This document shows, piece after piece, positions 1 to 64,000 of a stretch of DNA of 64,000 nucleotides. The DNA comes from Advenella alkanexedens (GTDB taxonomy: Bacteria; Pseudomonadota; Gammaproteobacteria; Burkholderiales; Burkholderiaceae_B), in NCBI RefSeq assembly GCF_019132845.1, contig NZ_JAHSPR010000005.1, forward strand, positions 124,001-188,000, written 5' to 3'. Below the pieces are notes generated by a model, which saw only the letters and a list, made by a program, of their open reading frames with translations, ran no database searches and was not told the origin of the DNA. Positions within the stretch are counted from its first letter, which is position 1. Each line of letters opens with the position of its first letter. Position numbers and translations under genes: made by a program.

Positions 1-785
1 TTGCCGCCCAGCTTGAAGAGCACGTACGTGCCTATGATGTGGATATCATGAACCTGCAGCGTGCCGAAGAACTGATTCCTGGCGATAAGGAAATTTCCGT
101 CAGGATGGAAAATGGTGCCGTACTGAAAAGTAAAACCGTTATTCTGGCGACTGGTGCCCGTTGGCGCAACATCAATGTTCCCGGTGAACAGGAATATCGT
201 ACCAAGGGTGTTGCTTACTGCCCGCACTGTGATGGTCCATTGTTTAAAGGTAAACGGGTTGCCGTTATTGGTGGCGGTAACTCGGGTGTAGAGGCGGCAA
301 TCGACCTGGCCGGTGTCGTAGCCCATGTGACATTGATTGAGTTCGGAGACCTGTTGCGTGCCGATGATGTATTGCAACGTAAACTGCGCAGCTTGCCTAA
401 CGTTGATATCATTGTGTCTGCCCAAACCACCGAGATTCATGGTGATGGCAACAAGGTAAATGGCTTGTCTTATAAAGACCGCACAACCGAAGCTATCCAT
501 AAAATCGATCTGGAAGGCGTATTTATCCAGATTGGTCTGGTACCCAATACAGAATGGCTCAAAGGTACTGTTAATTTAAGCAAGCACGGTGAAATCGAGA
601 TTGATGCCAAAGGCCAGACATCGGTTCCCGGGGTGTTTGCCGCCGGTGATGTAACCACGGTTCCCTACAAGCAGATTGTGATTGCAATTGGCGAAGGTGC
701 AAAAGCTTCTTTGAGTGCTTTTGATCACATCATTCGTACTTCAGTGACCGAGGAAGAAACCAATTCCGAGGGTGTTGCAGCCTAG
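1..785 (+). CDS. ahpF: Alkyl hydroperoxide reductase subunit F, C-terminal part (5' end outside window)
   Basis: This is the C-terminal part of the flavoprotein that passes electrons from NADH to the peroxiredoxin AhpC, which reduces hydrogen and organic peroxides in the cytoplasm. The reading frame is open from base 3, so the first ATG inside (39) is not the true start. The redox-active CPHC motif ([11 protein letters not shown]) lies in the thioredoxin-reductase-like half. It is followed by the NAD(P)H-binding [10 protein letters not shown] motif and the C-terminal FAD-binding GVFAAGDVT motif. Full-length AhpF is about 520 residues, so roughly half is missing upstream, where ahpC would be expected. 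A hairpin terminator follows. A stand-alone thioredoxin reductase is less likely because the [23 protein letters not shown] segment is typical of AhpF. Confidence 0.93.
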
Positions 786-811
786 TTGCAGCTTATTCAG
801 AAGGTAGTTTG

Positions 812-843
812 AAATGGCACGTAAAAATACGTGCCATTTTTTA
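812..843. terminator. Bidirectional hairpin terminator between ahpF and the AceE-like gene
   Basis: There is a perfect 12-bp stem, AAATGGCACGTA (812-823) with TACGTGCCATTT (828-839), a 4-nt A loop and a T run. The flanking A/T runs on both sides allow it to serve both convergent genes. Confidence 0.85.
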
Positions 844-852
844 TATTTTTTA

Positions 853-3516
853 TCAAGCCAGTTGTTTAAGTGCCATTTGAACAATAGCCTGTGCGTTGAC
901 GCCAAAATGTTGACGTAATTCAGCGCGGGTATCGCTTCGGCCAAATCCGTCCGTACCGAGGGTGATGTATTTGCGTCCTGCCGGTACATAAGCACGGATT
1001 GATTCGGGCAGCATCCTGACGTAATCGCTGGCGGCAATAATTGGCCCTTTACTGTTTTGCAATTGTTCTTCAATAAAAGGCATTGCTGGCTGGTCGGAAG
1101 AATTGCTTGAATGTTCGCTGCGTTGGCCGTCACGGGCCAGCTCGGTCCAACTGGTAACGCTGAAAACATCGCATGCAATGCCTTGTGAGGACAATTCCCC
1201 GGCGGCAGCCAGGACTTCGGTAAGAATGGCACCGGAACCCAGCAGTGTGACGGCATTCTTTTCTTGCGTTCCAGATACTGACTGTGCCGGGTAGTGCCTG
1301 AAATGATAAGCACCTTTAAGGACATTTTTACGCATCCCGGGTTTCAGTGAAGGTTGCGGATAGTTTTCATTCATGACGGTAATGTAATAAAACACATCTT
1401 TTTGCTCCGTCATCATTTCCTTCGTGCCCTGTTCAATAATAACGGCCAGTTCACCCGCAAAAGCCGGGTCATAAGATTTGCAATTGGGAATGGTGGCAGA
1501 CCAGATATGACTGGAACCATCCTGGTGCTGCAAACCCTCGCCGCCAAGAGTGGTTTTGCCCGAGGTGGCACCAATCAGGAAACCACGCGGGCGCTGGTCG
1601 GCTGCCGCCCAGATCAAATCCCCAATACGCTGAAAACCGAACATGGAATAATAAATATAAAAAGGTAACATGGGAGTACCATGAGCACTATAGCTGGTTG
1701 CCGCAGCCACCCAACTGGAAATGGCCCCTGCTTCACTAATGCCTTCTTCAAGAATTTGGCCATCAAGTGCTTCACGATAACTCAGGATAGAACCGATATC
1801 TTCGGGCTCATACTGTTGGCCTACACTAGAGTAAATGCCCACCTGCTTGAACAGGTTGGCCATGCCGAAAGTGCGTGCTTCATCAGCGACAATGGGAACA
1901 ATCCGCTGGCCGATTTCATTATCTTTCAGGAGGTTGCCTAGCATGCGTACAAAAGCCATGGTGGTGGACATGTTTTTATTTTCGGCCTGCAAGGCAAAAC
2001 CGGCCCATTGTTCTACCGGTGAAGCCTGGCGTGTTGGTGTATCGGTATAGCGCTTGGGTAAATAACCCCCCAGTTTTTGACGCTGTGCATGTAAATAACG
2101 TATTTCTTCGCTGTTTTCATCGGGTCGGTAAAAATCCAGGTTAAGGGTTTGTTCATCGCTTAACGGCAAATTGAAACGATCCCTGAAGGCAAGCAACTCG
2201 GTGTCCCCGAGTTTTTTCTGTGAATGGGTGGTCATTTTCCCCTGGCCTGCATTGCCCATGCCATAACCTTTTTTGGTATGGGCCAGAATAACCGTGGGCT
2301 GTCCCTTATGATTGACGGCAGCCGCGTATGCCGCGTAAATTTTGACTATATCATGACCACCGCGACGGAGCTTGTCGATTTGTTCGTCGCTCATACCTTC
2401 AACCAACCGTTGAAGTGCTTCATTTTGCCCAAAAAAATGCTCACGGTTAAAGGCACCATCGTTAGCGGCAAAGGTTTGCATTTGTCCGTCAACGGTTTCG
2501 CCAAGAGCTTTTGTCAAGGCACCCGTCAGGTCTTTGGCAAACAGAGGGTCCCAGTCGCTGCCCCATAGCACTTTAATGACATTCCATCCGGCACCGGTAA
2601 ACAGGCGTTCCAGTTCTTTGATGACTTGTCCATTTCCCCTAACCGGGCCATCAAGACGTTGTAAATTGCAGTTGACGACCCAAACCAGGTTGTCCAGTTT
2701 TTCACGGGCAGCCAATGTCAGTGCGCTCATGGATTCGGGTTCATCCATTTCGCCGTCACCAAAAATGCCCCATACTTTGCGGTTTTCGCAGTTTTGCAAC
2801 TGACGATGTGTCAGATAATGCATGAAACGGGCCTGGTAAATGGAACTGATGGGACCAATTCCCATAGATCCGGTGGGAAATTGCCAGAAATCAGGCATCA
2901 GATACGGGTGAGGGTAGCTGCATAAGCCTTGTGCACCTTCACGGTTGGCACGCAACTCTTGCCTAAAAAAGCTTAAGTCCTTTTCAGTCAGGCGGTTTTC
3001 AAGAAAGGCGCGGGCATAAACTCCAGGAGCACTGTGAGGCTGGAAAAATACCAGATCTCCCTTATGGCCGTTTTCTGAGTTTTCACGGGCCCTGAAAAAG
3101 TGGTTGAAACCCACCTCAAACAAATCGGCAGCACTGGCGTAACTGGCAATATGCCCCCCCAATTCACCATAGGCGCTATTGGCCCTGACCACCATGGCCA
3201 GTGCATTCCAGCGTATCAAGGCACCCAGTTTTTCTTCTATCTTGATATTGCCGGGATAAGCAGGTTGTTGATCAAGAGAAATGGTATTTACGTAGGAACA
3301 ACTATTCACGGGAGCCGTTTTCTGTTGCCAGCTTATTTTTAATTGTTGGGCTAATACAGACAATTCATCCAGGATAAATGCGGCCCGTTCACGGCCATGG
3401 GTGGCGACCAGTGAATGCAATGAGTCTTTCCATTCCTGGGTCTCTTGCGGATCAATATCTGTTTGCAAAAGGGTCTTCATCATTGTCTCAATAGGTTTGG
3501 GTAATGGGGCATTCAT
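853..3516 (-). CDS. Homodimeric-type 2-oxoacid (pyruvate-family) dehydrogenase E1 component, AceE/MdeB-like
   Basis: This 887-residue protein belongs to the homodimeric AceE family. These enzymes are thiamine-diphosphate-dependent and decarboxylate pyruvate, or a related 2-oxoacid, and acylate the lipoyl group of E2. The TPP motif is clear (GDGEMDEPES through the NCNLQRLDGPVRGN region), as is the AceE-type C-terminal transketolase half (GISEAGAISSWVAAATSY). Length matches the family (about 885). No E2 (aceF) or E3 (lpd) gene is adjacent, unlike a housekeeping pdh operon. Instead a divergent Lrp/AsnC regulator lies 148 bp away. In Pseudomonas putida a paralogue, MdeB, is encoded with an Lrp-type regulator (MdeR) and is thought to act on 2-oxobutyrate from methionine. 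The neighbourhood fits such a dedicated paralogue, though no methionine gamma-lyase is present. Substrate is inference. Confidence 0.9.
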   Translation of the reverse strand: MNAPLPKPIETMMKTLLQTDIDPQETQEWKDSLHSLVATHGRERAAFILDELSVLAQQLKISWQQKTAPVNSCSYVNTISLDQQPAYPGNIKIEEKLGALIRWNALAMVVRANSAYGELGGHIASYASAADLFEVGFNHFFRARENSENGHKGDLVFFQPHSAPGVYARAFLENRLTEKDLSFFRQELRANREGAQGLCSYPHPYLMPDFWQFPTGSMGIGPISSIYQARFMHYLTHRQLQNCENRKVWGIFGDGEMDEPESMSALTLAAREKLDNLVWVVNCNLQRLDGPVRGNGQVIKELERLFTGAGWNVIKVLWGSDWDPLFAKDLTGALTKALGETVDGQMQTFAANDGAFNREHFFGQNEALQRLVEGMSDEQIDKLRRGGHDIVKIYAAYAAAVNHKGQPTVILAHTKKGYGMGNAGQGKMTTHSQKKLGDTELLAFRDRFNLPLSDEQTLNLDFYRPDENSEEIRYLHAQRQKLGGYLPKRYTDTPTRQASPVEQWAGFALQAENKNMSTTMAFVRMLGNLLKDNEIGQRIVPIVADEARTFGMANLFKQVGIYSSVGQQYEPEDIGSILSYREALDGQILEEGISEAGAISSWVAAATSYSAHGTPMLPFYIYYSMFGFQRIGDLIWAAADQRPRGFLIGATSGKTTLGGEGLQHQDGSSHIWSATIPNCKSYDPAFAGELAVIIEQGTKEMMTEQKDVFYYITVMNENYPQPSLKPGMRKNVLKGAYHFRHYPAQSVSGTQEKNAVTLLGSGAILTEVLAAAGELSSQGIACDVFSVTSWTELARDGQRSEHSSNSSDQPAMPFIEEQLQNSKGPIIAASDYVRMLPESIRAYVPAGRKYITLGTDGFGRSDTRAELRQHFGVNAQAIVQMALKQLA

Positions 3517-3592
3517 ACGATTCCCTCCTTTTTATTAGCCATTTATTTTAAATATCCTGCTTGATATTCTAATTAAAATACCCAAAAATGAG

Positions 3593-3630
3593 ATGCTGAA
3601 TTTTTTGAGTAAAAATAGCAATTTCAGCAT
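3593..3630. promoter_or_regulatory. Inverted repeat between the AceE-like gene and the Lrp-type regulator
   Basis: ATGCTGAA (3593-3600) is repeated in inverse as TTCAGCAT (3623-3630) inside an AT-rich divergent intergenic region. Its position between an Lrp-family regulator and a metabolic gene suggests an operator for that regulator. It also overlaps the most upstream in-frame ATG of the regulator, which argues for the downstream start at 3665. Confidence 0.45.
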
Positions 3631-3664
3631 AAAATACTGTAAATATTATTTATGGCAGCATTTT

Positions 3665-4147
3665 ATGAAACTGGATTTGGTAGACCTTAGAATTTTGGAT
3701 GAACTTCAAAAAGACGGCTCTTTAAGTAATGTGGAGTTGTCAAGGCGAGTGCATTTATCGCCTTCACCTTGTCTGTCACGTGTCAAGGCGCTGGAAGAAA
3801 ACGGTATTATTTCCCGTTACGTGGCCCTGGCCAATCCTTCGACACTGGGACTGGATCTGAATGTTTTTATTTCTATCAGTCTGAAATCCCAGGACAAACA
3901 GGCACTTGCGGATTTCGAGCAACGAATTTCCGAGCACGATGAAGTCATGGAATGTTATTTAATGACTGGCGACTCTGATTATCTGATCAGGGTGGCGGTT
4001 ACCAATATTGGGGCACTGGAAAGATTCATCCTGGAGCAGTTAACCCCAATACCGGGTATTGACAAGATCCGTTCAAGCTTTGCGCTTAAGCAGGTTTTGT
4101 ATAAAACAGCCTTGCCCCTGACCCGGATACAGAATAAAACTGCTTAA
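3665..4147 (+). CDS. Lrp/AsnC-family transcriptional regulator
   Basis: This 160-residue protein has the classic Lrp layout. An N-terminal winged helix-turn-helix (DLRILDELQKDGSLSNVELS, then LSPSPCLSRVKALEENGII) is followed by an effector-binding RAM domain with the conserved YLMTGDSDYLIRV segment. Such proteins are octameric regulators that sense amino acids or 2-oxoacids. An in-frame ATG exists at 3593, but the family starts right before the HTH (MKLDLVDLRIL), so 3665 was chosen. It is divergent from the AceE-like gene and probably controls it, perhaps in response to an amino acid or 2-oxoacid. Its stop lies only 19 bp from the stop of tctA on the opposite strand. Confidence 0.9.
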   Translation: MKLDLVDLRILDELQKDGSLSNVELSRRVHLSPSPCLSRVKALEENGIISRYVALANPSTLGLDLNVFISISLKSQDKQALADFEQRISEHDEVMECYLMTGDSDYLIRVAVTNIGALERFILEQLTPIPGIDKIRSSFALKQVLYKTALPLTRIQNKTA

Positions 4148-4166
4148 GGAAGAGGCTTGGCTATTT

Positions 4167-5654
4167 TCAGGCAACCTTGCGCAGGCGTTTAAGCAGGAAG
4201 GGTACAAACAGGAACAGGAAAGAGAGGGTCAGGAAAATGATAGACATTGGACTCTCTACCAAGACTGCCGGATTTCCCTGTCCGGCAGCCAGTGCGGTAC
4301 GCAGCTGGTTTTCTGCCATAGGTCCCAGAATCAAGCCAATTAACAGGGGAGGGATGGGAAAATCATACACCCTCATGGCATAACCCATTAAACCGATCAA
4401 GGCCATGCATGCCAGGTCAAAAACCGAGCCTGAGACCCCCCAAATGCCAATCATGGCAAAAACGAGAATGCCGGCATATAACTGTGGTTTTGGAATGAGC
4501 AGGAGTTTGACCCAAATCCCAATGAGTGGCAGGTTAAGCACCAGCAACATAACGTTGCCAATATACAGCGAGGCAATTAGCCCCCAAATAAGTTCGGGAT
4601 TGCTGGTAAACAAAAAAGGCCCGGGTTGCAAGCCAAAATTCTGGAAGGCTGCCAGCAATATTGCGGCGGTGGCAGAGGTTGGCAAACCCAGCGTGAGCAG
4701 AGGTACCAGAATACCCGCTGCTGCCGCATTATTGGCCGCTTCCGGGCCTGCGACACCTTCAATAGCACCCTTGCCAAATTCATCTTTGTGCTTGGAGAGG
4801 TTTTTTTCAAGAGTATAAGAAAGCATGGTGGGTATTTCAGATCCGCCACCTGGTATCGCACCCATTGGGAAACCAATTACACTGCCACGAATCCATGGCA
4901 TGAAAGAGCGTTTCCAGTCGGATTTGCTCATCCACATTCCGCCCTTGACGGAAATGATTTCATCTTTCTGGTTTTTATAGCGACTGGCCACGTAAATGAT
5001 TTCACCCACTGCGAACAGGGAGACAAGAACAACAGTCAACTCCATACCATCCAGCAAATCCGCAAACCCTAAAGTCATACGGGGTTGACCGGTCATATTG
5101 TCAATACCGATGACTCCAAAGGCCAGTCCAATAAACAGGGAAATAAAACCACGAACCCGGGAGCTGCCCATGACGACAGCAACTGAAGTAAACGCCAGAA
5201 TAGTCAAGGCAAAATAATCGGCAGGCTTGAAATAAAAAGCCAGTTCCGCAACATAAGGGGCCGCAAAAGTTAGCGCAATCGTAGCGAGTGTGCCTGCGAC
5301 AAAAGACCCTATGGCTGCGGTAGCCAGTGCAGCGGCACCTCTTCCTGCCCGGGCCATTTTGTTACCTTCCAGGGCAGTCATCATGGAGCCGGCTTCACCG
5401 GGGGTATTAATTAAAATAGAGGTCGTGGACCCGCCATACATGGCCCCATAAAGAACACCCGCAAACATAATGAAGGCAGAAACCGGTCCTACAGAAACCG
5501 TAACCGGTAAAAGCAGGGCGATGGTAAGGGCAGGGCCAATGCCAGGTAAAATACCAATGGCAGTGCCCAGTGTGGAACCTATCAGTGCCCAAAACAGATT
5601 GGTAGGGGTAAGGGCAACGTCAAACCCATGAAGCAGTAAACCCAGTGTATCCAT
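4167..5654 (-). CDS. tctA: Tripartite tricarboxylate transporter, large membrane subunit TctA
   Basis: This is the large (about 12 TM) permease subunit of a TTT-family secondary transporter. It works with TctB and the periplasmic TctC to import citrate-like carboxylates. Its 495 residues match the family length. The two signature glycine-rich motifs are visible: [20 protein letters not shown] near the N-terminus and the mirrored [32 protein letters not shown] in the second half. It is the last gene of the tctC-tctB-tctA operon, 32 bp after tctB. Substrate cannot be read from sequence. Confidence 0.95.
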
Positions 5655-5686
5655 ATTTAACTTGAATTATTAATGTGGCAGGAGGA

Positions 5687-6211
5687 TTAAATGCCCAGCA
5701 AAGGAATAAAGTCTCCGAGCTGAAGCCCTAGCAGACTAAATAAATACCAGCTGGCCGAGCCAAGTATGAAACCGGAAATGAGGTTCAGCACAATTTGTTT
5801 TGAACCAAAAGCCAGTGTTACCAGGGTAAATGACACCATCGCGGTAATGGGAAGCCCCAAATGCTCAATAATCAAAACCGGAACAACGGCAGCTGCAAGG
5901 GCAATGAAAAACGCCCGTTTATCCATGGGCGTGTCACCTTCGGCATTTTCAGTATCCTGTGGTTCGAATTTCTCACCACGTGCTATTTGTATAAGTAAAA
6001 GCACGCCAAGTACGATCAGCCCGATACCGGTTCCGGTCACAAACAGGCCTGGGCCAATGGCAGAGTATCTGGCAGTATTGGCAAGCTCGTCGGCCGAATA
6101 CAGGCAAACCGCACCCATGAATACAACCACCAGCCCCAGCCACCAGGGCTTTGCAGGTGGTTGGGGTGTTGTATTAGCGGATGGAACAGCTTTATTGGAC
6201 AAGACCTGCAT
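5687..6211 (-). CDS. tctB: Tripartite tricarboxylate transporter, small membrane subunit TctB
   Basis: This is the small membrane subunit (174 residues, four predicted TM segments) of the TTT transporter. The weakly conserved TctB family is recognised by position, size and hydrophobic pattern: TM near residues 24-42, 53-73, and two in the C-terminal half after a charged cytoplasmic linker. Its start overlaps the end of tctC by 20 bp, indicating translational coupling. Confidence 0.88.
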   Translation of the reverse strand: MQVLSNKAVPSANTTPQPPAKPWWLGLVVVFMGAVCLYSADELANTARYSAIGPGLFVTGTGIGLIVLGVLLLIQIARGEKFEPQDTENAEGDTPMDKRAFFIALAAAVVPVLIIEHLGLPITAMVSFTLVTLAFGSKQIVLNLISGFILGSASWYLFSLLGLQLGDFIPLLGI

Positions 6212-7145
6212 CCTTCAGAATGGTGTTAATACGCTCGCTTTCGCTTTTTATAAAATCACCAAATTCAGCGCCAGCAAGGAAAAACTGATCCCAGCCTTGA
6301 GTTTGCAGAACCTGCTTCCATTCTGCGCTGTCATTCAGTTGAGTGAAGCGATCCACCCAAAGTTTGTAATTGTCCTCTGGCATTTCCGGGGCACCCAAAA
6401 TACCACGCCAGTTGGCAATTTCAACATCGAAACCGGCTTCCTTGAAAGTGGGGACGTCCAGGCCTTCCATGCGTTCTGCCGAGGTAATACCGAGGATTTT
6501 CACCCGATTTGATTTGGCAAACTGCTGGAATTCTGAAATGCCGGAAATACCTGCCTTGAGGGTTCCGTTGACAATGCCGGTAACGGTATCGGCACCACCG
6601 GCCTGTGGAATGTAATTCAGATCTTTGACAGGTACGTTACCAGCTTGTGCCAAGAGGGCCAGGGCGATATGGTCAACACCACCGGCTGAGCCACCACCGA
6701 CGGGCGTTCCGCCTGGGTTTTCTTTGAGTGCTTTGACAAAATCATCCAGATTCTTGTAGGGAGAGTCGGGACGGACGGCAATAACCAGATATTCAGCCGT
6801 TAAACGAGCCACTGGCTTGAATTTGCTTAGGTCTATGGGGGATTTGTTTAGTGTGATGGATCCTACCGTAATAGCACCAAAAACAGCCAATGCATTGGCT
6901 TTGCCATCCTGGGTGTTTTGGAATTCCGCCAGACCGATGGTACCGCCAGCACCCCCTTTATTGGTAAAGTTAACGGGGCCGGTATAAATGCCCGCCTTGT
7001 TCATGGCACTAAATGCCTGGCGGCCGGTAGCATCCCAGCCACCACCCGGGTTGGCGGGTAGCATGACACTAACCTGTGCATAGGCAGCGCTGCTGAACAT
7101 GACAGCAGCGGTAAAAAGAGTGCGCAAAAAATTGTTTCGTTTCAT
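6192..7145 (-). CDS. tctC: Periplasmic substrate-binding protein of the TTT system (TctC/Bug family)
   Basis: This 317-residue exported solute receptor has an N-terminal signal peptide ending near AYAQ, followed by the Bug/TctC start VSVMLPANPGGGWDATGRQ. It also has the GGAGGTIGLAEF turn and the VGGGSAGGVDHIAL segment that shapes the carboxylate pocket. It is the first gene of the operon, so it should be the most abundantly expressed subunit. The Bug family is greatly expanded in Alcaligenaceae, and a second member lies at 58974-59978. Confidence 0.93.
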   Translation of the reverse strand: MKRNNFLRTLFTAAVMFSSAAYAQVSVMLPANPGGGWDATGRQAFSAMNKAGIYTGPVNFTNKGGAGGTIGLAEFQNTQDGKANALAVFGAITVGSITLNKSPIDLSKFKPVARLTAEYLVIAVRPDSPYKNLDDFVKALKENPGGTPVGGGSAGGVDHIALALLAQAGNVPVKDLNYIPQAGGADTVTGIVNGTLKAGISGISEFQQFAKSNRVKILGITSAERMEGLDVPTFKEAGFDVEIANWRGILGAPEMPEDNYKLWVDRFTQLNDSAEWKQVLQTQGWDQFFLAGAEFGDFIKSESERINTILKDAGLVQ

Positions 7146-7323
7146 GTCTACTCCAGTAAATGTGAATTATTGTCTGTTACGCTTTTAAGCTAGAATAGGT
7201 TGAAGCTATTGCTTTGTCAATAAGGGTTAAACAGATAAACCCGCAGATAACCCCGGCGATTGGATTGTCCTGATCGCCATTTATTTTGTAATTGAAAAAT
7301 CCAACAACAGGTGAACCTTGAAT

Positions 7324-7803
7324 ATGAGCAATCTTAAACGGTTTAATTTGTTTTTTTGTATGGGTATGATTGCGTTTAATGTAAACGCTGGCAGCATTGA
7401 TCCCAAAGTGCCTTATCCGGCAGCCAAGCCAAGCCAGGTGCGGCAAGTCATTGATCTTCCATCCGTGCCCGAAGAGGAAAATCTGAAAGTGCAATTGATG
7501 GTGGGCAAGACTTTAAAGGTTGACTGCAATCGGCAGTTTTTTGGTGGGGAACTTAAAGAGCACACTCTTGAGGGGTGGGGGTATCCTTATTACAGCATTG
7601 AGGCATTAAATGGCCCCATGGCAACCTTGATGGCTTGTCCTGATCAGGATTTGACCGAGCAGTTTGTTCAGCTTGGTGGCAATGACTTTTTGCTTGATTA
7701 CAATAGCCGTTTGCCAATTGTGGTTTATACACCGTCTGATGTGGAAGTGAAATATCGAATTTGGCAAGCAGGTGATAAAGTGGAAAAAGCCACTCAAGAA
7801 TAG
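7324..7803 (+). CDS. eco: Ecotin, periplasmic serine protease inhibitor
   Basis: Ecotin is a dimeric periplasmic inhibitor of trypsin-fold serine proteases such as neutrophil elastase. The 159-residue precursor has a signal peptide (cleavage probably after NVNA, residue 22) and the family motifs TLEGWGYPYY, MACPD and SRLPIVVYTP. Cys68 and Cys105 match the conserved disulfide that props the 80s loop. The reactive loop reads PMATLMACPD, putting Leu102 at P1 where E. coli ecotin has Met. Leucine should still favour elastase/chymotrypsin-like targets (inference). An in-frame TTG at 7318 is too close to the AGGTGA ribosome site at 7309-7314, so ATG 7324 is preferred. Confidence 0.95.
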   Translation: MSNLKRFNLFFCMGMIAFNVNAGSIDPKVPYPAAKPSQVRQVIDLPSVPEEENLKVQLMVGKTLKVDCNRQFFGGELKEHTLEGWGYPYYSIEALNGPMATLMACPDQDLTEQFVQLGGNDFLLDYNSRLPIVVYTPSDVEVKYRIWQAGDKVEKATQE

Positions 7804-7908
7804 CCGTCAGGCAAGCGCTGTTGGCATTATTTGTGTTACAGTCCAAGACAAAAATCTGGTTCGGGTTTATCGAGGTTCATCCCATAAATAATGGTTGTTA
7901 AAGTCAAA

Positions 7909-7945
7909 GGGTGTTGTCAAAGGAATTTTAACAACGCCCTTTTTT
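7909..7945. terminator. Terminator between ecotin and the AI-2E-family gene
   Basis: GGGTGTTGT (7909-7917) pairs with ACAACGCCC (7931-7939) with one G-T pair, followed by TTTTTT. It lies between convergent genes and can end transcription of ecotin. Confidence 0.75.
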
Positions 7946-7950
7946 AATTT

Positions 7951-9069
7951 TTATGTTTCAATGCTCTTGTCCTGTTCTTCATCAGGGTCAGCAGTCAAAT
8001 CAAGAGAGGCAGGAAACAGATCCCAGCATGAAATAAACAGTGCGGCCAATAAAGGACCAATCACGAAACCATTGGGACCAAAAACGGTCAGGCCACCGAT
8101 TGTGGAAATCAGAATGACGTAATCAGGCAGTTTTGTATCTTTACCGACCAGTAAGGGTCGAAGTACGTTATCGGTAAGACCAATCACCAGTACACCGAAA
8201 GATATCAGTACCACGCCATGCCAGGTTTCACCGGTGACGAGAAAATAAATGGATACCGGCAACCAGATGATGGCAGCACCGATAGCAGGTAACAAAGACA
8301 GGAAACCCATGATGGTTCCCCACAATAAAGAACCCTGGATGCCCAATACACTGAAAATGAACCCGCCCAATGCGCCTTGGGTAGCTGCGACCAGAATATT
8401 GCCCTTGACGGTTGCCTTGACAACGGTGGCAAATTTATTTAACAAATGCTGCTTTTGTTCATACTCAAGCGGAATCATCGATTTGATTTTATTCACCAGA
8501 TAGCCACCATCCCTGAGCAGGAAAAATAGCAAATACAGCATGATTCCAAAGGTAATCAGGAACTGGAAAGTGTCCTGACCAATAGTAAGGGCTTGATTTG
8601 CCAGGAATTTGCTGGCTTGTGCTGCCGCTTCAGTCAGTTTTTCCCGCAGACCGAAAAGACTGTGAATTTCATAACGGTCAAGAATATCCTTAAAGAAAGG
8701 GGGGAGGTTTTGGATGATTTGCTCAAAATACAAACCTAAATTAAGCTCACCGGATTGGACTCTTTGATAGAGCAATGAAATTTCTTTTATTAGGGAGGTG
8801 GTGATGGTAATGAGCGGAATGATGACCAATAGCAATGCACTTACCAACGTTATCAGGGCTGCAGTATTGGGCGACTTGGGTATTTTTTTTAGAAGCCATA
8901 AATTAAGGGGCCTGAACAGAACAGCGAAAATGACCGCCCAGAAAATGGCACCGTAATAGGGCAAGAGCAACCATATAAAGCCAATGGAAACACCAATTAG
9001 CAAAAGAAGAAAAAAGTGATACTGGGTACTGTTTTTATTTTGATTCGGCGACATCATGTGTCCGTACAA
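7951..9069 (-). CDS. AI-2E family (PerM/YdiK-type) membrane transporter
   Basis: This 372-residue inner-membrane protein has about eight TM segments: an N-terminal block near residues 18-50 and 68-90, and a C-terminal block from about 150 to 350. A hydrophilic stretch around residues 95-145 separates them. The C-terminal GLTVFGPNGFVIGPLLAAL segment is the family signature (usually GLxxFGxxGxxxGPL). The family includes TqsA (autoinducer-2 export) and cation/proton antiporters, so substrate is unknown. Starts are possible at 9069 and at Met codons a few residues downstream. It is a single gene, divergent from the lipoprotein at 9238. Confidence 0.88.
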   Translation of the reverse strand: MYGHMMSPNQNKNSTQYHFFLLLLIGVSIGFIWLLLPYYGAIFWAVIFAVLFRPLNLWLLKKIPKSPNTAALITLVSALLLVIIPLITITTSLIKEISLLYQRVQSGELNLGLYFEQIIQNLPPFFKDILDRYEIHSLFGLREKLTEAAAQASKFLANQALTIGQDTFQFLITFGIMLYLLFFLLRDGGYLVNKIKSMIPLEYEQKQHLLNKFATVVKATVKGNILVAATQGALGGFIFSVLGIQGSLLWGTIMGFLSLLPAIGAAIIWLPVSIYFLVTGETWHGVVLISFGVLVIGLTDNVLRPLLVGKDTKLPDYVILISTIGGLTVFGPNGFVIGPLLAALFISCWDLFPASLDLTADPDEEQDKSIET

Positions 9070-9237
9070 TAACGGGTTGATAGGTAGACAAGAAAGAAGG
9101 CATTTTCCAAAGCCCGGTAAAAACGTCAGTATAGTTGATTTTGCTTATTTTTCCATAAGGTGATGTGGATGGTCAGCATGCATCCATTGCTTTACAATAA
9201 TTATTATTCTTATGTATTACTTGTATTACAGGACAGT

Positions 9238-9849
9238 ATGGATACCATCAGGGGTTTAACAAAAAACGGTATTTCTAAAATTGGTATTTGCGCATCGTTT
9301 TTATTGCTGCTATCGGCCTGCAGTACCACGCCTCCCGCCAATCCTGAGAACATCTGCGAGATTTTCCGGGAAAAACCGTCATGGCATGAAGCCGCACTTG
9401 ACGCCAAAGAGAAGTGGGGTGTGCCGGTTCATGTTCCCATGGCCATGATGTATCAGGAGTCCACTTTCCGTCATGATGCCAAGCCGCCCAAAGATTATCT
9501 GCTTGGTATCATTCCCTGGGGTAGGGTAAGCTCTGCGTATGGTTATGCCCAGGCCAAAGATGAAGTATGGAGCGATTATCGTAAAGAAACCAATCGCTGG
9601 AGCCCCGACCGCGATGATTTTTCGGATGCCCTGGATTTTATGGGCTGGTATATGAGTAAGGCACAAAAGGTAAACGGTGTTTCGAAGTGGGATGCCTATG
9701 CCCAATACCTGAATTATCATGAGGGCTGGACAGGTTACCGTAACGGTACGCACCAAAGTAAAAAATGGCTGCTGAATACGGCACAAAAAGTCAAGGACAG
9801 GGCTTCACGTTACAGTGCCCAATATGCGGCCTGTTCAGGTAATTTATAA
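9238..9849 (+). CDS. Exported lipoprotein with a lysozyme-like (lytic transglycosylase-type) domain
   Basis: This 203-residue protein has a lipoprotein signal with lipobox LSAC (LLLLSACSTT). Lipidation at this Cys would anchor it in the envelope. The mature part shows the pattern of SLT-like domains: a helix with MAMMYQESTFRH supplying the probable catalytic Glu, then SSAYGYAQA, and later YLNYHEGW. This suggests peptidoglycan cleavage, but the domain is divergent and activity is inference. The start at 9238 follows an AGGA site; the longer in-frame ATG at 9160 would add a non-signal leader. It is monocistronic. Confidence 0.8.
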   Translation: MDTIRGLTKNGISKIGICASFLLLLSACSTTPPANPENICEIFREKPSWHEAALDAKEKWGVPVHVPMAMMYQESTFRHDAKPPKDYLLGIIPWGRVSSAYGYAQAKDEVWSDYRKETNRWSPDRDDFSDALDFMGWYMSKAQKVNGVSKWDAYAQYLNYHEGWTGYRNGTHQSKKWLLNTAQKVKDRASRYSAQYAACSGNL

Positions 9850-10115
9850 TTTGAACAGTATCAATGATGATAACTTCAGATATTAAACTGTTTTTCCTTG
9901 CCTGAATAGTGTGAGTTGAATCAGGAACATGGTTAACCTCGCCTTTCAGGAAGAAAGCAGGCGAATGGTTTATATTTGGCTTGAATTATCGTTTTTTGCA
10001 AGACAGATAGTGATTTATTAGTGTTTCCCTGAATGTGTAAGCCGGGATATTCGTGTACTATCGGGAAAATGGTTAGTATTTAGCCATTGTACTCAACACA
10101 TAGCGGGGATAATTC

Positions 10116-11111
10116 ATGAATAAACTATTGAAAAAATCACTAAGTAAACGTTTTGCCCTGTCAGCGAGCGCGCTGACGCTGTTTTCAGTTATTGCCGCTC
10201 CCGGTGCAGCAATTGCCCAACAAAAATTTGTCAGTATCGGTACTGGGGGGGTCACAGGAGTGTACTATGCCGCTGGTGGTGCCATTTGCCGACTGGTCAA
10301 TAAAGATCGTGCCGATCATGGCCTGCGTTGCTCAGTAGAGTCAACCGGTGGGTCCGTCTTTAACGCCAATACGATTAAAGCGGGCGAATTGGATCTGGGC
10401 GTTGTGCAATCTGATGTTGGTTACAATGCCTACAAAGGAGAGGGTCAATTCAAGGAGCCTTTCGAAAAACTGCGTTCCGTATTTTCCATTCATCCAGAGC
10501 CGTTTACCATTCTTGCCCGCAAAGAAGCCAATATCAAGTCATTTGATGACCTGAAGGGTAAACGTTTTAACGTTGGTAACCCGGGTTCGGGTACACGTGC
10601 ATCCATGGAACAATTGCTGAAGGCAAAAGGCCTGGACATGTCATTCTTCTCCCTTGCCTCCGAGCTGCGCCCCGATGAGCATGGTTCAGCATTGTGTGAC
10701 GGAAAGATTGACGGTTTCTTTTATGGCGTAGGTCACCCTTCTGCCAATATCCAGGATCCAACCACAACGTGTGGTGCGCAACTGGTTCCTATTACAGGCC
10801 CCGAGGTTGATAAACTGGTCGAAGACAATCCTTACTATGCCAAGGTTTCAATACCCGGTGGTCTTTATCAAAACAACCCGGATCCCACCGAAACCTATGG
10901 TGTATTGGCTACTTTTGTAACGTCTTCCGATGTGCCTGATGATGCCGTGTATAACGTAGTCAAGGCCGTCTTTGACAACTTCGAGGATTTCAAGAAGCTG
11001 CATCCGGCACTGGCACATCTTAATAAAGAAGAGATGGTCAAAAACGGTCTGTCTGCCCCCTTGCATCCTGGCGCTGAAAAATATTACAAAGAAAAAGGCC
11101 TGATCAAGTAA
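10116..11111 (+). CDS. TAXI-family TRAP transporter solute-binding protein
   Basis: This is a periplasmic receptor (331 residues) of the TAXI subclass of TRAP transporters, which import organic acids or amino acids using ion gradients. A signal peptide ends near AIAQQ. The mature protein begins [19 protein letters not shown], the TAXI signature, followed by [27 protein letters not shown] and [15 protein letters not shown]. It is followed by the fused permease after a 93-bp gap containing a stable hairpin. Ligand unknown. Confidence 0.95.
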
Positions 11112-11129
11112 TAATAAATAGTGTTTTTT

Positions 11130-11178
11130 AAGGTCACTGGTCTGGAATTTATCTTTAGAGCGTTCCAACAGTGACCTT
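11130..11178 (+). promoter_or_regulatory. Intercistronic hairpin between TRAP receptor and permease genes
   Basis: AAGGTCACTG (11130-11139) pairs perfectly with CAGTGACCTT (11169-11178), followed by TT. Placed between a binding-protein gene and its permease, it probably acts as a partial terminator or 3' mRNA stabiliser that keeps receptor levels above permease levels. Confidence 0.65.
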
Positions 11179-11204
11179 TTGTTGTATATAGATGAAGGAA
11201 AATT

Positions 11205-13838
11205 ATGAGTACTGATATAGACGCAACAAAAAATGCAGCACTCGAACAAATGGTCGCCGATGTTGACAGAGGTGGGCGACATGTAGGTGGTGTTGCGGGT
11301 GGCGTATTGGCTGTTGGCGCGCTTATCTGGTCATTTTTTCAGTTATGGTACTCGTCACCGCTGCCATTCACGTTTAATTTTGCCATTTTTAACGATACCG
11401 AAGCACGGTCAATTCACTTGGGTATTGCCATGTTCCTGGGGTATCTGGCTTATCCGTTCAATAAAAAAGCCGCCAATTACATGCCTTGGTATGATTGGGC
11501 CTTTGCTATTATGGCCGGTTTTTGTGGCGCCTATCTGTATTTATTCTATAACCAGCTGGCAACCCGTCCGGGTTTGCCAACAACGCTAGACGTGGTCTCT
11601 GCCAGTATTGGCCTGCTTCTGTTGCTGGAAGTGACTCGCCGTGCCTTGGGCGCACCCATGACGATTCTTGGTGCCGTCTTTTTGCTGTATGTGTTCCTGG
11701 GCCCGCACTTGCCTGATGTTCTGGCTCACAGAGGGGCATCGATAGAACGAATGGTATCCCATATGTGGTTGACCACAGAAGGGGTTTTTGGTGTCGCGTT
11801 GGGGGTATCGGTTTCTTACATTTTTATTTTCGTGTTGCTGGGATCCTTGCTTGACCGCTGTGGTGCCGGCAACTACATGATGCAGGTATCTTTTGCCTTG
11901 CTCGGACATTTACGGGGCGGTCCGGCAAAAGTGGCCGTGGTTTCATCCGCAGTTAACGGTATCGTGTCGGCCTCATCAGTGGCCAACGTGGTAACGGGGG
12001 GTATTTTCACCATCCCGCTCATGAAAAAGTCGGGTTATGGCGGCATACGTGCTGGGGCGATTGAAACCGCTTCCTCCGTGAACGGTCAAATCATGCCACC
12101 GGTCATGGGGGCAGCCGCTTTTCTGATGATTGAATATGTCGGTATTCCTTACACCGATGTCATCAAGCATGCGCTTTTACCCGCCAGTATTTCCTACGTG
12201 GCCCTGTTTTATATCGTTCACCTTGAAGCCCTGAAATTAGGGATTGAGCCCATGATGAGTGGGGGCAAGCCCAAAACCGTTACACAAAAACTGACCGGTT
12301 GGGGGTTTGGTATTTCGGGTACCCTTATCGTCATGGGTCTGGTTTACTGGATAGGTGTGGGTGTGCAGCAAATAGCCGGTGCGGCCGCTATCTGGATCTT
12401 GCTGACCCTGTTGTTGGTGCTGTATGTTTTGCTTTTGCGCATTACCGCTTCACATCCCGATTTACCAACGGAAATTGATATTGCCAATCCGGTCAGACCA
12501 GAAGCATGGCCAACAGTGCGTGCAGGCCTGTATTTCCTGATTCCTATCGGTATTTTGGTATGGTGCCTTAGTGTAGAGCAGCTTTCCGCAGGCCTGTCTG
12601 CCTTCTATGCCTGTATTTCAATGATCTTCCAGATGCTCACGCAGCATCCGATTATTGCCTGGTTTCGCAAGAAAAACGTGTCTTCCGCTGCCAAACAGGG
12701 GGTTTCCGAAACTCTGACCGGTCTTGAGGAAGGGGCTCGCAATATGATTGGCATTGCAATCGCCTGCGGTACCGCCGGCTTGATTGTAGGGGCCATTACC
12801 TTGACTGGACTGGGGCTGCGCATGACTGCGTTTGTCGAGTTGGTTTCTATGGGCAACGTGCTGATCATGCTGTTTTTTACCGCTGCTGTCTGTTTGATCT
12901 TGGGATTGGGCATGCCAACCACGGCCAACTATATCCTGATGGCAACCCTGATGGCTCCGGTTGTGGTTGAACTGGGTGCGCAAAATGGCATTATCATCCC
13001 CTTAATTGCCGTGCATATGTTTGTGTTTTATTTTGGCATTATGGCCGATATTACACCGCCGGTAGGCCTGGCCACATTTGCCGCAGCGGCAATTTCCGGA
13101 GAAGATCCCCTTAAAACCGGGATTATGGGCGTTATCTACGCAATGCGTACCGTCATTTTGCCATTTATCTTTATCTTCAATCCCCTGATACTGTTAATTG
13201 GTATTGGCAGCGTGTGGGAGCTCATTCTGGTGGTTTTTGGTGCCACGCTGGCTTCGCTTACTTTTGCAGCGGCAACCATGTTCTGGTTCAGGATTAAATG
13301 TAATTGGCTGGAGGTCATACTGCTTTTGCTGGCGACTTTCCTGTTGTTCAGGCCGGATTGGTTCATGAATAAACTGGCAGATGAGTATGTGTCTCGTCCC
13401 GTGTCGGAACTCTACACGGTAGCGGCAGATTTGCCTGAATCCACCCGGTTTGTCGCCGTTCTGCAGGGTTTCAGTATTGAAGGAGATGAAATTGTCAAAA
13501 CCGTGGCGGTCAATTTGCCAGCCCTGGCTGAAGACGATGACCTCTCCAATAAAGAACTGGCAGGCAGAAAACGTCTGAACGGTGCCGGACTTAATTTCAT
13601 GGTATTGGGAGACCAGGTTCAGTTGGCCAGTGTCCGTTTTGGCAGCAATGCCCAGAAGTCAGGCTGGGATGCAGGGTGGGATGTACTGGAGCTTAAAGTT
13701 CCAAACCCGGCTCGTCCTTCTGAACTGTGGTTCTTTGTACCTGCGCTCATTATCATTTTGCTGGTTTGGCTGGCGCAGGGAAGAAGGATGAAAAGGTTGC
13801 CTGGTCACACCGACAGAGTCCGAGTCACTATGGCTTAA
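11205..13838 (+). CDS. TRAP transporter fused DctQM-type permease (TAXI system) with C-terminal DUF3394-like region
   Basis: This 877-residue membrane protein fuses the small DctQ-like 4-TM subunit (about residues 25-145) to the large DctM subunit (from about residue 170). The hallmark ion/substrate-binding regions are visible: VNGIVSASSVANVVTGGIF, then SVNGQIMPPVMGAAAF, and in the second half GLGMPTTANYI and ADITPPVGLA. After about residue 720 there is an extra soluble PDZ-like segment (RFGSNAQKSGWDAGWDVLELKVPN) and a last TM helix, matching the DUF3394 extension of many TAXI permeases. The start follows an AAGGAA site. It forms one operon with the receptor upstream. Confidence 0.94.
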   Translation: MSTDIDATKNAALEQMVADVDRGGRHVGGVAGGVLAVGALIWSFFQLWYSSPLPFTFNFAIFNDTEARSIHLGIAMFLGYLAYPFNKKAANYMPWYDWAFAIMAGFCGAYLYLFYNQLATRPGLPTTLDVVSASIGLLLLLEVTRRALGAPMTILGAVFLLYVFLGPHLPDVLAHRGASIERMVSHMWLTTEGVFGVALGVSVSYIFIFVLLGSLLDRCGAGNYMMQVSFALLGHLRGGPAKVAVVSSAVNGIVSASSVANVVTGGIFTIPLMKKSGYGGIRAGAIETASSVNGQIMPPVMGAAAFLMIEYVGIPYTDVIKHALLPASISYVALFYIVHLEALKLGIEPMMSGGKPKTVTQKLTGWGFGISGTLIVMGLVYWIGVGVQQIAGAAAIWILLTLLLVLYVLLLRITASHPDLPTEIDIANPVRPEAWPTVRAGLYFLIPIGILVWCLSVEQLSAGLSAFYACISMIFQMLTQHPIIAWFRKKNVSSAAKQGVSETLTGLEEGARNMIGIAIACGTAGLIVGAITLTGLGLRMTAFVELVSMGNVLIMLFFTAAVCLILGLGMPTTANYILMATLMAPVVVELGAQNGIIIPLIAVHMFVFYFGIMADITPPVGLATFAAAAISGEDPLKTGIMGVIYAMRTVILPFIFIFNPLILLIGIGSVWELILVVFGATLASLTFAAATMFWFRIKCNWLEVILLLLATFLLFRPDWFMNKLADEYVSRPVSELYTVAADLPESTRFVAVLQGFSIEGDEIVKTVAVNLPALAEDDDLSNKELAGRKRLNGAGLNFMVLGDQVQLASVRFGSNAQKSGWDAGWDVLELKVPNPARPSELWFFVPALIIILLVWLAQGRRMKRLPGHTDRVRVTMA

Positions 13839-13872
13839 ATGGCTGGCAACGTTTATAAACCTTGAAATAAAG

Positions 13873-13917
13873 CACCATATTCGGTTATTGATAATCAGGA
13901 TATGGTGTTTTGAATTT
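13873..13917 (+). terminator. Probable terminator of the TRAP operon
   Basis: CACCATAT (13873-13880) pairs with ATATGGTG (13900-13907), followed by TTTTGAATTTTA. The stem is modest and the T run imperfect. Confidence 0.55.
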
Positions 13918-14019
13918 TATGGGCATTTCAGGTATAAGGGGAATACAGGTATCATGCTGCAAAACAAGCCATTTTTTTCAGTTCTGGAATATTTTTGATC
14001 AATTAAAAAGGAAGTAACT

Positions 14020-15051
14020 ATGTCCGGGTTTCCCTATATGAACAGGCAGTATCTGTTTGACCACTATCCCAATGTGGTGGTGACCTCTGAGTGCTTTAAG
14101 CTGCATGATGAGATTATTTCCCAAATTGATGAAGGGGAAATCCTGGTGCGTAATCACTATCTGTCCCTTGATCCCTACATGCGCGGCAGAATGAGCAAAG
14201 CCAAAAACTATGCTGCCGGGCAAGAGCTGAATACAGTCATGCAGGGCGGAACAGTGGGTGAGGTGGTTGAGTCTAAACACGCTGATTTCAAGGTGGGGGA
14301 TACGGTTATTTGTACGGGTGGCTGGCAATTGTATTATCGTACCGCGCCCACCATGGATAGTAATCATGTACGAAAAATAGATGTTTCACGTATTCCCATG
14401 AGTGTTTATTTGGGTGCAGCGGGCATGCCAGGGATTACCGCTTGGTATGGCCTGAATAAAATCATCAAACCACAGTCCGGTGAAACGCTGGTGGTCAGTG
14501 CCGCTTCGGGTGCGGTGGGTAGCGTGGTCGGGCAACTGGCCAAGCAAAAAGGGTGTCGCGTAATTGGTATTGCCGGTGGTCCGGAAAAATGTGAGTACGT
14601 GGTTGAAACCCTGGGGTTTGATGATTGTATCGATTACAAGGCCTATCCTGATGCTGAAACCCTGTCACATGAGCTCAGGCAGCTGGCTCCCAATGGCGTG
14701 GATGCTTATTATGAAAACGTGGGCGGCTATATTATGGATGCCGTGCTTGATAATCTTAACGCGTTTGCCAGGGTTGCCATTTGTGGCCTGATTGCCGGTT
14801 ATGACGGTCGCGCCATTCCAATTAGTAATCCAAGGGCCATTTTGGTTGCCCGCGCCAGCATTACCGGTTTTATTATCTCGGATCATATGGATATTTGGCC
14901 TCAGGCACTGGCTGAACTGGCCGAAGCGGTTGCCAAGGGCGTGCTTATTTTCAGGGAATCGGTAAGCGTCGGGCTTGAAAGTGCGCCCGATGCGTTTATA
15001 GGATTGCTGCAAGGACATAACTTTGGCAAGCAACTGGTCAAGCTGATTTGA
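14020..15051 (+). CDS. NADP-dependent zinc-free MDR oxidoreductase (CurA/LTB4-dehydrogenase family)
   Basis: This 343-residue medium-chain dehydrogenase/reductase lacks structural zinc ligands. The N-terminal GroES-like domain contains LSLDPYMRGRM, the marker of the leukotriene-B4 12-hydroxydehydrogenase / curcumin reductase (CurA) group. The Rossmann part has VVSAASGAVGSVVGQLAKQKG (NADP-binding AASGAVG) and YYENVGG. Enzymes of this group reduce the C=C bond of enones with NADPH, often in detoxification. The exact substrate is unknown. It is monocistronic, with a strong terminator downstream. Confidence 0.92.
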   Translation: MSGFPYMNRQYLFDHYPNVVVTSECFKLHDEIISQIDEGEILVRNHYLSLDPYMRGRMSKAKNYAAGQELNTVMQGGTVGEVVESKHADFKVGDTVICTGGWQLYYRTAPTMDSNHVRKIDVSRIPMSVYLGAAGMPGITAWYGLNKIIKPQSGETLVVSAASGAVGSVVGQLAKQKGCRVIGIAGGPEKCEYVVETLGFDDCIDYKAYPDAETLSHELRQLAPNGVDAYYENVGGYIMDAVLDNLNAFARVAICGLIAGYDGRAIPISNPRAILVARASITGFIISDHMDIWPQALAELAEAVAKGVLIFRESVSVGLESAPDAFIGLLQGHNFGKQLVKLI

Positions 15052-15091
15052 TTATTATACTTTTCAAGCTGGCTTTTTTTGAAATTTAAAC

Positions 15092-15138
15092 CGACATGGT
15101 TCTTGAAGCTTGAAGAACCATGTCGATATGTTTTTTTA
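15092..15138. terminator. Strong hairpin terminator between the MDR gene and lexA
   Basis: A perfect 13-bp stem, CGACATGGTTCTT (15092-15104) with AAGAACCATGTCG (15113-15125), has an 8-nt loop and a T run at 15131-15137. It separates convergent genes. Confidence 0.88.
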
Positions 15139-15146
15139 ATACGCCA

Positions 15147-15803
15147 TTAGTTCAGGTTGTGGGTTCTGATAAGGCCTACGGCTATGCCTTCAATCGTGAA
15201 TTCCTGGTTTGGCCGCACAATAATAGGTGCGAAATCGGGGTTTTCAGGTAAAAGTTCGATATGCGAGGTTTTTTTGATGAAGCGCTTGACGGTGACTTCG
15301 TTTTCGATTCGAGCCACGATGACCTGACCGTTGCGCGCTTCCGGATATTTTTTTACTGCCAGCAAGTCGCCATCAAGAATGCCGATATCTTTCATGCTTT
15401 GGCCTTTGACCTTAAGCAGGAAATCGGGTTGTTGCGTAAAGAGGGCAGGGTCTACGTTGATTTCACGATCAATATGCTCTGCCGCCAGAATAGGATTACC
15501 GGCTGCCACATGACCTATTACCGGCAGCAGTATTTGGGAGACCTTTTCCAGAAAGGATTCTTCCTTGTTGATATTTGAGTCGGGATTGGTTGTTGCCAGG
15601 CGAATGCCACGGGATGCACCTGCAGTCAGGATAATGGCACCTTTTTTGGCCAGGGCCTTCAGATGGTCTTCAGCGGCATTGGGAGATTTGAAGCCGAGTG
15701 TTTTGGCGATTTCAGCACGCGTGGGTGGGAAACCGGTTTTTAGGATATTTTGCTGGATTAAATCCAGGACCTGTTGCTGTCTTGCGGTTAGTTTAATTGT
15801 CAT
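15147..15803 (-). CDS. lexA: LexA repressor, SOS regulator
   Basis: LexA represses DNA-damage genes and cleaves itself when stimulated by RecA filaments. The 218-residue protein has the N-terminal winged HTH ([13 protein letters not shown]...[15 protein letters not shown]). The self-cleavage site is Ala101-Gly102 (HVAAGNPIL), with catalytic Ser136 in [14 protein letters not shown] and Lys173 in VTVKRF. The linker (about residues 72-90) is slightly long compared with E. coli LexA (202 residues). Two LexA-box-like sites just upstream indicate autoregulation. Confidence 0.97.
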
Positions 15804-15804
15804 G

Positions 15805-15820
15805 CTGTATATGCCATAAA
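15805..15820. promoter_or_regulatory. Second, degenerate SOS-like half box next to the lexA start
   Basis: CTGTATATGCCATAAA keeps the CTGTATAT half but loses the ACAG half. Tandem operators before lexA are common, so this may be a weak second LexA site. Confidence 0.45.
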
Positions 15821-15826
15821 ATCGGA

Positions 15827-15842
15827 CTGTATATTCATACAG
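15827..15842. promoter_or_regulatory. SOS box upstream of lexA
   Basis: CTGTATATTCATACAG is a consensus CTGT-N8-ACAG LexA operator, 24 bp before the lexA start codon. Confidence 0.92.
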
Positions 15843-15883
15843 CCCGATTTTGCTTCATTTACAGCTAAATTGCAAGCGCTTGT

Positions 15884-17083
15884 TTACAGTACCTGTGCAA
15901 TCGCCTTGGCAACGTAATCAATATTGCGGCTGTTAAGTGCAGCAACACAGATACGGCCGCTTGATACGGCATATACACCGTGTTCAGTGCGCAAGCGATC
16001 TACCTGGTCTGAGGTCAGGCCAGAGTAAGAAAACATACCGCGCTGAGACAGGACAAAATCAAAGTTTTGTGTCACACCGTGCTCTTTCAGCTTGGCCACC
16101 AGTTGTTGGCGCATGTCACGAATACGGTTACGCATCCCTGACAGTTCTTCTTCCCACAGGGCAAACAACTCGGGAGAATTCAGGACGCTGCTGACAATGG
16201 TGCCACCATGGGTGGGCGGGTTGGAGTAGTTGGTGCGAATGACACGTTTGACCTGGCTTAAAACACGAGTGGATTCATCGGCACTGCTGGTGATCAGGGT
16301 TAAGGCGCCAACCCGTTCTCCGTAAAGGGAGAATGATTTGGAGAATGAAGAGCTGATAAACATGGAGATGCCCAAATCCGCAAACAGACGAACCACTTTT
16401 GCGTCTTCTTCAAGGCCGTCACCAAAGCCTTGGTAAGCAATATCTAGGAAAGGAATAAGATCTTTTTCCTGGATAAGCTGGACAATTTGTTTCCATTGTT
16501 CAAGGGTGGGATCAACACCGGTCGGGTTGTGGCAGCAGGCATGCAAAACAACAATTGATTTTGCAGGCATGTTTTTAAAAGAGGCCAGCATACCTTCAAA
16601 ATCAAGACCGTGAGTGGCGGCATCATAGTAGGCATAGGTTTCTACCGGGAAGCCCGCACGCTCGAACAGGGCGCGATGGTTTTCCCAGCTGGGGTTGCTG
16701 ATGAATACTTTTGAATCGGGCGTGATTTGTTTAAGGAAGTCTGCGCCAATTTTAAGGGCACCGGTTCCGCCCAGTGCCTGGAACGTTAAGGTGCGTCCTT
16801 CTTTGGCCAAGGGCGAGTCTTTGCCCAGTAGCAGTTCCTGGGCACCCTTATTGTAATTCTTGATGCCTTCAATGGGCAGGTAGCCACGTGCCGCAGCCGC
16901 TTCAATGCGGGCCACTTCTGCTTTATGCACTGCTTTCAACAGGGGAATGCGTCCTTCGTCGTCATAATATACGCCAACGCCCAAATTGACTTTGGAAGAG
17001 CGGGTGTCAGCATTATATTGTTCGTTCAGGCCAAGAATAGGGTCGCGAGGAGCCAGCTCGACAGATTCAAAAAGTGTGGTCAT
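15884..17083 (-). CDS. Aromatic-amino-acid / aspartate aminotransferase (class I)
   Basis: This PLP enzyme transfers amino groups between aspartate, tyrosine or phenylalanine and 2-oxoglutarate in the cytoplasm. The 399-residue length fits the TyrB/AspC Ia subgroup. The start has ELAPRDPILGLNEQYNADTR, typical of the family. The PLP-lysine motif is SSSFSKSFSLYGERVGAL, and the substrate-carboxylate Arg lies in the C-terminal RGMFSYSGL/SSGRICVAALN region. TyrB versus AspC cannot be decided from sequence alone. It is divergent from uvrB. Confidence 0.93.
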   Translation of the reverse strand: MTTLFESVELAPRDPILGLNEQYNADTRSSKVNLGVGVYYDDEGRIPLLKAVHKAEVARIEAAAARGYLPIEGIKNYNKGAQELLLGKDSPLAKEGRTLTFQALGGTGALKIGADFLKQITPDSKVFISNPSWENHRALFERAGFPVETYAYYDAATHGLDFEGMLASFKNMPAKSIVVLHACCHNPTGVDPTLEQWKQIVQLIQEKDLIPFLDIAYQGFGDGLEEDAKVVRLFADLGISMFISSSFSKSFSLYGERVGALTLITSSADESTRVLSQVKRVIRTNYSNPPTHGGTIVSSVLNSPELFALWEEELSGMRNRIRDMRQQLVAKLKEHGVTQNFDFVLSQRGMFSYSGLTSDQVDRLRTEHGVYAVSSGRICVAALNSRNIDYVAKAIAQVL

Positions 17084-17182
17084 CTTCAGATATGCGGCGG
17101 ATTTGCCGGAGTTGTTAAATAAAGAGGATAATGTATGATTGCAAGTTTGTTTTCAATCAGATCATTAAAGTAAAAGTCTAGC

Positions 17183-19204
17183 ATGAGTGAACCAGGTTTC
17201 ATAGAATATCCGGGCAGTCCTTTCAAGCTGTATCAGCCATACCCGCCCGCCGGAGACCAACCCAAGGCCATTGAGTCCTTGACAGAAGGGATTCGTGATG
17301 GCCTGATGTTTCAGACTTTGCTGGGCGTGACGGGATCAGGCAAAACCTACACAATGGCCAATACCATTGCGCAACTTGGCCGGCCTGCCTTGGTTCTGGC
17401 ACCCAATAAAACTCTTGCCGCACAATTATACGCTGAAATGCGCGAATTTTTTCCGCATAATGCGGTTGAATATTTTGTTTCTTACTACGACTATTACCAG
17501 CCTGAAGCTTATGTGCCCACCCGTGATCTGTTCATAGAAAAAGACTCTTCCATCAATGAACATATCGAGCAGATGCGGCTTTCAGCTACCAAAAGCCTGC
17601 TTGAAAGGCGGGATACAATTATTGTCGGGACGGTCTCCTGTATTTATGGTATTGGTAATCCGGCCGATTATCATGCCATGGTGCTTATTTTGCGCGCCGG
17701 AGACCGGATTCCCCGACAAGAACTGTTGGGCAGATTGGTTGCCATGCAATATGAGCGCAACGACGTTGATTTTGACCGGGGCGCTTTCAGGGTACGTGGC
17801 GAAGTAATTGATATTTTCCCGGCGGAAAGTGCCGAACTGGCCGTGCGCTTGACGCTTTTTGATGATGAAATTGAAACGCTTGAGCTTTTTGATCCTTTAA
17901 CGGGCAAGGTCAGGCAAAAAGTACCGCGTTTTACAGTTTACCCCAGTTCGCATTACGTGACGCCACGAGATACGGTATTGCGTGCGATTGAAACCATCAA
18001 GGCCGAGCTGCGTGAGCGGGTGCAGTTTTTTATCGATAACCATCAATTGGTGGAAGCGCAAAGAATAGAACAACGCACCCGGTTTGATATAGAAATGCTG
18101 CAGGAACTGGGCTTTTGCAAAGGCATCGAGAACTACTCTCGGCACCTGTCTGGTGCGGCTCCTGGAGATCCGCCACCCACCTTGATAGATTATCTGCCCG
18201 AAGATGCCCTGATGTTTTTTGACGAAAGTCATGTCATGATGGGGCAGTTGCGGGCCATGTATCGTGGTGACCGCTCGCGTAAGGAAACGCTGGTGCAATT
18301 TGGCTTCAGACTTCCTTCGGCGCTGGATAACCGTCCACTTAAAATGGAAGAATTCGAGCAGCGCATGCGGCAAAGTATCTTCGTGTCCGCCACCCCCGCC
18401 GATTATGAAAAAGAGCATTCCGATAACATCGTAGAGCAGGTGGTTCGTCCAACCGGACTGATCGATCCGGTTGTTGAAGTCAGGCCGGCAAGCACCCAGG
18501 TTGATGATTTGCTGGGCGAGGCCAAGTTACGTATTGCCCAGGGTGAGCGGGTTCTGGTAACCACCTTAACCAAACGCATGGCCGAAGACTTGACCGACTA
18601 CCTGACTGAAAACGGGCTTAAAGTCCGTTATCTGCACTCTGATATTGATACTGTTGAGCGGGTTGAGATTATTCGCGATTTGCGCCTGGGGCATTTTGAT
18701 GTGCTGGTGGGCATTAACCTTTTACGGGAAGGACTGGATATTCCTGAGGTATCTTTGGTTGCCATTCTGGATTCAGACAAAGAAGGCTTTTTACGTTCCG
18801 AGCGAAGTCTGATTCAAACCATTGGTCGGGCCGCGCGTAACCTGCATGGCAAGGCGATTTTATATGCAGATCGAATTACCGATTCCATGCACAAGGCCAT
18901 TAGTGAAACCGAAAGGCGTCGTACCAAGCAAATGAAGTATAACGAGGAGCATGGTATTACGCCCAAAGGCGTCAGCAAGGCTGTCAGGGAAATGATTGAT
19001 GGCGTGATTTCCAATGCCGCACAGATCAACCTTGATAATGAATTGGAATTCATGGATGTCATTGGTGATGAAAAATCCCTGGCCCGTGAAATCAAGCGCC
19101 TGGAAAAGCAAATGCATGAGCATGCCCGTAACCTTGAGTTCGAGCAGGCAGCGGCAGTGCGCGATACCCTGACCCGGCTCAAGCAAAAGGCGTTATTAAG
19201 TTAA
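17183..19204 (+). CDS. uvrB: UvrABC excinuclease subunit B
   Basis: UvrB is the damage-verifying helicase of nucleotide excision repair. It is loaded by UvrA and recruits UvrC. The 673 residues are the expected length. Visible motifs are Walker [13 protein letters not shown], the beta-hairpin region with [12 protein letters not shown], the DEAD-like DESHV box, helicase motif [11 protein letters not shown], and a C-terminal UVR domain ([22 protein letters not shown]) that contacts UvrC. It is monocistronic. I found no consensus CTGT-N8-ACAG box in the 100 bp upstream, so SOS control is not evident. Confidence 0.98.
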
Positions 19205-19291
19205 AGGGCTTATTTATTCATGCACCGTATTCTTTAACTTGAATAAAGACGTCGTTGTCGGCGTTTTTATTTCGTTGGTTTGAGGTTTCAC

Positions 19292-20833
19292 TTACTTCAT
19301 TCCCAACCGTTTGGCCAGCTTATGCAGGTTGCTGGCATCCATGTCGAGCAAACGTGCCGCATTGGCCCAGTTTTGTCCGCTTTGCGCCAGGGCTGCCTGA
19401 ATAAGGTCCTGCTGAAAAATTCTGAGCGCTTCATTCATGGGCTGTACGGCCGGTGTGCGACTGGCAGGTGGTGATATGAAAGAGGTGGATTGTATTTCCG
19501 CCTGATTGAATATGATCGGCTGATGATTAACGATGTCCAGGTACTGGGGCTCGATGCTTAAAATGCTATTGCGCGAGGCACCGCTTCCCAGCATTTTAAT
19601 CGCTGCCCGGCTGATGATGTGTTCAAGCTCCCTGACATTACCGGGCCAATCATAGGACATTAATGCCTGTTCGGCCTCTTTGGTAAGCCGAATGCCGCGC
19701 AGACCCAGCCGGGCCCGGTTGAACTCCAGAAAATAGCCGGCCAGCATCAGGATGTCCTTGCCTCGCTCACGCAAGGGGGGGATATGAATAGGATAAACCG
19801 ACAGACGGTGATACAAGTCTATTCTGAAGCTGCCATCCATTGTGCTGGCCTTGAGGTCACGGTTGGTGGCGGCAATAATTCTTACATCCACTTTTTTCGA
19901 TTTGTCAGCGCCCAGGCGCTGGATCTCGCCATTTTGCAGGGTGCGTAACAGCTTGGCCTGAATATTCAGGGATAACTCACCCACTTCATCCAGAAAAATT
20001 GTACCACCATGGGCGGCTTCAAAGCGACCGGGGCGCTCTGTTTCCGCACCTGAGAAAGCACCTTTTACATGCCCGAACAATTCACTTTCCGCCAGGTTCT
20101 CGGGCAGGGCAGCGCAGTTGACATGAATCATGGGCTTGTTGTTACGTTTTGAATGACGGTGGATATGTTGGGCAAACAGGTCTTTGCCCACACCGGTTTC
20201 ACCCAACAACAAAACCGGCAGGTTGGCATCGGCAATGACATTGAGTTCCTGCATCAATTTGCGGATAGGGTCGCTTTGCCCAATGATTTCCTGTTCGACC
20301 TTAATGACGGTATTTTGACCGGAAGTCATGCTGAGTTGGCGCAGGCTTTTATTGTCTTTTTCAAGTTGCGTCATACGGATGCAGGTTTGAATCAGCACGG
20401 CATGGCGGGCAAGAATATCCATGGATTCTTCGGTAAAAGTGTCTTCTATGGCATCCAGGGTGATGGCACCCCATGGTTTGCCTTCCACATGCAGGCTCAT
20501 GCCCAGGCAATCATGGACCAGAAGGGGTTCACCGGCCCGGTCATCCAGCAGGCCATCATAAGGGTCGGGCAAAGGCGTGTGAGGATCGAACAAAATGGGT
20601 TCGCGCCTGGACAAAATGGCGGCAAAGCGGGGGTGTTCTGCAATTTTGAAGCGGCGACCCAGTGCTTCATGAACCAGACCCTTGGCAGAAACCAGTTTGA
20701 GGGCATCATCATCAATGGCCAAAAGCCCAACTGCACCGCAATTAAACTGGGTTTTGATGGTTTGAACCAGTTTTTCAAGCCTTAATGCGCCGGGCAATTC
20801 ATCGTTCATATCGGCAAGGACACTATATAGCAT
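19292..20833 (-). CDS. norR: NorR, NO-sensing sigma-54-dependent activator
   Basis: NorR senses nitric oxide with a mononuclear iron in its GAF domain and activates NO reductase genes through sigma-54 RNA polymerase. The 513 residues divide into GAF (about 1-160), AAA+ (about 180-420) and a Fis-type HTH at the C-terminus ([23 protein letters not shown]). The five iron-site residues described for E. coli NorR all align: Arg69, Asp90, Asp93, Cys109, Asp127. Walker A is GETGVGKD (211-218). The sigma-54 contact loop reads GAFSGA (258-263) instead of the usual GAFTGA. Its start codon abuts the first of three NorR boxes, implying autoregulation. It is divergent from norA-norB. Confidence 0.95.
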
Positions 20834-20890
20834 GGTATTTTTTACCTTTCATGGTTAATTTTACCCTAATTGAGAAGGGTATTATATACC
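20834..20890. promoter_or_regulatory. Three NorR enhancer boxes (GGT-N7-ACC)
   Basis: Three exact GGT-N7-ACC inverted repeats lie at 20834-20846, 20853-20865 and 20878-20890. This matches the NorR-binding sites known from Cupriavidus necator (Ralstonia eutropha), where three sites are needed for activation. They lie 40-100 bp upstream of the -24/-12 promoter of norA. Confidence 0.92.
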
Positions 20891-20931
20891 ATCAATTTTT
20901 CAACTTATTGATATTTCGTTGAAAAAAATAA

Positions 20932-20947
20932 TGGCATGAATATTGCT
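20932..20947 (+). promoter_or_regulatory. Sigma-54 (-24/-12) promoter of norA-norB
   Basis: TGGCATGAATATTGCT matches the TGGCAC-N5-TTGC sigma-54 consensus with GG (20933-20934) and GC (20945-20946) at the required 12-nt spacing. It is downstream of the NorR boxes and 38 bp before the norA start. Confidence 0.9.
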
Positions 20948-20984
20948 TAATGCTCCGTGTGTAATTGCGACAGGAGTCTGCACG

Positions 20985-21497
20985 ATGAGTGCCTTACTAA
21001 AAAGCGAAATGGAATCGGATCAGGTGCCTTCTATTCTCAAGGTATTGAAACTGGGCAGTGATCAGCCGGATGTATTGATTTCTTACATTCAAATCAATTT
21101 TCACGATAAGCATCGAGCTCAATTGCCCGCATTGATCGAGCTGTCTAAAAAAATAGAAATGGTCCATGAAAATGATCCGGCATGCCCGACAGGGCTGTCC
21201 GATGTTCTGGCGGGCATATGGCAGGAACTGGACAGTCATATGTTGAAAGAGGAAAACGTTTTGTTTCCCATGTTGGGCAGGGGGATGAAGGAAATGGCGA
21301 GAGTACCGATCTCGGTCATGTTACTTGAGCATGAACAGCACGAAGAGGGAATTGACAGCTTACTGGCGTTAACCGGGAACCTGTTGTTGCCGGATAGCGC
21401 CTGTGGTTCATGGGAAAAATTATATTCTGGAATAGGGGAGTTTATTGAAGATCTGCGATTACATCTAGCACTTGAAAATGAAGTCTTGTTTAAATAA
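20985..21497 (+). CDS. norA: Hemerythrin-like di-iron protein of the NO response (NorA-like)
   Basis: This 170-residue cytoplasmic protein has a four-helix hemerythrin-type fold. The metal-ligand pattern is clear: FHDKHRAQLP, SHMLKEENVLFP, LLEHEQHEEG and LHLALENEVLF, each pairing His with a nearby Glu. In Cupriavidus, NorA is a di-iron protein co-transcribed with norB that binds NO; the related YtfE/ScdA proteins repair damaged Fe-S clusters. This one lacks most of the N-terminal ScdA_N segment found in about 220-residue YtfE. The start 20985 follows CAGGAGT; an in-frame ATG at 20943 overlaps the promoter and is excluded. Confidence 0.9.
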   Translation: MSALLKSEMESDQVPSILKVLKLGSDQPDVLISYIQINFHDKHRAQLPALIELSKKIEMVHENDPACPTGLSDVLAGIWQELDSHMLKEENVLFPMLGRGMKEMARVPISVMLLEHEQHEEGIDSLLALTGNLLLPDSACGSWEKLYSGIGEFIEDLRLHLALENEVLFK

Positions 21498-21567
21498 AAG
21501 CGAATTTCTGGCTGATGCTGGCTATTGATGAAACATAAGGCCAATACAGTTAATTTAAGGAATTAAA

Positions 21568-23841
21568 ATGGGTAGTTATAAAAAATTATGGTGGATGTTA
21601 ATCGCGATTCTTGCGGTAACGTTCAGTATTCTGGGATATTTCGGTGTCGAGGTATATCGCAATGCACCCCCTATTCCCGGAAAGGTTGTGACGGCTTCCG
21701 GTGATGTTCTGTTCACCAAGGAAGATATTCTTGATGGCCAGAATGCCTGGCAACATGCAGGTGGTATGCAGGTGGGTTCGATTTTTGGTCACGGTGCCTT
21801 ACAGGCACCCGACTGGACTTCAGACTGGCTGCATCGCGAATTGGTAGCCTGGCTGAATCTGGCCTCGCTGGACGAGTATGGTATTCCTTATGAGCAAACG
21901 TCGGAAGAGCAAAAAGCGATTCTGAAAGTCAAGCTTAAAGCCGAGTATCGCACCAACACCTATGATCTTGGAAAAGATGAAGTGACCGTGTCCGATCGCC
22001 GTCTTGCCGCCATGAAAGACACGGCCAACTATTATGTAGCCCTGTTTGGTGATGATCCGGCACTGGATGGCTCTCGTGAAAGCTTTGCCATGAAAACCAA
22101 TACATTGCCAGGTGAAGAGGATCGTTTTGATCTGGCCAAGTTCTTTTTCTGGACAGCATGGACCGCATCAACCGAGCGTCCTGATTACAATAATGCCACT
22201 TATACCAACAACTGGCCGCATGAGCCTTTGATTGATAATGTGCCAACCGCTGAAAACATCATCTGGTCCATTATTAGTGTGGTGGTCTTGATTGCCGGTG
22301 TCGGTTTCCTGGTATGGGGATGGGCCTTCCTGCGCAAAGAGGATCATGAGGAACATAAAGCACCTGACCGTGACCCCATTACAAGACTGGTTCTGACGCC
22401 ATCACAAAAAGCTTTGGGCAAGTATTGTGTTCTGGTTGTGGCTCTGTTTGTCTTCCAGGTATTTATGGGCGGTGCCGTTGCCCACTATACGGTAGAAGGT
22501 CAAACGTTCTATGGTATTGAGCTTTCAAAATGGTTTCCGTATTCACTGCTAAGAACCTGGCACTTGCAAAGCGCGCTATTCTGGATTGCAACCGGATTCC
22601 TGGCTGCCGGCCTGTTCCTTGCTCCTATCATTAACGGTGGAAAAGATCCCAAATACCAAAAACTGGGTGTTGACATTCTTTTCTGGGCCCTGATTGTGCT
22701 GGTTGTGGGTTCTTTTATTGGCAACTACCTGGCTATTTCCAATATTATGCCGCGTGAACTGAACTTCTGGTTTGGTCACCAGGGTTATGAATACCTTGAA
22801 CTGGGCCGTTTCTGGCAAATCGTAAAATTCATCGGTGTGGCTTTCTGGCTGGTCCTGATGCTGAATGGCATAGTCGGTGCGCTTAAACAAAAAGGTGACA
22901 AGCACCTGTTGATCCTGTTTACCGCATCATGTATTTGTATTGGTTTGTTCTATGCCGCCGGCCTGTTCTATGGCGAGCGCTCTCATATCACCGTCATGGA
23001 ATACTGGCGTTGGTGGGTGGTTCACCTGTGGGTTGAAGGCTTCTTTGAAGTGTTCGCCACCACAGCCCTGGCTTTTATTTTCTCTTCCATGGGCCTGGTT
23101 TCAAAACGCATGGCAACTGCTGCCAGCCTGGCTTCTGCTTCATTGTTCATGCTGGGTGGAGTTCCCGGTACTTTCCACCACATGTATTTTGCGGGTACAA
23201 CCACTCCTGTCATGGCTGTTGGTGCTTCTTTCAGTGCACTTGAAGTCGTTCCTTTGGTGGTTCTGGGTTACGAAGCCTGGGAAAACTGGAGACTGAAATC
23301 CTTGGCCCCATGGATGGAAAACCTCCACTGGCCATTGGTCTTCTTCATTGCCGTTGCTTTCTGGAATATGCTGGGTGCAGGTGTGTTCGGTTTTATGGTT
23401 AACCCACCTATTGCCTTGTATTACATCCAGGGTCTGAATACAACGGCCGTTCACTCTCATGCAGCACTGTTCGGTGTGTATGGATTCCTGGCGCTTGGCT
23501 TTGTTTTACTGGTCCTGCGTTATATCCGTCCAAACATGGTGTTTAGTGCCAGTTTGATGAAAACCGCTTTCTGGTGCCTGAACCTGGGCCTGGTGGGCAT
23601 GATCGTAACCAGTTTGTTGCCAGTGGGGCTTATTCAGTTCCATGCCAGCCTGAGCGAAGGTATGTGGTATGCTCGCGGTGAAGCCTTCCTGCAGCAAGGT
23701 ATTCTTGAAACCTTGCGCTGGATCCGTACCTTTAGTGACGTTGTGTTCATCATAGGTGCCCTGGCCGTTGCGTGGCAGGTATTTATTGGTGTTACCGGCA
23801 AATCCGGCCAAGTGCAAGCCCAAAAGGCTTACGCTGCTTAA
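21568..23841 (+). CDS. norB: Quinol-dependent nitric oxide reductase (qNOR)
   Basis: This single-subunit enzyme of the haem-copper oxidase superfamily reduces two NO to N2O in the inner membrane using quinol. The 757 residues include the N-terminal extension that replaces the NorC subunit (periplasmic domain about residues 30-220), followed by about 13 further TM helices. Metal-site motifs are visible: the HLWVEGFFEVFATT segment with FeB ligands and the conserved Glu, GTFHHMYFAGTT with the His pair, and HSHAALFGVYG near the C-terminal haem ligands. It lies 70 bp after norA under the NorR/sigma-54 promoter. Confidence 0.97.
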   Translation: MGSYKKLWWMLIAILAVTFSILGYFGVEVYRNAPPIPGKVVTASGDVLFTKEDILDGQNAWQHAGGMQVGSIFGHGALQAPDWTSDWLHRELVAWLNLASLDEYGIPYEQTSEEQKAILKVKLKAEYRTNTYDLGKDEVTVSDRRLAAMKDTANYYVALFGDDPALDGSRESFAMKTNTLPGEEDRFDLAKFFFWTAWTASTERPDYNNATYTNNWPHEPLIDNVPTAENIIWSIISVVVLIAGVGFLVWGWAFLRKEDHEEHKAPDRDPITRLVLTPSQKALGKYCVLVVALFVFQVFMGGAVAHYTVEGQTFYGIELSKWFPYSLLRTWHLQSALFWIATGFLAAGLFLAPIINGGKDPKYQKLGVDILFWALIVLVVGSFIGNYLAISNIMPRELNFWFGHQGYEYLELGRFWQIVKFIGVAFWLVLMLNGIVGALKQKGDKHLLILFTASCICIGLFYAAGLFYGERSHITVMEYWRWWVVHLWVEGFFEVFATTALAFIFSSMGLVSKRMATAASLASASLFMLGGVPGTFHHMYFAGTTTPVMAVGASFSALEVVPLVVLGYEAWENWRLKSLAPWMENLHWPLVFFIAVAFWNMLGAGVFGFMVNPPIALYYIQGLNTTAVHSHAALFGVYGFLALGFVLLVLRYIRPNMVFSASLMKTAFWCLNLGLVGMIVTSLLPVGLIQFHASLSEGMWYARGEAFLQQGILETLRWIRTFSDVVFIIGALAVAWQVFIGVTGKSGQVQAQKAYAA

Positions 23842-23868
23842 ATTATTAATAGTTAACGTGATTTGATG

Positions 23869-23905
23869 AATGGCCTGATCCCTGGGGATCGGGCCATTAT
23901 TATTC
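23869..23905 (+). terminator. Hairpin terminator of the nor operon
   Basis: ATGGCCTGATCC (23870-23881) pairs with GGATCGGGCCAT (23886-23897) with one G-T pair and a 4-nt loop, followed by a T-rich TATTATTCATAT. The T tract is weak but the stem is strong. Confidence 0.7.
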
Positions 23906-24014
23906 ATATATTATTCAAGGAATAATAAAAATATGTTAGATTTACGCGTTTTCCGATTGCATTGTTTTTGAATTTAATCGGGTTTATTTTTAATTTTTTT
24001 ATAGGGACTGAGTC

Positions 24015-25247
24015 ATGGATCTGGCAGATCAGCCAACGGGGAATCCCGTCATGAATTTTATAAAAAATGGCAGTCTGGTGCTTCAGATTTTTATTGGTCT
24101 GGTGGCGGGTATTCTGCTAGCTATCATTTGGCCTTCGGCCGTTCCTTCAATAAGTATTTTGGGAGCGCTGTTTATCAATGCGTTGAAATCCATTGCGCCC
24201 ATCCTGGTTTTTATCCTGATTATGGCTGCCATTTCAGGCCATCGGAAAGGTACGGATATCCAGATCAAACCCGTGCTGCTACTGTATGTGCTGGGAACCT
24301 TTTTTTCTGCCTTGGTGGCGGTGATGGCCAGCCTGGCCTTTCCTTCCGTGCTCAATTTACAGGTTGAGTCGGCCCAGTTAAATCCGCCCGGCAATGTATT
24401 CGAGGTGTTCAGGAATCTGGTCTTAAGTATGACAACCAATCCCGTACAGGCGTTGATGGAGGCAAATTATATTGGCATTCTGGCCTGGTCCATTGCATTT
24501 GGTATGGTTCTGCGTCATGCCAGTGACAGTACCAAGATTTTCATTACTGATTTTTCCAATGCGATAACCGCTGTGGTTCGAATAATTATCCGTTTGGCTC
24601 CATTGGGTATCTTCGGTCTTGTGGCGACCACGATTGTTGAGTCAGGTGCCGGTGAGTTGCTTCGTTATGCTCATCTATTACTGGTATTGCTTGGATCGAT
24701 GCTGTTTGTGGCTTTGGTGGTCAACCCGGTCATTGTTTTCCTCAAACTCAGGCGCAACCCATATCCTTTGGTGTTCCAGTGCTTGCGCGAAAGTGGTATT
24801 ACGGCCTTCTTTACCCGTAGCTCGGCGGCCAATATCCCGGTTAATATGGCCCTGTGTGAAAAACTGGGTCTTGACAGGGAAACCTATTCGGTTTCCATTC
24901 CACTGGGAGCAACCATTAATATGGCAGGGGCTGCAGTTACCATTACGGTACTGACGCTGGCTGCGGTAAATACCCTGAATATCAGTGTTGATTTTCCAAC
25001 GATTGTATTGTTAAGCATTGTTTCTACCCTTTCGGCATGTGGTGCGTCAGGTGTGGCGGGAGGTTCCTTGTTACTCATCCCGATGGCCTGTAGTCTGTTT
25101 GGCATTCCCAATGATGTCGCCATTCAGGTGGTGGGGGTGGGTTTTGTAATAGGGGTATTGCAAGATTCAACTGAAACAGCCCTTAACTCATCTACGGACG
25201 TGCTGTTCACGGCAGCGGCCATGTTATCCAAAGACCCGTTAAGATAA
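24015..25247 (+). CDS. sstT: Serine/threonine:sodium symporter SstT
   Basis: This is an inner-membrane member of the DAACS (dicarboxylate/amino acid:cation symporter) family that takes up serine and threonine with sodium. The 410 residues match SstT. The HP1/HP2 and TM7-8 motifs are visible: [35 protein letters not shown] and [16 protein letters not shown], with the C-terminal [19 protein letters not shown] characteristic of SstT. The start at 24015 has a GGGA site 8 bp upstream. An alternative Met at 24051 begins closer to the first TM helix. Confidence 0.94.
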
Positions 25248-25378
25248 CTGGCTGAATTTACCGGGAATGCGTATTTTCAAGCGGGGAACTGTTCAGGGGC
25301 GATATATTGATGTAGACTTTTGCCCTTGCCACTTTAAAAAGGTGGCGTACCCCGTACGTATTACTTAAAAGCACTTAT

Positions 25379-25888
25379 ATGCATTTTTCAACGTTTTCCA
25401 AAGTTCTTATAGGAATTATTATTGTTTTTACTGTTGCCTCGGTGGTGGTCGTTGGCAAACTGGAAACGCATTATGCTTCTGAGGCTGTGAAAATGCAGCA
25501 GGAAATCGAACTGACGTCTAAGAAACGCAATGAAGCCATCATCAATTCATTGACCAATATGACCCAAAACGTTAGTTTTTCTGATGAAGAACCTGCCATG
25601 GTTTATACCGGTTATATTATGGGGGCAGGGTACTCGGCTTATCAGTTCAGGGCCACGCAAGACCAGACATTGCGGGTCAGTCTCAAAGGAGATGATTTTC
25701 TGGATATTGTTTTATTCGGCCCAGAGACCAAAGTGCTGGAGCGGGATGCCGACTTTATTATTCCTGTTGAAGGGCTTTATGAGCTGCGGGTCATGTTCAA
25801 GGAAAGTATGGAAATCCAACAGGAAAAAGCTGCGCTTGAAAATACAGCGCAGGCAGTTCCCTATACTATCACTTTAACCCTGAAGTAG
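25379..25888 (+). CDS. Membrane-anchored protein with a PliG-like (g-type lysozyme inhibitor) domain
   Basis: The 169-residue protein has one N-terminal TM segment (about residues 8-26) that probably anchors a periplasmic domain, then a charged helix (about 27-60). The C-terminal domain (about residues 75-169) resembles the periplasmic g-type lysozyme inhibitor PliG. Shared elements in order are YTGYIMG (PliG YSGEIKG), YxAYQFRA, the LFGPE turn, and IPVEGLYELRV (PliG LPASGKYELRV), ending in a hydrophobic strand ITLTLK. PliG family members protect Gram-negative bacteria from goose-type lysozyme. Assignment is from remembered family patterns, so function is inference. It ends 4 bp before the convergent rdgC stop. 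Confidence 0.6.
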   Translation: MHFSTFSKVLIGIIIVFTVASVVVVGKLETHYASEAVKMQQEIELTSKKRNEAIINSLTNMTQNVSFSDEEPAMVYTGYIMGAGYSAYQFRATQDQTLRVSLKGDDFLDIVLFGPETKVLERDADFIIPVEGLYELRVMFKESMEIQQEKAALENTAQAVPYTITLTLK

Positions 25889-25892
25889 CGAC

Positions 25893-26801
25893 TTATTGCG
25901 GGCCGACTTTTTTTTCGCCACCCAGTGCACCCACCAGGTCATCCAGTAAATTTGCCAGTTCGGCACACATCAATGTCATGTCGGCATCAAAGCGCTCGGC
26001 ATCATCCATATTGGAAAAATCGCTGCCTTCCGTCAGGATATCCAGTGGTGCGACGCGTTTGATATCCAGTGATTCGTTCAGGATAAATGACACTCTGTCT
26101 GCCCAGGTAAGCGCCAGGCGAGTGCATTGTTTGCCTGCCTCTATGTGTTTGGTGACATCTTCTTTTTCAGGCGTCTGGCGCACATAGCGGACGGTGGCAC
26201 GGTTTTCGGCACTGGAGCGCAACTCGACATCCTGGTCAATGCTAAAGTTTGCAGGGGCTTCATCCTGGAGCAGCCACTCGGTCATGGCGGCAGATGGGGA
26301 CAGTTCGGTGAACAGACTTTGAACCGGTAAGGGGTCCAGTACTTTTGCCAGCATGCCAATGACCTCATCGGATTTGGCTGCCGCGGCAGCGTCAATAATT
26401 AACCAATGGTTTCGGGTGTCTATCCATACTTTGGTGTCACGAAAAATACTAAAGGCCTTGGGCAACAACTCTTCGGTAACCTGTTCCTTGATTTCTTTAA
26501 GTTGTTTGCGCCCCGGGCGGTAGCCTTGCTGCTCTTCAATTTCCTGGGCTTTTTCCTTGGTGAACTGATTAATGACGGTTGCTGGCAGCAATTTTTTTTC
26601 AACGCGCAGTGCCAACAGGTACTGACCGTTTAACGCATGTACCAGGGCACCATTATTACCGGGTGAAACCCAGCCCATGTTCTGCATGTCCGACCGGTTG
26701 CCGGGCTGAAAAAGCTGTTTCTCGAGCTTGGCCTCGAGATCCTGGACAGAAAGTTGCCAAGCGGGCGATAAACGAAAGACTTTCAGGTTTTTGAACCACA
26801 T
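25893..26801 (-). CDS. rdgC: Recombination-associated protein RdgC
   Basis: RdgC forms ring-shaped dimers on DNA and modulates RecA filament formation. The 302-residue length equals the family norm (303 in E. coli). The start [11 protein letters not shown] and the [22 protein letters not shown] segment are typical, as is the central helix [24 protein letters not shown]. It sits divergent from recA across a 354-bp region, a meaningful neighbourhood given its antagonism of RecA. A hairpin with a T run on its strand lies 40 bp upstream of the start. Confidence 0.96.
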
Positions 26802-26840
26802 ATTTTTCTGCCAAAAGTATCGATTTTAACGTATGAAGGC

Positions 26841-26869
26841 AAAAAAAACCTGCCAGGGTTGCTGGCAGG
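26841..26869 (-). terminator. Minus-strand intrinsic terminator upstream of rdgC
   Basis: On the minus strand CCTGCCAG and CTGGCAGG form an 8-bp stem with a 5-nt loop followed by eight T residues (plus-strand A run 26841-26848). It faces toward rdgC, so it ends either a small RNA or a leader transcript upstream of rdgC. Confidence 0.75.
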
Positions 26870-27076
26870 AAAATACGGGAACGTGTACAACGCAAAAGTT
26901 GCGGGGCGTTGCACAGCGATGAGAAAAAAACTGTTGACAAATAGGTGCTTGAAATTTGACCAGGCAGTTTATTCCCATTTCCTAACTATAAAGATATCAT
27001 CTGACAATGTCCTGAATTGCCAGGATAAACAGGTTAATATTTACTGTTTGGTGAAATTATGCAAATATTATCACTA

Positions 27077-27098
27077 CTGTCTATGCATACAGTATAAT
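27077..27098 (+). promoter_or_regulatory. SOS box and -10 element of recA
   Basis: CTGTCTATGCATACAG (27077-27092) is a LexA operator (CTGT-N8-ACAG). It is followed immediately by TATAAT (27093-27098), a perfect -10. LexA bound here would overlap the spacer and block the polymerase. Confidence 0.9.
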
Positions 27099-27155
27099 TT
27101 AATGCGATAATATCCAATTGAGTTTATTTTGAAGTCACCCAATTAAGGACCCTCC

Positions 27156-28220
27156 ATGGACGACAAACAATCCAAAACAGCATCAGCAGAACGCGCGAAG
27201 GCCCTGGCGGCCGCCTTGTCTCAAATAGAAAAACAGTTTGGCAAAGGCTCTGTCATGCGCTATGGCGACAACGAGGTGGCGCACGATATCCAGGTCGTTT
27301 CCACTGGTTCCCTTGGCCTGGATATTGCACTGGGTGTTGGAGGTTTGCCACGCGGCCGTGTTATTGAGATTTACGGCCCCGAATCTTCCGGTAAAACAAC
27401 GCTTACCCTGCAAGTTATTGCTGAAATGCAAAAATTGGGCGGCACCTGCGCTTTTGTTGATGCCGAACATGCCCTGGATGTCCAGTATGCTGCAAAATTG
27501 GGTGTTAACCTAAGCGATTTGCTGATCTCCCAGCCAGATACCGGTGAACAGGCGCTTGAAATCACCGATGCCCTGGTGCGCTCCGGTTCGGTCGATCTGA
27601 TCGTTATCGACTCGGTGGCGGCCTTAACGCCTCGTGCCGAAATTGAAGGCGATATGGGCGACAGCCTGCCAGGCCTGCAAGCCCGCTTAATGAGCCAGGC
27701 CTTGCGTAAATTAACGGCCTCCATCAAACGCACCAATTGCATGGTTATCTTTATTAACCAGATTCGCATGAAAATCGGCGTCATGTTTGGCAGCCCGGAA
27801 ACCACCACAGGTGGTAATGCCCTCAAATTCTATGCCTCCGTTCGCCTGGATATCCGTCGTATTGGTTCCATCAAGAAAGGCGATGAAATCATTGGTAATG
27901 AAACCCGGGTCAAAGTGGTTAAAAACAAGGTTTCTCCGCCTTTCAAACAGGCCGAATTCGACATCATGTATGGGGCAGGCATTTCCCGTCAGGGTGAAAT
28001 TATTGATCTGGGCGTTCAGGCCGGTATTGTGGACAAAGCCGGTGCCTGGTACAGCTACAATGGCACTAAAATTGGCCAAGGCAAAGACAATGTTCGTGAG
28101 TACCTTAAAGAAAATCCCGACCTTGCCTTTGAAATTGAAAACAGGATCCGTGAAAACCTGGGCATTATTTCCCAGGCACAATCCGTAGCGCCCACCGACG
28201 ATGAGGCTGAAATCGAATAA
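27156..28220 (+). CDS. recA: RecA recombinase
   Basis: RecA is the ATP-dependent strand-exchange protein and SOS co-protease. The 354 residues include the N-terminal [21 protein letters not shown] helix, Walker [11 protein letters not shown], Walker [11 protein letters not shown], loop L1 [16 protein letters not shown], and loop L2 with [16 protein letters not shown]. An acidic C-terminus (TDDEAEIE) is present. It is controlled by the SOS box upstream and followed by recX after 86 bp that contain a palindromic element. Confidence 0.99.
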
Positions 28221-28272
28221 TGGCTCGTATCGAATGCGTACTCGTTTACTCAATCTTACGCTCTTAGGCTCT

Positions 28273-28298
28273 CATTCCCACGCTCCCGCGTGGGAATG
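28273..28298. repeat. REP-like palindrome between recA and recX
   Basis: CATTCCCACGC (28273-28283) pairs perfectly with GCGTGGGAATG (28288-28298) around a 4-nt TCCC loop. The sequence resembles widespread proteobacterial REP-type palindromes associated with RAYT transposases. It lies where a recA/recX attenuating hairpin is expected and may reduce recX expression. Confidence 0.7.
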
Positions 28299-28306
28299 CA
28301 TATCAA

Positions 28307-29002
28307 ATGAATCGCCATTACTTTAATGATTTAGATGATGATAACGATGACTTTGAAACGGTTCGTGTTTCAAAGTCACCGCCTGTGCCTGAAGCATCAA
28401 GCGCTGCCAAGGCAGGGCGTTCAGGTGACTCTTTCCAAGGTAAGGGGCTGTTTACCCGTAAGAACAGCCAGCCACCACACAACAATAGTCAGGAAACAGT
28501 ACGAACTTCTGACTTGCAAAAAACAAAAAAAGCCACCCAGGCCGCCAATAAAAAAACGGGCCTCTCTTTGCTGGCAAGGGCAGTCAATCTGCTTTCCCAT
28601 CGCGAACATTCAGAGCTTGAATTAGGCCGAAAACTGCTTCCCCATGCAGCATCCCCTGAAGAAGTTGAGCAGGTATTGGAACGACTGAAAAAAGAAAACT
28701 GGCAATCCAACCAACGGTTTACCCAAGTATTTGCACAGCAGAAATCATCAAAATGGGGAACGGCAAAAATCCTTCAGGAATTAAAACAGCATAAACTTAA
28801 TGCTGAAGATATTTCCAACATCAAAGAAGAACTGGAACAAACCGAGCAACAACGTGCTTACGAAGTCTGGCTCAAGAAGTTTCGGGGAGTAAAATATGAA
28901 ACCCCCCAGGAATACGCACGACAAATGCGCTTTTTACTGTCCCGGGGGTTTAGTTCTGATGTGGTGCGGAAGATAGTGGATGGAGATTATTTTGAGGATT
29001 AA
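28307..29002 (+). CDS. recX: RecX, RecA regulator
   Basis: RecX caps and inhibits RecA filaments. The C-terminal 150 residues (about 80-231) show the three-helix repeat pattern of RecX: LLARAVNLLSHREHSELELGRKLLP, VLERLKKENWQSNQRFTQVF, and YEVWLKKFRG...RFLLSRGFSSDVVRKIV. The first about 80 residues are an unusual low-complexity Asp/Ser/Gln/Lys-rich extension not present in typical RecX (about 150-170 residues). It is co-oriented with recA. The ATG start overlaps the end of the palindromic region by only a few bases and lacks a clear ribosome site. Confidence 0.9.
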   Translation: MNRHYFNDLDDDNDDFETVRVSKSPPVPEASSAAKAGRSGDSFQGKGLFTRKNSQPPHNNSQETVRTSDLQKTKKATQAANKKTGLSLLARAVNLLSHREHSELELGRKLLPHAASPEEVEQVLERLKKENWQSNQRFTQVFAQQKSSKWGTAKILQELKQHKLNAEDISNIKEELEQTEQQRAYEVWLKKFRGVKYETPQEYARQMRFLLSRGFSSDVVRKIVDGDYFED

Positions 29003-29064
29003 TCTCGCCAATAAGCCATTGAAACGCTAAGGCCTTTTCTTCCGGAACATTTGTCGTTCAGCCA

Positions 29065-30480
29065 TCAGTTGCGGGTTTCTGCCAGAATACGCTCGGCTTC
29101 CTCTTTAACCCTTGCCGGTGCTGTTCCACCAATATGATTGCGTGAAGATACGGAACCTTCCAGCGTTAACACTTCAAACACATCCTCTTCAATGCTGGCA
29201 TTGAATTCCTGCAATTGCTCAAGGCTTAAGTCAGCCAGGTCACAACCGGACTCTTCACATTTTCTGACGGCCAGTGCAACAGTTTCATGGGCATCCCTGA
29301 AAGGCAGGCCTTTTTTAACCAGGTAGTCAGCCAGATCGGTCGCTGTGGAAAAACCCTGCAGGGCAGCGGCACGCATGTTTTCAGGCTTGACCTTGATGCC
29401 ACCCACCATGTCAGCAAAAATGGTCAGTGTGTCCCGTAAGGTATCGGCCGAATCAAACAGGCCTTCCTTGTCTTCCTGATTATCTTTGTTGTAGGCCAGG
29501 GGCTGGCCTTTCATCAGGGTTAGCAAGCCAATCAGATTGCCGTTGACACGTCCGGTTTTGCCTCGGGCCAGTTCGGGTACATCGGGGTTTTTCTTTTGTG
29601 GCATGATGGAACTGCCTGTGCAGAAACGGTCTGCCAGTTCAATAAAGCCGACACGGGGACTCATCCACAGAATCAATTCTTCTGACAGGCGTGAAATATG
29701 GGTCATCACTAATGAAACAACGGCGCAAAACTCGATGGCAAAGTCACGATCGGAAACCGCATCAAGCGAGTTGCGGCATACGCCCTCAAACTGCAGGGTA
29801 TTTGCCACGCGTTCGCGGTCAATCGGGTAAGAGGTGCCAGCCAGGGCAGCAGCGCCCAAGGGCAGTTGATTGACCCGCTTGCGGCAGTCTTGCAGGCGCT
29901 GGGCATCGCGGGCAAACATTTCGGCGTAGGCCAGCAGATGATGGCCGAAAGTAACGGGTTGGGCAACCTGAAGGTGGGTAAAGCCGGGCATGATCGTATC
30001 GTGGTGCTCTAGCGCAACGGTTGCCAGTGCCTGGCGCAGTTGCACCAGCAACTGGCTGGAAATATCAATTTCCTCACGCAGCCATAAGCGAATATCGGTG
30101 GCTACCTGGTCGTTTCGTGAGCGTCCTGTATGCAGGCGCTTACCCGCATCTCCGATCAATTCAACCAGACGTTTTTCAATATTCAGGTGAACATCCTCAA
30201 GATCAAGCAACCACTCGAACTGGCCCTGTTCAATTTCAGTCAGGATTTGCTGCATGCCTTTTTGAATATCGGCAAGATCTTGAGCAGAAATGACCCCAAC
30301 ATGAGCCAGCATATCAGCGTGGGCCAAGGAACCCTGAATATCAAAGCGTGCCAGCCGTTTGTCAAAATCAACCGAAGCGGTATAGCGTTTGACCAGATCG
30401 GAGACCGGTTCGCTGAAACGGGCAGACCAGGCCTGTGCCTTGTTGTCAAATTGATTTTGCGAAGATGTATTGTTGGTCAT
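29065..30480 (-). CDS. argH: Argininosuccinate lyase
   Basis: ArgH splits argininosuccinate into arginine and fumarate, the last step of arginine synthesis. The 471 residues match the fumarase/aspartase superfamily member. Visible motifs are [37 protein letters not shown] and the signature loop [17 protein letters not shown] with the catalytic Ser. It is monocistronic, convergent with recX. Confidence 0.98.
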
Positions 30481-30611
30481 AATTATGCGGGAGTATGAAA
30501 AAAAGTAAAAAATTGGAAGAAGAAATTTATACTAATTATAAGTATTTTATTCGTTGAGAAAGCACAACTGTGTTTTAATTAAAAGTTTAATGGATATTTG
30601 ATTTTTCTATC

Positions 30612-32282
30612 ATGGAAGCACCTATTTTAATCGGTTTGGCTCAAATTAATGCAACGGTGGGGCGTTTTGCAGACAATGCGGCGCTTATCGTGCAGGCGGC
30701 ACAAAAGGCTCATGAGCATGGTGTGGATATCCTTGTTTTGCCTGAACTGGCGTTGGTGGGCTATCAACCTGAAGATTTGCTGCTGCGACCCGAATTCATC
30801 CATGCGCAGGCTTCCGAGTTCGAGAAATTATGTGCCAATCTGGCAGGCTTTACCAATCTGCATATATTAATAGGGCATGTTTTCAAAACCCCCAAAGGCA
30901 TACATAATTGTGCTTCGCTGGTGGTTAACGGCAAGGTAGAAGGGGTTTATTTCAAGCAGGAATTACCCAATTATTCCGTCTTTGATGAAAAGCGTTACTT
31001 TACTGCCGGCACAGAACCTTTTGTTTTTACGCTTAAGGGCCATTGTTTTGGCGTGGCTATTTGTGAAGATACCTGGTTGCCTACCGTGCCCCAACAGGCT
31101 GCCCAGGCCGGTGCCCAAACATTGCTGGTGTTGAATGCATCACCTTACACCATGAATAAAGATGATCTGCGTATTGAAGTCATGCAGGGAAATATCTGTG
31201 AACATGGTATGTCTGTTGTTTATTGCAATATGGTAGGTGGACAGGACGAACTGGTTTTTGATGGTAACTCTTTTGTGCTCGATGCACAGGGCCAGCTTGT
31301 TCAGGAACTGAATACTTTTGTCCAGACTCTGGGTATTGTGGAATTAAAAGAAAAACAATTAACGGCAGCACAAGCCTTGCCACTGGCCCAAGTGGACAAT
31401 AGCCTGCCATTCAATAGCTTGCTCAAAAACAATGATGAACCTCTGGAGTCCGAGATCTGGCGCGCATTGGTGCTAGCCACGCAAGACTACCTTGGCAAGA
31501 ACTTTTTTAAAAAAGCCTTGCTGGGTTTGTCAGGCGGCATTGATTCAGCCGTGGTGCTTGCTGTTGCTGTCGATGCCATTGGCGCCCAAAATGTGCAGGC
31601 GGTCATGATGCCGTCAGAATATACGGCAGATATTTCAGTGACTGATTCCCAGGACATGGCACAGCGATTGGGTGTTAGTTACCATGAAATTGCCATTGCC
31701 AGCATGTTTGAGGCTTACCTGAACGCCTTGTCGCCCATTTTCAACAGTCTTCCTGTTGATACAACGGAAGAAAATTTGCAGGCACGTATTCGTGGCACCC
31801 TGTTAATGGCACTTTCCAACAAGTTTGGTTCGGTAGTTTTAACCACTGGCAACAAATCCGAACTGGCAACCGGCTACTGTACCTTGTACGGGGATATGGT
31901 GGGTGGTTTCGCCATGCTTAAAGACTTGCCCAAAACCTGGGTTTACCGCCTTGCCCAATGGCGTAACACTATTACTTCAGTCATTCCTGAAAGAATTATC
32001 ACCCGTCCTCCATCAGCAGAGCTTAGGCCCGATCAAACCGATCAGGACAGTTTGCCCGAGTACGATATCCTGGACGGCATCATTGAACGCATGATGGAAC
32101 AAGACCAGGCGTCAGAAGAAATTATTGCGGCCGGCTATGTCCGTGAAGAGGTTGAGAAAGTGGCCCGTCTATTGAAAATCAATGAATACAAACGTCGCCA
32201 GGGTGCACCTGGCCCGAAATTAACGAGAAGGGCATTTGGACGTGACTGGCGCTATCCAATTACCAATGGATATCGTTTCTAG
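30612..32282 (+). CDS. nadE: Glutamine-dependent NAD+ synthetase
   Basis: NadE amidates nicotinic acid adenine dinucleotide to NAD+ using ammonia from glutamine. The 556-residue protein has an N-terminal nitrilase-type amidase domain (about 1-260) with the Glu-Lys-Cys triad: PELALVGYQPEDLL, VYFKQELPNYSVFDE and GVAICEDTW. The C-terminal ATP-pyrophosphatase synthetase domain (about 280-556) carries GLSGGIDSAVVLA and TGNKSELATGYCTLYGD. It is followed after 64 bp by the P-II gene in the same direction, an arrangement frequent in betaproteobacteria. Confidence 0.97.
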   Translation: MEAPILIGLAQINATVGRFADNAALIVQAAQKAHEHGVDILVLPELALVGYQPEDLLLRPEFIHAQASEFEKLCANLAGFTNLHILIGHVFKTPKGIHNCASLVVNGKVEGVYFKQELPNYSVFDEKRYFTAGTEPFVFTLKGHCFGVAICEDTWLPTVPQQAAQAGAQTLLVLNASPYTMNKDDLRIEVMQGNICEHGMSVVYCNMVGGQDELVFDGNSFVLDAQGQLVQELNTFVQTLGIVELKEKQLTAAQALPLAQVDNSLPFNSLLKNNDEPLESEIWRALVLATQDYLGKNFFKKALLGLSGGIDSAVVLAVAVDAIGAQNVQAVMMPSEYTADISVTDSQDMAQRLGVSYHEIAIASMFEAYLNALSPIFNSLPVDTTEENLQARIRGTLLMALSNKFGSVVLTTGNKSELATGYCTLYGDMVGGFAMLKDLPKTWVYRLAQWRNTITSVIPERIITRPPSAELRPDQTDQDSLPEYDILDGIIERMMEQDQASEEIIAAGYVREEVEKVARLLKINEYKRRQGAPGPKLTRRAFGRDWRYPITNGYRF

Positions 32283-32295
32283 CATCCTCAAATAA

Positions 32296-32685
<390 letters not shown>

Positions 32686-32696
32686 AAAATATAATG

Positions 32697-32723
32697 GCCT
32701 GGTATTCAAGCCCAGGCATTTTT
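32697..32723 (+). terminator. Terminator after the P-II gene
   Basis: GCCTGG (32697-32702) pairs with CCAGGC (32712-32717) and is followed by ATTTTTATG. The short hairpin between convergent genes overlaps the very end of ubiC. Confidence 0.65.
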
Positions 32724-33306
32724 ATGCTACATTCTGTTTTTTGTTTTGACTTGCAGCAGGAATGATTTCATTCCAGAATGCAGGTAAAAAACACTCGGTT
32801 ACCAATAGAGGCTGCCCGTTTTTCCAGAATGTAGACCGTCTGGCAAGTGTTGGTTTGGCTGGTACAGGATGTAAAACCTTGGCCAGCGTGTTGTAAATGG
32901 GCATGGTTCTTTTAACAAGCCCGCATTCAAAGTTTGACCGTACGATGGCCCGATCAGTGTAAAGAATGTCCGCCAAAGGACGGGTTCTTAATTTCCTGAT
33001 GCCTTGCCAAACGCCATGCGAGGCTTTTAATGGAGTCAGACTGCGTGCGGCAACAGCCGGAATGCCATTGATGGACATTATAATTTCACGGACCCATACA
33101 GGACTGGATGCAAACTGCCTGCACGTGCCTGCCTCATCATAGGGCAGGCTTTGTATGCATTCTTTCAATATCCTTATCTCAACAATGCCAAGTTGTCGCA
33201 AACCGCCTGTGAGTGCGCCCGGTCGAAACAACCATTGCTTTTGCAAGCCTTCAAGTTTTGGAGGGGGAGCGGATAACCAGTTGGGAGTATCTGTATAAGT
33301 GTTCAT
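32722..33306 (-). CDS. ubiC: Chorismate pyruvate-lyase
   Basis: UbiC removes pyruvate from chorismate to give 4-hydroxybenzoate, the first step of ubiquinone synthesis. The 194-residue protein shows family elements: WVREIIMSINGIPAVAARSLTPL, the RTRPLADILYTD segment and the C-terminal ARRSTFWKNGQPLLVTECFLP containing the product-binding Glu. No ubiA is adjacent here. It is a short single gene divergent from the pseudouridine synthase. Confidence 0.9.
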   Translation of the reverse strand: MNTYTDTPNWLSAPPPKLEGLQKQWLFRPGALTGGLRQLGIVEIRILKECIQSLPYDEAGTCRQFASSPVWVREIIMSINGIPAVAARSLTPLKASHGVWQGIRKLRTRPLADILYTDRAIVRSNFECGLVKRTMPIYNTLAKVLHPVPAKPTLARRSTFWKNGQPLLVTECFLPAFWNEIIPAASQNKKQNVA

Positions 33307-33392
33307 TACTACAATTGTTCATTTTTTATAAATGGAATATATCAATAATTCACTCAGCATTGAGTTGAAATGCTAAAAAAATTGAGAAATAA

Positions 33393-34118
33393 ATGGAAAA
33401 AGCAAGAATTTCTAAACTCATGTCCGAAAAAGGGATGTGTTCACGCCGTGAGGCAGATGCCTACATTGAACGCGGGTGGGTAAAAGTGGATGGCAGAGTG
33501 GTGGGACTGGGTGACAAAGCCTATCCCAACCAAACGATTACACTTGATAAAATGGCGCAGGCAAGACAAACCGCAAGGGTAACCATTATCCTTAACAAGC
33601 CGGTTGGCTATGTGTCCGGACAGGCTGAAGGCGGGTATCGACCCGCTGCCAGCCTGATCACCCCGGAACGCCAGTTTGATAAAGGCCGTCAACGGTTTGA
33701 GCCCTCTCATCTTCGAGGTCTTGCGCCTGCAGGCAGGCTGGATATCGACTCACAGGGCTTGTTGGTATTGACCCAGGATGGTCGTATTGCCAAGCAGTTA
33801 ATTGGTGAAGACTCAGAGGTGGAAAAAGAATATTTGGTTAGGGTTGAAGGTAGAATGATGGGTAATGGCCTGAGTCTGTTGAATCATGGCCTGACTCTGG
33901 ATGGTCAGGCCTTGCGCCCGGCAGAAGTTTCATGGTTGAATGATGATCAGTTAAAATTTATTTTACATGAAGGCAAAAAACGTCAAATTCGTCGCATGTG
34001 TGAATTGGTTGGCCTGAAAGTGGTTGGCCTTAAACGGGTGCGTATGGGCAATGTCACTCTGGCAGACTTGCCGGTAGGGCAGTGGCGATACCTGAAAGGA
34101 CACGAACGCTTCCTCTAA
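33393..34118 (+). CDS. rRNA pseudouridine synthase, RsuA/RluB/E/F family
   Basis: This enzyme isomerises a specific uridine of rRNA. The 241 residues comprise an N-terminal S4 RNA-binding domain ([29 protein letters not shown]) and a catalytic domain with the essential Asp in [20 protein letters not shown]. The C-terminal motif [27 protein letters not shown] is present. The IILNKPVGY start and the compact length resemble RluF (23S U2604) more than RsuA, but the target position is not certain. Confidence 0.9.
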
Positions 34119-34135
34119 CATTGATTGGTAATAGT

Positions 34136-34693
34136 ATGAGTATAAAAAAATTTGTAAAATTCACTATACTTGGATCGACTGCTCTGCTTGCCGGTTGCGA
34201 GACCGTAGAGCTATTTCCTGATGGTCGCCAAGGAGGAACTTTGCGGAGCGATGTTCCTGTATTGCCTGCCGAGCAGGTGCCTGTCGTGCAGCCACCTTCG
34301 TTGCCTCAACAGTCCCAGGTTGCCTCTTCCCTGGTCATTTATGTGTCATCCATGACGCCGCTGGCGGGCTATATCCCTGTTCAACAAAGTGGTCAGCTTG
34401 TTTATGTGGATCCAACCCAGACTTTAGTCCGGAATGACTTGCAAAATGCCATTGCCAAACAGGATAGTGCGGGCAATGTTTTTGTTGATTTGCATTTTTC
34501 CCCTCAGGGTAGTGCAAAACTTGCCGATTTTACCAGTCGCAATATTGGTAAAAATCTAACCGTTACCATGAATAACAAGCTGGTTTCCATCCTGGCCATT
34601 AGCCAGGCTATTGATACAGGGCATTTGTTTGTACCCATGAGTACTGCTGCGCAAGCCAGTGATCTTGAACAGCGGATACAGGACGGTGAATAA
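34136..34693 (+). CDS. Lipoprotein with a SecD P1-head-like domain
   Basis: This 185-residue protein has a signal sequence with lipobox LLAGC, predicting lipidation at Cys21. After a Pro/Gln-rich linker, the C-terminal 110 residues resemble the P1 head subdomain of the SecDF translocase: LVRNDLQNAIAKQD, FVDLHFSPQGSAKLADFT and GKNLTVTMNNKLVS, ending ILAISQAIDTGHLFV. SecD itself is a 6-TM protein, so this is a stand-alone soluble version of unknown role. The start 34136 gives a good lipoprotein signal; an in-frame ATG at 34082 overlaps the previous gene. Confidence 0.75.
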   Translation: MSIKKFVKFTILGSTALLAGCETVELFPDGRQGGTLRSDVPVLPAEQVPVVQPPSLPQQSQVASSLVIYVSSMTPLAGYIPVQQSGQLVYVDPTQTLVRNDLQNAIAKQDSAGNVFVDLHFSPQGSAKLADFTSRNIGKNLTVTMNNKLVSILAISQAIDTGHLFVPMSTAAQASDLEQRIQDGE

Positions 34694-34760
34694 TTAAGCG
34701 ATATCAGCTTGTCAATAAAGGCAAATGTGCCCAGCCACGGGTTGATTGACCGGCAACGAT

Positions 34761-34802
34761 AATGGCCTGAGTTGGATATTTTGACAAACTCAGGCCATTT
34801 AC
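34761..34802. terminator. Bidirectional terminator between the lipoprotein gene and xth
   Basis: A perfect 13-bp stem, AATGGCCTGAGTT (34761-34773) with AACTCAGGCCATT (34787-34799), lies between convergent genes. T tracts are short on both sides. Confidence 0.7.
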
Positions 34803-34803
34803 A

Positions 34804-35577
34804 TTAAATGTCGATGGTGGCGATGACCGGGGTATGATCGGAGGGTTGTTCATTCCGGCGTGGTTGTTTATCTATCACGCATTCAGTACATAAATCCCGC
34901 AATGGCTTTGAAAGCAGAATATGATCAATTCGCAAACCGGCATTGCGCCGGAATCCCATCATGCGGTAATCCCACCAGCTAAACGATTTTTCTTCCTGCT
35001 CGAACAGTCGAAACGAATCGCTTAACCCCAAATTGAGCAAGCGCTGGAAAGCCTCACGTTCAGGCGGCGAGACCAAAATGTCACCACTGTATTTCTCATG
35101 GATATCACGGTCCTCCGGAGCCACATTATAATCGCCCAAAACCGCCAAATTGGGATATTTCTGAAGTTGTTGTTCCAGGTATTGATGCAAGGCCTTGAAC
35201 CATTCAAGTTTATAGGCATATTTTTCACTGTCCAGTGAGCTGCCATTTGGGCAGTAGGCACAAATGATCCGTATGTCTCCGATTGAAGAGGGGACGGTAA
35301 TGCTGACCAGTCTTTGCTGTTCATCAGGGAAAAACGGGTTGTTCAGCGTGATATCAAATGGTTTCTGTCTGGAAATAATGGCTACACCGTTATAGGTCTT
35401 CTGACCGGTCCAAGCACATTCATAGCCCAGTTCTTTAAAGGCATCAAGCGGAAATTTATCGGTTTCCTGCTTCAGTTCCTGAAGACACAGGGCATCAACG
35501 GGGTTTTCCTGTAGCCAGGCAATCACTTGTGGCAATCTTACCTTTAGTGAGTTGACGTTCCAGGTTGCAATTTTCAT
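34804..35577 (-). CDS. xth: Exodeoxyribonuclease III (AP endonuclease)
   Basis: ExoIII-family enzymes incise abasic sites and degrade 3' ends during base excision repair. The 257 residues begin MKIATWNVNSLKVRLPQV. They contain the metal-binding Glu in LCLQELKQE, the catalytic GDYNVAPEDRDIHE motif (Asp and Asn), WWDYR and the C-terminal SDHTPVIATI with the catalytic Asp-His pair. It is divergent from the thiolase gene. Confidence 0.95.
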   Translation of the reverse strand: MKIATWNVNSLKVRLPQVIAWLQENPVDALCLQELKQETDKFPLDAFKELGYECAWTGQKTYNGVAIISRQKPFDITLNNPFFPDEQQRLVSITVPSSIGDIRIICAYCPNGSSLDSEKYAYKLEWFKALHQYLEQQLQKYPNLAVLGDYNVAPEDRDIHEKYSGDILVSPPEREAFQRLLNLGLSDSFRLFEQEEKSFSWWDYRMMGFRRNAGLRIDHILLSKPLRDLCTECVIDKQPRRNEQPSDHTPVIATIDI

Positions 35578-35681
35578 GTATGAATAAATCCTTTGAGATA
35601 GAAGGCGATCTGGGTTAAATTTAAAGGCTATTTTAGTTCAAAATAATGTTTACGTTTTTTTTTACCCAAAGGAGTGAAGAG

Positions 35682-36863
35682 ATGAGCGGCATTTTCGTGG
35701 TTTCTGGTGTTAGAACGGCTATTGGCACTTTTGGTGGTTCCTTAAAAGATGTGCCGCCCTGTGAATTGGGTAGCACGGTAATTAAGGAGGCGCTTGCCAG
35801 GGCAAATCTTGCCGGGTCCGATGTGGGGCATGTTGTCATTGGTCATGTCGCCAATACCGAGCCCCGTGATATGTATGTTTCCCGTGTGGCATCCGTAAAC
35901 GCGGGTGTCTCCATCGAAACTCCCGCGCTCAATGTGAACCGTCTTTGCGGATCGGGATTGCAGGCCATTGTATCTGCCGCGCAAAGCATCATGCTGGGAG
36001 ATACATCGGTGGCCGTGGCAGGCGGTGTTGAAAACATGAGTCGTGCTCCCTATATACTGCCGGCCCATCGTTTTGGCGCCCGTATGGGAGATAGCGTTGC
36101 CATGGACATGATGACAGGGGCTTTGTCGGATCCTTTTGAAAATATCCATATGGGGGTCACCGCCGAAAATGTGGCAAAGAAATTCGAAATCACCCGTGAA
36201 GAGCAGGATGCCTTGGCTCTGGAATCACATCGCCGGGCCATTCATGCCATTGATAACGGTTACTTTAAAGAGCAAATTGTTCCAATCGTACAAAAATCAC
36301 GTAAAGGTGATGTAATATTCGATACCGACGAACATGTGCGCCGCGATATCACCCTTGAAGGCCTGTCAAAACTAAAACCGGTTTTTGTTCGCGAAAACGG
36401 TACGGTAACCGCAGGCAATGCTTCAGGCATTAACGATGGTTCTGCGGCTGTGGTGCTCATGAATGAGGAAATGGTCAGGGAACGCAATGCCAAGCCGCTT
36501 GCCCGTCTGGTGGCTTATGCGCATGCGGGCGTAGAGCCCGGGTTAATGGGAATCGGTCCGGTGCCGGCAACGCAAAAAGCATTGGCCAAGGCCGGTCTTA
36601 CCATTAATGATATGGATATCATAGAGGCTAATGAAGCTTTTGCGGCACAAGCCTGTGCCGTCAGCAAAGCGTTGGGGTTTGATCCGGCAAAGGTCAATCC
36701 CAACGGCAGTGGCATTAGTCTGGGGCACCCTATTGGGGCAACCGGCACTATTATTACAGTAAAAGCCTTGTACGAGCTGCAACGTATTCAGGGCAAGTAC
36801 GCACTGGTTACCATGTGTATTGGTGGTGGTCAGGGTATTGCAGCGATTTTTGAGCGAGTTTAA
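35682..36863 (+). CDS. Acetyl-CoA C-acyltransferase (thiolase, BktB/PhaA-like)
   Basis: This biosynthetic/degradative thiolase condenses or cleaves acyl-CoA with acetyl-CoA. The 393-residue protein has the nucleophilic Cys89 in NRLCGSGLQA, the GHPIGATG His motif and the C-terminal CIGGGQGIA Cys motif. The sequence style (NRLCGSGLQAIVSAAQ) resembles BktB beta-ketothiolase of Cupriavidus. The start 35682 follows GGAGTGA at 35671; the longer frame from 35646 lacks a site. Its stop overlaps the start of the following gene (TAATG), so the two are translationally coupled. Confidence 0.92.
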   Translation: MSGIFVVSGVRTAIGTFGGSLKDVPPCELGSTVIKEALARANLAGSDVGHVVIGHVANTEPRDMYVSRVASVNAGVSIETPALNVNRLCGSGLQAIVSAAQSIMLGDTSVAVAGGVENMSRAPYILPAHRFGARMGDSVAMDMMTGALSDPFENIHMGVTAENVAKKFEITREEQDALALESHRRAIHAIDNGYFKEQIVPIVQKSRKGDVIFDTDEHVRRDITLEGLSKLKPVFVRENGTVTAGNASGINDGSAAVVLMNEEMVRERNAKPLARLVAYAHAGVEPGLMGIGPVPATQKALAKAGLTINDMDIIEANEAFAAQACAVSKALGFDPAKVNPNGSGISLGHPIGATGTIITVKALYELQRIQGKYALVTMCIGGGQGIAAIFERV

Positions 36864-37642
36864 TGGCAAGCAGAAAACTGGAACCCCATCCTGTACATGA
36901 TACACCTTCAATGTCAGAACAGGATGGCATACGTTATTTACATTTCGACAGTGTCTGGATGCAAGGTGCCATGCAGGTTTCCAAACCTTCACGCCTTGTT
37001 TTTGAATATACCGAGCAAATGATGGCCTGGTTGCTGTTCCTGTCTCCACCCAAAGATAAAAGCATTGGCATTTTGGGTCTTGGAGCAGGGGCATTAACGC
37101 GTTTTTGCCTCAGGCATACGCAAAGCCAGGTAATCACTGTGGAGTGGAATCCGATGGTGACGGCAATATGCCAGTCTTATTTCCGTCTGGGCCATCACAA
37201 AAGGCACTCCATGATTCATGAGGATGCCCATGAGTGGGTGACCGATCCCCTCAACCATGACAGCTGTTCTGTGCTCATGGTGGATTTATATGATTACACC
37301 GCCCAAGGGCCGGTATGCAATTCATTAGTGTTTTATCAGGGATGTCACCGCGTGTTGGGTGATTTGGGTATTGCTGTCATCAACCTTTTTGGACATCACC
37401 CCAGTTTCCATTCCAACATCAGGAATATCAATAAAGCTTTTGCAAACAGGGTGATCATGTTTCCTGAAACCGAGGATGGTAACCGGATCATTCTGGCTTT
37501 TACCGGACCAGCGCTGGAAATTGAGGCAGAAGTGTTGGCCGCACGGGCGGTCGATGTCGAGCGTCGTTATGGTCTGCCTGCAACAAAATGGATAAAGGCT
37601 TTGTCTGTAGAGCCTCAAGCTGATGGTTTATTGAAGTTTTAG
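36863..37642 (+). CDS. Spermidine-synthase-like class I methyltransferase-fold protein
   Basis: This 259-residue protein has the Rossmann fold of polyamine aminopropyltransferases. It contains IGILGLGAGALTRF (nucleotide-binding glycine loop), VITVEWNPMVTAICQSYF (acidic Glu after strand 2), EDAHEWV and VLMVDLYDY (the DD-like catalytic region of SpeE reads D-L-Y-D). It lacks the usual N-terminal beta-strand domain and its active-site motif is altered, so true spermidine synthesis is doubtful. It is translationally coupled to the thiolase, a pairing whose logic I do not know. Confidence 0.75.
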   Translation: MASRKLEPHPVHDTPSMSEQDGIRYLHFDSVWMQGAMQVSKPSRLVFEYTEQMMAWLLFLSPPKDKSIGILGLGAGALTRFCLRHTQSQVITVEWNPMVTAICQSYFRLGHHKRHSMIHEDAHEWVTDPLNHDSCSVLMVDLYDYTAQGPVCNSLVFYQGCHRVLGDLGIAVINLFGHHPSFHSNIRNINKAFANRVIMFPETEDGNRIILAFTGPALEIEAEVLAARAVDVERRYGLPATKWIKALSVEPQADGLLKF

Positions 37643-37734
37643 GCGATGTCTTGGCACATGCTGGTTTTTACCAGTGTTACGGGTAAATGGCATGTGTGAG
37701 AATTTGGAATTATTATTTAGTCTGTGGAGTTGTC

Positions 37735-38706
37735 ATGTTGGTGAAAAAATTTAAATTGGGTTTTGGAACTGCTTTATTGGCAGCCGTATTGGCATCTAAT
37801 ATGGCTTATGCCCAGGAAAAATCCGTGGCCATTACTGCCATTGTTGAACACCCCGCACTTGATTCGGTTCGTGATGGCGTGATCGAGGCACTTGAGAAAA
37901 ATGGCTACGTAAAAGGTAAAAACCTGGACCTGGATTACCAGAGCGCACAGGGCAATACAGGTACGGCAGCACAAATTGCACGTCAGTTTATCGGTGACAA
38001 ACCTGATGCCATCGTAGCGATTGCCACACCTTCTGCCCAGGCTGTTGTGGCCGCCACCAAGCAAATTCCTGTAGTGTACTCCGCAGTTACCGACCCGGTA
38101 GCGGCACAACTGGTTTCAACCGTCGAAGCTTCTGGCACGAACGTGACCGGGGTGTCTGATGTGCTTGAGCTTGAAAAACAGGTGGATTTGATCAAGCGCG
38201 TTGTACCCAATGCCAAGAAAGTGGGTATGGTGTATAACCCTGGCGAGGCCAATTCTGCGGTTGTTGTAAAGCGCTTGAAAACTTTACTTCCCATGGAGGG
38301 TATGGAGCTTGTTGAAGCATCAGCTCCCCGGTCTGTTGATGTGGGCTCTGCCGCACGAAGCCTGATTGGCAAAGTGGATGTTATTTATACCAACACCGAC
38401 AACAACGTGGTATCTGCCTATGAGGCACTGGTTAAGGTTGGAAATGAAGCCGACATTCCCCTGATTGCTTCCGATACTGACAGCGTCAAGCGTGGTGCCA
38501 TTGCTGCCTTGGGTATTAACTATAAAGACCTCGGTATCCAAACAGGTGAAATTGTAGCCCGCATCCTGAATGGGGAAGATCCGGGCACCATTCCTTCACA
38601 AACCAGCTCAAAACTGGAGCTTTATGTGAATCCTGCCGCGGCTAAAAACCAGGGTATTGAACTGCCTGAAGAGCTCCTGAAATCGGCTGCTGTTGTTGTG
38701 GAGTAA
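37735..38706 (+). CDS. ABC transporter substrate-binding protein (TrpX-like family)
   Basis: This is a periplasmic receptor of 323 residues with a signal peptide ending near MAYAQ. The mature start SVAITAIVEHPALDSVRDGVIEALEKNGY is the hallmark of the ABC_sub_bind/TrpX family. It is followed by IARQFIGDKPDAIVAIATPSAQA and VYTNTDNNVVSAYEALV. Members transport amino acids such as tryptophan or tyrosine, or unknown ligands. The start 37735 has a TGTGGAG site upstream; an in-frame ATG further up (37687) would give a poor signal. It is first gene of an SBP-permease-ATPase operon. Confidence 0.9.
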   Translation: MLVKKFKLGFGTALLAAVLASNMAYAQEKSVAITAIVEHPALDSVRDGVIEALEKNGYVKGKNLDLDYQSAQGNTGTAAQIARQFIGDKPDAIVAIATPSAQAVVAATKQIPVVYSAVTDPVAAQLVSTVEASGTNVTGVSDVLELEKQVDLIKRVVPNAKKVGMVYNPGEANSAVVVKRLKTLLPMEGMELVEASAPRSVDVGSAARSLIGKVDVIYTNTDNNVVSAYEALVKVGNEADIPLIASDTDSVKRGAIAALGINYKDLGIQTGEIVARILNGEDPGTIPSQTSSKLELYVNPAAAKNQGIELPEELLKSAAVVVE

Positions 38707-38713
38707 AAATGAC

Positions 38714-38752
38714 TGAATTGCGAATCCCGTTTTTAACGGGATTTGCAATTCA
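38714..38752 (+). promoter_or_regulatory. Intercistronic hairpin between ABC receptor and permease
   Basis: TGAATTGC (38714-38721) pairs with GCAATTCA (38745-38752), and an inner AATCCCGTT/AACGGGATT stem extends it. No good T run follows, so it looks like an mRNA-stabilising or partially terminating element after the receptor gene. Confidence 0.6.
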
Positions 38753-38818
38753 AGCTGGAATTTAACGGTATTGATGTGTATCGTTGTACTTTATCCGACC
38801 AATAATTACTCATAAAAC

Positions 38819-39706
38819 ATGTCCTTATTTTCCTCTCTTGGTGCATTTGAACTGGGTTTCATTTACAGTCTTGTGGCACTTGGTGTATTTATTTCCTTTC
38901 GCATCCTTCGATTTCCAGACCTGACTGTAGACGGAACGTTTGCCACGGGTGGCGCCATTGCGGCACTGGTTATCAGCATGGGAGGTGATCCTTTTTTGGC
39001 AACGGCGTTAGCCATGCTGGCCTGCGCGTTTGCGGGCATGCTAACTGGTTGGCTTAATGTAAAACTGGGAATCATGGATTTGCTGGCCAGTATTCTTATG
39101 ATGACTGCCCTGTATTCCATTAACCTGAGGATAATGGGGGGGCCGAATATACCGCTTATTACCAGTGATACCGTCTTTTCTCTCTTGCAGCCCGCTTCCC
39201 TCGAAGAGCATTTCTGGCGCCCACTTCTTTTATTATTGATTGTGGTCATTGTCAAATTGCTTTTGGATCGCTATTTTGCCACTCAATCAGGGCTGGCCAT
39301 GCGTTCAACCGGTTCAAATCTCAGGATGGCCAGGGCACAGGGTATTTCAACCGACCGCATGGTCATGTTAGGCATGGCCATTTCAAACGCCCTGGTCGGG
39401 CTGGGTGGCGCCTTGTTTGCACAATCGCAAGGCGGATCCGATATTTCAATGGGAATAGGCACCATTGTGATCGGCCTGGCAGCAGTTATTGTTGGACAAA
39501 GCATCATTCCTGCCCGTAGGTTTGTTTATGTAACGCTGGCGGTGATTATTGGTGCTGTACTGTATCGTTTTTTCATTGCCCTGGCCTTAAACAGTGACTT
39601 CATCGGGCTCAAAGCGCAAGATCTTAATCTGGTGACTGCCTTGCTGGTTACATTTGCACTGATTTTGCCCAAACTTAATAAAATGCTGAAAGCGAAAAAA
39701 GGTTAA
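38819..39706 (+). CDS. ABC transporter permease (TrpY-like)
   Basis: This integral membrane protein of 295 residues has about eight TM helices, of the branched-chain/sugar-type (BPD_transp_2) permease superfamily. The N-terminal motif GFIYSLVALGVFISFRILRFPDLTVDG is diagnostic for this unusual import subgroup. The GLAMRSTGSNLRMARAQGIS segment matches the EAA-like cytoplasmic loop that contacts the ATPase. It lies 112 bp after the receptor and 4 bp before the ATPase. Confidence 0.92.
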   Translation: MSLFSSLGAFELGFIYSLVALGVFISFRILRFPDLTVDGTFATGGAIAALVISMGGDPFLATALAMLACAFAGMLTGWLNVKLGIMDLLASILMMTALYSINLRIMGGPNIPLITSDTVFSLLQPASLEEHFWRPLLLLLIVVIVKLLLDRYFATQSGLAMRSTGSNLRMARAQGISTDRMVMLGMAISNALVGLGGALFAQSQGGSDISMGIGTIVIGLAAVIVGQSIIPARRFVYVTLAVIIGAVLYRFFIALALNSDFIGLKAQDLNLVTALLVTFALILPKLNKMLKAKKG

Positions 39707-39710
39707 TGTC

Positions 39711-40505
39711 ATGCTGAAAGCAGAAAATTTACGAATCACTTTTAATCCAGGCACACCGATTGAAACCCGTGCCTTGCAAGGTATGTCCTTAACCATCCCG
39801 GAAGGTCAGTTTGTCACGGTCATTGGTTCGAATGGTGCCGGGAAATCCACTTTCTTGAATGCCATTGCCGGTGAAACCATGGTGGATTCCGGTCGCATAC
39901 TGCTTAATGATATTGATGTCACTCGTGTTCCAGGCTGGCAACGGGCCGGCAATGTGGCGCGTGTTTTCCAGGACCCGATGGCAGGCACCTGCGAAGACCT
40001 GACGATCGAAGAAAACCTGTCTTTGGCTTATAACCGGGGGCAGTCAAGGGGACTTGCTCCTGCCATCAAGCCGTTCATGAAAGCACTTTTCAGGGATCGC
40101 CTGGCCATTCTTGGATTGGGGCTTGAAAATCGCCTGACTGATCGTATCGGTCTGCTTTCAGGTGGGCAACGGCAAGCGGTCAGTTTATTGATGGCAGCCT
40201 TGCAACCGAGCAAGATTTTATTGCTTGATGAGCATACGGCGGCACTAGACCCAAGAACCGCCCATTTTGTGCTTGAGTTAACACAGAAACTGGTCGCGGA
40301 GCAAAAATTAACCACCATGATGGTAACCCATAGCATGAAACAGGCTCTTGAAATTGGCGAAAGAACTGTTATGCTGCACCAAGGTCAGGTCGTGCTTGAT
40401 GTCAGTGGGGAAAAGCGCAAAGGAATGAGTGTTTCCGACTTGCTGCAAATGTTTGAAAAAGTCAGGGGTGAGCAGGTTTCTGATGATGCCCTTTTATTGG
40501 GCTAG
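39711..40505 (+). CDS. ABC transporter ATP-binding protein (TrpZ-like)
   Basis: This is the nucleotide-binding subunit, 264 residues. Walker A is IGSNGAGKSTFLN. The signature is LLSGGQRQAVSL and Walker B ILLLDEHTAALD (His in place of the more common Pro), with the switch His in MMVTHSMKQA. It energises the preceding permease. Start and end positions indicate a three-gene operon 37735-40505. Confidence 0.94.
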   Translation: MLKAENLRITFNPGTPIETRALQGMSLTIPEGQFVTVIGSNGAGKSTFLNAIAGETMVDSGRILLNDIDVTRVPGWQRAGNVARVFQDPMAGTCEDLTIEENLSLAYNRGQSRGLAPAIKPFMKALFRDRLAILGLGLENRLTDRIGLLSGGQRQAVSLLMAALQPSKILLLDEHTAALDPRTAHFVLELTQKLVAEQKLTTMMVTHSMKQALEIGERTVMLHQGQVVLDVSGEKRKGMSVSDLLQMFEKVRGEQVSDDALLLG

Positions 40506-40635
40506 TCAAAACAATTTCATTATGCTGATCTAAAATGTGCGATTATTGCATCGATAAGCATTTTTTTGCCTGTTTACGCCATTTATCCATTTTTTTATAT
40601 TTGAATAACCAAATAAATACCTATAGAGTTTAACT

Positions 40636-40704
40636 GTTGCTTAGGCAATTGTTTTTCTTGTGGCGAACAGAATGTTGCTTAGGCAATTATTTTTCCACTA
40701 TAAT
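40636..40704 (+). promoter_or_regulatory. Two 15-bp direct repeats with a promoter upstream of the RND operon
   Basis: GTTGCTTAGGCAATT occurs twice, at 40636-40650 and 40674-40688. Each copy is nearly palindromic (TTGC-N4-GCAA). The second copy contains TTGCTT (40675-40680), an acceptable -35, with TATAAT at 40699-40704 after 18 bp. This is a typical design for a repressor (MarR or TetR type) that blocks an efflux promoter. No regulator gene is adjacent. Confidence 0.7.
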
Positions 40705-40777
40705 TTGCAGTATCTTTTAATCGAATCAACATTTTCAATAAAAATATCCTTAAGGGTATTTTTCGGGTCACAGTCAA

Positions 40778-41980
40778 ATGAGAATAAAATCAACCTTTGC
40801 CAATCATAAAATCGCGGCATTGCTTGCATGTTCGGTGCTTCTACTAAGTGGTTGTGGAAAAGAAGATGCGGCCGATCCCGCTGCAGCCGGAGGCCCTCCC
40901 GTGTTTCCGGTTTCCACCATTAAAGTAGAGCCCGCTGAGGCCCGTATTTACACCACATTATCTGGCCGGGTAGCGGCCATTAAAGATGCCGAGGTTCGTG
41001 CCCGGGTCACTGGCATTATACAAAGCATTGAATTCAAGCAGGGCAGTGTTGTCAAAGAAGGGCAGTTACTGTTTAAAATAGATCCGGCCACCTATCAGGC
41101 TGCGGTCAATCAGGCTGCCGCGGCGCTTGAGCAGGCAGAAGCGAATGCGAAAAGCGCGCGGTTACTGGCAAAACGTTATTCAACCCTGGTCAAATCTGCG
41201 GCGGTAAGCCGTCAAGAGTATGATAATGCGATTGCCCAGGCTGCCCAGGCAGAAGCAGCAATCAGTCAGGCCAAGGCTGCCCTTGATGCCGCCCAAATCA
41301 ATCTTGGTTACACGGATGTCACCTCACCCATTGATGGAATTATTGGTGAGGCATTTGTCACTGAGGGCGCGTTGGTAAGTGCGGGCACCGGTACCCACCT
41401 GGCCACTGTGCAACAAATTGACCAGGTTTATGTGGATTTTTCACAAACCACGGGTGAATTAAGCAATCTGCGCAAGGCGCTTGCTGAGGGACAGCTCAAA
41501 CAGACAGAAACGGGCATGGCTGTTGTCCAGCTTGAAATGGAGGACGGTTCTCTTTATCCGGAAAATGGTAAATTGCTTTTTACCGGTGTTTCTGTCAACC
41601 CGACAACCGCCCAGGTTACCTTGCGTTCCATCTTCCCCAATCCGCAACATCTACTGTTGCCAGGCATGTTTACCCAGGTCAGGTTGGAGCAGGGAGTGAA
41701 TCCACAGGCATTGATGGTTCCAAACCAGGCCTTGCAACGCACACCAGACGGTTTGGTAAAACTGTTGTTGGTTAAAGACGATAAGGTCGTCTCAGTCGCG
41801 GTTGAAGAAGGTAACTCAGTCGATGGCAAGACCATTATCAATAAAGGCCTGAGTCCCAATGACGAAGTCATTGTCGAGGGCTTTCAGAAAGCGCAGCCAG
41901 GTGGCACGGTAAAACCCATGCCCTGGAAAAAAACGTCGGATGAAGAAACTGCCGACTCCAATAAATCTGCCGAAAGCTGA
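40778..41980 (+). CDS. RND efflux periplasmic adaptor lipoprotein (AcrA/MexA family)
   Basis: This adaptor links the inner-membrane pump to the outer-membrane channel. The 400 residues start with a lipoprotein signal (LLLSGCGKED). They show the membrane-fusion layout: barrel-sandwich lipoyl halves (RARVTGIIQSIEFKQGSVVKEGQLLFKIDPATYQ and later TDVTSPIDGIIGEA), an alpha-hairpin with Ala/Gln-rich heptads (about 100-170) and a beta-barrel/MP domain. It is the first gene of the tripartite operon under the repeat-containing promoter. Confidence 0.94.
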   Translation: MRIKSTFANHKIAALLACSVLLLSGCGKEDAADPAAAGGPPVFPVSTIKVEPAEARIYTTLSGRVAAIKDAEVRARVTGIIQSIEFKQGSVVKEGQLLFKIDPATYQAAVNQAAAALEQAEANAKSARLLAKRYSTLVKSAAVSRQEYDNAIAQAAQAEAAISQAKAALDAAQINLGYTDVTSPIDGIIGEAFVTEGALVSAGTGTHLATVQQIDQVYVDFSQTTGELSNLRKALAEGQLKQTETGMAVVQLEMEDGSLYPENGKLLFTGVSVNPTTAQVTLRSIFPNPQHLLLPGMFTQVRLEQGVNPQALMVPNQALQRTPDGLVKLLLVKDDKVVSVAVEEGNSVDGKTIINKGLSPNDEVIVEGFQKAQPGGTVKPMPWKKTSDEETADSNKSAES

Positions 41981-41988
41981 GAAGATAT

Positions 41989-44900
41989 ATGTCCAACTTC
42001 TTTATTAATCGCCCGATTTTTGCCTGGGTTGTTGCCATTATCATTTTCTTCGCAGGCGTGATTGCGATTCCGTTCATGCCGGTAGCACAATACCCGGAAG
42101 TTGCCCCGCCCACCATTAACATTAGTGCCTCTTACCCTGGCGCTTCTGCTGAAGATGTAGCGCAACAGGTTACCAGCGTCATTGAAAATGAGCTGAATGG
42201 AGCGGAAAACCTGCTTTATTATTCATCAACCAGCGATGCTTATGGCCGTTCAGACATTGATGTCATTTTCAAGCCGGGTACCGATCCCAATATGGCCCAG
42301 GTTGAAGTGCAGAACAAAGTGGCCAACGTCTCTTCCAAACTGCCCCAGGCCGTTATGGATCAAGGCCTCAGGTTCAGCAAGAGTTCAGCCGGTTTCCTGC
42401 TGATTGTTGCCCTTAGTTCTACTGACGGCTCGACCTCGGCGGCCGAGTTGGGTGACTACATCACCCGGAATATTCAAAACTCGATTTCCCGGATTGAAGG
42501 GGTGGGTACTTTTCAGCTGTTTGCCGCACCCAGGGCCATGCGTATCTGGACTGATCCTGCCAAACTGACCAGTTATGGCATGACCATGACCGATGTGAGT
42601 GCCGCTCTGGCAGCACAAAACAGGGCTATTTCAGCCGGTACTTTGGGTGCCCCCCCAACACCTGAAAACCAGACAACCAGTGCCATTGTTTCCACCAACG
42701 GCCAGTTGGAAACCGTTGATGAGTTTGCCAATATCGTTTTGCGTGCCAACCCTGATGGTTCTGTCGTTCGTGTGAAAGATGTGGCCAGGGTTGAGATCGG
42801 CTCAGATTCCTATCAGTTCAGCTCTCGCCTGAATGGTGCACCATCCGCTTCGTTTGCCATTTCCCTGGCCCCCAATGCGAATGCGCTTTCTACGGCAAAA
42901 CTGATCAAGGAAGAAATGGAAAGCCTGTCACGTTATTTCCCCGAGAACGTGACATACAGCATTCCTTACGATACGGCACCTTATGTCGAGGCATCCATCA
43001 CGCAAGTGGTACATACGCTGGTAGAGGCCATGATTCTGGTGTTTATTGTCATGTTCGTGTTCTTGCAAAATGTCAGGTATACGGTCATTCCTGCTGTCGT
43101 TGTGCCCATTGCCCTGATGGGAACAGTGACCACCTTGCTGTTTCTGGGTTACTCCATTAACACGCTTACCATGTTTGCCATGGTTCTGGCCATTGGTATT
43201 TTGGTGGATGATGCGATTGTGGTGGTTGAAAACGTCGAGCGGATCATGTCTGAAGAAGGGCTTTCACCGAAAGATGCCACCTATAAGGCCATGCCACAAA
43301 TTGGCGGAGCCATTGTTGGTATTACATTGGTCCTGATGACGGTATTTCTTCCGCTGGTTTTCATGAGTGGCTCAGCCGGCGTTATTTACCGCCAGTTTGC
43401 CGTATCCATGATTGTCTCAATCGGTTTCTCGGCTTTCCTTGCTTTAACCTTTACCCCTGCTTTGTGTGCAACTATTCTGAAACCCGTAGCCAAGGGGCAT
43501 CATGAAGTCAAAAAAGGTTTTTTTGGCTGGTTTAACCGCGTCTTCGATAAAACAACCAACGGCTATTCCGGTTGGGTGGGTGCCTTTATCAAGCGAGGCG
43601 GACGCATGATGTTCATCTATCTGATTCTTTCAGTTGGCATGGCATATATGTTCCTGCGTTTGCCCAGCTCATTTCTTCCCGATGAAGACCAGGGCTTTAT
43701 GATTGCCAATATTGAATTGCCATCGGGTGTTTCGGCCAACCGAACCATGGAAGTCATTGATACGGTAGAAGAATATTTCTCAAAATTGCCTGAAACGGAA
43801 AATATCATTACGGTTCAGGGGTTCAGTTTTAGTGGCACGGGTCTTAACTCGGCGATTGCATTCGTTCCACTGAAAGGATTTTCCGAACGGCAGGGGCCCG
43901 GACAATCTGCTCAGGCACTTTCAGCCAAAGCAACCGGCAGTCTGTTATTTGGTATTCCCGATGCCATGGTATTTGCCGTTATTCCACCTGCGATTCCCTC
44001 GTTGGGTACAGCTACCGGTTTTGATTTAAGGCTGCAGGACAGGGGATCACTGGGTCAATTGGCTTTACGTGATGCTGCCAATCAACTGTTGGGATTGGCC
44101 CAGAAAAGTGACATCCTCACGCAAGTGCGCATTTCAGGCCTGGGGCCAGGGCCACAGCTTAACGTGAATATTGATCGTGAAAAGGCGGCGATATTGGGCG
44201 TTAATATGACTGAAGTTGCCAATGTGCTGGGCAGCGCAATCGGTTCGGGTTATTTGGGTAAATTCCCCAATACCGGATGGATGCAAAACGTTTGGGTTCA
44301 ATCTGACGCCCAATTCCGCATGACCCCCGAAGATATTCTCAAGCTCAAGGTGCATAACGCCTCTGGAGAACTCGTGGACATGTCTTCTTTCGTCAAGCTT
44401 GACTGGACCCAGGGACCAACCCAGGTCAGCCGCTTCAACAGTTTTGATGCCATCACCATTAGTGGTCAGGCCCAACCGGGCTATTCCAACGGTGAAGCCA
44501 TGGCTGAAATCGAGCGCCTGATTGCACAATTGCCTTCTGGCATTGGCTATGAATGGGCGGGCTTATCATTTCAGGAAATTCAGGCCGGTAACCAGGCCCC
44601 CATTACCATGGCCCTGTCCCTGATTGTGGTTTTCCTGGTTCTGGCTGCCCTGTATGAAAGCTGGACCATTCCGGTGTCTGCCATGCTGATCGTTCCTCTG
44701 GGTATGCTCGGTACCGTTGGCCTGACGACCTGGACAGGTATGTCCAATGACATTTATTTCCAGGTGGGCATGATCACTGTTATTGGTTTATCCGCCAAGA
44801 ATGCGATTCTGATTGTAGAATTCGCCAAAGATGCCTATGCATCGGGCAGGGATCTGATCGAATCAACGATGCAGGCGGCCCGACTTCGTTTCAGGCCTAT

Positions 44901-45246
44901 TCTCATGACCTCTTTTGCTTTTATTCTTGGTGTGTTACCGTTGGTATTGGCAGATGGCGCCGGTGCCGCAGGTCAGCGTGCCGTTGGTGTTGGTGTGATT
45001 GGTGGAATGCTGGCTGCCACGCCTTTCTCTGTACTCTTTGTTCCCGTCTTTTTTGTTGTCGTCATGAAAATTTTCAAAACACGGCCACGTTTATTAGGCG
45101 AGCAAGCCCAGTCTTTCGAAACTGAACAAGAAGCGTACGCTTACCGGCACGAGATTTATAAAGATGTTGCCGAAATAGAAACGCTGGATCCCTCAGATTC
45201 AGGCGAAAACAAAGATCAACCTACTGAGAGTAACCCTGAAAAATGA
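41989..45246 (+). CDS. RND multidrug efflux inner-membrane transporter (HAE1, AcrB family)
   Basis: This proton-driven drug exporter has 1085 residues and 12 TM helices with two large periplasmic loops. HAE1 features are present: FFINRPIFAWVVAI at the start, TM4 with LAIGILVDDAIVVVENVER (two proton-relay Asp residues), and GLSAKNAILIVEFAKD in TM10. It is 8 bp after the adaptor gene. About 35 extra C-terminal residues are acidic and probably cytoplasmic. Drug range cannot be predicted. Confidence 0.96.
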   Translation: MSNFFINRPIFAWVVAIIIFFAGVIAIPFMPVAQYPEVAPPTINISASYPGASAEDVAQQVTSVIENELNGAENLLYYSSTSDAYGRSDIDVIFKPGTDPNMAQVEVQNKVANVSSKLPQAVMDQGLRFSKSSAGFLLIVALSSTDGSTSAAELGDYITRNIQNSISRIEGVGTFQLFAAPRAMRIWTDPAKLTSYGMTMTDVSAALAAQNRAISAGTLGAPPTPENQTTSAIVSTNGQLETVDEFANIVLRANPDGSVVRVKDVARVEIGSDSYQFSSRLNGAPSASFAISLAPNANALSTAKLIKEEMESLSRYFPENVTYSIPYDTAPYVEASITQVVHTLVEAMILVFIVMFVFLQNVRYTVIPAVVVPIALMGTVTTLLFLGYSINTLTMFAMVLAIGILVDDAIVVVENVERIMSEEGLSPKDATYKAMPQIGGAIVGITLVLMTVFLPLVFMSGSAGVIYRQFAVSMIVSIGFSAFLALTFTPALCATILKPVAKGHHEVKKGFFGWFNRVFDKTTNGYSGWVGAFIKRGGRMMFIYLILSVGMAYMFLRLPSSFLPDEDQGFMIANIELPSGVSANRTMEVIDTVEEYFSKLPETENIITVQGFSFSGTGLNSAIAFVPLKGFSERQGPGQSAQALSAKATGSLLFGIPDAMVFAVIPPAIPSLGTATGFDLRLQDRGSLGQLALRDAANQLLGLAQKSDILTQVRISGLGPGPQLNVNIDREKAAILGVNMTEVANVLGSAIGSGYLGKFPNTGWMQNVWVQSDAQFRMTPEDILKLKVHNASGELVDMSSFVKLDWTQGPTQVSRFNSFDAITISGQAQPGYSNGEAMAEIERLIAQLPSGIGYEWAGLSFQEIQAGNQAPITMALSLIVVFLVLAALYESWTIPVSAMLIVPLGMLGTVGLTTWTGMSNDIYFQVGMITVIGLSAKNAILIVEFAKDAYASGRDLIESTMQAARLRFRPILMTSFAFILGVLPLVLADGAGAAGQRAVGVGVIGGMLAATPFSVLFVPVFFVVVMKIFKTRPRLLGEQAQSFETEQEAYAYRHEIYKDVAEIETLDPSDSGENKDQPTESNPEK

Positions 45247-46691
45247 ATATCGTGAAACATTTCTCTCCCAAGTTGTCGGTAGTCTTGTTGGCAACTGTAT
45301 TGACCGGGTGTTCTTTAAACCCCAAATACGAACGTCCTGGGCTGCCAGTTCCTGACCAGTTTCCGGGACAAGACAGTTCATCCTCACAGTCTGGCGGTCT
45401 CCAGCATACGGCTGACCTGGGATGGGAAACTTTTTTCAAGGATGAACGCCTGAAAGCGCTGATTCCTATTGCGCTTGAAAACAACCGTGATATGCGGATA
45501 GCAGTTCAGCGGGTCGAAGAGGCTCGTGCCCTGTATGGCATTCAACGCAGTGACCAATTTCCTCAAATTGGTGTCAATGCACAGCAAACGGCTCAGCGCA
45601 TGCCTGAGGATATGCGTGCGGGTGGTGCTTTGGCGCCCTCGGTATCCCGCAGCAATGTCGCAGGTATTGGCATGACCAATTTTGAACTTGATTTTTTTGG
45701 TCGACAAAGAAGTTTATCTGAAGCGGCCTTTGAACAATACCTGGCAACGCAACAGGCCCGCACCACCGTTCAAATCAATCTGATCGGTCAGCTTGCATCC
45801 ACGTACTTTACGGTCAGAAATCTTGAGGCGCAAAAAGAACTGGTTAACAAAACCATCAAGTCGCGTCAGGGAACGTATGATCTGGTTCAAAGTCGATACA
45901 AAGGTGGTGTTGCCACAATACTTGATGTCAATCAGGCAAAAACCACACTTGAAGGGGCCAAAGCGATCCTGGCTGAAATTACCCGTGCTGAAATGCGTGC
46001 CAGAAATGCCTTGCAGCTAATTCTTGGTCAGCCCATTCCTGACAATTTACCGCCAGCACCGCCTTTTACCGGTGATGTTGTCATGGCCAAATTGCCCACG
46101 GGACTACCTTCAGATTTGTTAACCCGTCGACCAGACATCCTTGCAGCCGAGAACAGGTTGAAAGCGGCCAATGCCAATATTGGTGCAGCCCGGGCAGCCT
46201 TTTTTCCATCCATTTCCTTGACGGGACTCTTGGGTATTGCCAGTCCCGATCTGGGTTCCCTGTTTGATGGTGGTAATGGTATGTGGTCATTTAATCCTGT
46301 TATTAATATTCCCATATTTACCGCTGGAAAATTAAGCAATAACCTTAACCTGGCTGAAATACGCAATGATATTGCCGTGGCCGAATACGAAAAGTCGATT
46401 CAGACCGCTTTTCGTGAGGTGCTTGATGCCCTGGCAGGTGAGTCTACTTACCAGTCACAGCTTGATGCTTTGAGAGCACAGCAGGCTTCTGCCTATGAAA
46501 CGCTTAAAATTGCCAATTTGCGCTATTCAAACGGTATAGACAGTTTCTTGCAGGTACAATCAGCAGAGGTTGCTTTATTTGCTGTTCAGCAAAGTTTTTT
46601 GCAAACCGGGTTTGATTCCATTCAGAACCGTATAGAACTTTATAAAGCATTGGGTGGCGGTTGGACACAAACCTCCATTATTTCAAAATAA
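45243..46691 (+). CDS. Outer-membrane efflux channel lipoprotein (OprM/NodT family)
   Basis: This is the exit duct of the RND pump: 482 residues with a lipobox LTGCSLNP and the OprM-type start [16 protein letters not shown]. It has two internal OEP repeats. The first contains [23 protein letters not shown], the second [36 protein letters not shown]. The ATGA overlap with the pump gene couples translation. The three genes make a complete AcrAB-OprM-type system. Confidence 0.95.
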
Positions 46692-46710
46692 ATTTTGTAT
46701 TCCGTATTTT

Positions 46711-47421
46711 ATGATTGATTTAGGCGTAAATATTGATCACGTGGCGACTCTCAGGCAGCAACGCCATAGCGTATATCCAGACCCTATCAAGGCAGCTCTG
46801 TTGGCTGAGCAGGCTGGGGCAGATGTCATCACATTGCATTTGCGTGAGGATCGTCGCCATATTCAGGATAAGGATGTTTATGCCATTCTTCCGTTGCTCA
46901 CCACCCGGATGAACCTTGAGTGTGCCATCACTCCTGAAATGCTGGATATTGCCTGTGATGTCAAGCCGCACGATATTTGTCTGGTACCCGAACGTCGCCA
47001 GGAATTAACCACGGAAGGTGGGTTGAATGTAATTGAATCCTTTGAACAGGTTAAATTGGCTGTTTCAAGATTGCATGATGCCGGCTCAAGGGTTTCCCTG
47101 TTCATTGATCCCAATATCGATCAAATTCATGCAGCTGCCAAGGCAGGGGCTACCGTGATCGAATTGCATACGGGTACCTATTCCGAGGCAAGGGGAGAGC
47201 AGGTAGAGGCGGAATTGGAACGTCTAAGGATTGCGATTGCTGAAGGACTTGGAGCTGGCCTGAAAGTACATGCCGGTCATGGTTTGCACTATCAGAATGT
47301 TCAGGCCATTGTTGCACTTGGAGGTATCTCAGAGTTGAATATCGGTCATGCCATCGTAGCTCAGGCCATTTTTGACGGTTGGGAAAAGGCAGTTCGCGAC
47401 ATGAAGGCGTTGCTGCGTTAA
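46711..47421 (+). CDS. pdxJ: Pyridoxine 5'-phosphate synthase
   Basis: PdxJ condenses 3-amino-1-hydroxyacetone phosphate with deoxyxylulose phosphate to form pyridoxine 5'-phosphate. The 236 residues show [41 protein letters not shown] and [10 protein letters not shown], all active-site segments of this TIM barrel. An in-frame ATG at 46654 lies inside the preceding gene; 46711 fits the family. It begins only 20 bp after the efflux channel gene, so read-through from the RND promoter is likely. Elsewhere pdxJ usually follows recO. Confidence 0.96.
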
Positions 47422-47459
47422 TCCCTCCTTAACTGAATAATATTTATACAGGTTATGCC

Positions 47460-48047
47460 ATGAATGAAGCAATTAATTATCTTCTGAATCGTAATTCCAT
47501 GAAAATGGTTACCGCTCCGGCTCCTTCTGACGAGGAGCTGGCACTTATACTGCAAACAGCCATGTCTGCGCCTGATCATGGTGCGCTTCGCCCATGGCGA
47601 TTCAAGATTATTCGTGGCGAAGCCATTAAAAAGTTTGCCGATTTTTCCATTGCTTTAAAACAGGCCAGTGCCGAGCCATTTAATCCCGATAAGGAAGCGG
47701 CTACACGTCAATGGCTTGCGGAAGTACCCCTGATCATTGCAGTTGCTTGCCATATTGATTACAGCAATACGAAAATCAGTGAGTCTGAACGTATGCTGGC
47801 AACAGGCGCGGCTGTTACCAATATTTTGAATGCGACACATATGCTGGGATATGGTGCGTTCTGGAGTACAGGTATTGCCACTTATATCGATGAGTTCCAA
47901 ACCGGGTTGGGATTTGATGCACTTGATTATCGGTTCATGGGCTTTTTGGCTATTGGTACCCCCAAAATGCCTGTGCCGCAAAAAGAGCGTTTAAGTTACG
48001 AGCTTTTTACCGAAGAGTGGACAGGTCCGATTACTGAAAAGAACTAA
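47460..48047 (+). CDS. Nitroreductase-family FMN oxidoreductase (YdjA-like)
   Basis: This 195-residue single-domain nitroreductase fold protein binds FMN at the dimer interface. Features are LNRNSMKMV near the start (phosphate-binding Arg/Ser), SAPDHGALRPWRFKII and MLGYGAFWSTG. The short length and DHGxLRPWRF motif match YdjA-type enzymes rather than NfsA/NfsB. Substrate is unknown. It follows pdxJ by 38 bp in the same direction and probably shares its transcript. Confidence 0.88.
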   Translation: MNEAINYLLNRNSMKMVTAPAPSDEELALILQTAMSAPDHGALRPWRFKIIRGEAIKKFADFSIALKQASAEPFNPDKEAATRQWLAEVPLIIAVACHIDYSNTKISESERMLATGAAVTNILNATHMLGYGAFWSTGIATYIDEFQTGLGFDALDYRFMGFLAIGTPKMPVPQKERLSYELFTEEWTGPITEKN

Positions 48048-48203
48048 TACTAAGACTAAGGGGGAATGCCGCGAGCTTAGATTATTCAGGCATTGCCCCT
48101 GTCACGCCAGACCATATCAGAATGGGCTTTATTCATATACAATTTTCTGACAGGTTCTTGATAAGCGGCATTTGGCTAATCAATAAACAGCACAGTACCT
48201 GTT

Positions 48204-50585
48204 TCAGTTCACATTTTCTCGTGTCGGGTTAATTTGTTCAATTTGCAAAGGCATGCTTAACAGGATGCTTTCCTGATGAAGCTTGTTGATTATTTCAAAT
48301 AACAATTCGCTTTTGATACGTCCTGCCAGGCGCGGACTGATCACGAAGCAAGTCGCTACCATGATCAGGCTACCGCCTTCGATGCCATCAAGACGAATGT
48401 AGGGTTCCAGGCCCTGATCGTCAAGAACATCCTCGTTATTTTCAAAAATTGCCAGGATGATGTCCCTGACTTGTGCTGGATTGACTGACAGTGGCAGGGG
48501 AAGACGGATTTGCACACGACCTTCGCTTTTACTAAGGGTCATGTTTCTGACGGACTTGGTGATAAACTCGGAGTTGGGGACAATCAAAGTAGAGCGGTCT
48601 CCCAGTTGAATTTCAGTAGCCCTGACGTTGATGCGGCGAATATCACCTTCTTGTGTGCCAATAACCACCCAATCACCTACTTTAACCGGTCTTTCAACCA
48701 ACATGATTAAACCGGATATGAAGTTTTGCACAATGGCCTGAAGACCAAAACCGATACCCACAGAAAGGGCACTGGCAATCCAGGTCAGTTTTTCAAGACT
48801 GATTCCCAGGGTGGATAACATGAGGCTTACGGTAATAATGGCCACAATGTAACCCAGAACGGTCACAATACTTAAGCGTACGCCCGTATCAATATTGGTA
48901 TTGGGGAAATATTTACTGACAAGCCAGTTTTTAAGCAGGCGGCCAACAATAATTCCACCCAAAACGATCATGATTGCACTTAGCAGCATACCTGGCGTAA
49001 TGAAATTTTGCCAGGTATGCAAAAAATTATCCAGCTTGCCATCCCGGTTAAATAAACCGGCCAGGCTGTTTCCAAACGGAACCAGCAAAACTATCACCAA
49101 GGCATAAAACAGCAGCAGCTTTGTCAGGGCGGACAAAATGGTGGATAGTTGATTCAGGAAATTGGGTGTAATGTCATATTGTTCAATCAGGTGTTTACCA
49201 ATAAGCCCCTGGGCTGCGATACTGGCCTGGAATAAATCCTCACTGAGTTTAAATAAGATATAAAAAGTTGACAGGATGATGACATTCCAGAGCAGCTGGG
49301 TAATAAGGAAAGAGCCCAGTGCAACGAATCCAACGAGTGTAAATACCAATGTGCCAATAACAATCATCCAGCACAGAGTACGAAGAACATAGGGCCATAC
49401 CGTGCCAGGCACCTTATTTTGCTCATTCTGATTAGCTTGGGGAGTAATCCGGTAATAGCGGGAAATTTTGCCTAAAACCAGAAAACCCAGCACCGCCATC
49501 GTAAGGTTTGAAATAACCCTGAGTCCCACTTCTGTACCAAGAGAAATCCCAACCTTTGAGCTGCTGATAATGATTGCCTGGTGAATCACAATGAGGGTGG
49601 TAATTAACCAGGGATAGGGTTTGAGCGCATGGACCAGGGTGTCGCTAAGCGGAGGCAGACGCCAGGACTGATGACGGACCGAGAATAATGCATTGCCCAG
49701 ACCGGTGACCAGTGAAGCGAAAATGATTGTATAGATCAGGGAAACCAGGTATTCATGAATGTCCGGGCTGACAATCCCGTTCCAGTTAAGACCGGCATAT
49801 AAAAAATACGTGGATAAACCAGTAATAATGACATTGTTAAGAATAATTCCAAAGGCAACCAGGGAACGTCGTGCCCGACCTGTCGGTATTCTTTCCATTG
49901 CAATCAGGCGAATCAGATTTTGCAAAAGACGGTTAAGCACAAAAGCGGTCATTAATGAAAGAAAAATGCCCGCATAAAAAAATTTTTTATTTTCCGGTTC
50001 AAGGGCTTTCACAAAAATAGCCAATACAGAATCTGTAAATTGCTGTACTCGAGGAAAATCCGAGGACCATGAGCGTGAAAAGCGTTCCCAGAATGACAAA
50101 GTAAGTGGAGATCTGACCCTTTCAAACAATTCAGCCTGAAACTTGGCCCTGCTTCCCGCCATTAATTTAAAGCTTCGCTGGTCGGCTTCACTAATCAGCA
50201 ATTTGGCGAGTTTGATATTGGCATCCAGTCGTTCACGTTCTGTTTGCAAGGCACTGCGCTGCGCCTCAATGTCTTTTGCCTCAGGGGTAAGGGGGCTTTG
50301 CGATTCATCAGGTTTTGGGGTGTCGGCCAGGTTGCTTAACTTTGTATCAATGTCGGCAAGTTCCTGGGTTTTGGCATTAATAATTTGCTGCGCGCTAGCC
50401 TGGATGGCTTTTAATTTATCCAGTATTTTTTGAATATTGTCATTGTTTTCAATTGACTTGGGAAGTTCCGCAAGGCTTGCCTGGATCTCTTCAAGAGCCG
50501 GTGCTTTTTGCCCATTTTCCGCATAAACGCTTGTACTGAATGACAGGAAAACGATCAAAATAGACAGAATCAGTCTGGGCAGCAT
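48204..50585 (-). CDS. Large MscS-family mechanosensitive channel with DUF3772-type N-terminus
   Basis: This 793-residue protein has a signal peptide (to about SVYAENG) and a periplasmic coiled-coil region (about 25-165) with a DUF3772-like pattern. About ten TM helices follow, then the conserved MscS pore and beta domain near residues 590-780. The pore helix ASALSVGIGFGLQAIVQNFISGLIML is a clear MscS TM3 (alternating Gly/Ala), followed by RPVKVGDWVVIG. Such channels release solutes at hypo-osmotic shock. It lies 18 bp downstream of mrpG on the same strand, so it probably belongs to the mrp transcript. Confidence 0.92.
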   Translation of the reverse strand: MLPRLILSILIVFLSFSTSVYAENGQKAPALEEIQASLAELPKSIENNDNIQKILDKLKAIQASAQQIINAKTQELADIDTKLSNLADTPKPDESQSPLTPEAKDIEAQRSALQTERERLDANIKLAKLLISEADQRSFKLMAGSRAKFQAELFERVRSPLTLSFWERFSRSWSSDFPRVQQFTDSVLAIFVKALEPENKKFFYAGIFLSLMTAFVLNRLLQNLIRLIAMERIPTGRARRSLVAFGIILNNVIITGLSTYFLYAGLNWNGIVSPDIHEYLVSLIYTIIFASLVTGLGNALFSVRHQSWRLPPLSDTLVHALKPYPWLITTLIVIHQAIIISSSKVGISLGTEVGLRVISNLTMAVLGFLVLGKISRYYRITPQANQNEQNKVPGTVWPYVLRTLCWMIVIGTLVFTLVGFVALGSFLITQLLWNVIILSTFYILFKLSEDLFQASIAAQGLIGKHLIEQYDITPNFLNQLSTILSALTKLLLFYALVIVLLVPFGNSLAGLFNRDGKLDNFLHTWQNFITPGMLLSAIMIVLGGIIVGRLLKNWLVSKYFPNTNIDTGVRLSIVTVLGYIVAIITVSLMLSTLGISLEKLTWIASALSVGIGFGLQAIVQNFISGLIMLVERPVKVGDWVVIGTQEGDIRRINVRATEIQLGDRSTLIVPNSEFITKSVRNMTLSKSEGRVQIRLPLPLSVNPAQVRDIILAIFENNEDVLDDQGLEPYIRLDGIEGGSLIMVATCFVISPRLAGRIKSELLFEIINKLHQESILLSMPLQIEQINPTRENVN

Positions 50586-50603
50586 GGTATTTGAATAAAA
50601 GAG

Positions 50604-50918
50604 TTATTTTCCGATACGTTCCAGGCGCAGTATATAAGAACGCATTAACAGCATCGCAGTGACGGGGGAAGTAAGAAATAAAAAGACAACAATTAATATT
50701 TCGTGAAAGAAAACCCGGTCAGCCAGATGAAAAGAAACCAGTATAGACGCCAACAAGGTAAAGATGGCACCAAACGTGTTACCCAATGTAGGGGCATGAA
50801 TACGACTTTTGAAATCTTCAAACCGGAGCAGTCCGATTGATCCAATCAAAGTAATAAGGCCACCCGTCACTAAAAAAACAGCAGCGGGAATTGCGATCCA
50901 GGCAGGAATATCATTCAT
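50604..50918 (-). CDS. mrpG: Mrp-type Na+(K+)/H+ antiporter subunit G
   Basis: This small membrane subunit has 104 residues and three TM helices (about 10-30, 40-60, 66-88). The RFEDFKSRIHAPTLGNTFGA loop is diagnostic. It overlaps mrpF by 4 bp and is the last mrp gene. Confidence 0.93.
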   Translation of the reverse strand: MNDIPAWIAIPAAVFLVTGGLITLIGSIGLLRFEDFKSRIHAPTLGNTFGAIFTLLASILVSFHLADRVFFHEILIVVFLFLTSPVTAMLLMRSYILRLERIGK

Positions 50919-51196
50919 GGCTCGATCACCTCACCACGCAGCAGGAATTTTGACAGCGCTGAAGAAGACACAAAGCCCAATAAACTGATGAGCAATGCAA
51001 TGTCAAAGTACCAGGACGTTCTGTAAAGCATGCCCAGCACGATGATCAGCAACATGCCGTTGATATACATAGTATCAAGACCCAGCACCCGGTCTTGGGG
51101 TGTTGATCCCTTGACGAGTCTGATAAAGGCACAAAAAGTGGCCAGTGAAAAGCAGCAAATGGCAAAGTAACATGCCCAGGTCAATATCAAGTTCAT
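50915..51196 (-). CDS. mrpF: Mrp-type antiporter subunit F
   Basis: This membrane subunit has 93 residues with three TM helices. The conserved PQDRVLGLDTMYINGMLL segment carries the essential Asp residue of MrpF. It overlaps mrpE and mrpG by 4 bp each. Confidence 0.93.
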   Translation of the reverse strand: MNLILTWACYFAICCFSLATFCAFIRLVKGSTPQDRVLGLDTMYINGMLLIIVLGMLYRTSWYFDIALLISLLGFVSSSALSKFLLRGEVIEP

Positions 51197-51681
51197 TCAA
51201 ATATCTCAATCAAATTTGCTTCGTAACGATTCTTGATGGTGTGAATCCAGTCGGACTCCTCTTTCAGGTTAAGAACATGAAGGCGCAGGATGAAATCATC
51301 TTCAGTCAGACCAGACCAGACCGTACCAGGTGTATAAGTGATAATGCACGATAAAATGGCCAAACCGTGAGGATCGCGGATGTCCAGTGGAATATTGATG
51401 AAACCTGGTGTTCGGTGAGCACTTTTTCCTTTCAGGATTAATATTCCCACCACCCAGTTGGAATAAGCAATATCAACAATAACCAGGCAAATCAATTTCA
51501 GGATAGTTAAGGTTTTTTTAGGGTGACCGTGTAAAGGCCGCAAGCGCTGTGATGCCAGAACAAGCCCTAGTGACAGTATTGAACCGAGCACAAACTGGCC
51601 GATTGTCAGTGCATTGGCCAACAGCATCCATATAAGCAAAAGAAATGCAGACATGGGAAACCAGAAAAAGAATTTTCTCAT
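51193..51681 (-). CDS. mrpE: Mrp-type antiporter subunit E
   Basis: This 162-residue subunit has TM helices in its N-terminal half (WMLLANALTIGQFVLGSILSLG) and a cytoplasmic C-terminal domain with the TYTPGTVW motif typical of MrpE. It overlaps mrpF by 4 bp and shares one base with the mrpD stop codon. Confidence 0.93.
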   Translation of the reverse strand: MRKFFFWFPMSAFLLLIWMLLANALTIGQFVLGSILSLGLVLASQRLRPLHGHPKKTLTILKLICLVIVDIAYSNWVVGILILKGKSAHRTPGFINIPLDIRDPHGLAILSCIITYTPGTVWSGLTEDDFILRLHVLNLKEESDWIHTIKNRYEANLIEIFE

Positions 51682-53318
51682 TAGTGTCCCCCTACCATGG
51701 TTTTGTTGGATGCCTGTGTAATCACTGCATTGATATACTGATTGGGATCATCAAGCGAACTTGCCGTTTCAGCCAGAAAATCCATGACAGGTCCGGCAAA
51801 AATTGAAAGCGCAATACAGCTTAGCAATAAAACACTAACGGGAATAGCTTCTCGAATACTAAGTTTAGGCGTTTGCAACGTTTCCGCATTCCAAAAAAGC
51901 CTTACGCCTGATTTACCCAGAGCAATGACAGTGGCAAGGCCGGATGCCAGCATGGCAATTACCAGTAGCCAGGCGCTGAGGGAAGGTCCCGATAACTTGT
52001 TATCGGTGAGTTCAAGTGCAGAAGACAATAAGGCAAACTTTGCCACAAAACCGGAAAACGGCGGCATACATGCAATCAGAATGGCGCAGGTAAAAAATGA
52101 CAGACCAAGAAAGGCCAGTGCGGCTGGAATTGCGACACCAACAACGTCACCGGAATAATCGGTTGTTTTGTCCTCATCAAGGCCAAAAGCTTCAAAACTG
52201 ACAGAAAGCACGTTGGAACCAAAGGATTCTGTGCGTTTGATCAACTCAACCAACATGAAAAAAGCACCGGTGGTAAGCACGGAACTGATCAGGTAAAAAA
52301 GGGAAGGACCTGTTAAAGTCACACCCGGCATTCCCAACGCCGTAAGCAGGGTGCCGGAAGACAGAATGATGCTATAGCCAACCAGTCGTCCTGTATTTTT
52401 TTCGGCCAGAATACCTAAAGTACCAAATAAAAGGGTACCCAGACCAATGGCGTACATCCAGTCGCCACCAAAGGCGGCAGGAGCTCCGGTGGGTAAAAGC
52501 AGGGAGCCCATTCTGACCAAAGCATAAATGCCTACCTTGGTCATGATGGCAAATAGCGTGGCAACAGGAGCACAAGCGGCCGCATAAGCATTGGGTAACC
52601 AAAAATTAAGTGGCCAGGCCGCTGCCTTGACTAAGAAGGCAATGCCCAGAATGGCACAGGCGGTTTCGAAAAGTTTGCGATTTTCAGCATCCAGCATACC
52701 GGCTTTGATACCAAGATCGGCCATGTTGAGCGTACCGGTAACCCCGTAAATAAGGGAGATGCTGATGAGCAGTAAAGAAGCGCCAATTAGGTTGACGGTA
52801 ATGTAATGCAAACCTGAAGAAACTCTTCGGGAGCCAGAACCATGCAGCAGCAAACCATACGATGCAGCCAGGAAAATCTCGAAGAAGACAAAAAGATTGA
52901 ACAGGTCACCGGTTAAAAATGCACCATTAAGCCCCATCAGAATGAATTGGAATAAGGGGTGGAAATGAATGCCAACCCGATCCCAGAACGCGGTTGAGTA
53001 AATAAGCGCACATATGCCCAGCACAATAGTAAGAACCAGCATAACCGCTGAGAGCTTATCCACCACGAACACAATACCAAAAGGGGCTATCCAGTTACCC
53101 AGCAAATACACGCCAATATCATTGTTCCAGTCGCTGGAAATATCGCCTGCTGTCATGAACAGCAAGGTTACTGCAACAGCAAACTGAATGGTAACCGACA
53201 GGAAAGCCAGCCCGGTAAGGGCCTTGCGACGGGAGTCTTTCAAAAGCAGCATGAGGGCGCCTGCCATCATGGGCACTGCAACAGGTAAAATGGGTAAATG
53301 ATCCAACCAACCCATCAT
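51681..53318 (-). CDS. mrpD: Mrp-type antiporter subunit D
   Basis: This proton-translocating subunit is homologous to complex I NuoL/M/N: 545 residues, about 14 TM helices. FFEIFLAASYGLL contains the key TM5 Glu, and KAAAWPLNFWLPNAYAAA the essential TM7 Lys and the broken-helix region. It overlaps mrpC and mrpE by short junctions, indicating coupled translation for stoichiometric assembly. Confidence 0.95.
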   Translation of the reverse strand: MMGWLDHLPILPVAVPMMAGALMLLLKDSRRKALTGLAFLSVTIQFAVAVTLLFMTAGDISSDWNNDIGVYLLGNWIAPFGIVFVVDKLSAVMLVLTIVLGICALIYSTAFWDRVGIHFHPLFQFILMGLNGAFLTGDLFNLFVFFEIFLAASYGLLLHGSGSRRVSSGLHYITVNLIGASLLLISISLIYGVTGTLNMADLGIKAGMLDAENRKLFETACAILGIAFLVKAAAWPLNFWLPNAYAAACAPVATLFAIMTKVGIYALVRMGSLLLPTGAPAAFGGDWMYAIGLGTLLFGTLGILAEKNTGRLVGYSIILSSGTLLTALGMPGVTLTGPSLFYLISSVLTTGAFFMLVELIKRTESFGSNVLSVSFEAFGLDEDKTTDYSGDVVGVAIPAALAFLGLSFFTCAILIACMPPFSGFVAKFALLSSALELTDNKLSGPSLSAWLLVIAMLASGLATVIALGKSGVRLFWNAETLQTPKLSIREAIPVSVLLLSCIALSIFAGPVMDFLAETASSLDDPNQYINAVITQASNKTMVGGH

Positions 53319-53659
53319 GAATTGAACTCCGTACCATCGACGTGATCGGTATTGGACAGCCCGCGCAAGGCCAGTAACACGACCAGATATAAAGCCGTTG
53401 TGGCAAAACCGATAACGATAGCGGTCAGTACCAGAGCCTGGGGAACGGGATCGGCATAATTGGAAACATCAGCAATCGTACCTGATTCAATGATGGGAGG
53501 AGAGCCAACAGATAATCGGCCCATTCCAAATATAAACAGGTTTACGGCGTAGGAAACCAGGGTAAGCCCCATAATGACCTGAAAGGTACGGGGTCTGAGC
53601 AAGAGCCAGATGCCCGAGCCGGCCAATACCCCTATGGCTAATGAGTAGATAATTTCCAT
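53315..53659 (-). CDS. mrpC: Mrp-type antiporter subunit C
   Basis: This NuoK-like subunit has 114 residues and three TM helices. The VSYAVNLFIFGMGRL and DPVPQALVLTAIVIGFATTAL segments are typical. Its start abuts the mrpA stop without a gap. Confidence 0.94.
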   Translation of the reverse strand: MEIIYSLAIGVLAGSGIWLLLRPRTFQVIMGLTLVSYAVNLFIFGMGRLSVGSPPIIESGTIADVSNYADPVPQALVLTAIVIGFATTALYLVVLLALRGLSNTDHVDGTEFNS

Positions 53660-56587
53660 TTAATTAACTCGATCTGAAAAATTCAATTGTGTCCCGGTTC
53701 CTGCTTTGGTTTCCGATTCGGCAACCGGTGCTTTACGATAGAAACGCAGGGACTGGTGAGCAAGGGCAACCAGCATAAAGGTTGTTGCGCCCACAACGAG
53801 TGCATAAACACCAATATCAAAAAGGATAACGCTGGAAAGATGCAGCTTCCCGATGACAGGCAAGTAAATATCCCAACTGATGGCTGACAGGAAAGGTTGA
53901 CCTACCCACCATGCAAGCATGGAAGAGCCACCGGCAATTAACAAGCCAACGGAAATCCAGTACTGTGGCCGAACCCTTGAGCGTGTTTCAACCCAGTGAA
54001 TGCCACTGAGCATATATTGCAGGATGATTCCGGTTGCAAAAATCAACCCGCCTACAAAACCACCGCCGGGCAGATTATGGCCGCGCAACAGGAAATACAA
54101 TGAAATAAGGGTAATAACTGGCAGCATTAGCCTTCCCAGTACATTGGGAGCCAATAAAATACCTTTGGGCAAACTGTGCTCATTGGTGAGGCCATTGCCA
54201 TCAATGGTTTGAATTTCATGACGGTTTTCAAGGGCGTGGATACTTTCCTGTGGCGGACGGAAGCGACGCAGCAGCGCATAGACGGTAATGGCCACAATGC
54301 CCAGAACACTGATCTCACCATAGGTATCAAAGCCACGGAAGTCGACCAGAATGACGTTAACTACGTTATTACCACCGCCTTCAGGCAAGGCTTTTTCCAG
54401 GAAAAAGGCAGAAAGACCCTCTGGTTTATCGCGAGTCAGCATGATATAGACCAGTGCAGACAATCCCAGTCCGCTACATATTGCAATGGCCAAATCACGG
54501 AACCGGCGAATAAATGACCGTAACGGTGTTATCTGGGACTCTTCAATGACACGACGTGGCAACCAGCGCAAGCCCAGCAAAATAAGAACAACGGTAACCG
54601 TTTCAACCACCAATTGCGTCAGCGCCAGATCGGGCGCTGAAAGCCATGCAAAAGTGATGCAGGTAACAAGCCCGGCTCCACCAGAAAGCACCAGGGCACG
54701 GAAGCGATTGTACTTGGCCAGATAAGCCGCTCCTATGGCGCAGGCACCACCAACGGTCCATAGAAGGGCAAAAGCCGGATCAAAAGAAAACGGTTCTTTT
54801 AAATGCAACCAATTTCCACCAAGCAGCGGCAGCATGCCGACCACCACGGTAATTACCACAATCCACAATACCTGTGGTTGCAAACGTTTGCTGGAAAACC
54901 ATTCAAGCAGGATATAGGCAATGCTATCGATGCCATTCATGACGGCATCAAAAGACTTTCTACCATCAAAACGGTATAAAATCGGTGTCTGCCCGGGATA
55001 TGAGCGAAACAGGGGTTTAAGCACATATAGCAGGGAAACACCACCAACCAGGGCCAGGATACTCATAACGAGCGGAAGGTTAAAGCCGTGCCAGATAGCC
55101 AGGCTATAAGCAGGCAAGTGGTCTCCCAGAATGGAGGTGGCCGCCAGTTTGAGCGTTGAGCCAATGATTAGTTCGGGGAAAACACCGATAAGAATACACA
55201 GCAGAACCAGAACAGCACTTGGAAAAAGCATCCAGTGGGGGGGGTCATGTGGTTTTCGAGGCAGATCGGTGGCGGGTTTGCCAAAAAACACCTGAATGAT
55301 AAAGCGCAGGGAATAAGCAACGCTGAATGAACTTGCCAAAACAGCCAGGCTTGGCAACCAGTAACCGGCATAAGAGGTTTGGTTTACAAAGAGTGTTTCG
55401 GAAAAGAACATCTCTTTGGAAAGGAAACCATTAAGCAAAGGCACGCCCGCCATGGCGGCCGAAGCCACAATAGCCAGGGTGGCCGTGATAGGCATGGCCT
55501 TTCGCAATCCTGAGAGCACCCCCATGTCACGTGTTCCGGTTTCATGGTCAACAATCCCGGTTGCCATAAACAGGGAGGCCTTGAAGGTGGCATGGTTGAT
55601 CATGTGAAAAATGGCGGCAATCAGGGCCAGTTCGCTATTCAGACCCAAAAGCAGGGTGGTAAGACCCAGATGGCTGATTGTGGAATAGGCCAGCACACCT
55701 TTCATGTCCTGCTGGAAAGTGGCGGCAAAAGCACCTATGAGCAATGAACACATTCCGGCACCGCCAATGATCCAGAACCACTGGTCGGTACTGGCAAGCA
55801 CCGGCCAGAAACGGGCCAGGATAAAAACACCAGCCTTGACCATGGTAGCCGAATGTAGATAAGCGGATACCGGAGTTGGCGCAGCCATGGCATTGGGCAG
55901 CCAGAAATGGAAAGGGAACTGGGCACTTTTGGTAAGTCCGCCCAAGGCAATCAACACCAGAATGGGAATATACCAGGGGTGATTGCGGATCAGGTTGCCC
56001 GAAGCCAGTATTTCATTTAGTTCATAACTGCCGACAATATGGCCAATCATTAACATGCCGGCCAACAGGCAAAATCCACCTGCGGCAGTAATGGTAAGTG
56101 CCATGCGTGCACCGCGACGTGCATCTTGCCGGTGATGCCAGTAAGCAATGAGCATGAATGATGAAAGACTGGTCAATTCCCAGAATATGACCAGCTGAAT
56201 AACGTTGCCCGAAAGAACGACACCGAGCATTGACCCCATGAATGCCAGGAAAAATGAAAAAAATCTGGGTACCGGATCGGCTGGGTCCATGTAATAACGG
56301 GCATACAGAACCACCAAGGCTCCCATTATGGTGACCAGAAGCGAAAATAACCAGGCAAAGCCATCCATTCTGAATGTCATATTGACGCCCATGGAAGGCA
56401 ACCAGCTTATTGTCTGGACCAGTACCTCTCCGTTAAATACGGCAGGTGCGGCATAAATAACCATTCCTGCACAGACAAGCGCAATAATGCCAGCAAGCCA
56501 GGATTCCTGGTTTCTGGCATTATGAGGCAAAATGGCAGCCAATATACTGCCAAGGAAAGGGAGTACGACAATTAAAACAAGGGGCAT
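53660..56587 (-). CDS. mrpA: Mrp-type antiporter subunit A fused with subunit B
   Basis: This 975-residue polypeptide contains an MrpA (NuoL-like) part of about 800 residues and a C-terminal MrpB domain. That domain is marked by VITLISLYFLLRGHNLPGGGFVGGLIFATG and GVYALVVGATTFML. The MrpA half shows VIFWELTSLSSFMLIAYWH (TM5 Glu), KSAQFPFHFWLPNAMAAPTPVSAYLHSATMVKAG and HMINHATFKASLFM. Fused MrpAB is the norm for group-2 (pha-type) operons of proteobacteria. The complex exchanges Na+ or K+ for protons and supports pH and salt tolerance. It is the first gene of the seven-function cluster, 219 bp after the sigma/anti-sigma fusion gene. Confidence 0.95.
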   Translation of the reverse strand: MPLVLIVVLPFLGSILAAILPHNARNQESWLAGIIALVCAGMVIYAAPAVFNGEVLVQTISWLPSMGVNMTFRMDGFAWLFSLLVTIMGALVVLYARYYMDPADPVPRFFSFFLAFMGSMLGVVLSGNVIQLVIFWELTSLSSFMLIAYWHHRQDARRGARMALTITAAGGFCLLAGMLMIGHIVGSYELNEILASGNLIRNHPWYIPILVLIALGGLTKSAQFPFHFWLPNAMAAPTPVSAYLHSATMVKAGVFILARFWPVLASTDQWFWIIGGAGMCSLLIGAFAATFQQDMKGVLAYSTISHLGLTTLLLGLNSELALIAAIFHMINHATFKASLFMATGIVDHETGTRDMGVLSGLRKAMPITATLAIVASAAMAGVPLLNGFLSKEMFFSETLFVNQTSYAGYWLPSLAVLASSFSVAYSLRFIIQVFFGKPATDLPRKPHDPPHWMLFPSAVLVLLCILIGVFPELIIGSTLKLAATSILGDHLPAYSLAIWHGFNLPLVMSILALVGGVSLLYVLKPLFRSYPGQTPILYRFDGRKSFDAVMNGIDSIAYILLEWFSSKRLQPQVLWIVVITVVVGMLPLLGGNWLHLKEPFSFDPAFALLWTVGGACAIGAAYLAKYNRFRALVLSGGAGLVTCITFAWLSAPDLALTQLVVETVTVVLILLGLRWLPRRVIEESQITPLRSFIRRFRDLAIAICSGLGLSALVYIMLTRDKPEGLSAFFLEKALPEGGGNNVVNVILVDFRGFDTYGEISVLGIVAITVYALLRRFRPPQESIHALENRHEIQTIDGNGLTNEHSLPKGILLAPNVLGRLMLPVITLISLYFLLRGHNLPGGGFVGGLIFATGIILQYMLSGIHWVETRSRVRPQYWISVGLLIAGGSSMLAWWVGQPFLSAISWDIYLPVIGKLHLSSVILFDIGVYALVVGATTFMLVALAHQSLRFYRKAPVAESETKAGTGTQLNFSDRVN

Positions 56588-56806
56588 TTGACAAGGGGAT
56601 CAAAAATTGAATTGTTACAACCCTGATGATACGATATTTTCATATGTTACTTGTCTCAGATTTGCATAGAATTCAAAATATTTTTCGTATAAATCATTTT
56701 TCAGACAAAGTTGCAGTTATTTATAGAGATTTTCACGTTATTTGATGACGATTGTGATGAACTCATGACAAATCCGTTATTGCTCATGCCGCATAAGTGC
56801 TACTTA
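56588..56806. other. 219-bp spacer between the sigma/anti-sigma fusion gene and mrpA
   Basis: This AT-rich spacer presumably contains the mrp promoter on the minus strand. No strong -35/-10 pair, terminator or repeat was found, and mrpA has no obvious ribosome site. A promoter recognised by an alternative sigma factor is one possibility. Confidence 0.5.
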
Positions 56807-58123
56807 TTAATTACTCACATCAACCAATCTACCTTGATACAAAATAGACCCGGTTGGTTTGCCTGAAGGGGAACCACCAGCCGGTTCAAGACTGATTTGA
56901 AAAAGTTGCCCGGGCTTCACTTTACCCAACATTTCCGGAGTAAGCGTGATAATGGCATTCGATTTAATAGCGCCCAGTGAGCGATAGTCGTTGTTGCCCG
57001 TGTCTGATTGTGTCCAGATTTCCATTTCAAGATTGTCGGCAATGTTTTGCTGAATCATTGGTTTGATCTGTGCGATGCCTTCCTGATTAACTTTTACCAC
57101 CCAGGCAGGCTGGCTATTTTGCCCGGGCGCTGACAACACGGCAATCATTCTGGTCATATTGGAGGTGGATGGAAAAATAATCACAAGAAAAAGCAAGGCA
57201 GTCGCCAGTACCAGGCTGGATATTTGCCATAGTCTTAGGTTTTGGCTGAGTTTTTTGCTTAGTTCCTTGATGCGCGCCTGCAAACCGGAAAACCCGGACA
57301 TGTCATGATCTTGAATGGCATCAAGAATGCCACCGACTTCCTCGGTGTTTTGCATGTTGTGCTTGATGCTGCTCCATAAGCGCGGATGCAAAGGCTGTTC
57401 GGGCAATTGATCCAGGTAATGGGTGAAGTGATCCTCCCAGATCAGGGCAATGCTGGCTGCGGTGCTGTCCTGATTGAAAAGCTGAAGTACATAACGTTCT
57501 TCTTCGCCGCTTAGCCCACCCAATACATATTCGCCAATTTTTTCATTATCAATGTGATAAGGAAAATTACCCAACTTTTTGGATAAATGACGCAAGCCCA
57601 ATAAAATATTTTCCTTGAAACGGCCCAAAGGCATATTAAGCAGGGTGGCGGTTGAGGCTTGCTCACCTGAACTGAAATACATGTTGATCAAACAGCTTTG
57701 TGGCTCAAGTGGCAATTCTTCGAGAAAAGCATGAAAACCCGTATGTGGTGCGTGAGAAGCATGTATGTCGGCCTGCAAAAGACTAAGCGTTTCAACCAGT
57801 GCAGAATCCCTGTTTTGCAAAGTCGCCTGGATCTGTTCGTAATTTTGCTTGTACAGGACACCGATATGGTAGCGCAAGATGCTGTAAATCCATCCTTTGG
57901 CCGGACCGGCTTCTTCGTTATACGTATTGGCATTTTTCCAGATAGTGACAAAGGCACGCTGAACCGCCTGTTCCGCATAGTTTAAATTGCCAAAAATACG
58001 GAATGCCAAGGCCAGCATTTGAGGAGCATCGTGTTTATATAAGCTTTGTATGGCGCTTTTTTGTCCTTTTCCGCAGGCTTTTAGCGTCTTTTCATATTGA
58101 AAAGAAGTAGACTTGTTAAACAT
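56807..58123 (-). CDS. Single-polypeptide fusion of an ECF sigma factor and an RskA-type anti-sigma factor
   Basis: This 438-residue protein contains what are normally two proteins. Residues about 20-95 resemble ECF sigma region 2 (LALAFRIFGNLNYAEQAVQRAF, then KGWIYSILRYHIGVLYK). Residues about 135-185 resemble region 4 (LPLEPQSCLINMYF through MPLGRFKENILLGLRHLSKKL). Without a break it continues into an RskA anti-sigma factor: cytoplasmic sigma-binding segment IGEYVLGGLSGEEERYVLQ (196-214), TM helix about 299-317 and a periplasmic RskA domain. That domain runs from RMIAVLSAPGQNSQPAWVVKV to SLEPAGGSPSGKPTGS. Normally the SigK-type factor and RskA are separate, overlapping genes. The sigma half departs from consensus in regions 2.4 and 4.2, so DNA binding is uncertain. 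It lies upstream of mrp on the same strand and divergent from an SDR gene. Confidence 0.8.
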   Translation of the reverse strand: MFNKSTSFQYEKTLKACGKGQKSAIQSLYKHDAPQMLALAFRIFGNLNYAEQAVQRAFVTIWKNANTYNEEAGPAKGWIYSILRYHIGVLYKQNYEQIQATLQNRDSALVETLSLLQADIHASHAPHTGFHAFLEELPLEPQSCLINMYFSSGEQASTATLLNMPLGRFKENILLGLRHLSKKLGNFPYHIDNEKIGEYVLGGLSGEEERYVLQLFNQDSTAASIALIWEDHFTHYLDQLPEQPLHPRLWSSIKHNMQNTEEVGGILDAIQDHDMSGFSGLQARIKELSKKLSQNLRLWQISSLVLATALLFLVIIFPSTSNMTRMIAVLSAPGQNSQPAWVVKVNQEGIAQIKPMIQQNIADNLEMEIWTQSDTGNNDYRSLGAIKSNAIITLTPEMLGKVKPGQLFQISLEPAGGSPSGKPTGSILYQGRLVDVSN

Positions 58124-58196
58124 GTTCTTTTCCCAGTCTTTATATTTAAATTACCAAAATATTTTTCAAGTTTAACCTTAAAAACAATTTTATCGT

Positions 58197-58988
58197 ATGT
58201 CTTTCAATACTGACACCCATTCCTATCTGAAACAATTTAATCTGGATGACAAGGTCACCTTCTTGACCGGCTCAACAAGAGGGTTGGGCCTTGAAATTGC
58301 CAAGGCAATGGCGCAAAGTGGTGCAACCGTGATCATCAATGGCAGAACACGGGAAAGTGTCGCTGAGTGTATAAAAAAATTGGCTGATGAGGGAATCACC
58401 GTGCGAGGGATTTGTGCGGATATGTCTGATTTTGCACAAATAGACGCTGCATTTGAAAAAATAACACAGGATTACGGTCGCTGCGATATTCTGGTTAATA
58501 ATATGGGAATGCGCATTCGCAAGTCTCTTGCTGAAAGCACCTTGCCAGATATTCTGGCGCTCACTCAAGCTAATCTGACTGCAGCCGTTTACACTTCCAA
58601 GAAAGCGGCCGAATTAATGACTAAAAACGGTTTTGGACGAATTATTTCCATGACATCCATAGCGGGTGAACTGGCGCGTTCTGGTGATGCTGTATACCCG
58701 GTAACAAAAATGGGCCTGACCGGCTTAATGAGGTCTCTGGCCGTGGAATATGCCCGCCAGGGCATTACCAGCAATGCGATTGCTCCCGGTCCTTTTGCTA
58801 CTGAAACCAATAAATCCCTGGCCGAAGACAAAGTAAAAGGTCCGGCTTTCGTGGCTCGGGTACCCATGCAGCGCTGGGGCAAGCCCGAAGAGATCGCTGG
58901 CGCGGCGGTTTTTCTGGCTTCGGGCCTTGCTTCTTATATCAATGGACAAGTTATTACCATTGATGGTGGGATGTCAGTTAATTTTTAA
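58197..58988 (+). CDS. SDR-family NAD(P)-dependent oxidoreductase (gluconate 5-dehydrogenase-like)
   Basis: This classical short-chain dehydrogenase has 263 residues: cofactor motif TGSTRGLGLEIA, NNMG, catalytic Ser in SMTSIAGELARSGD and YPVTK (Tyr-x3-Lys), and the C-terminal GQVITIDGG. NINGRTR after the second strand (Arg) favours NADP. It resembles IdnO-type sugar acid dehydrogenases, but the substrate is unproven. Its last 15 bases overlap the end of the convergent Bug gene. Confidence 0.9.
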   Translation: MSFNTDTHSYLKQFNLDDKVTFLTGSTRGLGLEIAKAMAQSGATVIINGRTRESVAECIKKLADEGITVRGICADMSDFAQIDAAFEKITQDYGRCDILVNNMGMRIRKSLAESTLPDILALTQANLTAAVYTSKKAAELMTKNGFGRIISMTSIAGELARSGDAVYPVTKMGLTGLMRSLAVEYARQGITSNAIAPGPFATETNKSLAEDKVKGPAFVARVPMQRWGKPEEIAGAAVFLASGLASYINGQVITIDGGMSVNF

Positions 58989-59978
58989 ATCGAGTTTTTT
59001 AATCAGCGGCTCCCAGCGAGCTTTTTCCTGCTTCATGTACTCCCTGAACTGCTCGGGTGTACCTGGAATCGGGTCCATATACTGGGCCTGCAACTTCTCT
59101 TTTACGACAGGGTCATTCAGTGCGTCAACCAAGGCATTGGCCAGTTTGTCCTGTATGGCTTTATCCACTTTTGATGAAATAATAAAGCCTGACCAGGCTG
59201 AGCCTTCAATGCCCGGTACGCCCGCCTCTGAAACAGTGGGGATCTCGGGCAGGGCACTGACTCGTTCTGCCGTTGTTTGAGCCAAAGCGGTTAAGCGGCC
59301 ATCATTAACCAGTGGCAGCACGGCAATGGGGGCCAAAGCGGTAAACTGTGTATCGCCCGCCAGTAAAGAATTCATGGCATTAGGCGAAGAGGCATACGGC
59401 ACAGCCGTTGCGACACCATTGAAAGCCTGCAGCATCAGCTCCATGGATAAATGAGAACCTGTGCCAGTACCTGGTGTGGCGTAATTGAACTTGTCCGGAT
59501 TTTCCTTGATTCTATCAACCAGCTCCTGAAGGTTTGTGATGCCTGAATCACTTCGCACGGCAATGATATTGGGCTGTGTGACTGCCATCGTAAGCGGAGA
59601 GAGGTCTTTTTCCGGATCGTAGCTTAAGTTATTATAAATAAACGGGTTGTTGACCAAGGGGCCGGTAATTGAAATGCCAAAGGTATAACCATCGGGTTTG
59701 GCATGTGCGACGGCAGCTGTACCTATATTGCCGCCAGCACCGGGCTTGTTGTCAATGACAATGACCTGTCCCAGTGTGCCGGATGCTTTTTCTGCCACAA
59801 TGCGTGCAATCTGGTCCGGGGTTGATCCGGCCCCAAACGGTACGATAAGCTTCAATTCGTGCTCGGGCCATTTGGCGGTATCGGCAAGGACGGCAGATGA
59901 ACCGGAAAATCCTATTGCTGCCAATGCAAGCAGTGGCAGGTTTTTTTTAATCAAATGAACAAGTCCGATGTTTGACAA
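58974..59978 (-). CDS. Bug/TctC-family periplasmic solute-binding protein
   Basis: This 334-residue exported receptor has a signal peptide ending near VLADTAKWP. Bug family elements are LIVPFGAGSTPDQIARIVAEK, VIVIDNKPGAGGNIGTAAVAHAKPDGYT and ATPGTGTGSHLSMELM. There are no tctA/tctB genes beside it, so it is an orphan receptor, as most Bug genes are. The convergent overlap with the SDR gene and shared location hint at a common carboxylate substrate (inference). Confidence 0.93.
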   Translation of the reverse strand: MSNIGLVHLIKKNLPLLALAAIGFSGSSAVLADTAKWPEHELKLIVPFGAGSTPDQIARIVAEKASGTLGQVIVIDNKPGAGGNIGTAAVAHAKPDGYTFGISITGPLVNNPFIYNNLSYDPEKDLSPLTMAVTQPNIIAVRSDSGITNLQELVDRIKENPDKFNYATPGTGTGSHLSMELMLQAFNGVATAVPYASSPNAMNSLLAGDTQFTALAPIAVLPLVNDGRLTALAQTTAERVSALPEIPTVSEAGVPGIEGSAWSGFIISSKVDKAIQDKLANALVDALNDPVVKEKLQAQYMDPIPGTPEQFREYMKQEKARWEPLIKKLDLKIN

Positions 59979-60011
59979 TGTAAATCTCCTTGGTAACTGT
60001 GAGGTATGGAC

Positions 60012-60344
60012 TTAATACTTCCCCATTAAAATGTCGAAGTATTTTTCCATTAATTCGGTACTTTGATTATCTGGGTAAATCATGTAGCCTTTATCCCTGA
60101 CTGCTTTGTATTTTTCATAAGGGATACTGCTTTCCAACTCGGCAAAGCGTGATTCACAGACAGGGAACAGGTCCTTTTCGGCGGGTTCTTCCTGGTATTG
60201 CAATACATATTCCCGGGTCATGCAAAAAATAATGGCCTTTTCTCTTTCATGGTTGGGATAGGTTTGTTCTTGCGCATGAGTGGCTGTCATGATGAGCGCA
60301 GCGCCAAGCAGGGTACATCCCATGTTTATGAGCATTTTTATCAT
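60012..60344 (-). CDS. Exported Cys-containing hypothetical protein (CExR family copy 2)
   Basis: I do not recognise this 110-residue protein. It has an N-terminal signal peptide (to about THAQ), then Cys41 (IIFCMTREY) and Cys63 within CESRFAELESSIPYEKY. The CExR-[FY]-x-E-x4-[IV]-P-x3-Y pattern is repeated with identical spacing in its upstream neighbour, indicating a tandem duplication. The two Cys could form a disulfide in the periplasm. Its start overlaps the neighbour's stop by one base (TAATG), so they form an operon. Confidence 0.75.
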   Translation of the reverse strand: MIKMLINMGCTLLGAALIMTATHAQEQTYPNHEREKAIIFCMTREYVLQYQEEPAEKDLFPVCESRFAELESSIPYEKYKAVRDKGYMIYPDNQSTELMEKYFDILMGKY

Positions 60345-60754
60345 TATTCCAGTTCTCCGGCATCTAGCCCAAGCATGATTTGGGATGTGGTGGCAAACGT
60401 TTTTTTGTCTTTGGGAGAAAGACTGTTGTAGACATCCTCTAGGATGTATTTCTGGCGATATGCCCGCTGAAAGCTTTCGTACAAATGGGTTTGCTGATCC
60501 AAATAATCGGCAAGTGGCACTTTTTTAATGAATTCCCCATACCTGAATTCACACAGTCTGAGAGACTCGGAGGCATCAAGTGTCTTATTGTCTTCAATGA
60601 CCACATTAGTCTGGCCCGACAAGATGCCTTCCATGCACAAAGAAATCAGGTCTGTTTTTATTTCAGGCGGATAAGGTTCTGGAGTGCAGCCTGACAGGAC
60701 AACAGTACCAAAGACCAGGGCAATGAATGGTTTTACGGTTTTTATCAATTTCAC
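60344..60754 (-). CDS. Hypothetical lipoprotein (CExR family copy 1)
   Basis: This 136-residue protein with a lipoprotein signal (lipobox LSGC, Cys23) is of unknown function. After Cys40 (SLCMEG) comes Cys68 in CEFRYGEFIKKVPLADY, the same motif spacing as in the downstream gene, then a helical C-terminus rich in Lys, Gln and Tyr. Probably a lipid-anchored paralogue of the soluble partner encoded next to it. It is first gene of the pair. Confidence 0.75.
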   Translation of the reverse strand: MKLIKTVKPFIALVFGTVVLSGCTPEPYPPEIKTDLISLCMEGILSGQTNVVIEDNKTLDASESLRLCEFRYGEFIKKVPLADYLDQQTHLYESFQRAYRQKYILEDVYNSLSPKDKKTFATTSQIMLGLDAGELE

Positions 60755-60862
60755 GGTTGGTTTTACCCGGAATGTCTACTAATATAATAGGGATGAGTGC
60801 GATTATATAGCGATTGAACGCAACGAAATGTTCATTATTGCTTATGCCTGCTTTATTGTGCC

Positions 60863-61522
60863 TTGAATCATTTCACACGGATTATTCTATTGAATAAATT
60901 TTTGCTGCTTTTGTTGCTGGGTCTGCCACTGGGTGTCTTTGCCCAAAGCAGTACCGATATTGATCTGAGTGATATTCCAGAGCTGGATAGTGACGTCATT
61001 GTCATGGGAGCCTGTGACCATTGCGGCAAGAATATAACCCTGCAAAGTCTGATGACCAATCCGTTGCCGGATGCGAGATTCTCCTCTTCATATGGCTGGC
61101 GAATGCATCCGGTTTTTCAGGAAATGCGCTTGCATACGGGAGTTGACTATGCTGCGCCGGCAGGAACGCCTGTTACGGCCATACAGGCGGCCAAAGTGGT
61201 TTACCTGGCTAACCGCGGGGGATACGGCAAAACCGTAGTGCTGAAACATGATAATACTTACAGCACGCTTTATGCCCATCTTGAACGCTATGCCCCCGGA
61301 CTGGTTCTGGGTTCGTATGTAAAGAAAGGGGATTTAATCGGTTTTGTGGGATCAACCGGTAACTCCACCGGGCCGCACCTGCATTATGAAATCAGAAAAA
61401 ATGGGCAGCCTGTGGATCCGTCCAGTGGCAAAGTGATACCGTTGCCTACGGTCGTAAAAGTAAAAGGACCGGGCATTAGCATTAAACAAAAAAATGCCCG
61501 AATCCGAACCATCTTGAAATGA
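60863..61522 (+). CDS. M23-family (LytM-type) peptidase, exported
   Basis: This is an envelope metallopeptidase or LytM-domain protein of 219 residues. After a hydrophobic signal (about residues 10-28) comes a CDHC motif (51-54), unusual for this family. The M23 domain has the zinc ligands His91 and Asp95 (LHTGVDYAAPAG), His139 (YAHLE) and the HLHYE motif (His172, His174). All catalytic residues are kept, so it is likely an active D,D-endopeptidase on peptidoglycan. No ATG exists in frame upstream; the start is TTG at 60863 or TTG at 60890 and is uncertain. Confidence 0.88.
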   Translation: MNHFTRIILLNKFLLLLLLGLPLGVFAQSSTDIDLSDIPELDSDVIVMGACDHCGKNITLQSLMTNPLPDARFSSSYGWRMHPVFQEMRLHTGVDYAAPAGTPVTAIQAAKVVYLANRGGYGKTVVLKHDNTYSTLYAHLERYAPGLVLGSYVKKGDLIGFVGSTGNSTGPHLHYEIRKNGQPVDPSSGKVIPLPTVVKVKGPGISIKQKNARIRTILK

Positions 61523-61532
61523 ACAGGCGTAA

Positions 61533-61730
61533 TTATTTTTTACTCAGTGGACAAGCGGTCTTGACGCCAATGATGGCATAAAGTGGACAATAACTAATAA
61601 AGCCGGTTACCAGGGGAATAATGCCCAGGTAACCCCACCATCCGATTGTTCCGGTAATCGCCAGCACAATCAAAACCACGCCCACGATAATACGCAAAAG
61701 TTTATCGATACCGCCAACATTTTTATTCAT
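61533..61730 (-). CDS. DUF2892 (YgaP-like) small membrane protein
   Basis: This 65-residue protein has two TM helices: GIDKLLRIIVGVVLIVLAITG and WGYLGIIPLVTGFISYCPLYAIIG. It resembles the membrane part of YgaP, here without the rhodanese domain. Cys residues in SYCPLY and TACPLSKK are conserved in the family. Start 61730 follows AAGGG; the frame extends to 61757. It follows the ArsR-type regulator on the same strand, as in the E. coli ygaVP operon, suggesting a role in sulfide/persulfide handling. Confidence 0.85.
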   Translation of the reverse strand: MNKNVGGIDKLLRIIVGVVLIVLAITGTIGWWGYLGIIPLVTGFISYCPLYAIIGVKTACPLSKK

Positions 61731-61810
61731 GATAAAGCCCTTTTGATGGATTAACAAAAAACTGACAATTGGAAATTATGTTGAACACAAGCAATGACAT
61801 GGAAAATGCC

Positions 61811-62140
61811 TTAGGATGAGGCCGTATCATTGCAGTATAAGCGGTGCAATGTTTCAAGCATGGCAACGGCTTTTGGGTCTGCCAGGGAGTAGTAAACATT
61901 TCTGCCTTCCTTGCGTGTTTGTACCACCCCGTTTTTTCTGAGAACCGTTAAGTGTTGCGAAAGATTGGGTTGATGAATGTCCAGTAATTCTTCAATCTCG
62001 CCCACTGTTTTTTCACCCTCAAACAAATGGCAGATCATGAGCAAACGGTCTTCATTAACCATGACCTTAAGCAACTTTATGGCTTCAGTAGCGCCTTGCC
62101 GCATGGCAAAGGACATATCCGTAGTAAGTGTTGTGTTCAT
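61811..62140 (-). CDS. ArsR-family regulator, YgaV/BigR/SqrR-like persulfide sensor
   Basis: This 109-residue winged-helix repressor has HTH VGEIEELLDIHQPNLSQHLTVLRKNGVV and wing KEGRNVYYSLAD. The metal-site CxC of arsenic sensors is missing. Instead Cys37 (LLMICHLFEG) and Cys103 (LYCND) lie 66 residues apart, the same spacing as the two sensing Cys of SqrR/BigR. This suggests response to reactive sulfur species through tetrasulfide formation. It is followed by the DUF2892 gene. A tandem AT-rich repeat upstream may be its operator. Confidence 0.87.
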   Translation of the reverse strand: MNTTLTTDMSFAMRQGATEAIKLLKVMVNEDRLLMICHLFEGEKTVGEIEELLDIHQPNLSQHLTVLRKNGVVQTRKEGRNVYYSLADPKAVAMLETLHRLYCNDTASS

Positions 62141-62174
62141 AATTTCAATCTAAGATGGTTAACATTATATACTC

Positions 62175-62201
62175 AAATATAATATTAATAAATATAATAT
62201 T
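62175..62201. promoter_or_regulatory. Tandem 12-bp AT-rich repeats upstream of the ArsR-type gene
   Basis: AAATATAATATT occurs at 62175-62186 and 62190-62201, 15 bp apart. Each copy is nearly palindromic (AATAT-x-ATATT). AT-rich repeats of this kind are reported as operators of BigR/YgaV-type repressors. They may alternatively be plain promoter AT-richness. Confidence 0.5.
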
Positions 62202-62285
62202 TAAAAAGAAGATTTGATTTGGCGCAAACAGTTGAGAGACCACAGCGTACATTTAGTTCAGATTTGCCGTTCAGATTCTGAAAAA

Positions 62286-63413
62286 CTATTCAGCCGGACT
62301 ATCAAACAATTTAGAGGCCTTGCTTTCCAAAACATTTCCCTCGCGATAATACCTCATTAAGGTATTAATATTTTGGTGACCGGTCATTAACATGGTTTCG
62401 GCAATGGGAATATTTTGCCTGGCTGCCTCGGTCACAAAGCCCGATCGCAGTGAATGCGCGGAATATTCTTCACTTAATCCAGCCTGTTTGCAACGGGATT
62501 TAATAATATTGTTCACCGAAACCGGGCTGAGTTTTTCACCGATAGCCCCACCTTTGTTAACTTGCCTGAAAATATAACCATTTTTTATCTGGCTGGCGGC
62601 AATCCAATTGGCCAGTGCCTGGGCGGCCTGACCGGAAACCGGCTTATAGGCATTGGCGGATGCCTGTCCTGTCTGATTGGTTTTTGAATATAAAAGCAAA
62701 TATAAGTAATCTCCCGTCTCGGGTTTATGGATGAGTCTGTCAAAATGGGCATCCGATACCTCGGATCTGCGTCTTCCGCCGCTGGCCCAGGCGAATAATA
62801 TCAGGGCTCTATCCCGCAGGCCTTTAATCGAGTCGTCACAGGTTTCCAGCAACTGGGCAAGCGGTTCCTTGGTAAGTGCCGGGCGCTGGACGGAATGCAT
62901 GCCTTTTTTTGCATAAGCTTTTTGTGTTTTGCCAATCAACTCCTGTACGCGAGGATCTTTACAGGGATTCGGACTGGCAAAAGCAATTTGGTGTGCCTTG
63001 GACAAGACAGCCAGGCGATGCAAAAGGGTGGCTATTGAAAAGTGGCCCCGTTGCGCCTTGAATTTGTTTTCAACCAGAAATACATCGAGCTCGGCGGGCA
63101 AACCAATGGTGTCACCTGTTGGGGTATGGCGCACGGCATGATCAACAATAAATTGCAGCACCACGGGTACTTGCAGGGGAAGGGTGAATGCCTGGTTATA
63201 ACGCATTCTGTACCAGACGGCCCAGTATTTCATGGCGCTTTTGTAGCTGTTCCGCGTATTTTGAGACTCACCTTCAGACACGATGTCGGCAATTGCCTTT
63301 TGGGTGGCTTCATGCAATGAGGTGGGATCCAGCAATGGCAATTGGTTCAGCAATTTAAGGCTTTGTGTGGGCATAAACACCATTTTGACGTAAAAACATT
63401 GGGTAAATTCCAT
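62286..63413 (-). CDS. Tyrosine recombinase / phage-type integrase
   Basis: This site-specific recombinase has 375 residues. The N-terminal core-binding part (about 35-150) is SAM-like. The catalytic domain has Arg215/216 (SGGRRRSEV), a Lys near residue 245 (YSKTN), His320-Arg323 (HSLRSGF), His346 (MTGHQN) and the nucleophile Tyr355/356 (RYYREG). All expected residues are present, so it may be active. ATG 63413 touches the inverted repeat; Met at 63374 (MPTQSLKLL) is an alternative start. It is divergent from a KfrA-type gene, a pairing seen on plasmids and at chromosomal variable loci. No tRNA or att repeat is visible within the window. Confidence 0.92.
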   Translation of the reverse strand: MEFTQCFYVKMVFMPTQSLKLLNQLPLLDPTSLHEATQKAIADIVSEGESQNTRNSYKSAMKYWAVWYRMRYNQAFTLPLQVPVVLQFIVDHAVRHTPTGDTIGLPAELDVFLVENKFKAQRGHFSIATLLHRLAVLSKAHQIAFASPNPCKDPRVQELIGKTQKAYAKKGMHSVQRPALTKEPLAQLLETCDDSIKGLRDRALILFAWASGGRRRSEVSDAHFDRLIHKPETGDYLYLLLYSKTNQTGQASANAYKPVSGQAAQALANWIAASQIKNGYIFRQVNKGGAIGEKLSPVSVNNIIKSRCKQAGLSEEYSAHSLRSGFVTEAARQNIPIAETMLMTGHQNINTLMRYYREGNVLESKASKLFDSPAE

Positions 63414-63457
63414 ATTTGTAATATATAATATGTATTATGTATTGTATATTACAAATA
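63413..63457. promoter_or_regulatory. 13-bp inverted repeat between integrase and KfrA-like gene
   Basis: TATTTGTAATATA (63413-63425) is repeated in inverse as TATATTACAAATA (63445-63457). The 19-bp space between the arms holds a doubled TATGTATT-like motif. It lies in the divergent promoter region, and probably serves as an operator for the KfrA-type protein. A recombinase core site is the alternative. Confidence 0.7.
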
Positions 63458-63517
63458 AATCAAATAGCTTATGATAATTTTTACTTATCGAAAGCTATAT
63501 TCTAAAGTGTATTCAAA

Positions 63518-64000
63518 ATGATGCAATTAAAAAGTTCAGGGCGTGGAATTCAACAGGAAGATGTCTGGAAAGCGGCAGATGAATTGTTGCTTGAGGGGCA
63601 GCGGCCAACCATAGAGCGGATCAGGTTAAGAATAGGGCGGGGTTCACCCAATACCATCAGCCCCATGCTGGAAAACTGGTTTGCCATCCTGGGCAAACGC
63701 ATTAATGGAACGTCCTTTAACCAGAAAAACACAATAACAGCCCCCGAACCGGTCGAGCAGACCATACGGCATGTCTGGGCGCTGGCTCTTGAACAGGCCA
63801 CAATAATCGCCAAAAACTCGGTTAAAAACCAACAGGAAGAAAACGAACGGGCAAAACAAATACTGGATGATGAAAAAAAGGCCTTTGAACACAGTAAACA
63901 ATTGCATGAGGCAGCCTTAAAAGAACAGAAAAAGCTATTGGCCACGATGGCCGCCCAACTGCAAGACACAAAGAACATCCTGGCACAAAGAAACCGCGAA
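63518..64000 (+). CDS. KfrA-type DNA-binding coiled-coil protein (3' end outside window)
   Basis: The frame is open from ATG 63518 to the window end (161 codons visible). The N-terminal about 75 residues resemble the KfrA N-terminal DNA-binding domain: EDVWKAADELLLEGQRPTI, then RIRLRIGRGSPNTISPML, then LENWFAIL. From about residue 95 the chain is a long charged helix (Glu/Lys/Gln-rich), the start of an extended coiled coil. KfrA proteins are plasmid-borne autorepressors that help partition. It is divergent from a tyrosine recombinase and faces a region beyond the window. Confidence 0.85.
   Translation, partial: MMQLKSSGRGIQQEDVWKAADELLLEGQRPTIERIRLRIGRGSPNTISPMLENWFAILGKRINGTSFNQKNTITAPEPVEQTIRHVWALALEQATIIAKNSVKNQQEENERAKQILDDEKKAFEHSKQLHEAALKEQKKLLATMAAQLQDTKNILAQRNRE

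Follow-up and report, generated by a model that had tools for sequence, protein, structure and literature searches.

The fused gene and its domains

The window, by which we mean the whole stretch of 64,000 nucleotides from Advenella alkanexedens analysed here, carries a minus-strand open reading frame at 58123..56807 of 438 codons and a stop codon, without any internal stop. The nearest named relatives of this genome are A. faeciporci (86%) and A. mandrilli (80%). A sequence-only reading had described the frame as an uninterrupted fusion of an ECF sigma factor with an RskA-type anti-sigma factor, and one frame over 56807..58123 is indeed what is seen. The domains reported in that reading, i.e. 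sigma regions 2 and 4 followed by an anti-sigma segment, one transmembrane helix and an RskA domain, are recovered as follows.

Sigma region 2 (residues 1-100; 57824..58123, minus strand) is recognised by Pfam, with Sigma70_r2 at residues 28-84 (3.8e-8), and by matches to ECF structures. Region 4 (residues 129-188; 57560..57739, minus strand), in which the recognition helix is altered to GRFKEN, is placed by NCBIfam, the family profile and the alignment. Pfam gives no region 4 match in the window protein even at E <= 1, and two Pfam region 4 models match 10/23 and 6/23 family members at E <= 0.01. The NCBIfam sigma model spans residues 3-180 (2.5e-28) and the NCBIfam anti-sigma model residues 196-425 (6.6e-13), each below its curated cut-off. 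The family profile matches the full-length sigma2-sigma4 ECF structures SigL (6dv9), R. sphaeroides SigE (2q1z) and SigK (4nqw). The fusion reading depended on a sigma-70 domain within residues 1-190, and profile searches do find one there. The window protein has sigma2 and sigma4 but lacks both sigma1 and sigma3, which is the ECF (group IV) layout.

A class I anti-sigma domain (residues 192-260; 57344..57550, minus strand) follows sigma4 after a spacer of only about ten residues (23 rows of alignment A1). It is identified by NCBIfam and by the residues G197, E198, L201, G202, W229, E230 and Q239, which are invariant across 23 rows. Residues 192-260 have no cysteine, so the zinc-binding anti-sigma motif is absent. 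A hydropathy scan finds a single membrane helix at about residues 299-319 (57167..57229, minus strand), with the best hydrophobic window at 301-319 and one clear peak in all 23 members. Net charge on the N-terminal side of the helix is +4 in the window protein, -2 in two members and 0 in one. The RskA_C domain (residues 316-427; 56843..57178, minus strand), presumed periplasmic, is matched by Pfam at 9.4e-13, and 22 of the 23 family members also match. No FecR family match appears in the window protein at E <= 1 in Pfam. NCBIfam, hydropathy and Pfam thus agree on the layout of an RskA-type class I anti-sigma factor: class I anti-sigma domain, one transmembrane helix and RskA_C. An AlphaFold model built on a three-sequence alignment (the window protein, L005 and L006) had a mean pLDDT of 35.5 and was set aside.

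Distribution of fused and unfused forms

Genera and genomes are denoted by g and G numbers, respectively, and loci by L numbers. FA is the fusion class of the window protein, found in Advenella, g25 and g39; FB is a longer class of 510-645 amino acids. FA forms a single frame in 10/10 Advenella genomes (the G009 copy is cut by a contig end), 8/8 genomes of g25 and 7/7 of g39 (interrupted in G220), giving a total of 25 genomes in three genera. Identity among the FA copies goes down to 26%, and some of them lie on single-contig assemblies (G218, G221). FA and FB together cover 45 genomes. This means that the fusion stands against the suspicion of a sequencing error, given that 25 genomes from three genera share the single frame. 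The interrupted frame of G220 (L069:7542-8838) breaks after 304 codons and its RskA_C part continues in another frame. Since mrpD on the same contig is likewise in two frames, an error-rich draft is as likely an explanation as decay.

FB is fused in all ten g3 genomes, five as one ORF and five as judged by equal open-frame lengths of both halves, in 7/11 genomes of g27 (G176 is split and three are undecided), in G161 and G162 of g24 (two of five g24 genomes examined) and in G127 of g18. Further sigma/RskA fusions, which the sequence-only reading had proposed to look for, are therefore present in three genera as FA and elsewhere in the family as FB. Beyond the family we searched 399 genomes of the order, of which 115 match the FA profile; among the matches listed three span both halves, all within the family. 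Of 369 genomes of the class 96 match, and among the matches listed only the window's own spans both halves. In both searches at most four candidates per genome were scored, weak matches stayed off the list, and a long-linker fusion of the FB type would appear as two matches.

Separate-gene orthologues in related genomes had likewise been suggested as a comparison, and they exist. At all 23 unfused loci chosen for a four-base overlap of sigma and anti-sigma genes the junction reads ATGA; unfused loci outside those 23 overlap in other ways. The window's own genome also carries a separate overlapping sigma/RskA pair elsewhere (G000 C11). Genus g18 holds both states, as G127 is fused and its sister G128 is unfused. 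PAVLGWTDH in the fused protein stands where the unfused sister has PAVLA-stop at the end of sigma and MTDH at the start of anti-sigma.

Additionally, a 678-codon frame was seen at L085:5043-7079 and L127:3317-5353, in two genomes of one genus. Pfam matches nothing in it ahead of a C-terminal sigma domain (529-664 in L085), and it is probably a chance open frame.

Origin of the fusion

In the sigma tree a branch with SH-aLRT 100 sets FA (24 rows) apart from the rest, and in the RskA tree a branch with SH-aLRT 99 does so (23 FA rows). Both trees are quick ones, with long branches and odd composition in five (sigma) and three (RskA) of the FA rows. G009 is absent from the 24-row FA counts owing to the contig end, and G220 from alignment A1 and the RskA tree. 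L081 and L082 of g24 are absent from the sigma tree as the matched stretch was too short, and L085, L101, L118, L120, L123, L124, L127 and L130 (the same as locus L050) are absent from the tree table.

A single clade of FA and FB, without g18, is not rejected (p-AU 0.261), and therefore we do not claim separate origins of FA and FB. The g18 pair G127/G128, one draft genome and its sister, would need at least one further change. The fusion probably derives from a gene pair overlapping by ATGA. Together with this overlap, the fused and unfused states of g18 show how one-component sigma proteins can arise.

Selection on the chain

We estimated dN/dS on nine pairs from seven of the ten Advenella genomes, the sequences of each set being of equal length; dS is above 1 in several cases. 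Omega was 0.01-0.06 for sigma2, 0-0.06 for sigma4 and 0.00-0.04 for the anti-sigma domain. The linker between sigma2 and sigma4 gave 0.04-0.20, the linker with the membrane helix 0.14-0.31 and RskA_C 0.04-0.18. Of all parts of the chain, the two sigma domains and the anti-sigma domain are held most strongly by purifying selection. With omega of sigma2 and sigma4 this low, the sigma half is no decaying remnant. Regions 2.4 and 4.2 had been called degenerate from the sequence; changes of DNA-contacting residues are real, but the word degenerate is wrong, as few parts of the chain are as constrained as sigma2 and sigma4.

Altered residues in the sigma half

Residues are numbered after E. coli RpoE. 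The 24 FA rows are related, with an effective number of about 12.6 at 80% identity.

Position 52 in region 2.2 is acidic in only four of the 24 FA rows and has lost the acid in 20; it is D or E in 64/64 proteins of FB and the unfused relatives. Because two FliA-like proteins in the alignment have Ala there, the loss is only suggestive. Position 51 is V, I or L in 21/24 FA rows. Position 143 is Gln throughout FA, against 0.81 Arg and 0.12 Gln by weight in the relatives, and position 85 is never Arg in FA, against 0.57 Arg by weight. At position 149, FA has M, V, T or L and the relatives Ala (a few Ser). In the recognition helix, position 172, which we take to touch the -35 element, is Glu in 22/24 FA rows, and 173 is Asn or Asp in 22/24. 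Position 178 is hydrophobic in all 24. Loss of the GT(I/V)KS pattern in the recognition helix is seen in FB and its kind of unfused relatives too, but these keep the acid at 52.

According to PMC7406223, the main role of the contacted residues in regions 2.1 and 2.2 is at the beta-prime clamp helices, and positions 149 and 178 are part of the -35 contact. For the anti-sigma contacts we used a set of 16 positions, i.e. 15 from Table 2 of that paper together with position 178. A permanent lock between the two halves was tested on this set: the mean hydrophobic change was 0.34 over the 16 positions vs -0.09 over all 170 positions, which is not significant (P = 0.15). As a set the 16 positions are no more altered than others (mean divergence 0.36 vs 0.44), with 51 and 149 among those that do change. 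The set favours neither a lock nor, clearly, a retained interface.

The mean net charge of sigma4 is -1.5 in FA vs 1.4 to 2.7 in the other groups. We considered this as a mark of lost DNA binding and rejected it; since the same count gives -2 for E. coli RpoE, the charge decides nothing.

Neighbourhood and upstream region

The gene mrpA, with an MnhB domain at the C-terminus by Pfam, lies at 53660..56587 on the minus strand, downstream of the fusion. The gap of 219 bp (56588-56806) is as the sequence-only reading gave it, with both genes on the same strand. FA adjoins mrpA in 10/10 Advenella genomes, in all six g25 genomes examined (of eight), where the gap is merely 12-36 bp, and in 5/7 of g39. 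In G217 and G218 of g39 the fusion lies away from mrp, the mrpA of G218 being about 21 kb off. No sigma/RskA frame was found near mrpA at 19 mrpA loci of other genera. The block around FA, comprising an M23 peptidase, small proteins, a TctC receptor and an SDR, is mostly conserved together with FA, so the linkage to mrp may be inherited gene order. The proposal that the mrp antiporter is a target of the fusion thus keeps its linkage, conserved in most of the clade, and is weakened as to the target itself by the 19 unlinked mrpA loci.

Two further observations concern these neighbours. In G218 and G217 (L066, L067) the fusion begins 5-6 bp past a TctC-type receptor gene, without adjacent mrp or SDR. 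In G003, mrpA and mrpD are each in two pieces (L051:10582-15527), unlike mrpA of the other Advenella genomes.

An alignment of nine Advenella upstream regions revealed a conserved 13-base element, GGTTAAACTYGAA, at 58165..58177 on the minus strand, which stands out against otherwise diverged upstream sequence. One exact copy is present in nine of the ten Advenella genomes (G004 is without), 32 or 41 bp before the fusion in eight genomes and on another contig in G009. The reversed pattern, used as a control, was found in two genomes, with one copy apiece. The element could be a control site; its single copy per genome rules it out as a regulon signature. AAGTTTA, the reverse complement of part of the element, precedes the fusion in 7/8 g25 genomes, perhaps by chance. 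No ECF-type promoter was seen by eye before the fusion or mrpA in the aligned or listed upstream regions.

Other sigma factors in genomes with FA

At E <= 0.01, Sigma70_r2 matches three proteins each in G217, G218, G220, G221 and G223 of g39. These are FA (interrupted in G220) and two proteins of RpoD and RpoH size, names given from size and score. G219 and G222 of the same genus have four matches each. This means that no ECF-type region 2 besides FA was detected in five of the seven g39 genomes, where a diverged sigma factor could escape detection. In these five the anti-sigma half of FA has no other evident ECF partner, allowing for such a diverged sigma. FA itself scores below the Pfam cut-off in G217, G218, G221 and G004. 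Among the listed proteins its Sigma70_r2 score ranks lowest in 24/25 genomes and second lowest in G002.

How the fused protein may work

Sigma and anti-sigma factors normally work by separating. The sigma half of FA is constrained yet altered, and so either it is freed by cutting or it is no normal sigma factor any more. Constraint on both sigma2 and sigma4 would be hard to explain if the sigma half were ballast.

We hold proteolytic release to be the most likely reading because of the precedent of IutY, described below, and because a member of the M50 (RseP-type) site-2 protease family is found in 8/8 genomes checked. There is about an even chance, in our judgement, that the fusion is a membrane-tethered pro-sigma factor activated by proteolysis. 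In such a protein the ECF sigma factor would be joined in one chain to its own anti-sigma factor, of class I and RskA type, with the anti-sigma domain between or on sigma2 and sigma4, blocking both, and with the single helix anchoring the unit at the inner membrane in the predicted topology. A periplasmic signal sensed by RskA_C may then lead to a periplasmic cut followed by cleavage by RseP. Such sequential proteolysis would free the cytoplasmic part, perhaps with the anti-sigma domain still attached, and the freed sigma would steer RNA polymerase to a small set of promoters. The recurring single frame, the grouping of FA in both trees, the match to full-length ECF structures and the five g39 genomes with no other ECF-type region 2 found (FA being interrupted in one of them, G220) also favour this reading; the altered residues, the low Sigma70_r2 scores and the lack of an ECF-type promoter seen by eye count against it.

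The main rival is that FA is a pseudo-sigma, because it has lost a residue kept by all 64 relatives and others that most of them keep. Its sigma half would bind neither core polymerase nor promoters and would be a permanent intramolecular partner of the anti-sigma domain. The whole would act as a membrane signalling protein with a different output, either a change of conformation or a fragment set free to bind some other target. The FA-specific changes at 52, 51, 143, 172 and 173, the lack of Arg at 85, the lowest Sigma70_r2 score in 24/25 genomes and the absence of an ECF-type promoter as seen by eye all point this way. Against it, sigma2 and sigma4 are about as constrained as the anti-sigma domain, and the extra hydrophobic locking at the 16 contact positions is not significant. 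Furthermore, Ala at 52 in the two FliA-like proteins means that this loss alone leaves polymerase binding possible, and the 24 rows represent an effective number of 12.6. We put forward only tentatively that FA is a pseudo-sigma, nearly invariant in sequence yet deprived of its polymerase-clamp and promoter contacts, the former pair being one membrane signalling protein and not a sigma factor.

It is rather unlikely that the protein works without cleavage, a signal through RskA_C and the helix altering the hold of the anti-sigma domain so that sigma works at the membrane or partly opened. The RskA proteins of Mycobacterium tuberculosis and Yersinia enterocolitica both inhibit and activate SigK, as stated in PMC7509140, which makes such a modulator possible, and the spacer of only about ten residues fits it. 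M. tuberculosis RskA itself, however, is sequentially proteolysed via RIP1 according to the same paper, and the AlphaFold model was unusable here.

A very improbable reading is that the anti-sigma half controls a different ECF sigma factor in trans, with the fused sigma half a mere decoy. The separate sigma/RskA pair of the window's genome could offer such a partner, but G217, G218, G220, G221 and G223 show only FA and the two matches of RpoD and RpoH size (a diverged sigma could escape), and the constraint on the sigma half is stronger than a mere remnant would show. The decoy role raised in the sequence-only reading is thus unlikely as a general one, since no second ECF-type region 2 was detected in those five of the seven g39 genomes. 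That an assembly or sequencing artefact erased the stop between two genes is next to impossible: one base would do at the 23 ATGA loci, and the lone fusion of G127 comes from one draft genome, but for FA it is already refuted by recurrence, as the 25 genomes come from three genera, include single-contig assemblies and carry copies with identity down to 26%.

Comparison with known systems

Fusions of sigma and anti-sigma factors are as such already known, as in IutY and ECF52. In the literature searched, which left most subscription journals outside, we found no report of an RskA-type fusion or of any in Advenella. FA is an inseparable sigma/anti-sigma chain in three genera, and in some genomes the sole ECF-like protein found. 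It thereby offers a natural test of whether proteolytic release is essential or a sigma factor can change its role.

In Pseudomonas putida, the fused sigma/anti-sigma protein IutY (ECF243) is cut by Prc and then by RseP, which yields the active sigma factor (PMC9249621 and PMC8999054). FA resembles it in joining an ECF sigma factor and a membrane anti-sigma factor in one chain with one transmembrane helix. The periplasmic part of IutY is FecR-like and the protein responds to the aerobactin receptor IutA, whereas FA has RskA_C instead. FA also differs in lying in an mrp/TctC/SDR neighbourhood, as far as near genes were compared, and in its lost sigma residues.

ECF48, ECF52 and ECF53 of Actinobacteria (e.g. 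SCO4117) have a C-terminal membrane anti-sigma fusion for which proteolytic release is expected, according to PMC8999054. FA shares this C-terminal fusion. These groups carry a zinc-finger domain, whereas residues 192-260 of FA are without cysteine.

The SigK/RskA pairs (ECF19 and similar) are alike in having RskA_C and a class I anti-sigma domain. A hydrophobic contact at position 178 is reported for ECF17, ECF18 and ECF19 in PMC7406223, and FA shares this type of contact in 24/24 rows. SigK and RskA are, however, two proteins, whereas FA is fused and has a different recognition helix and a different position 52.
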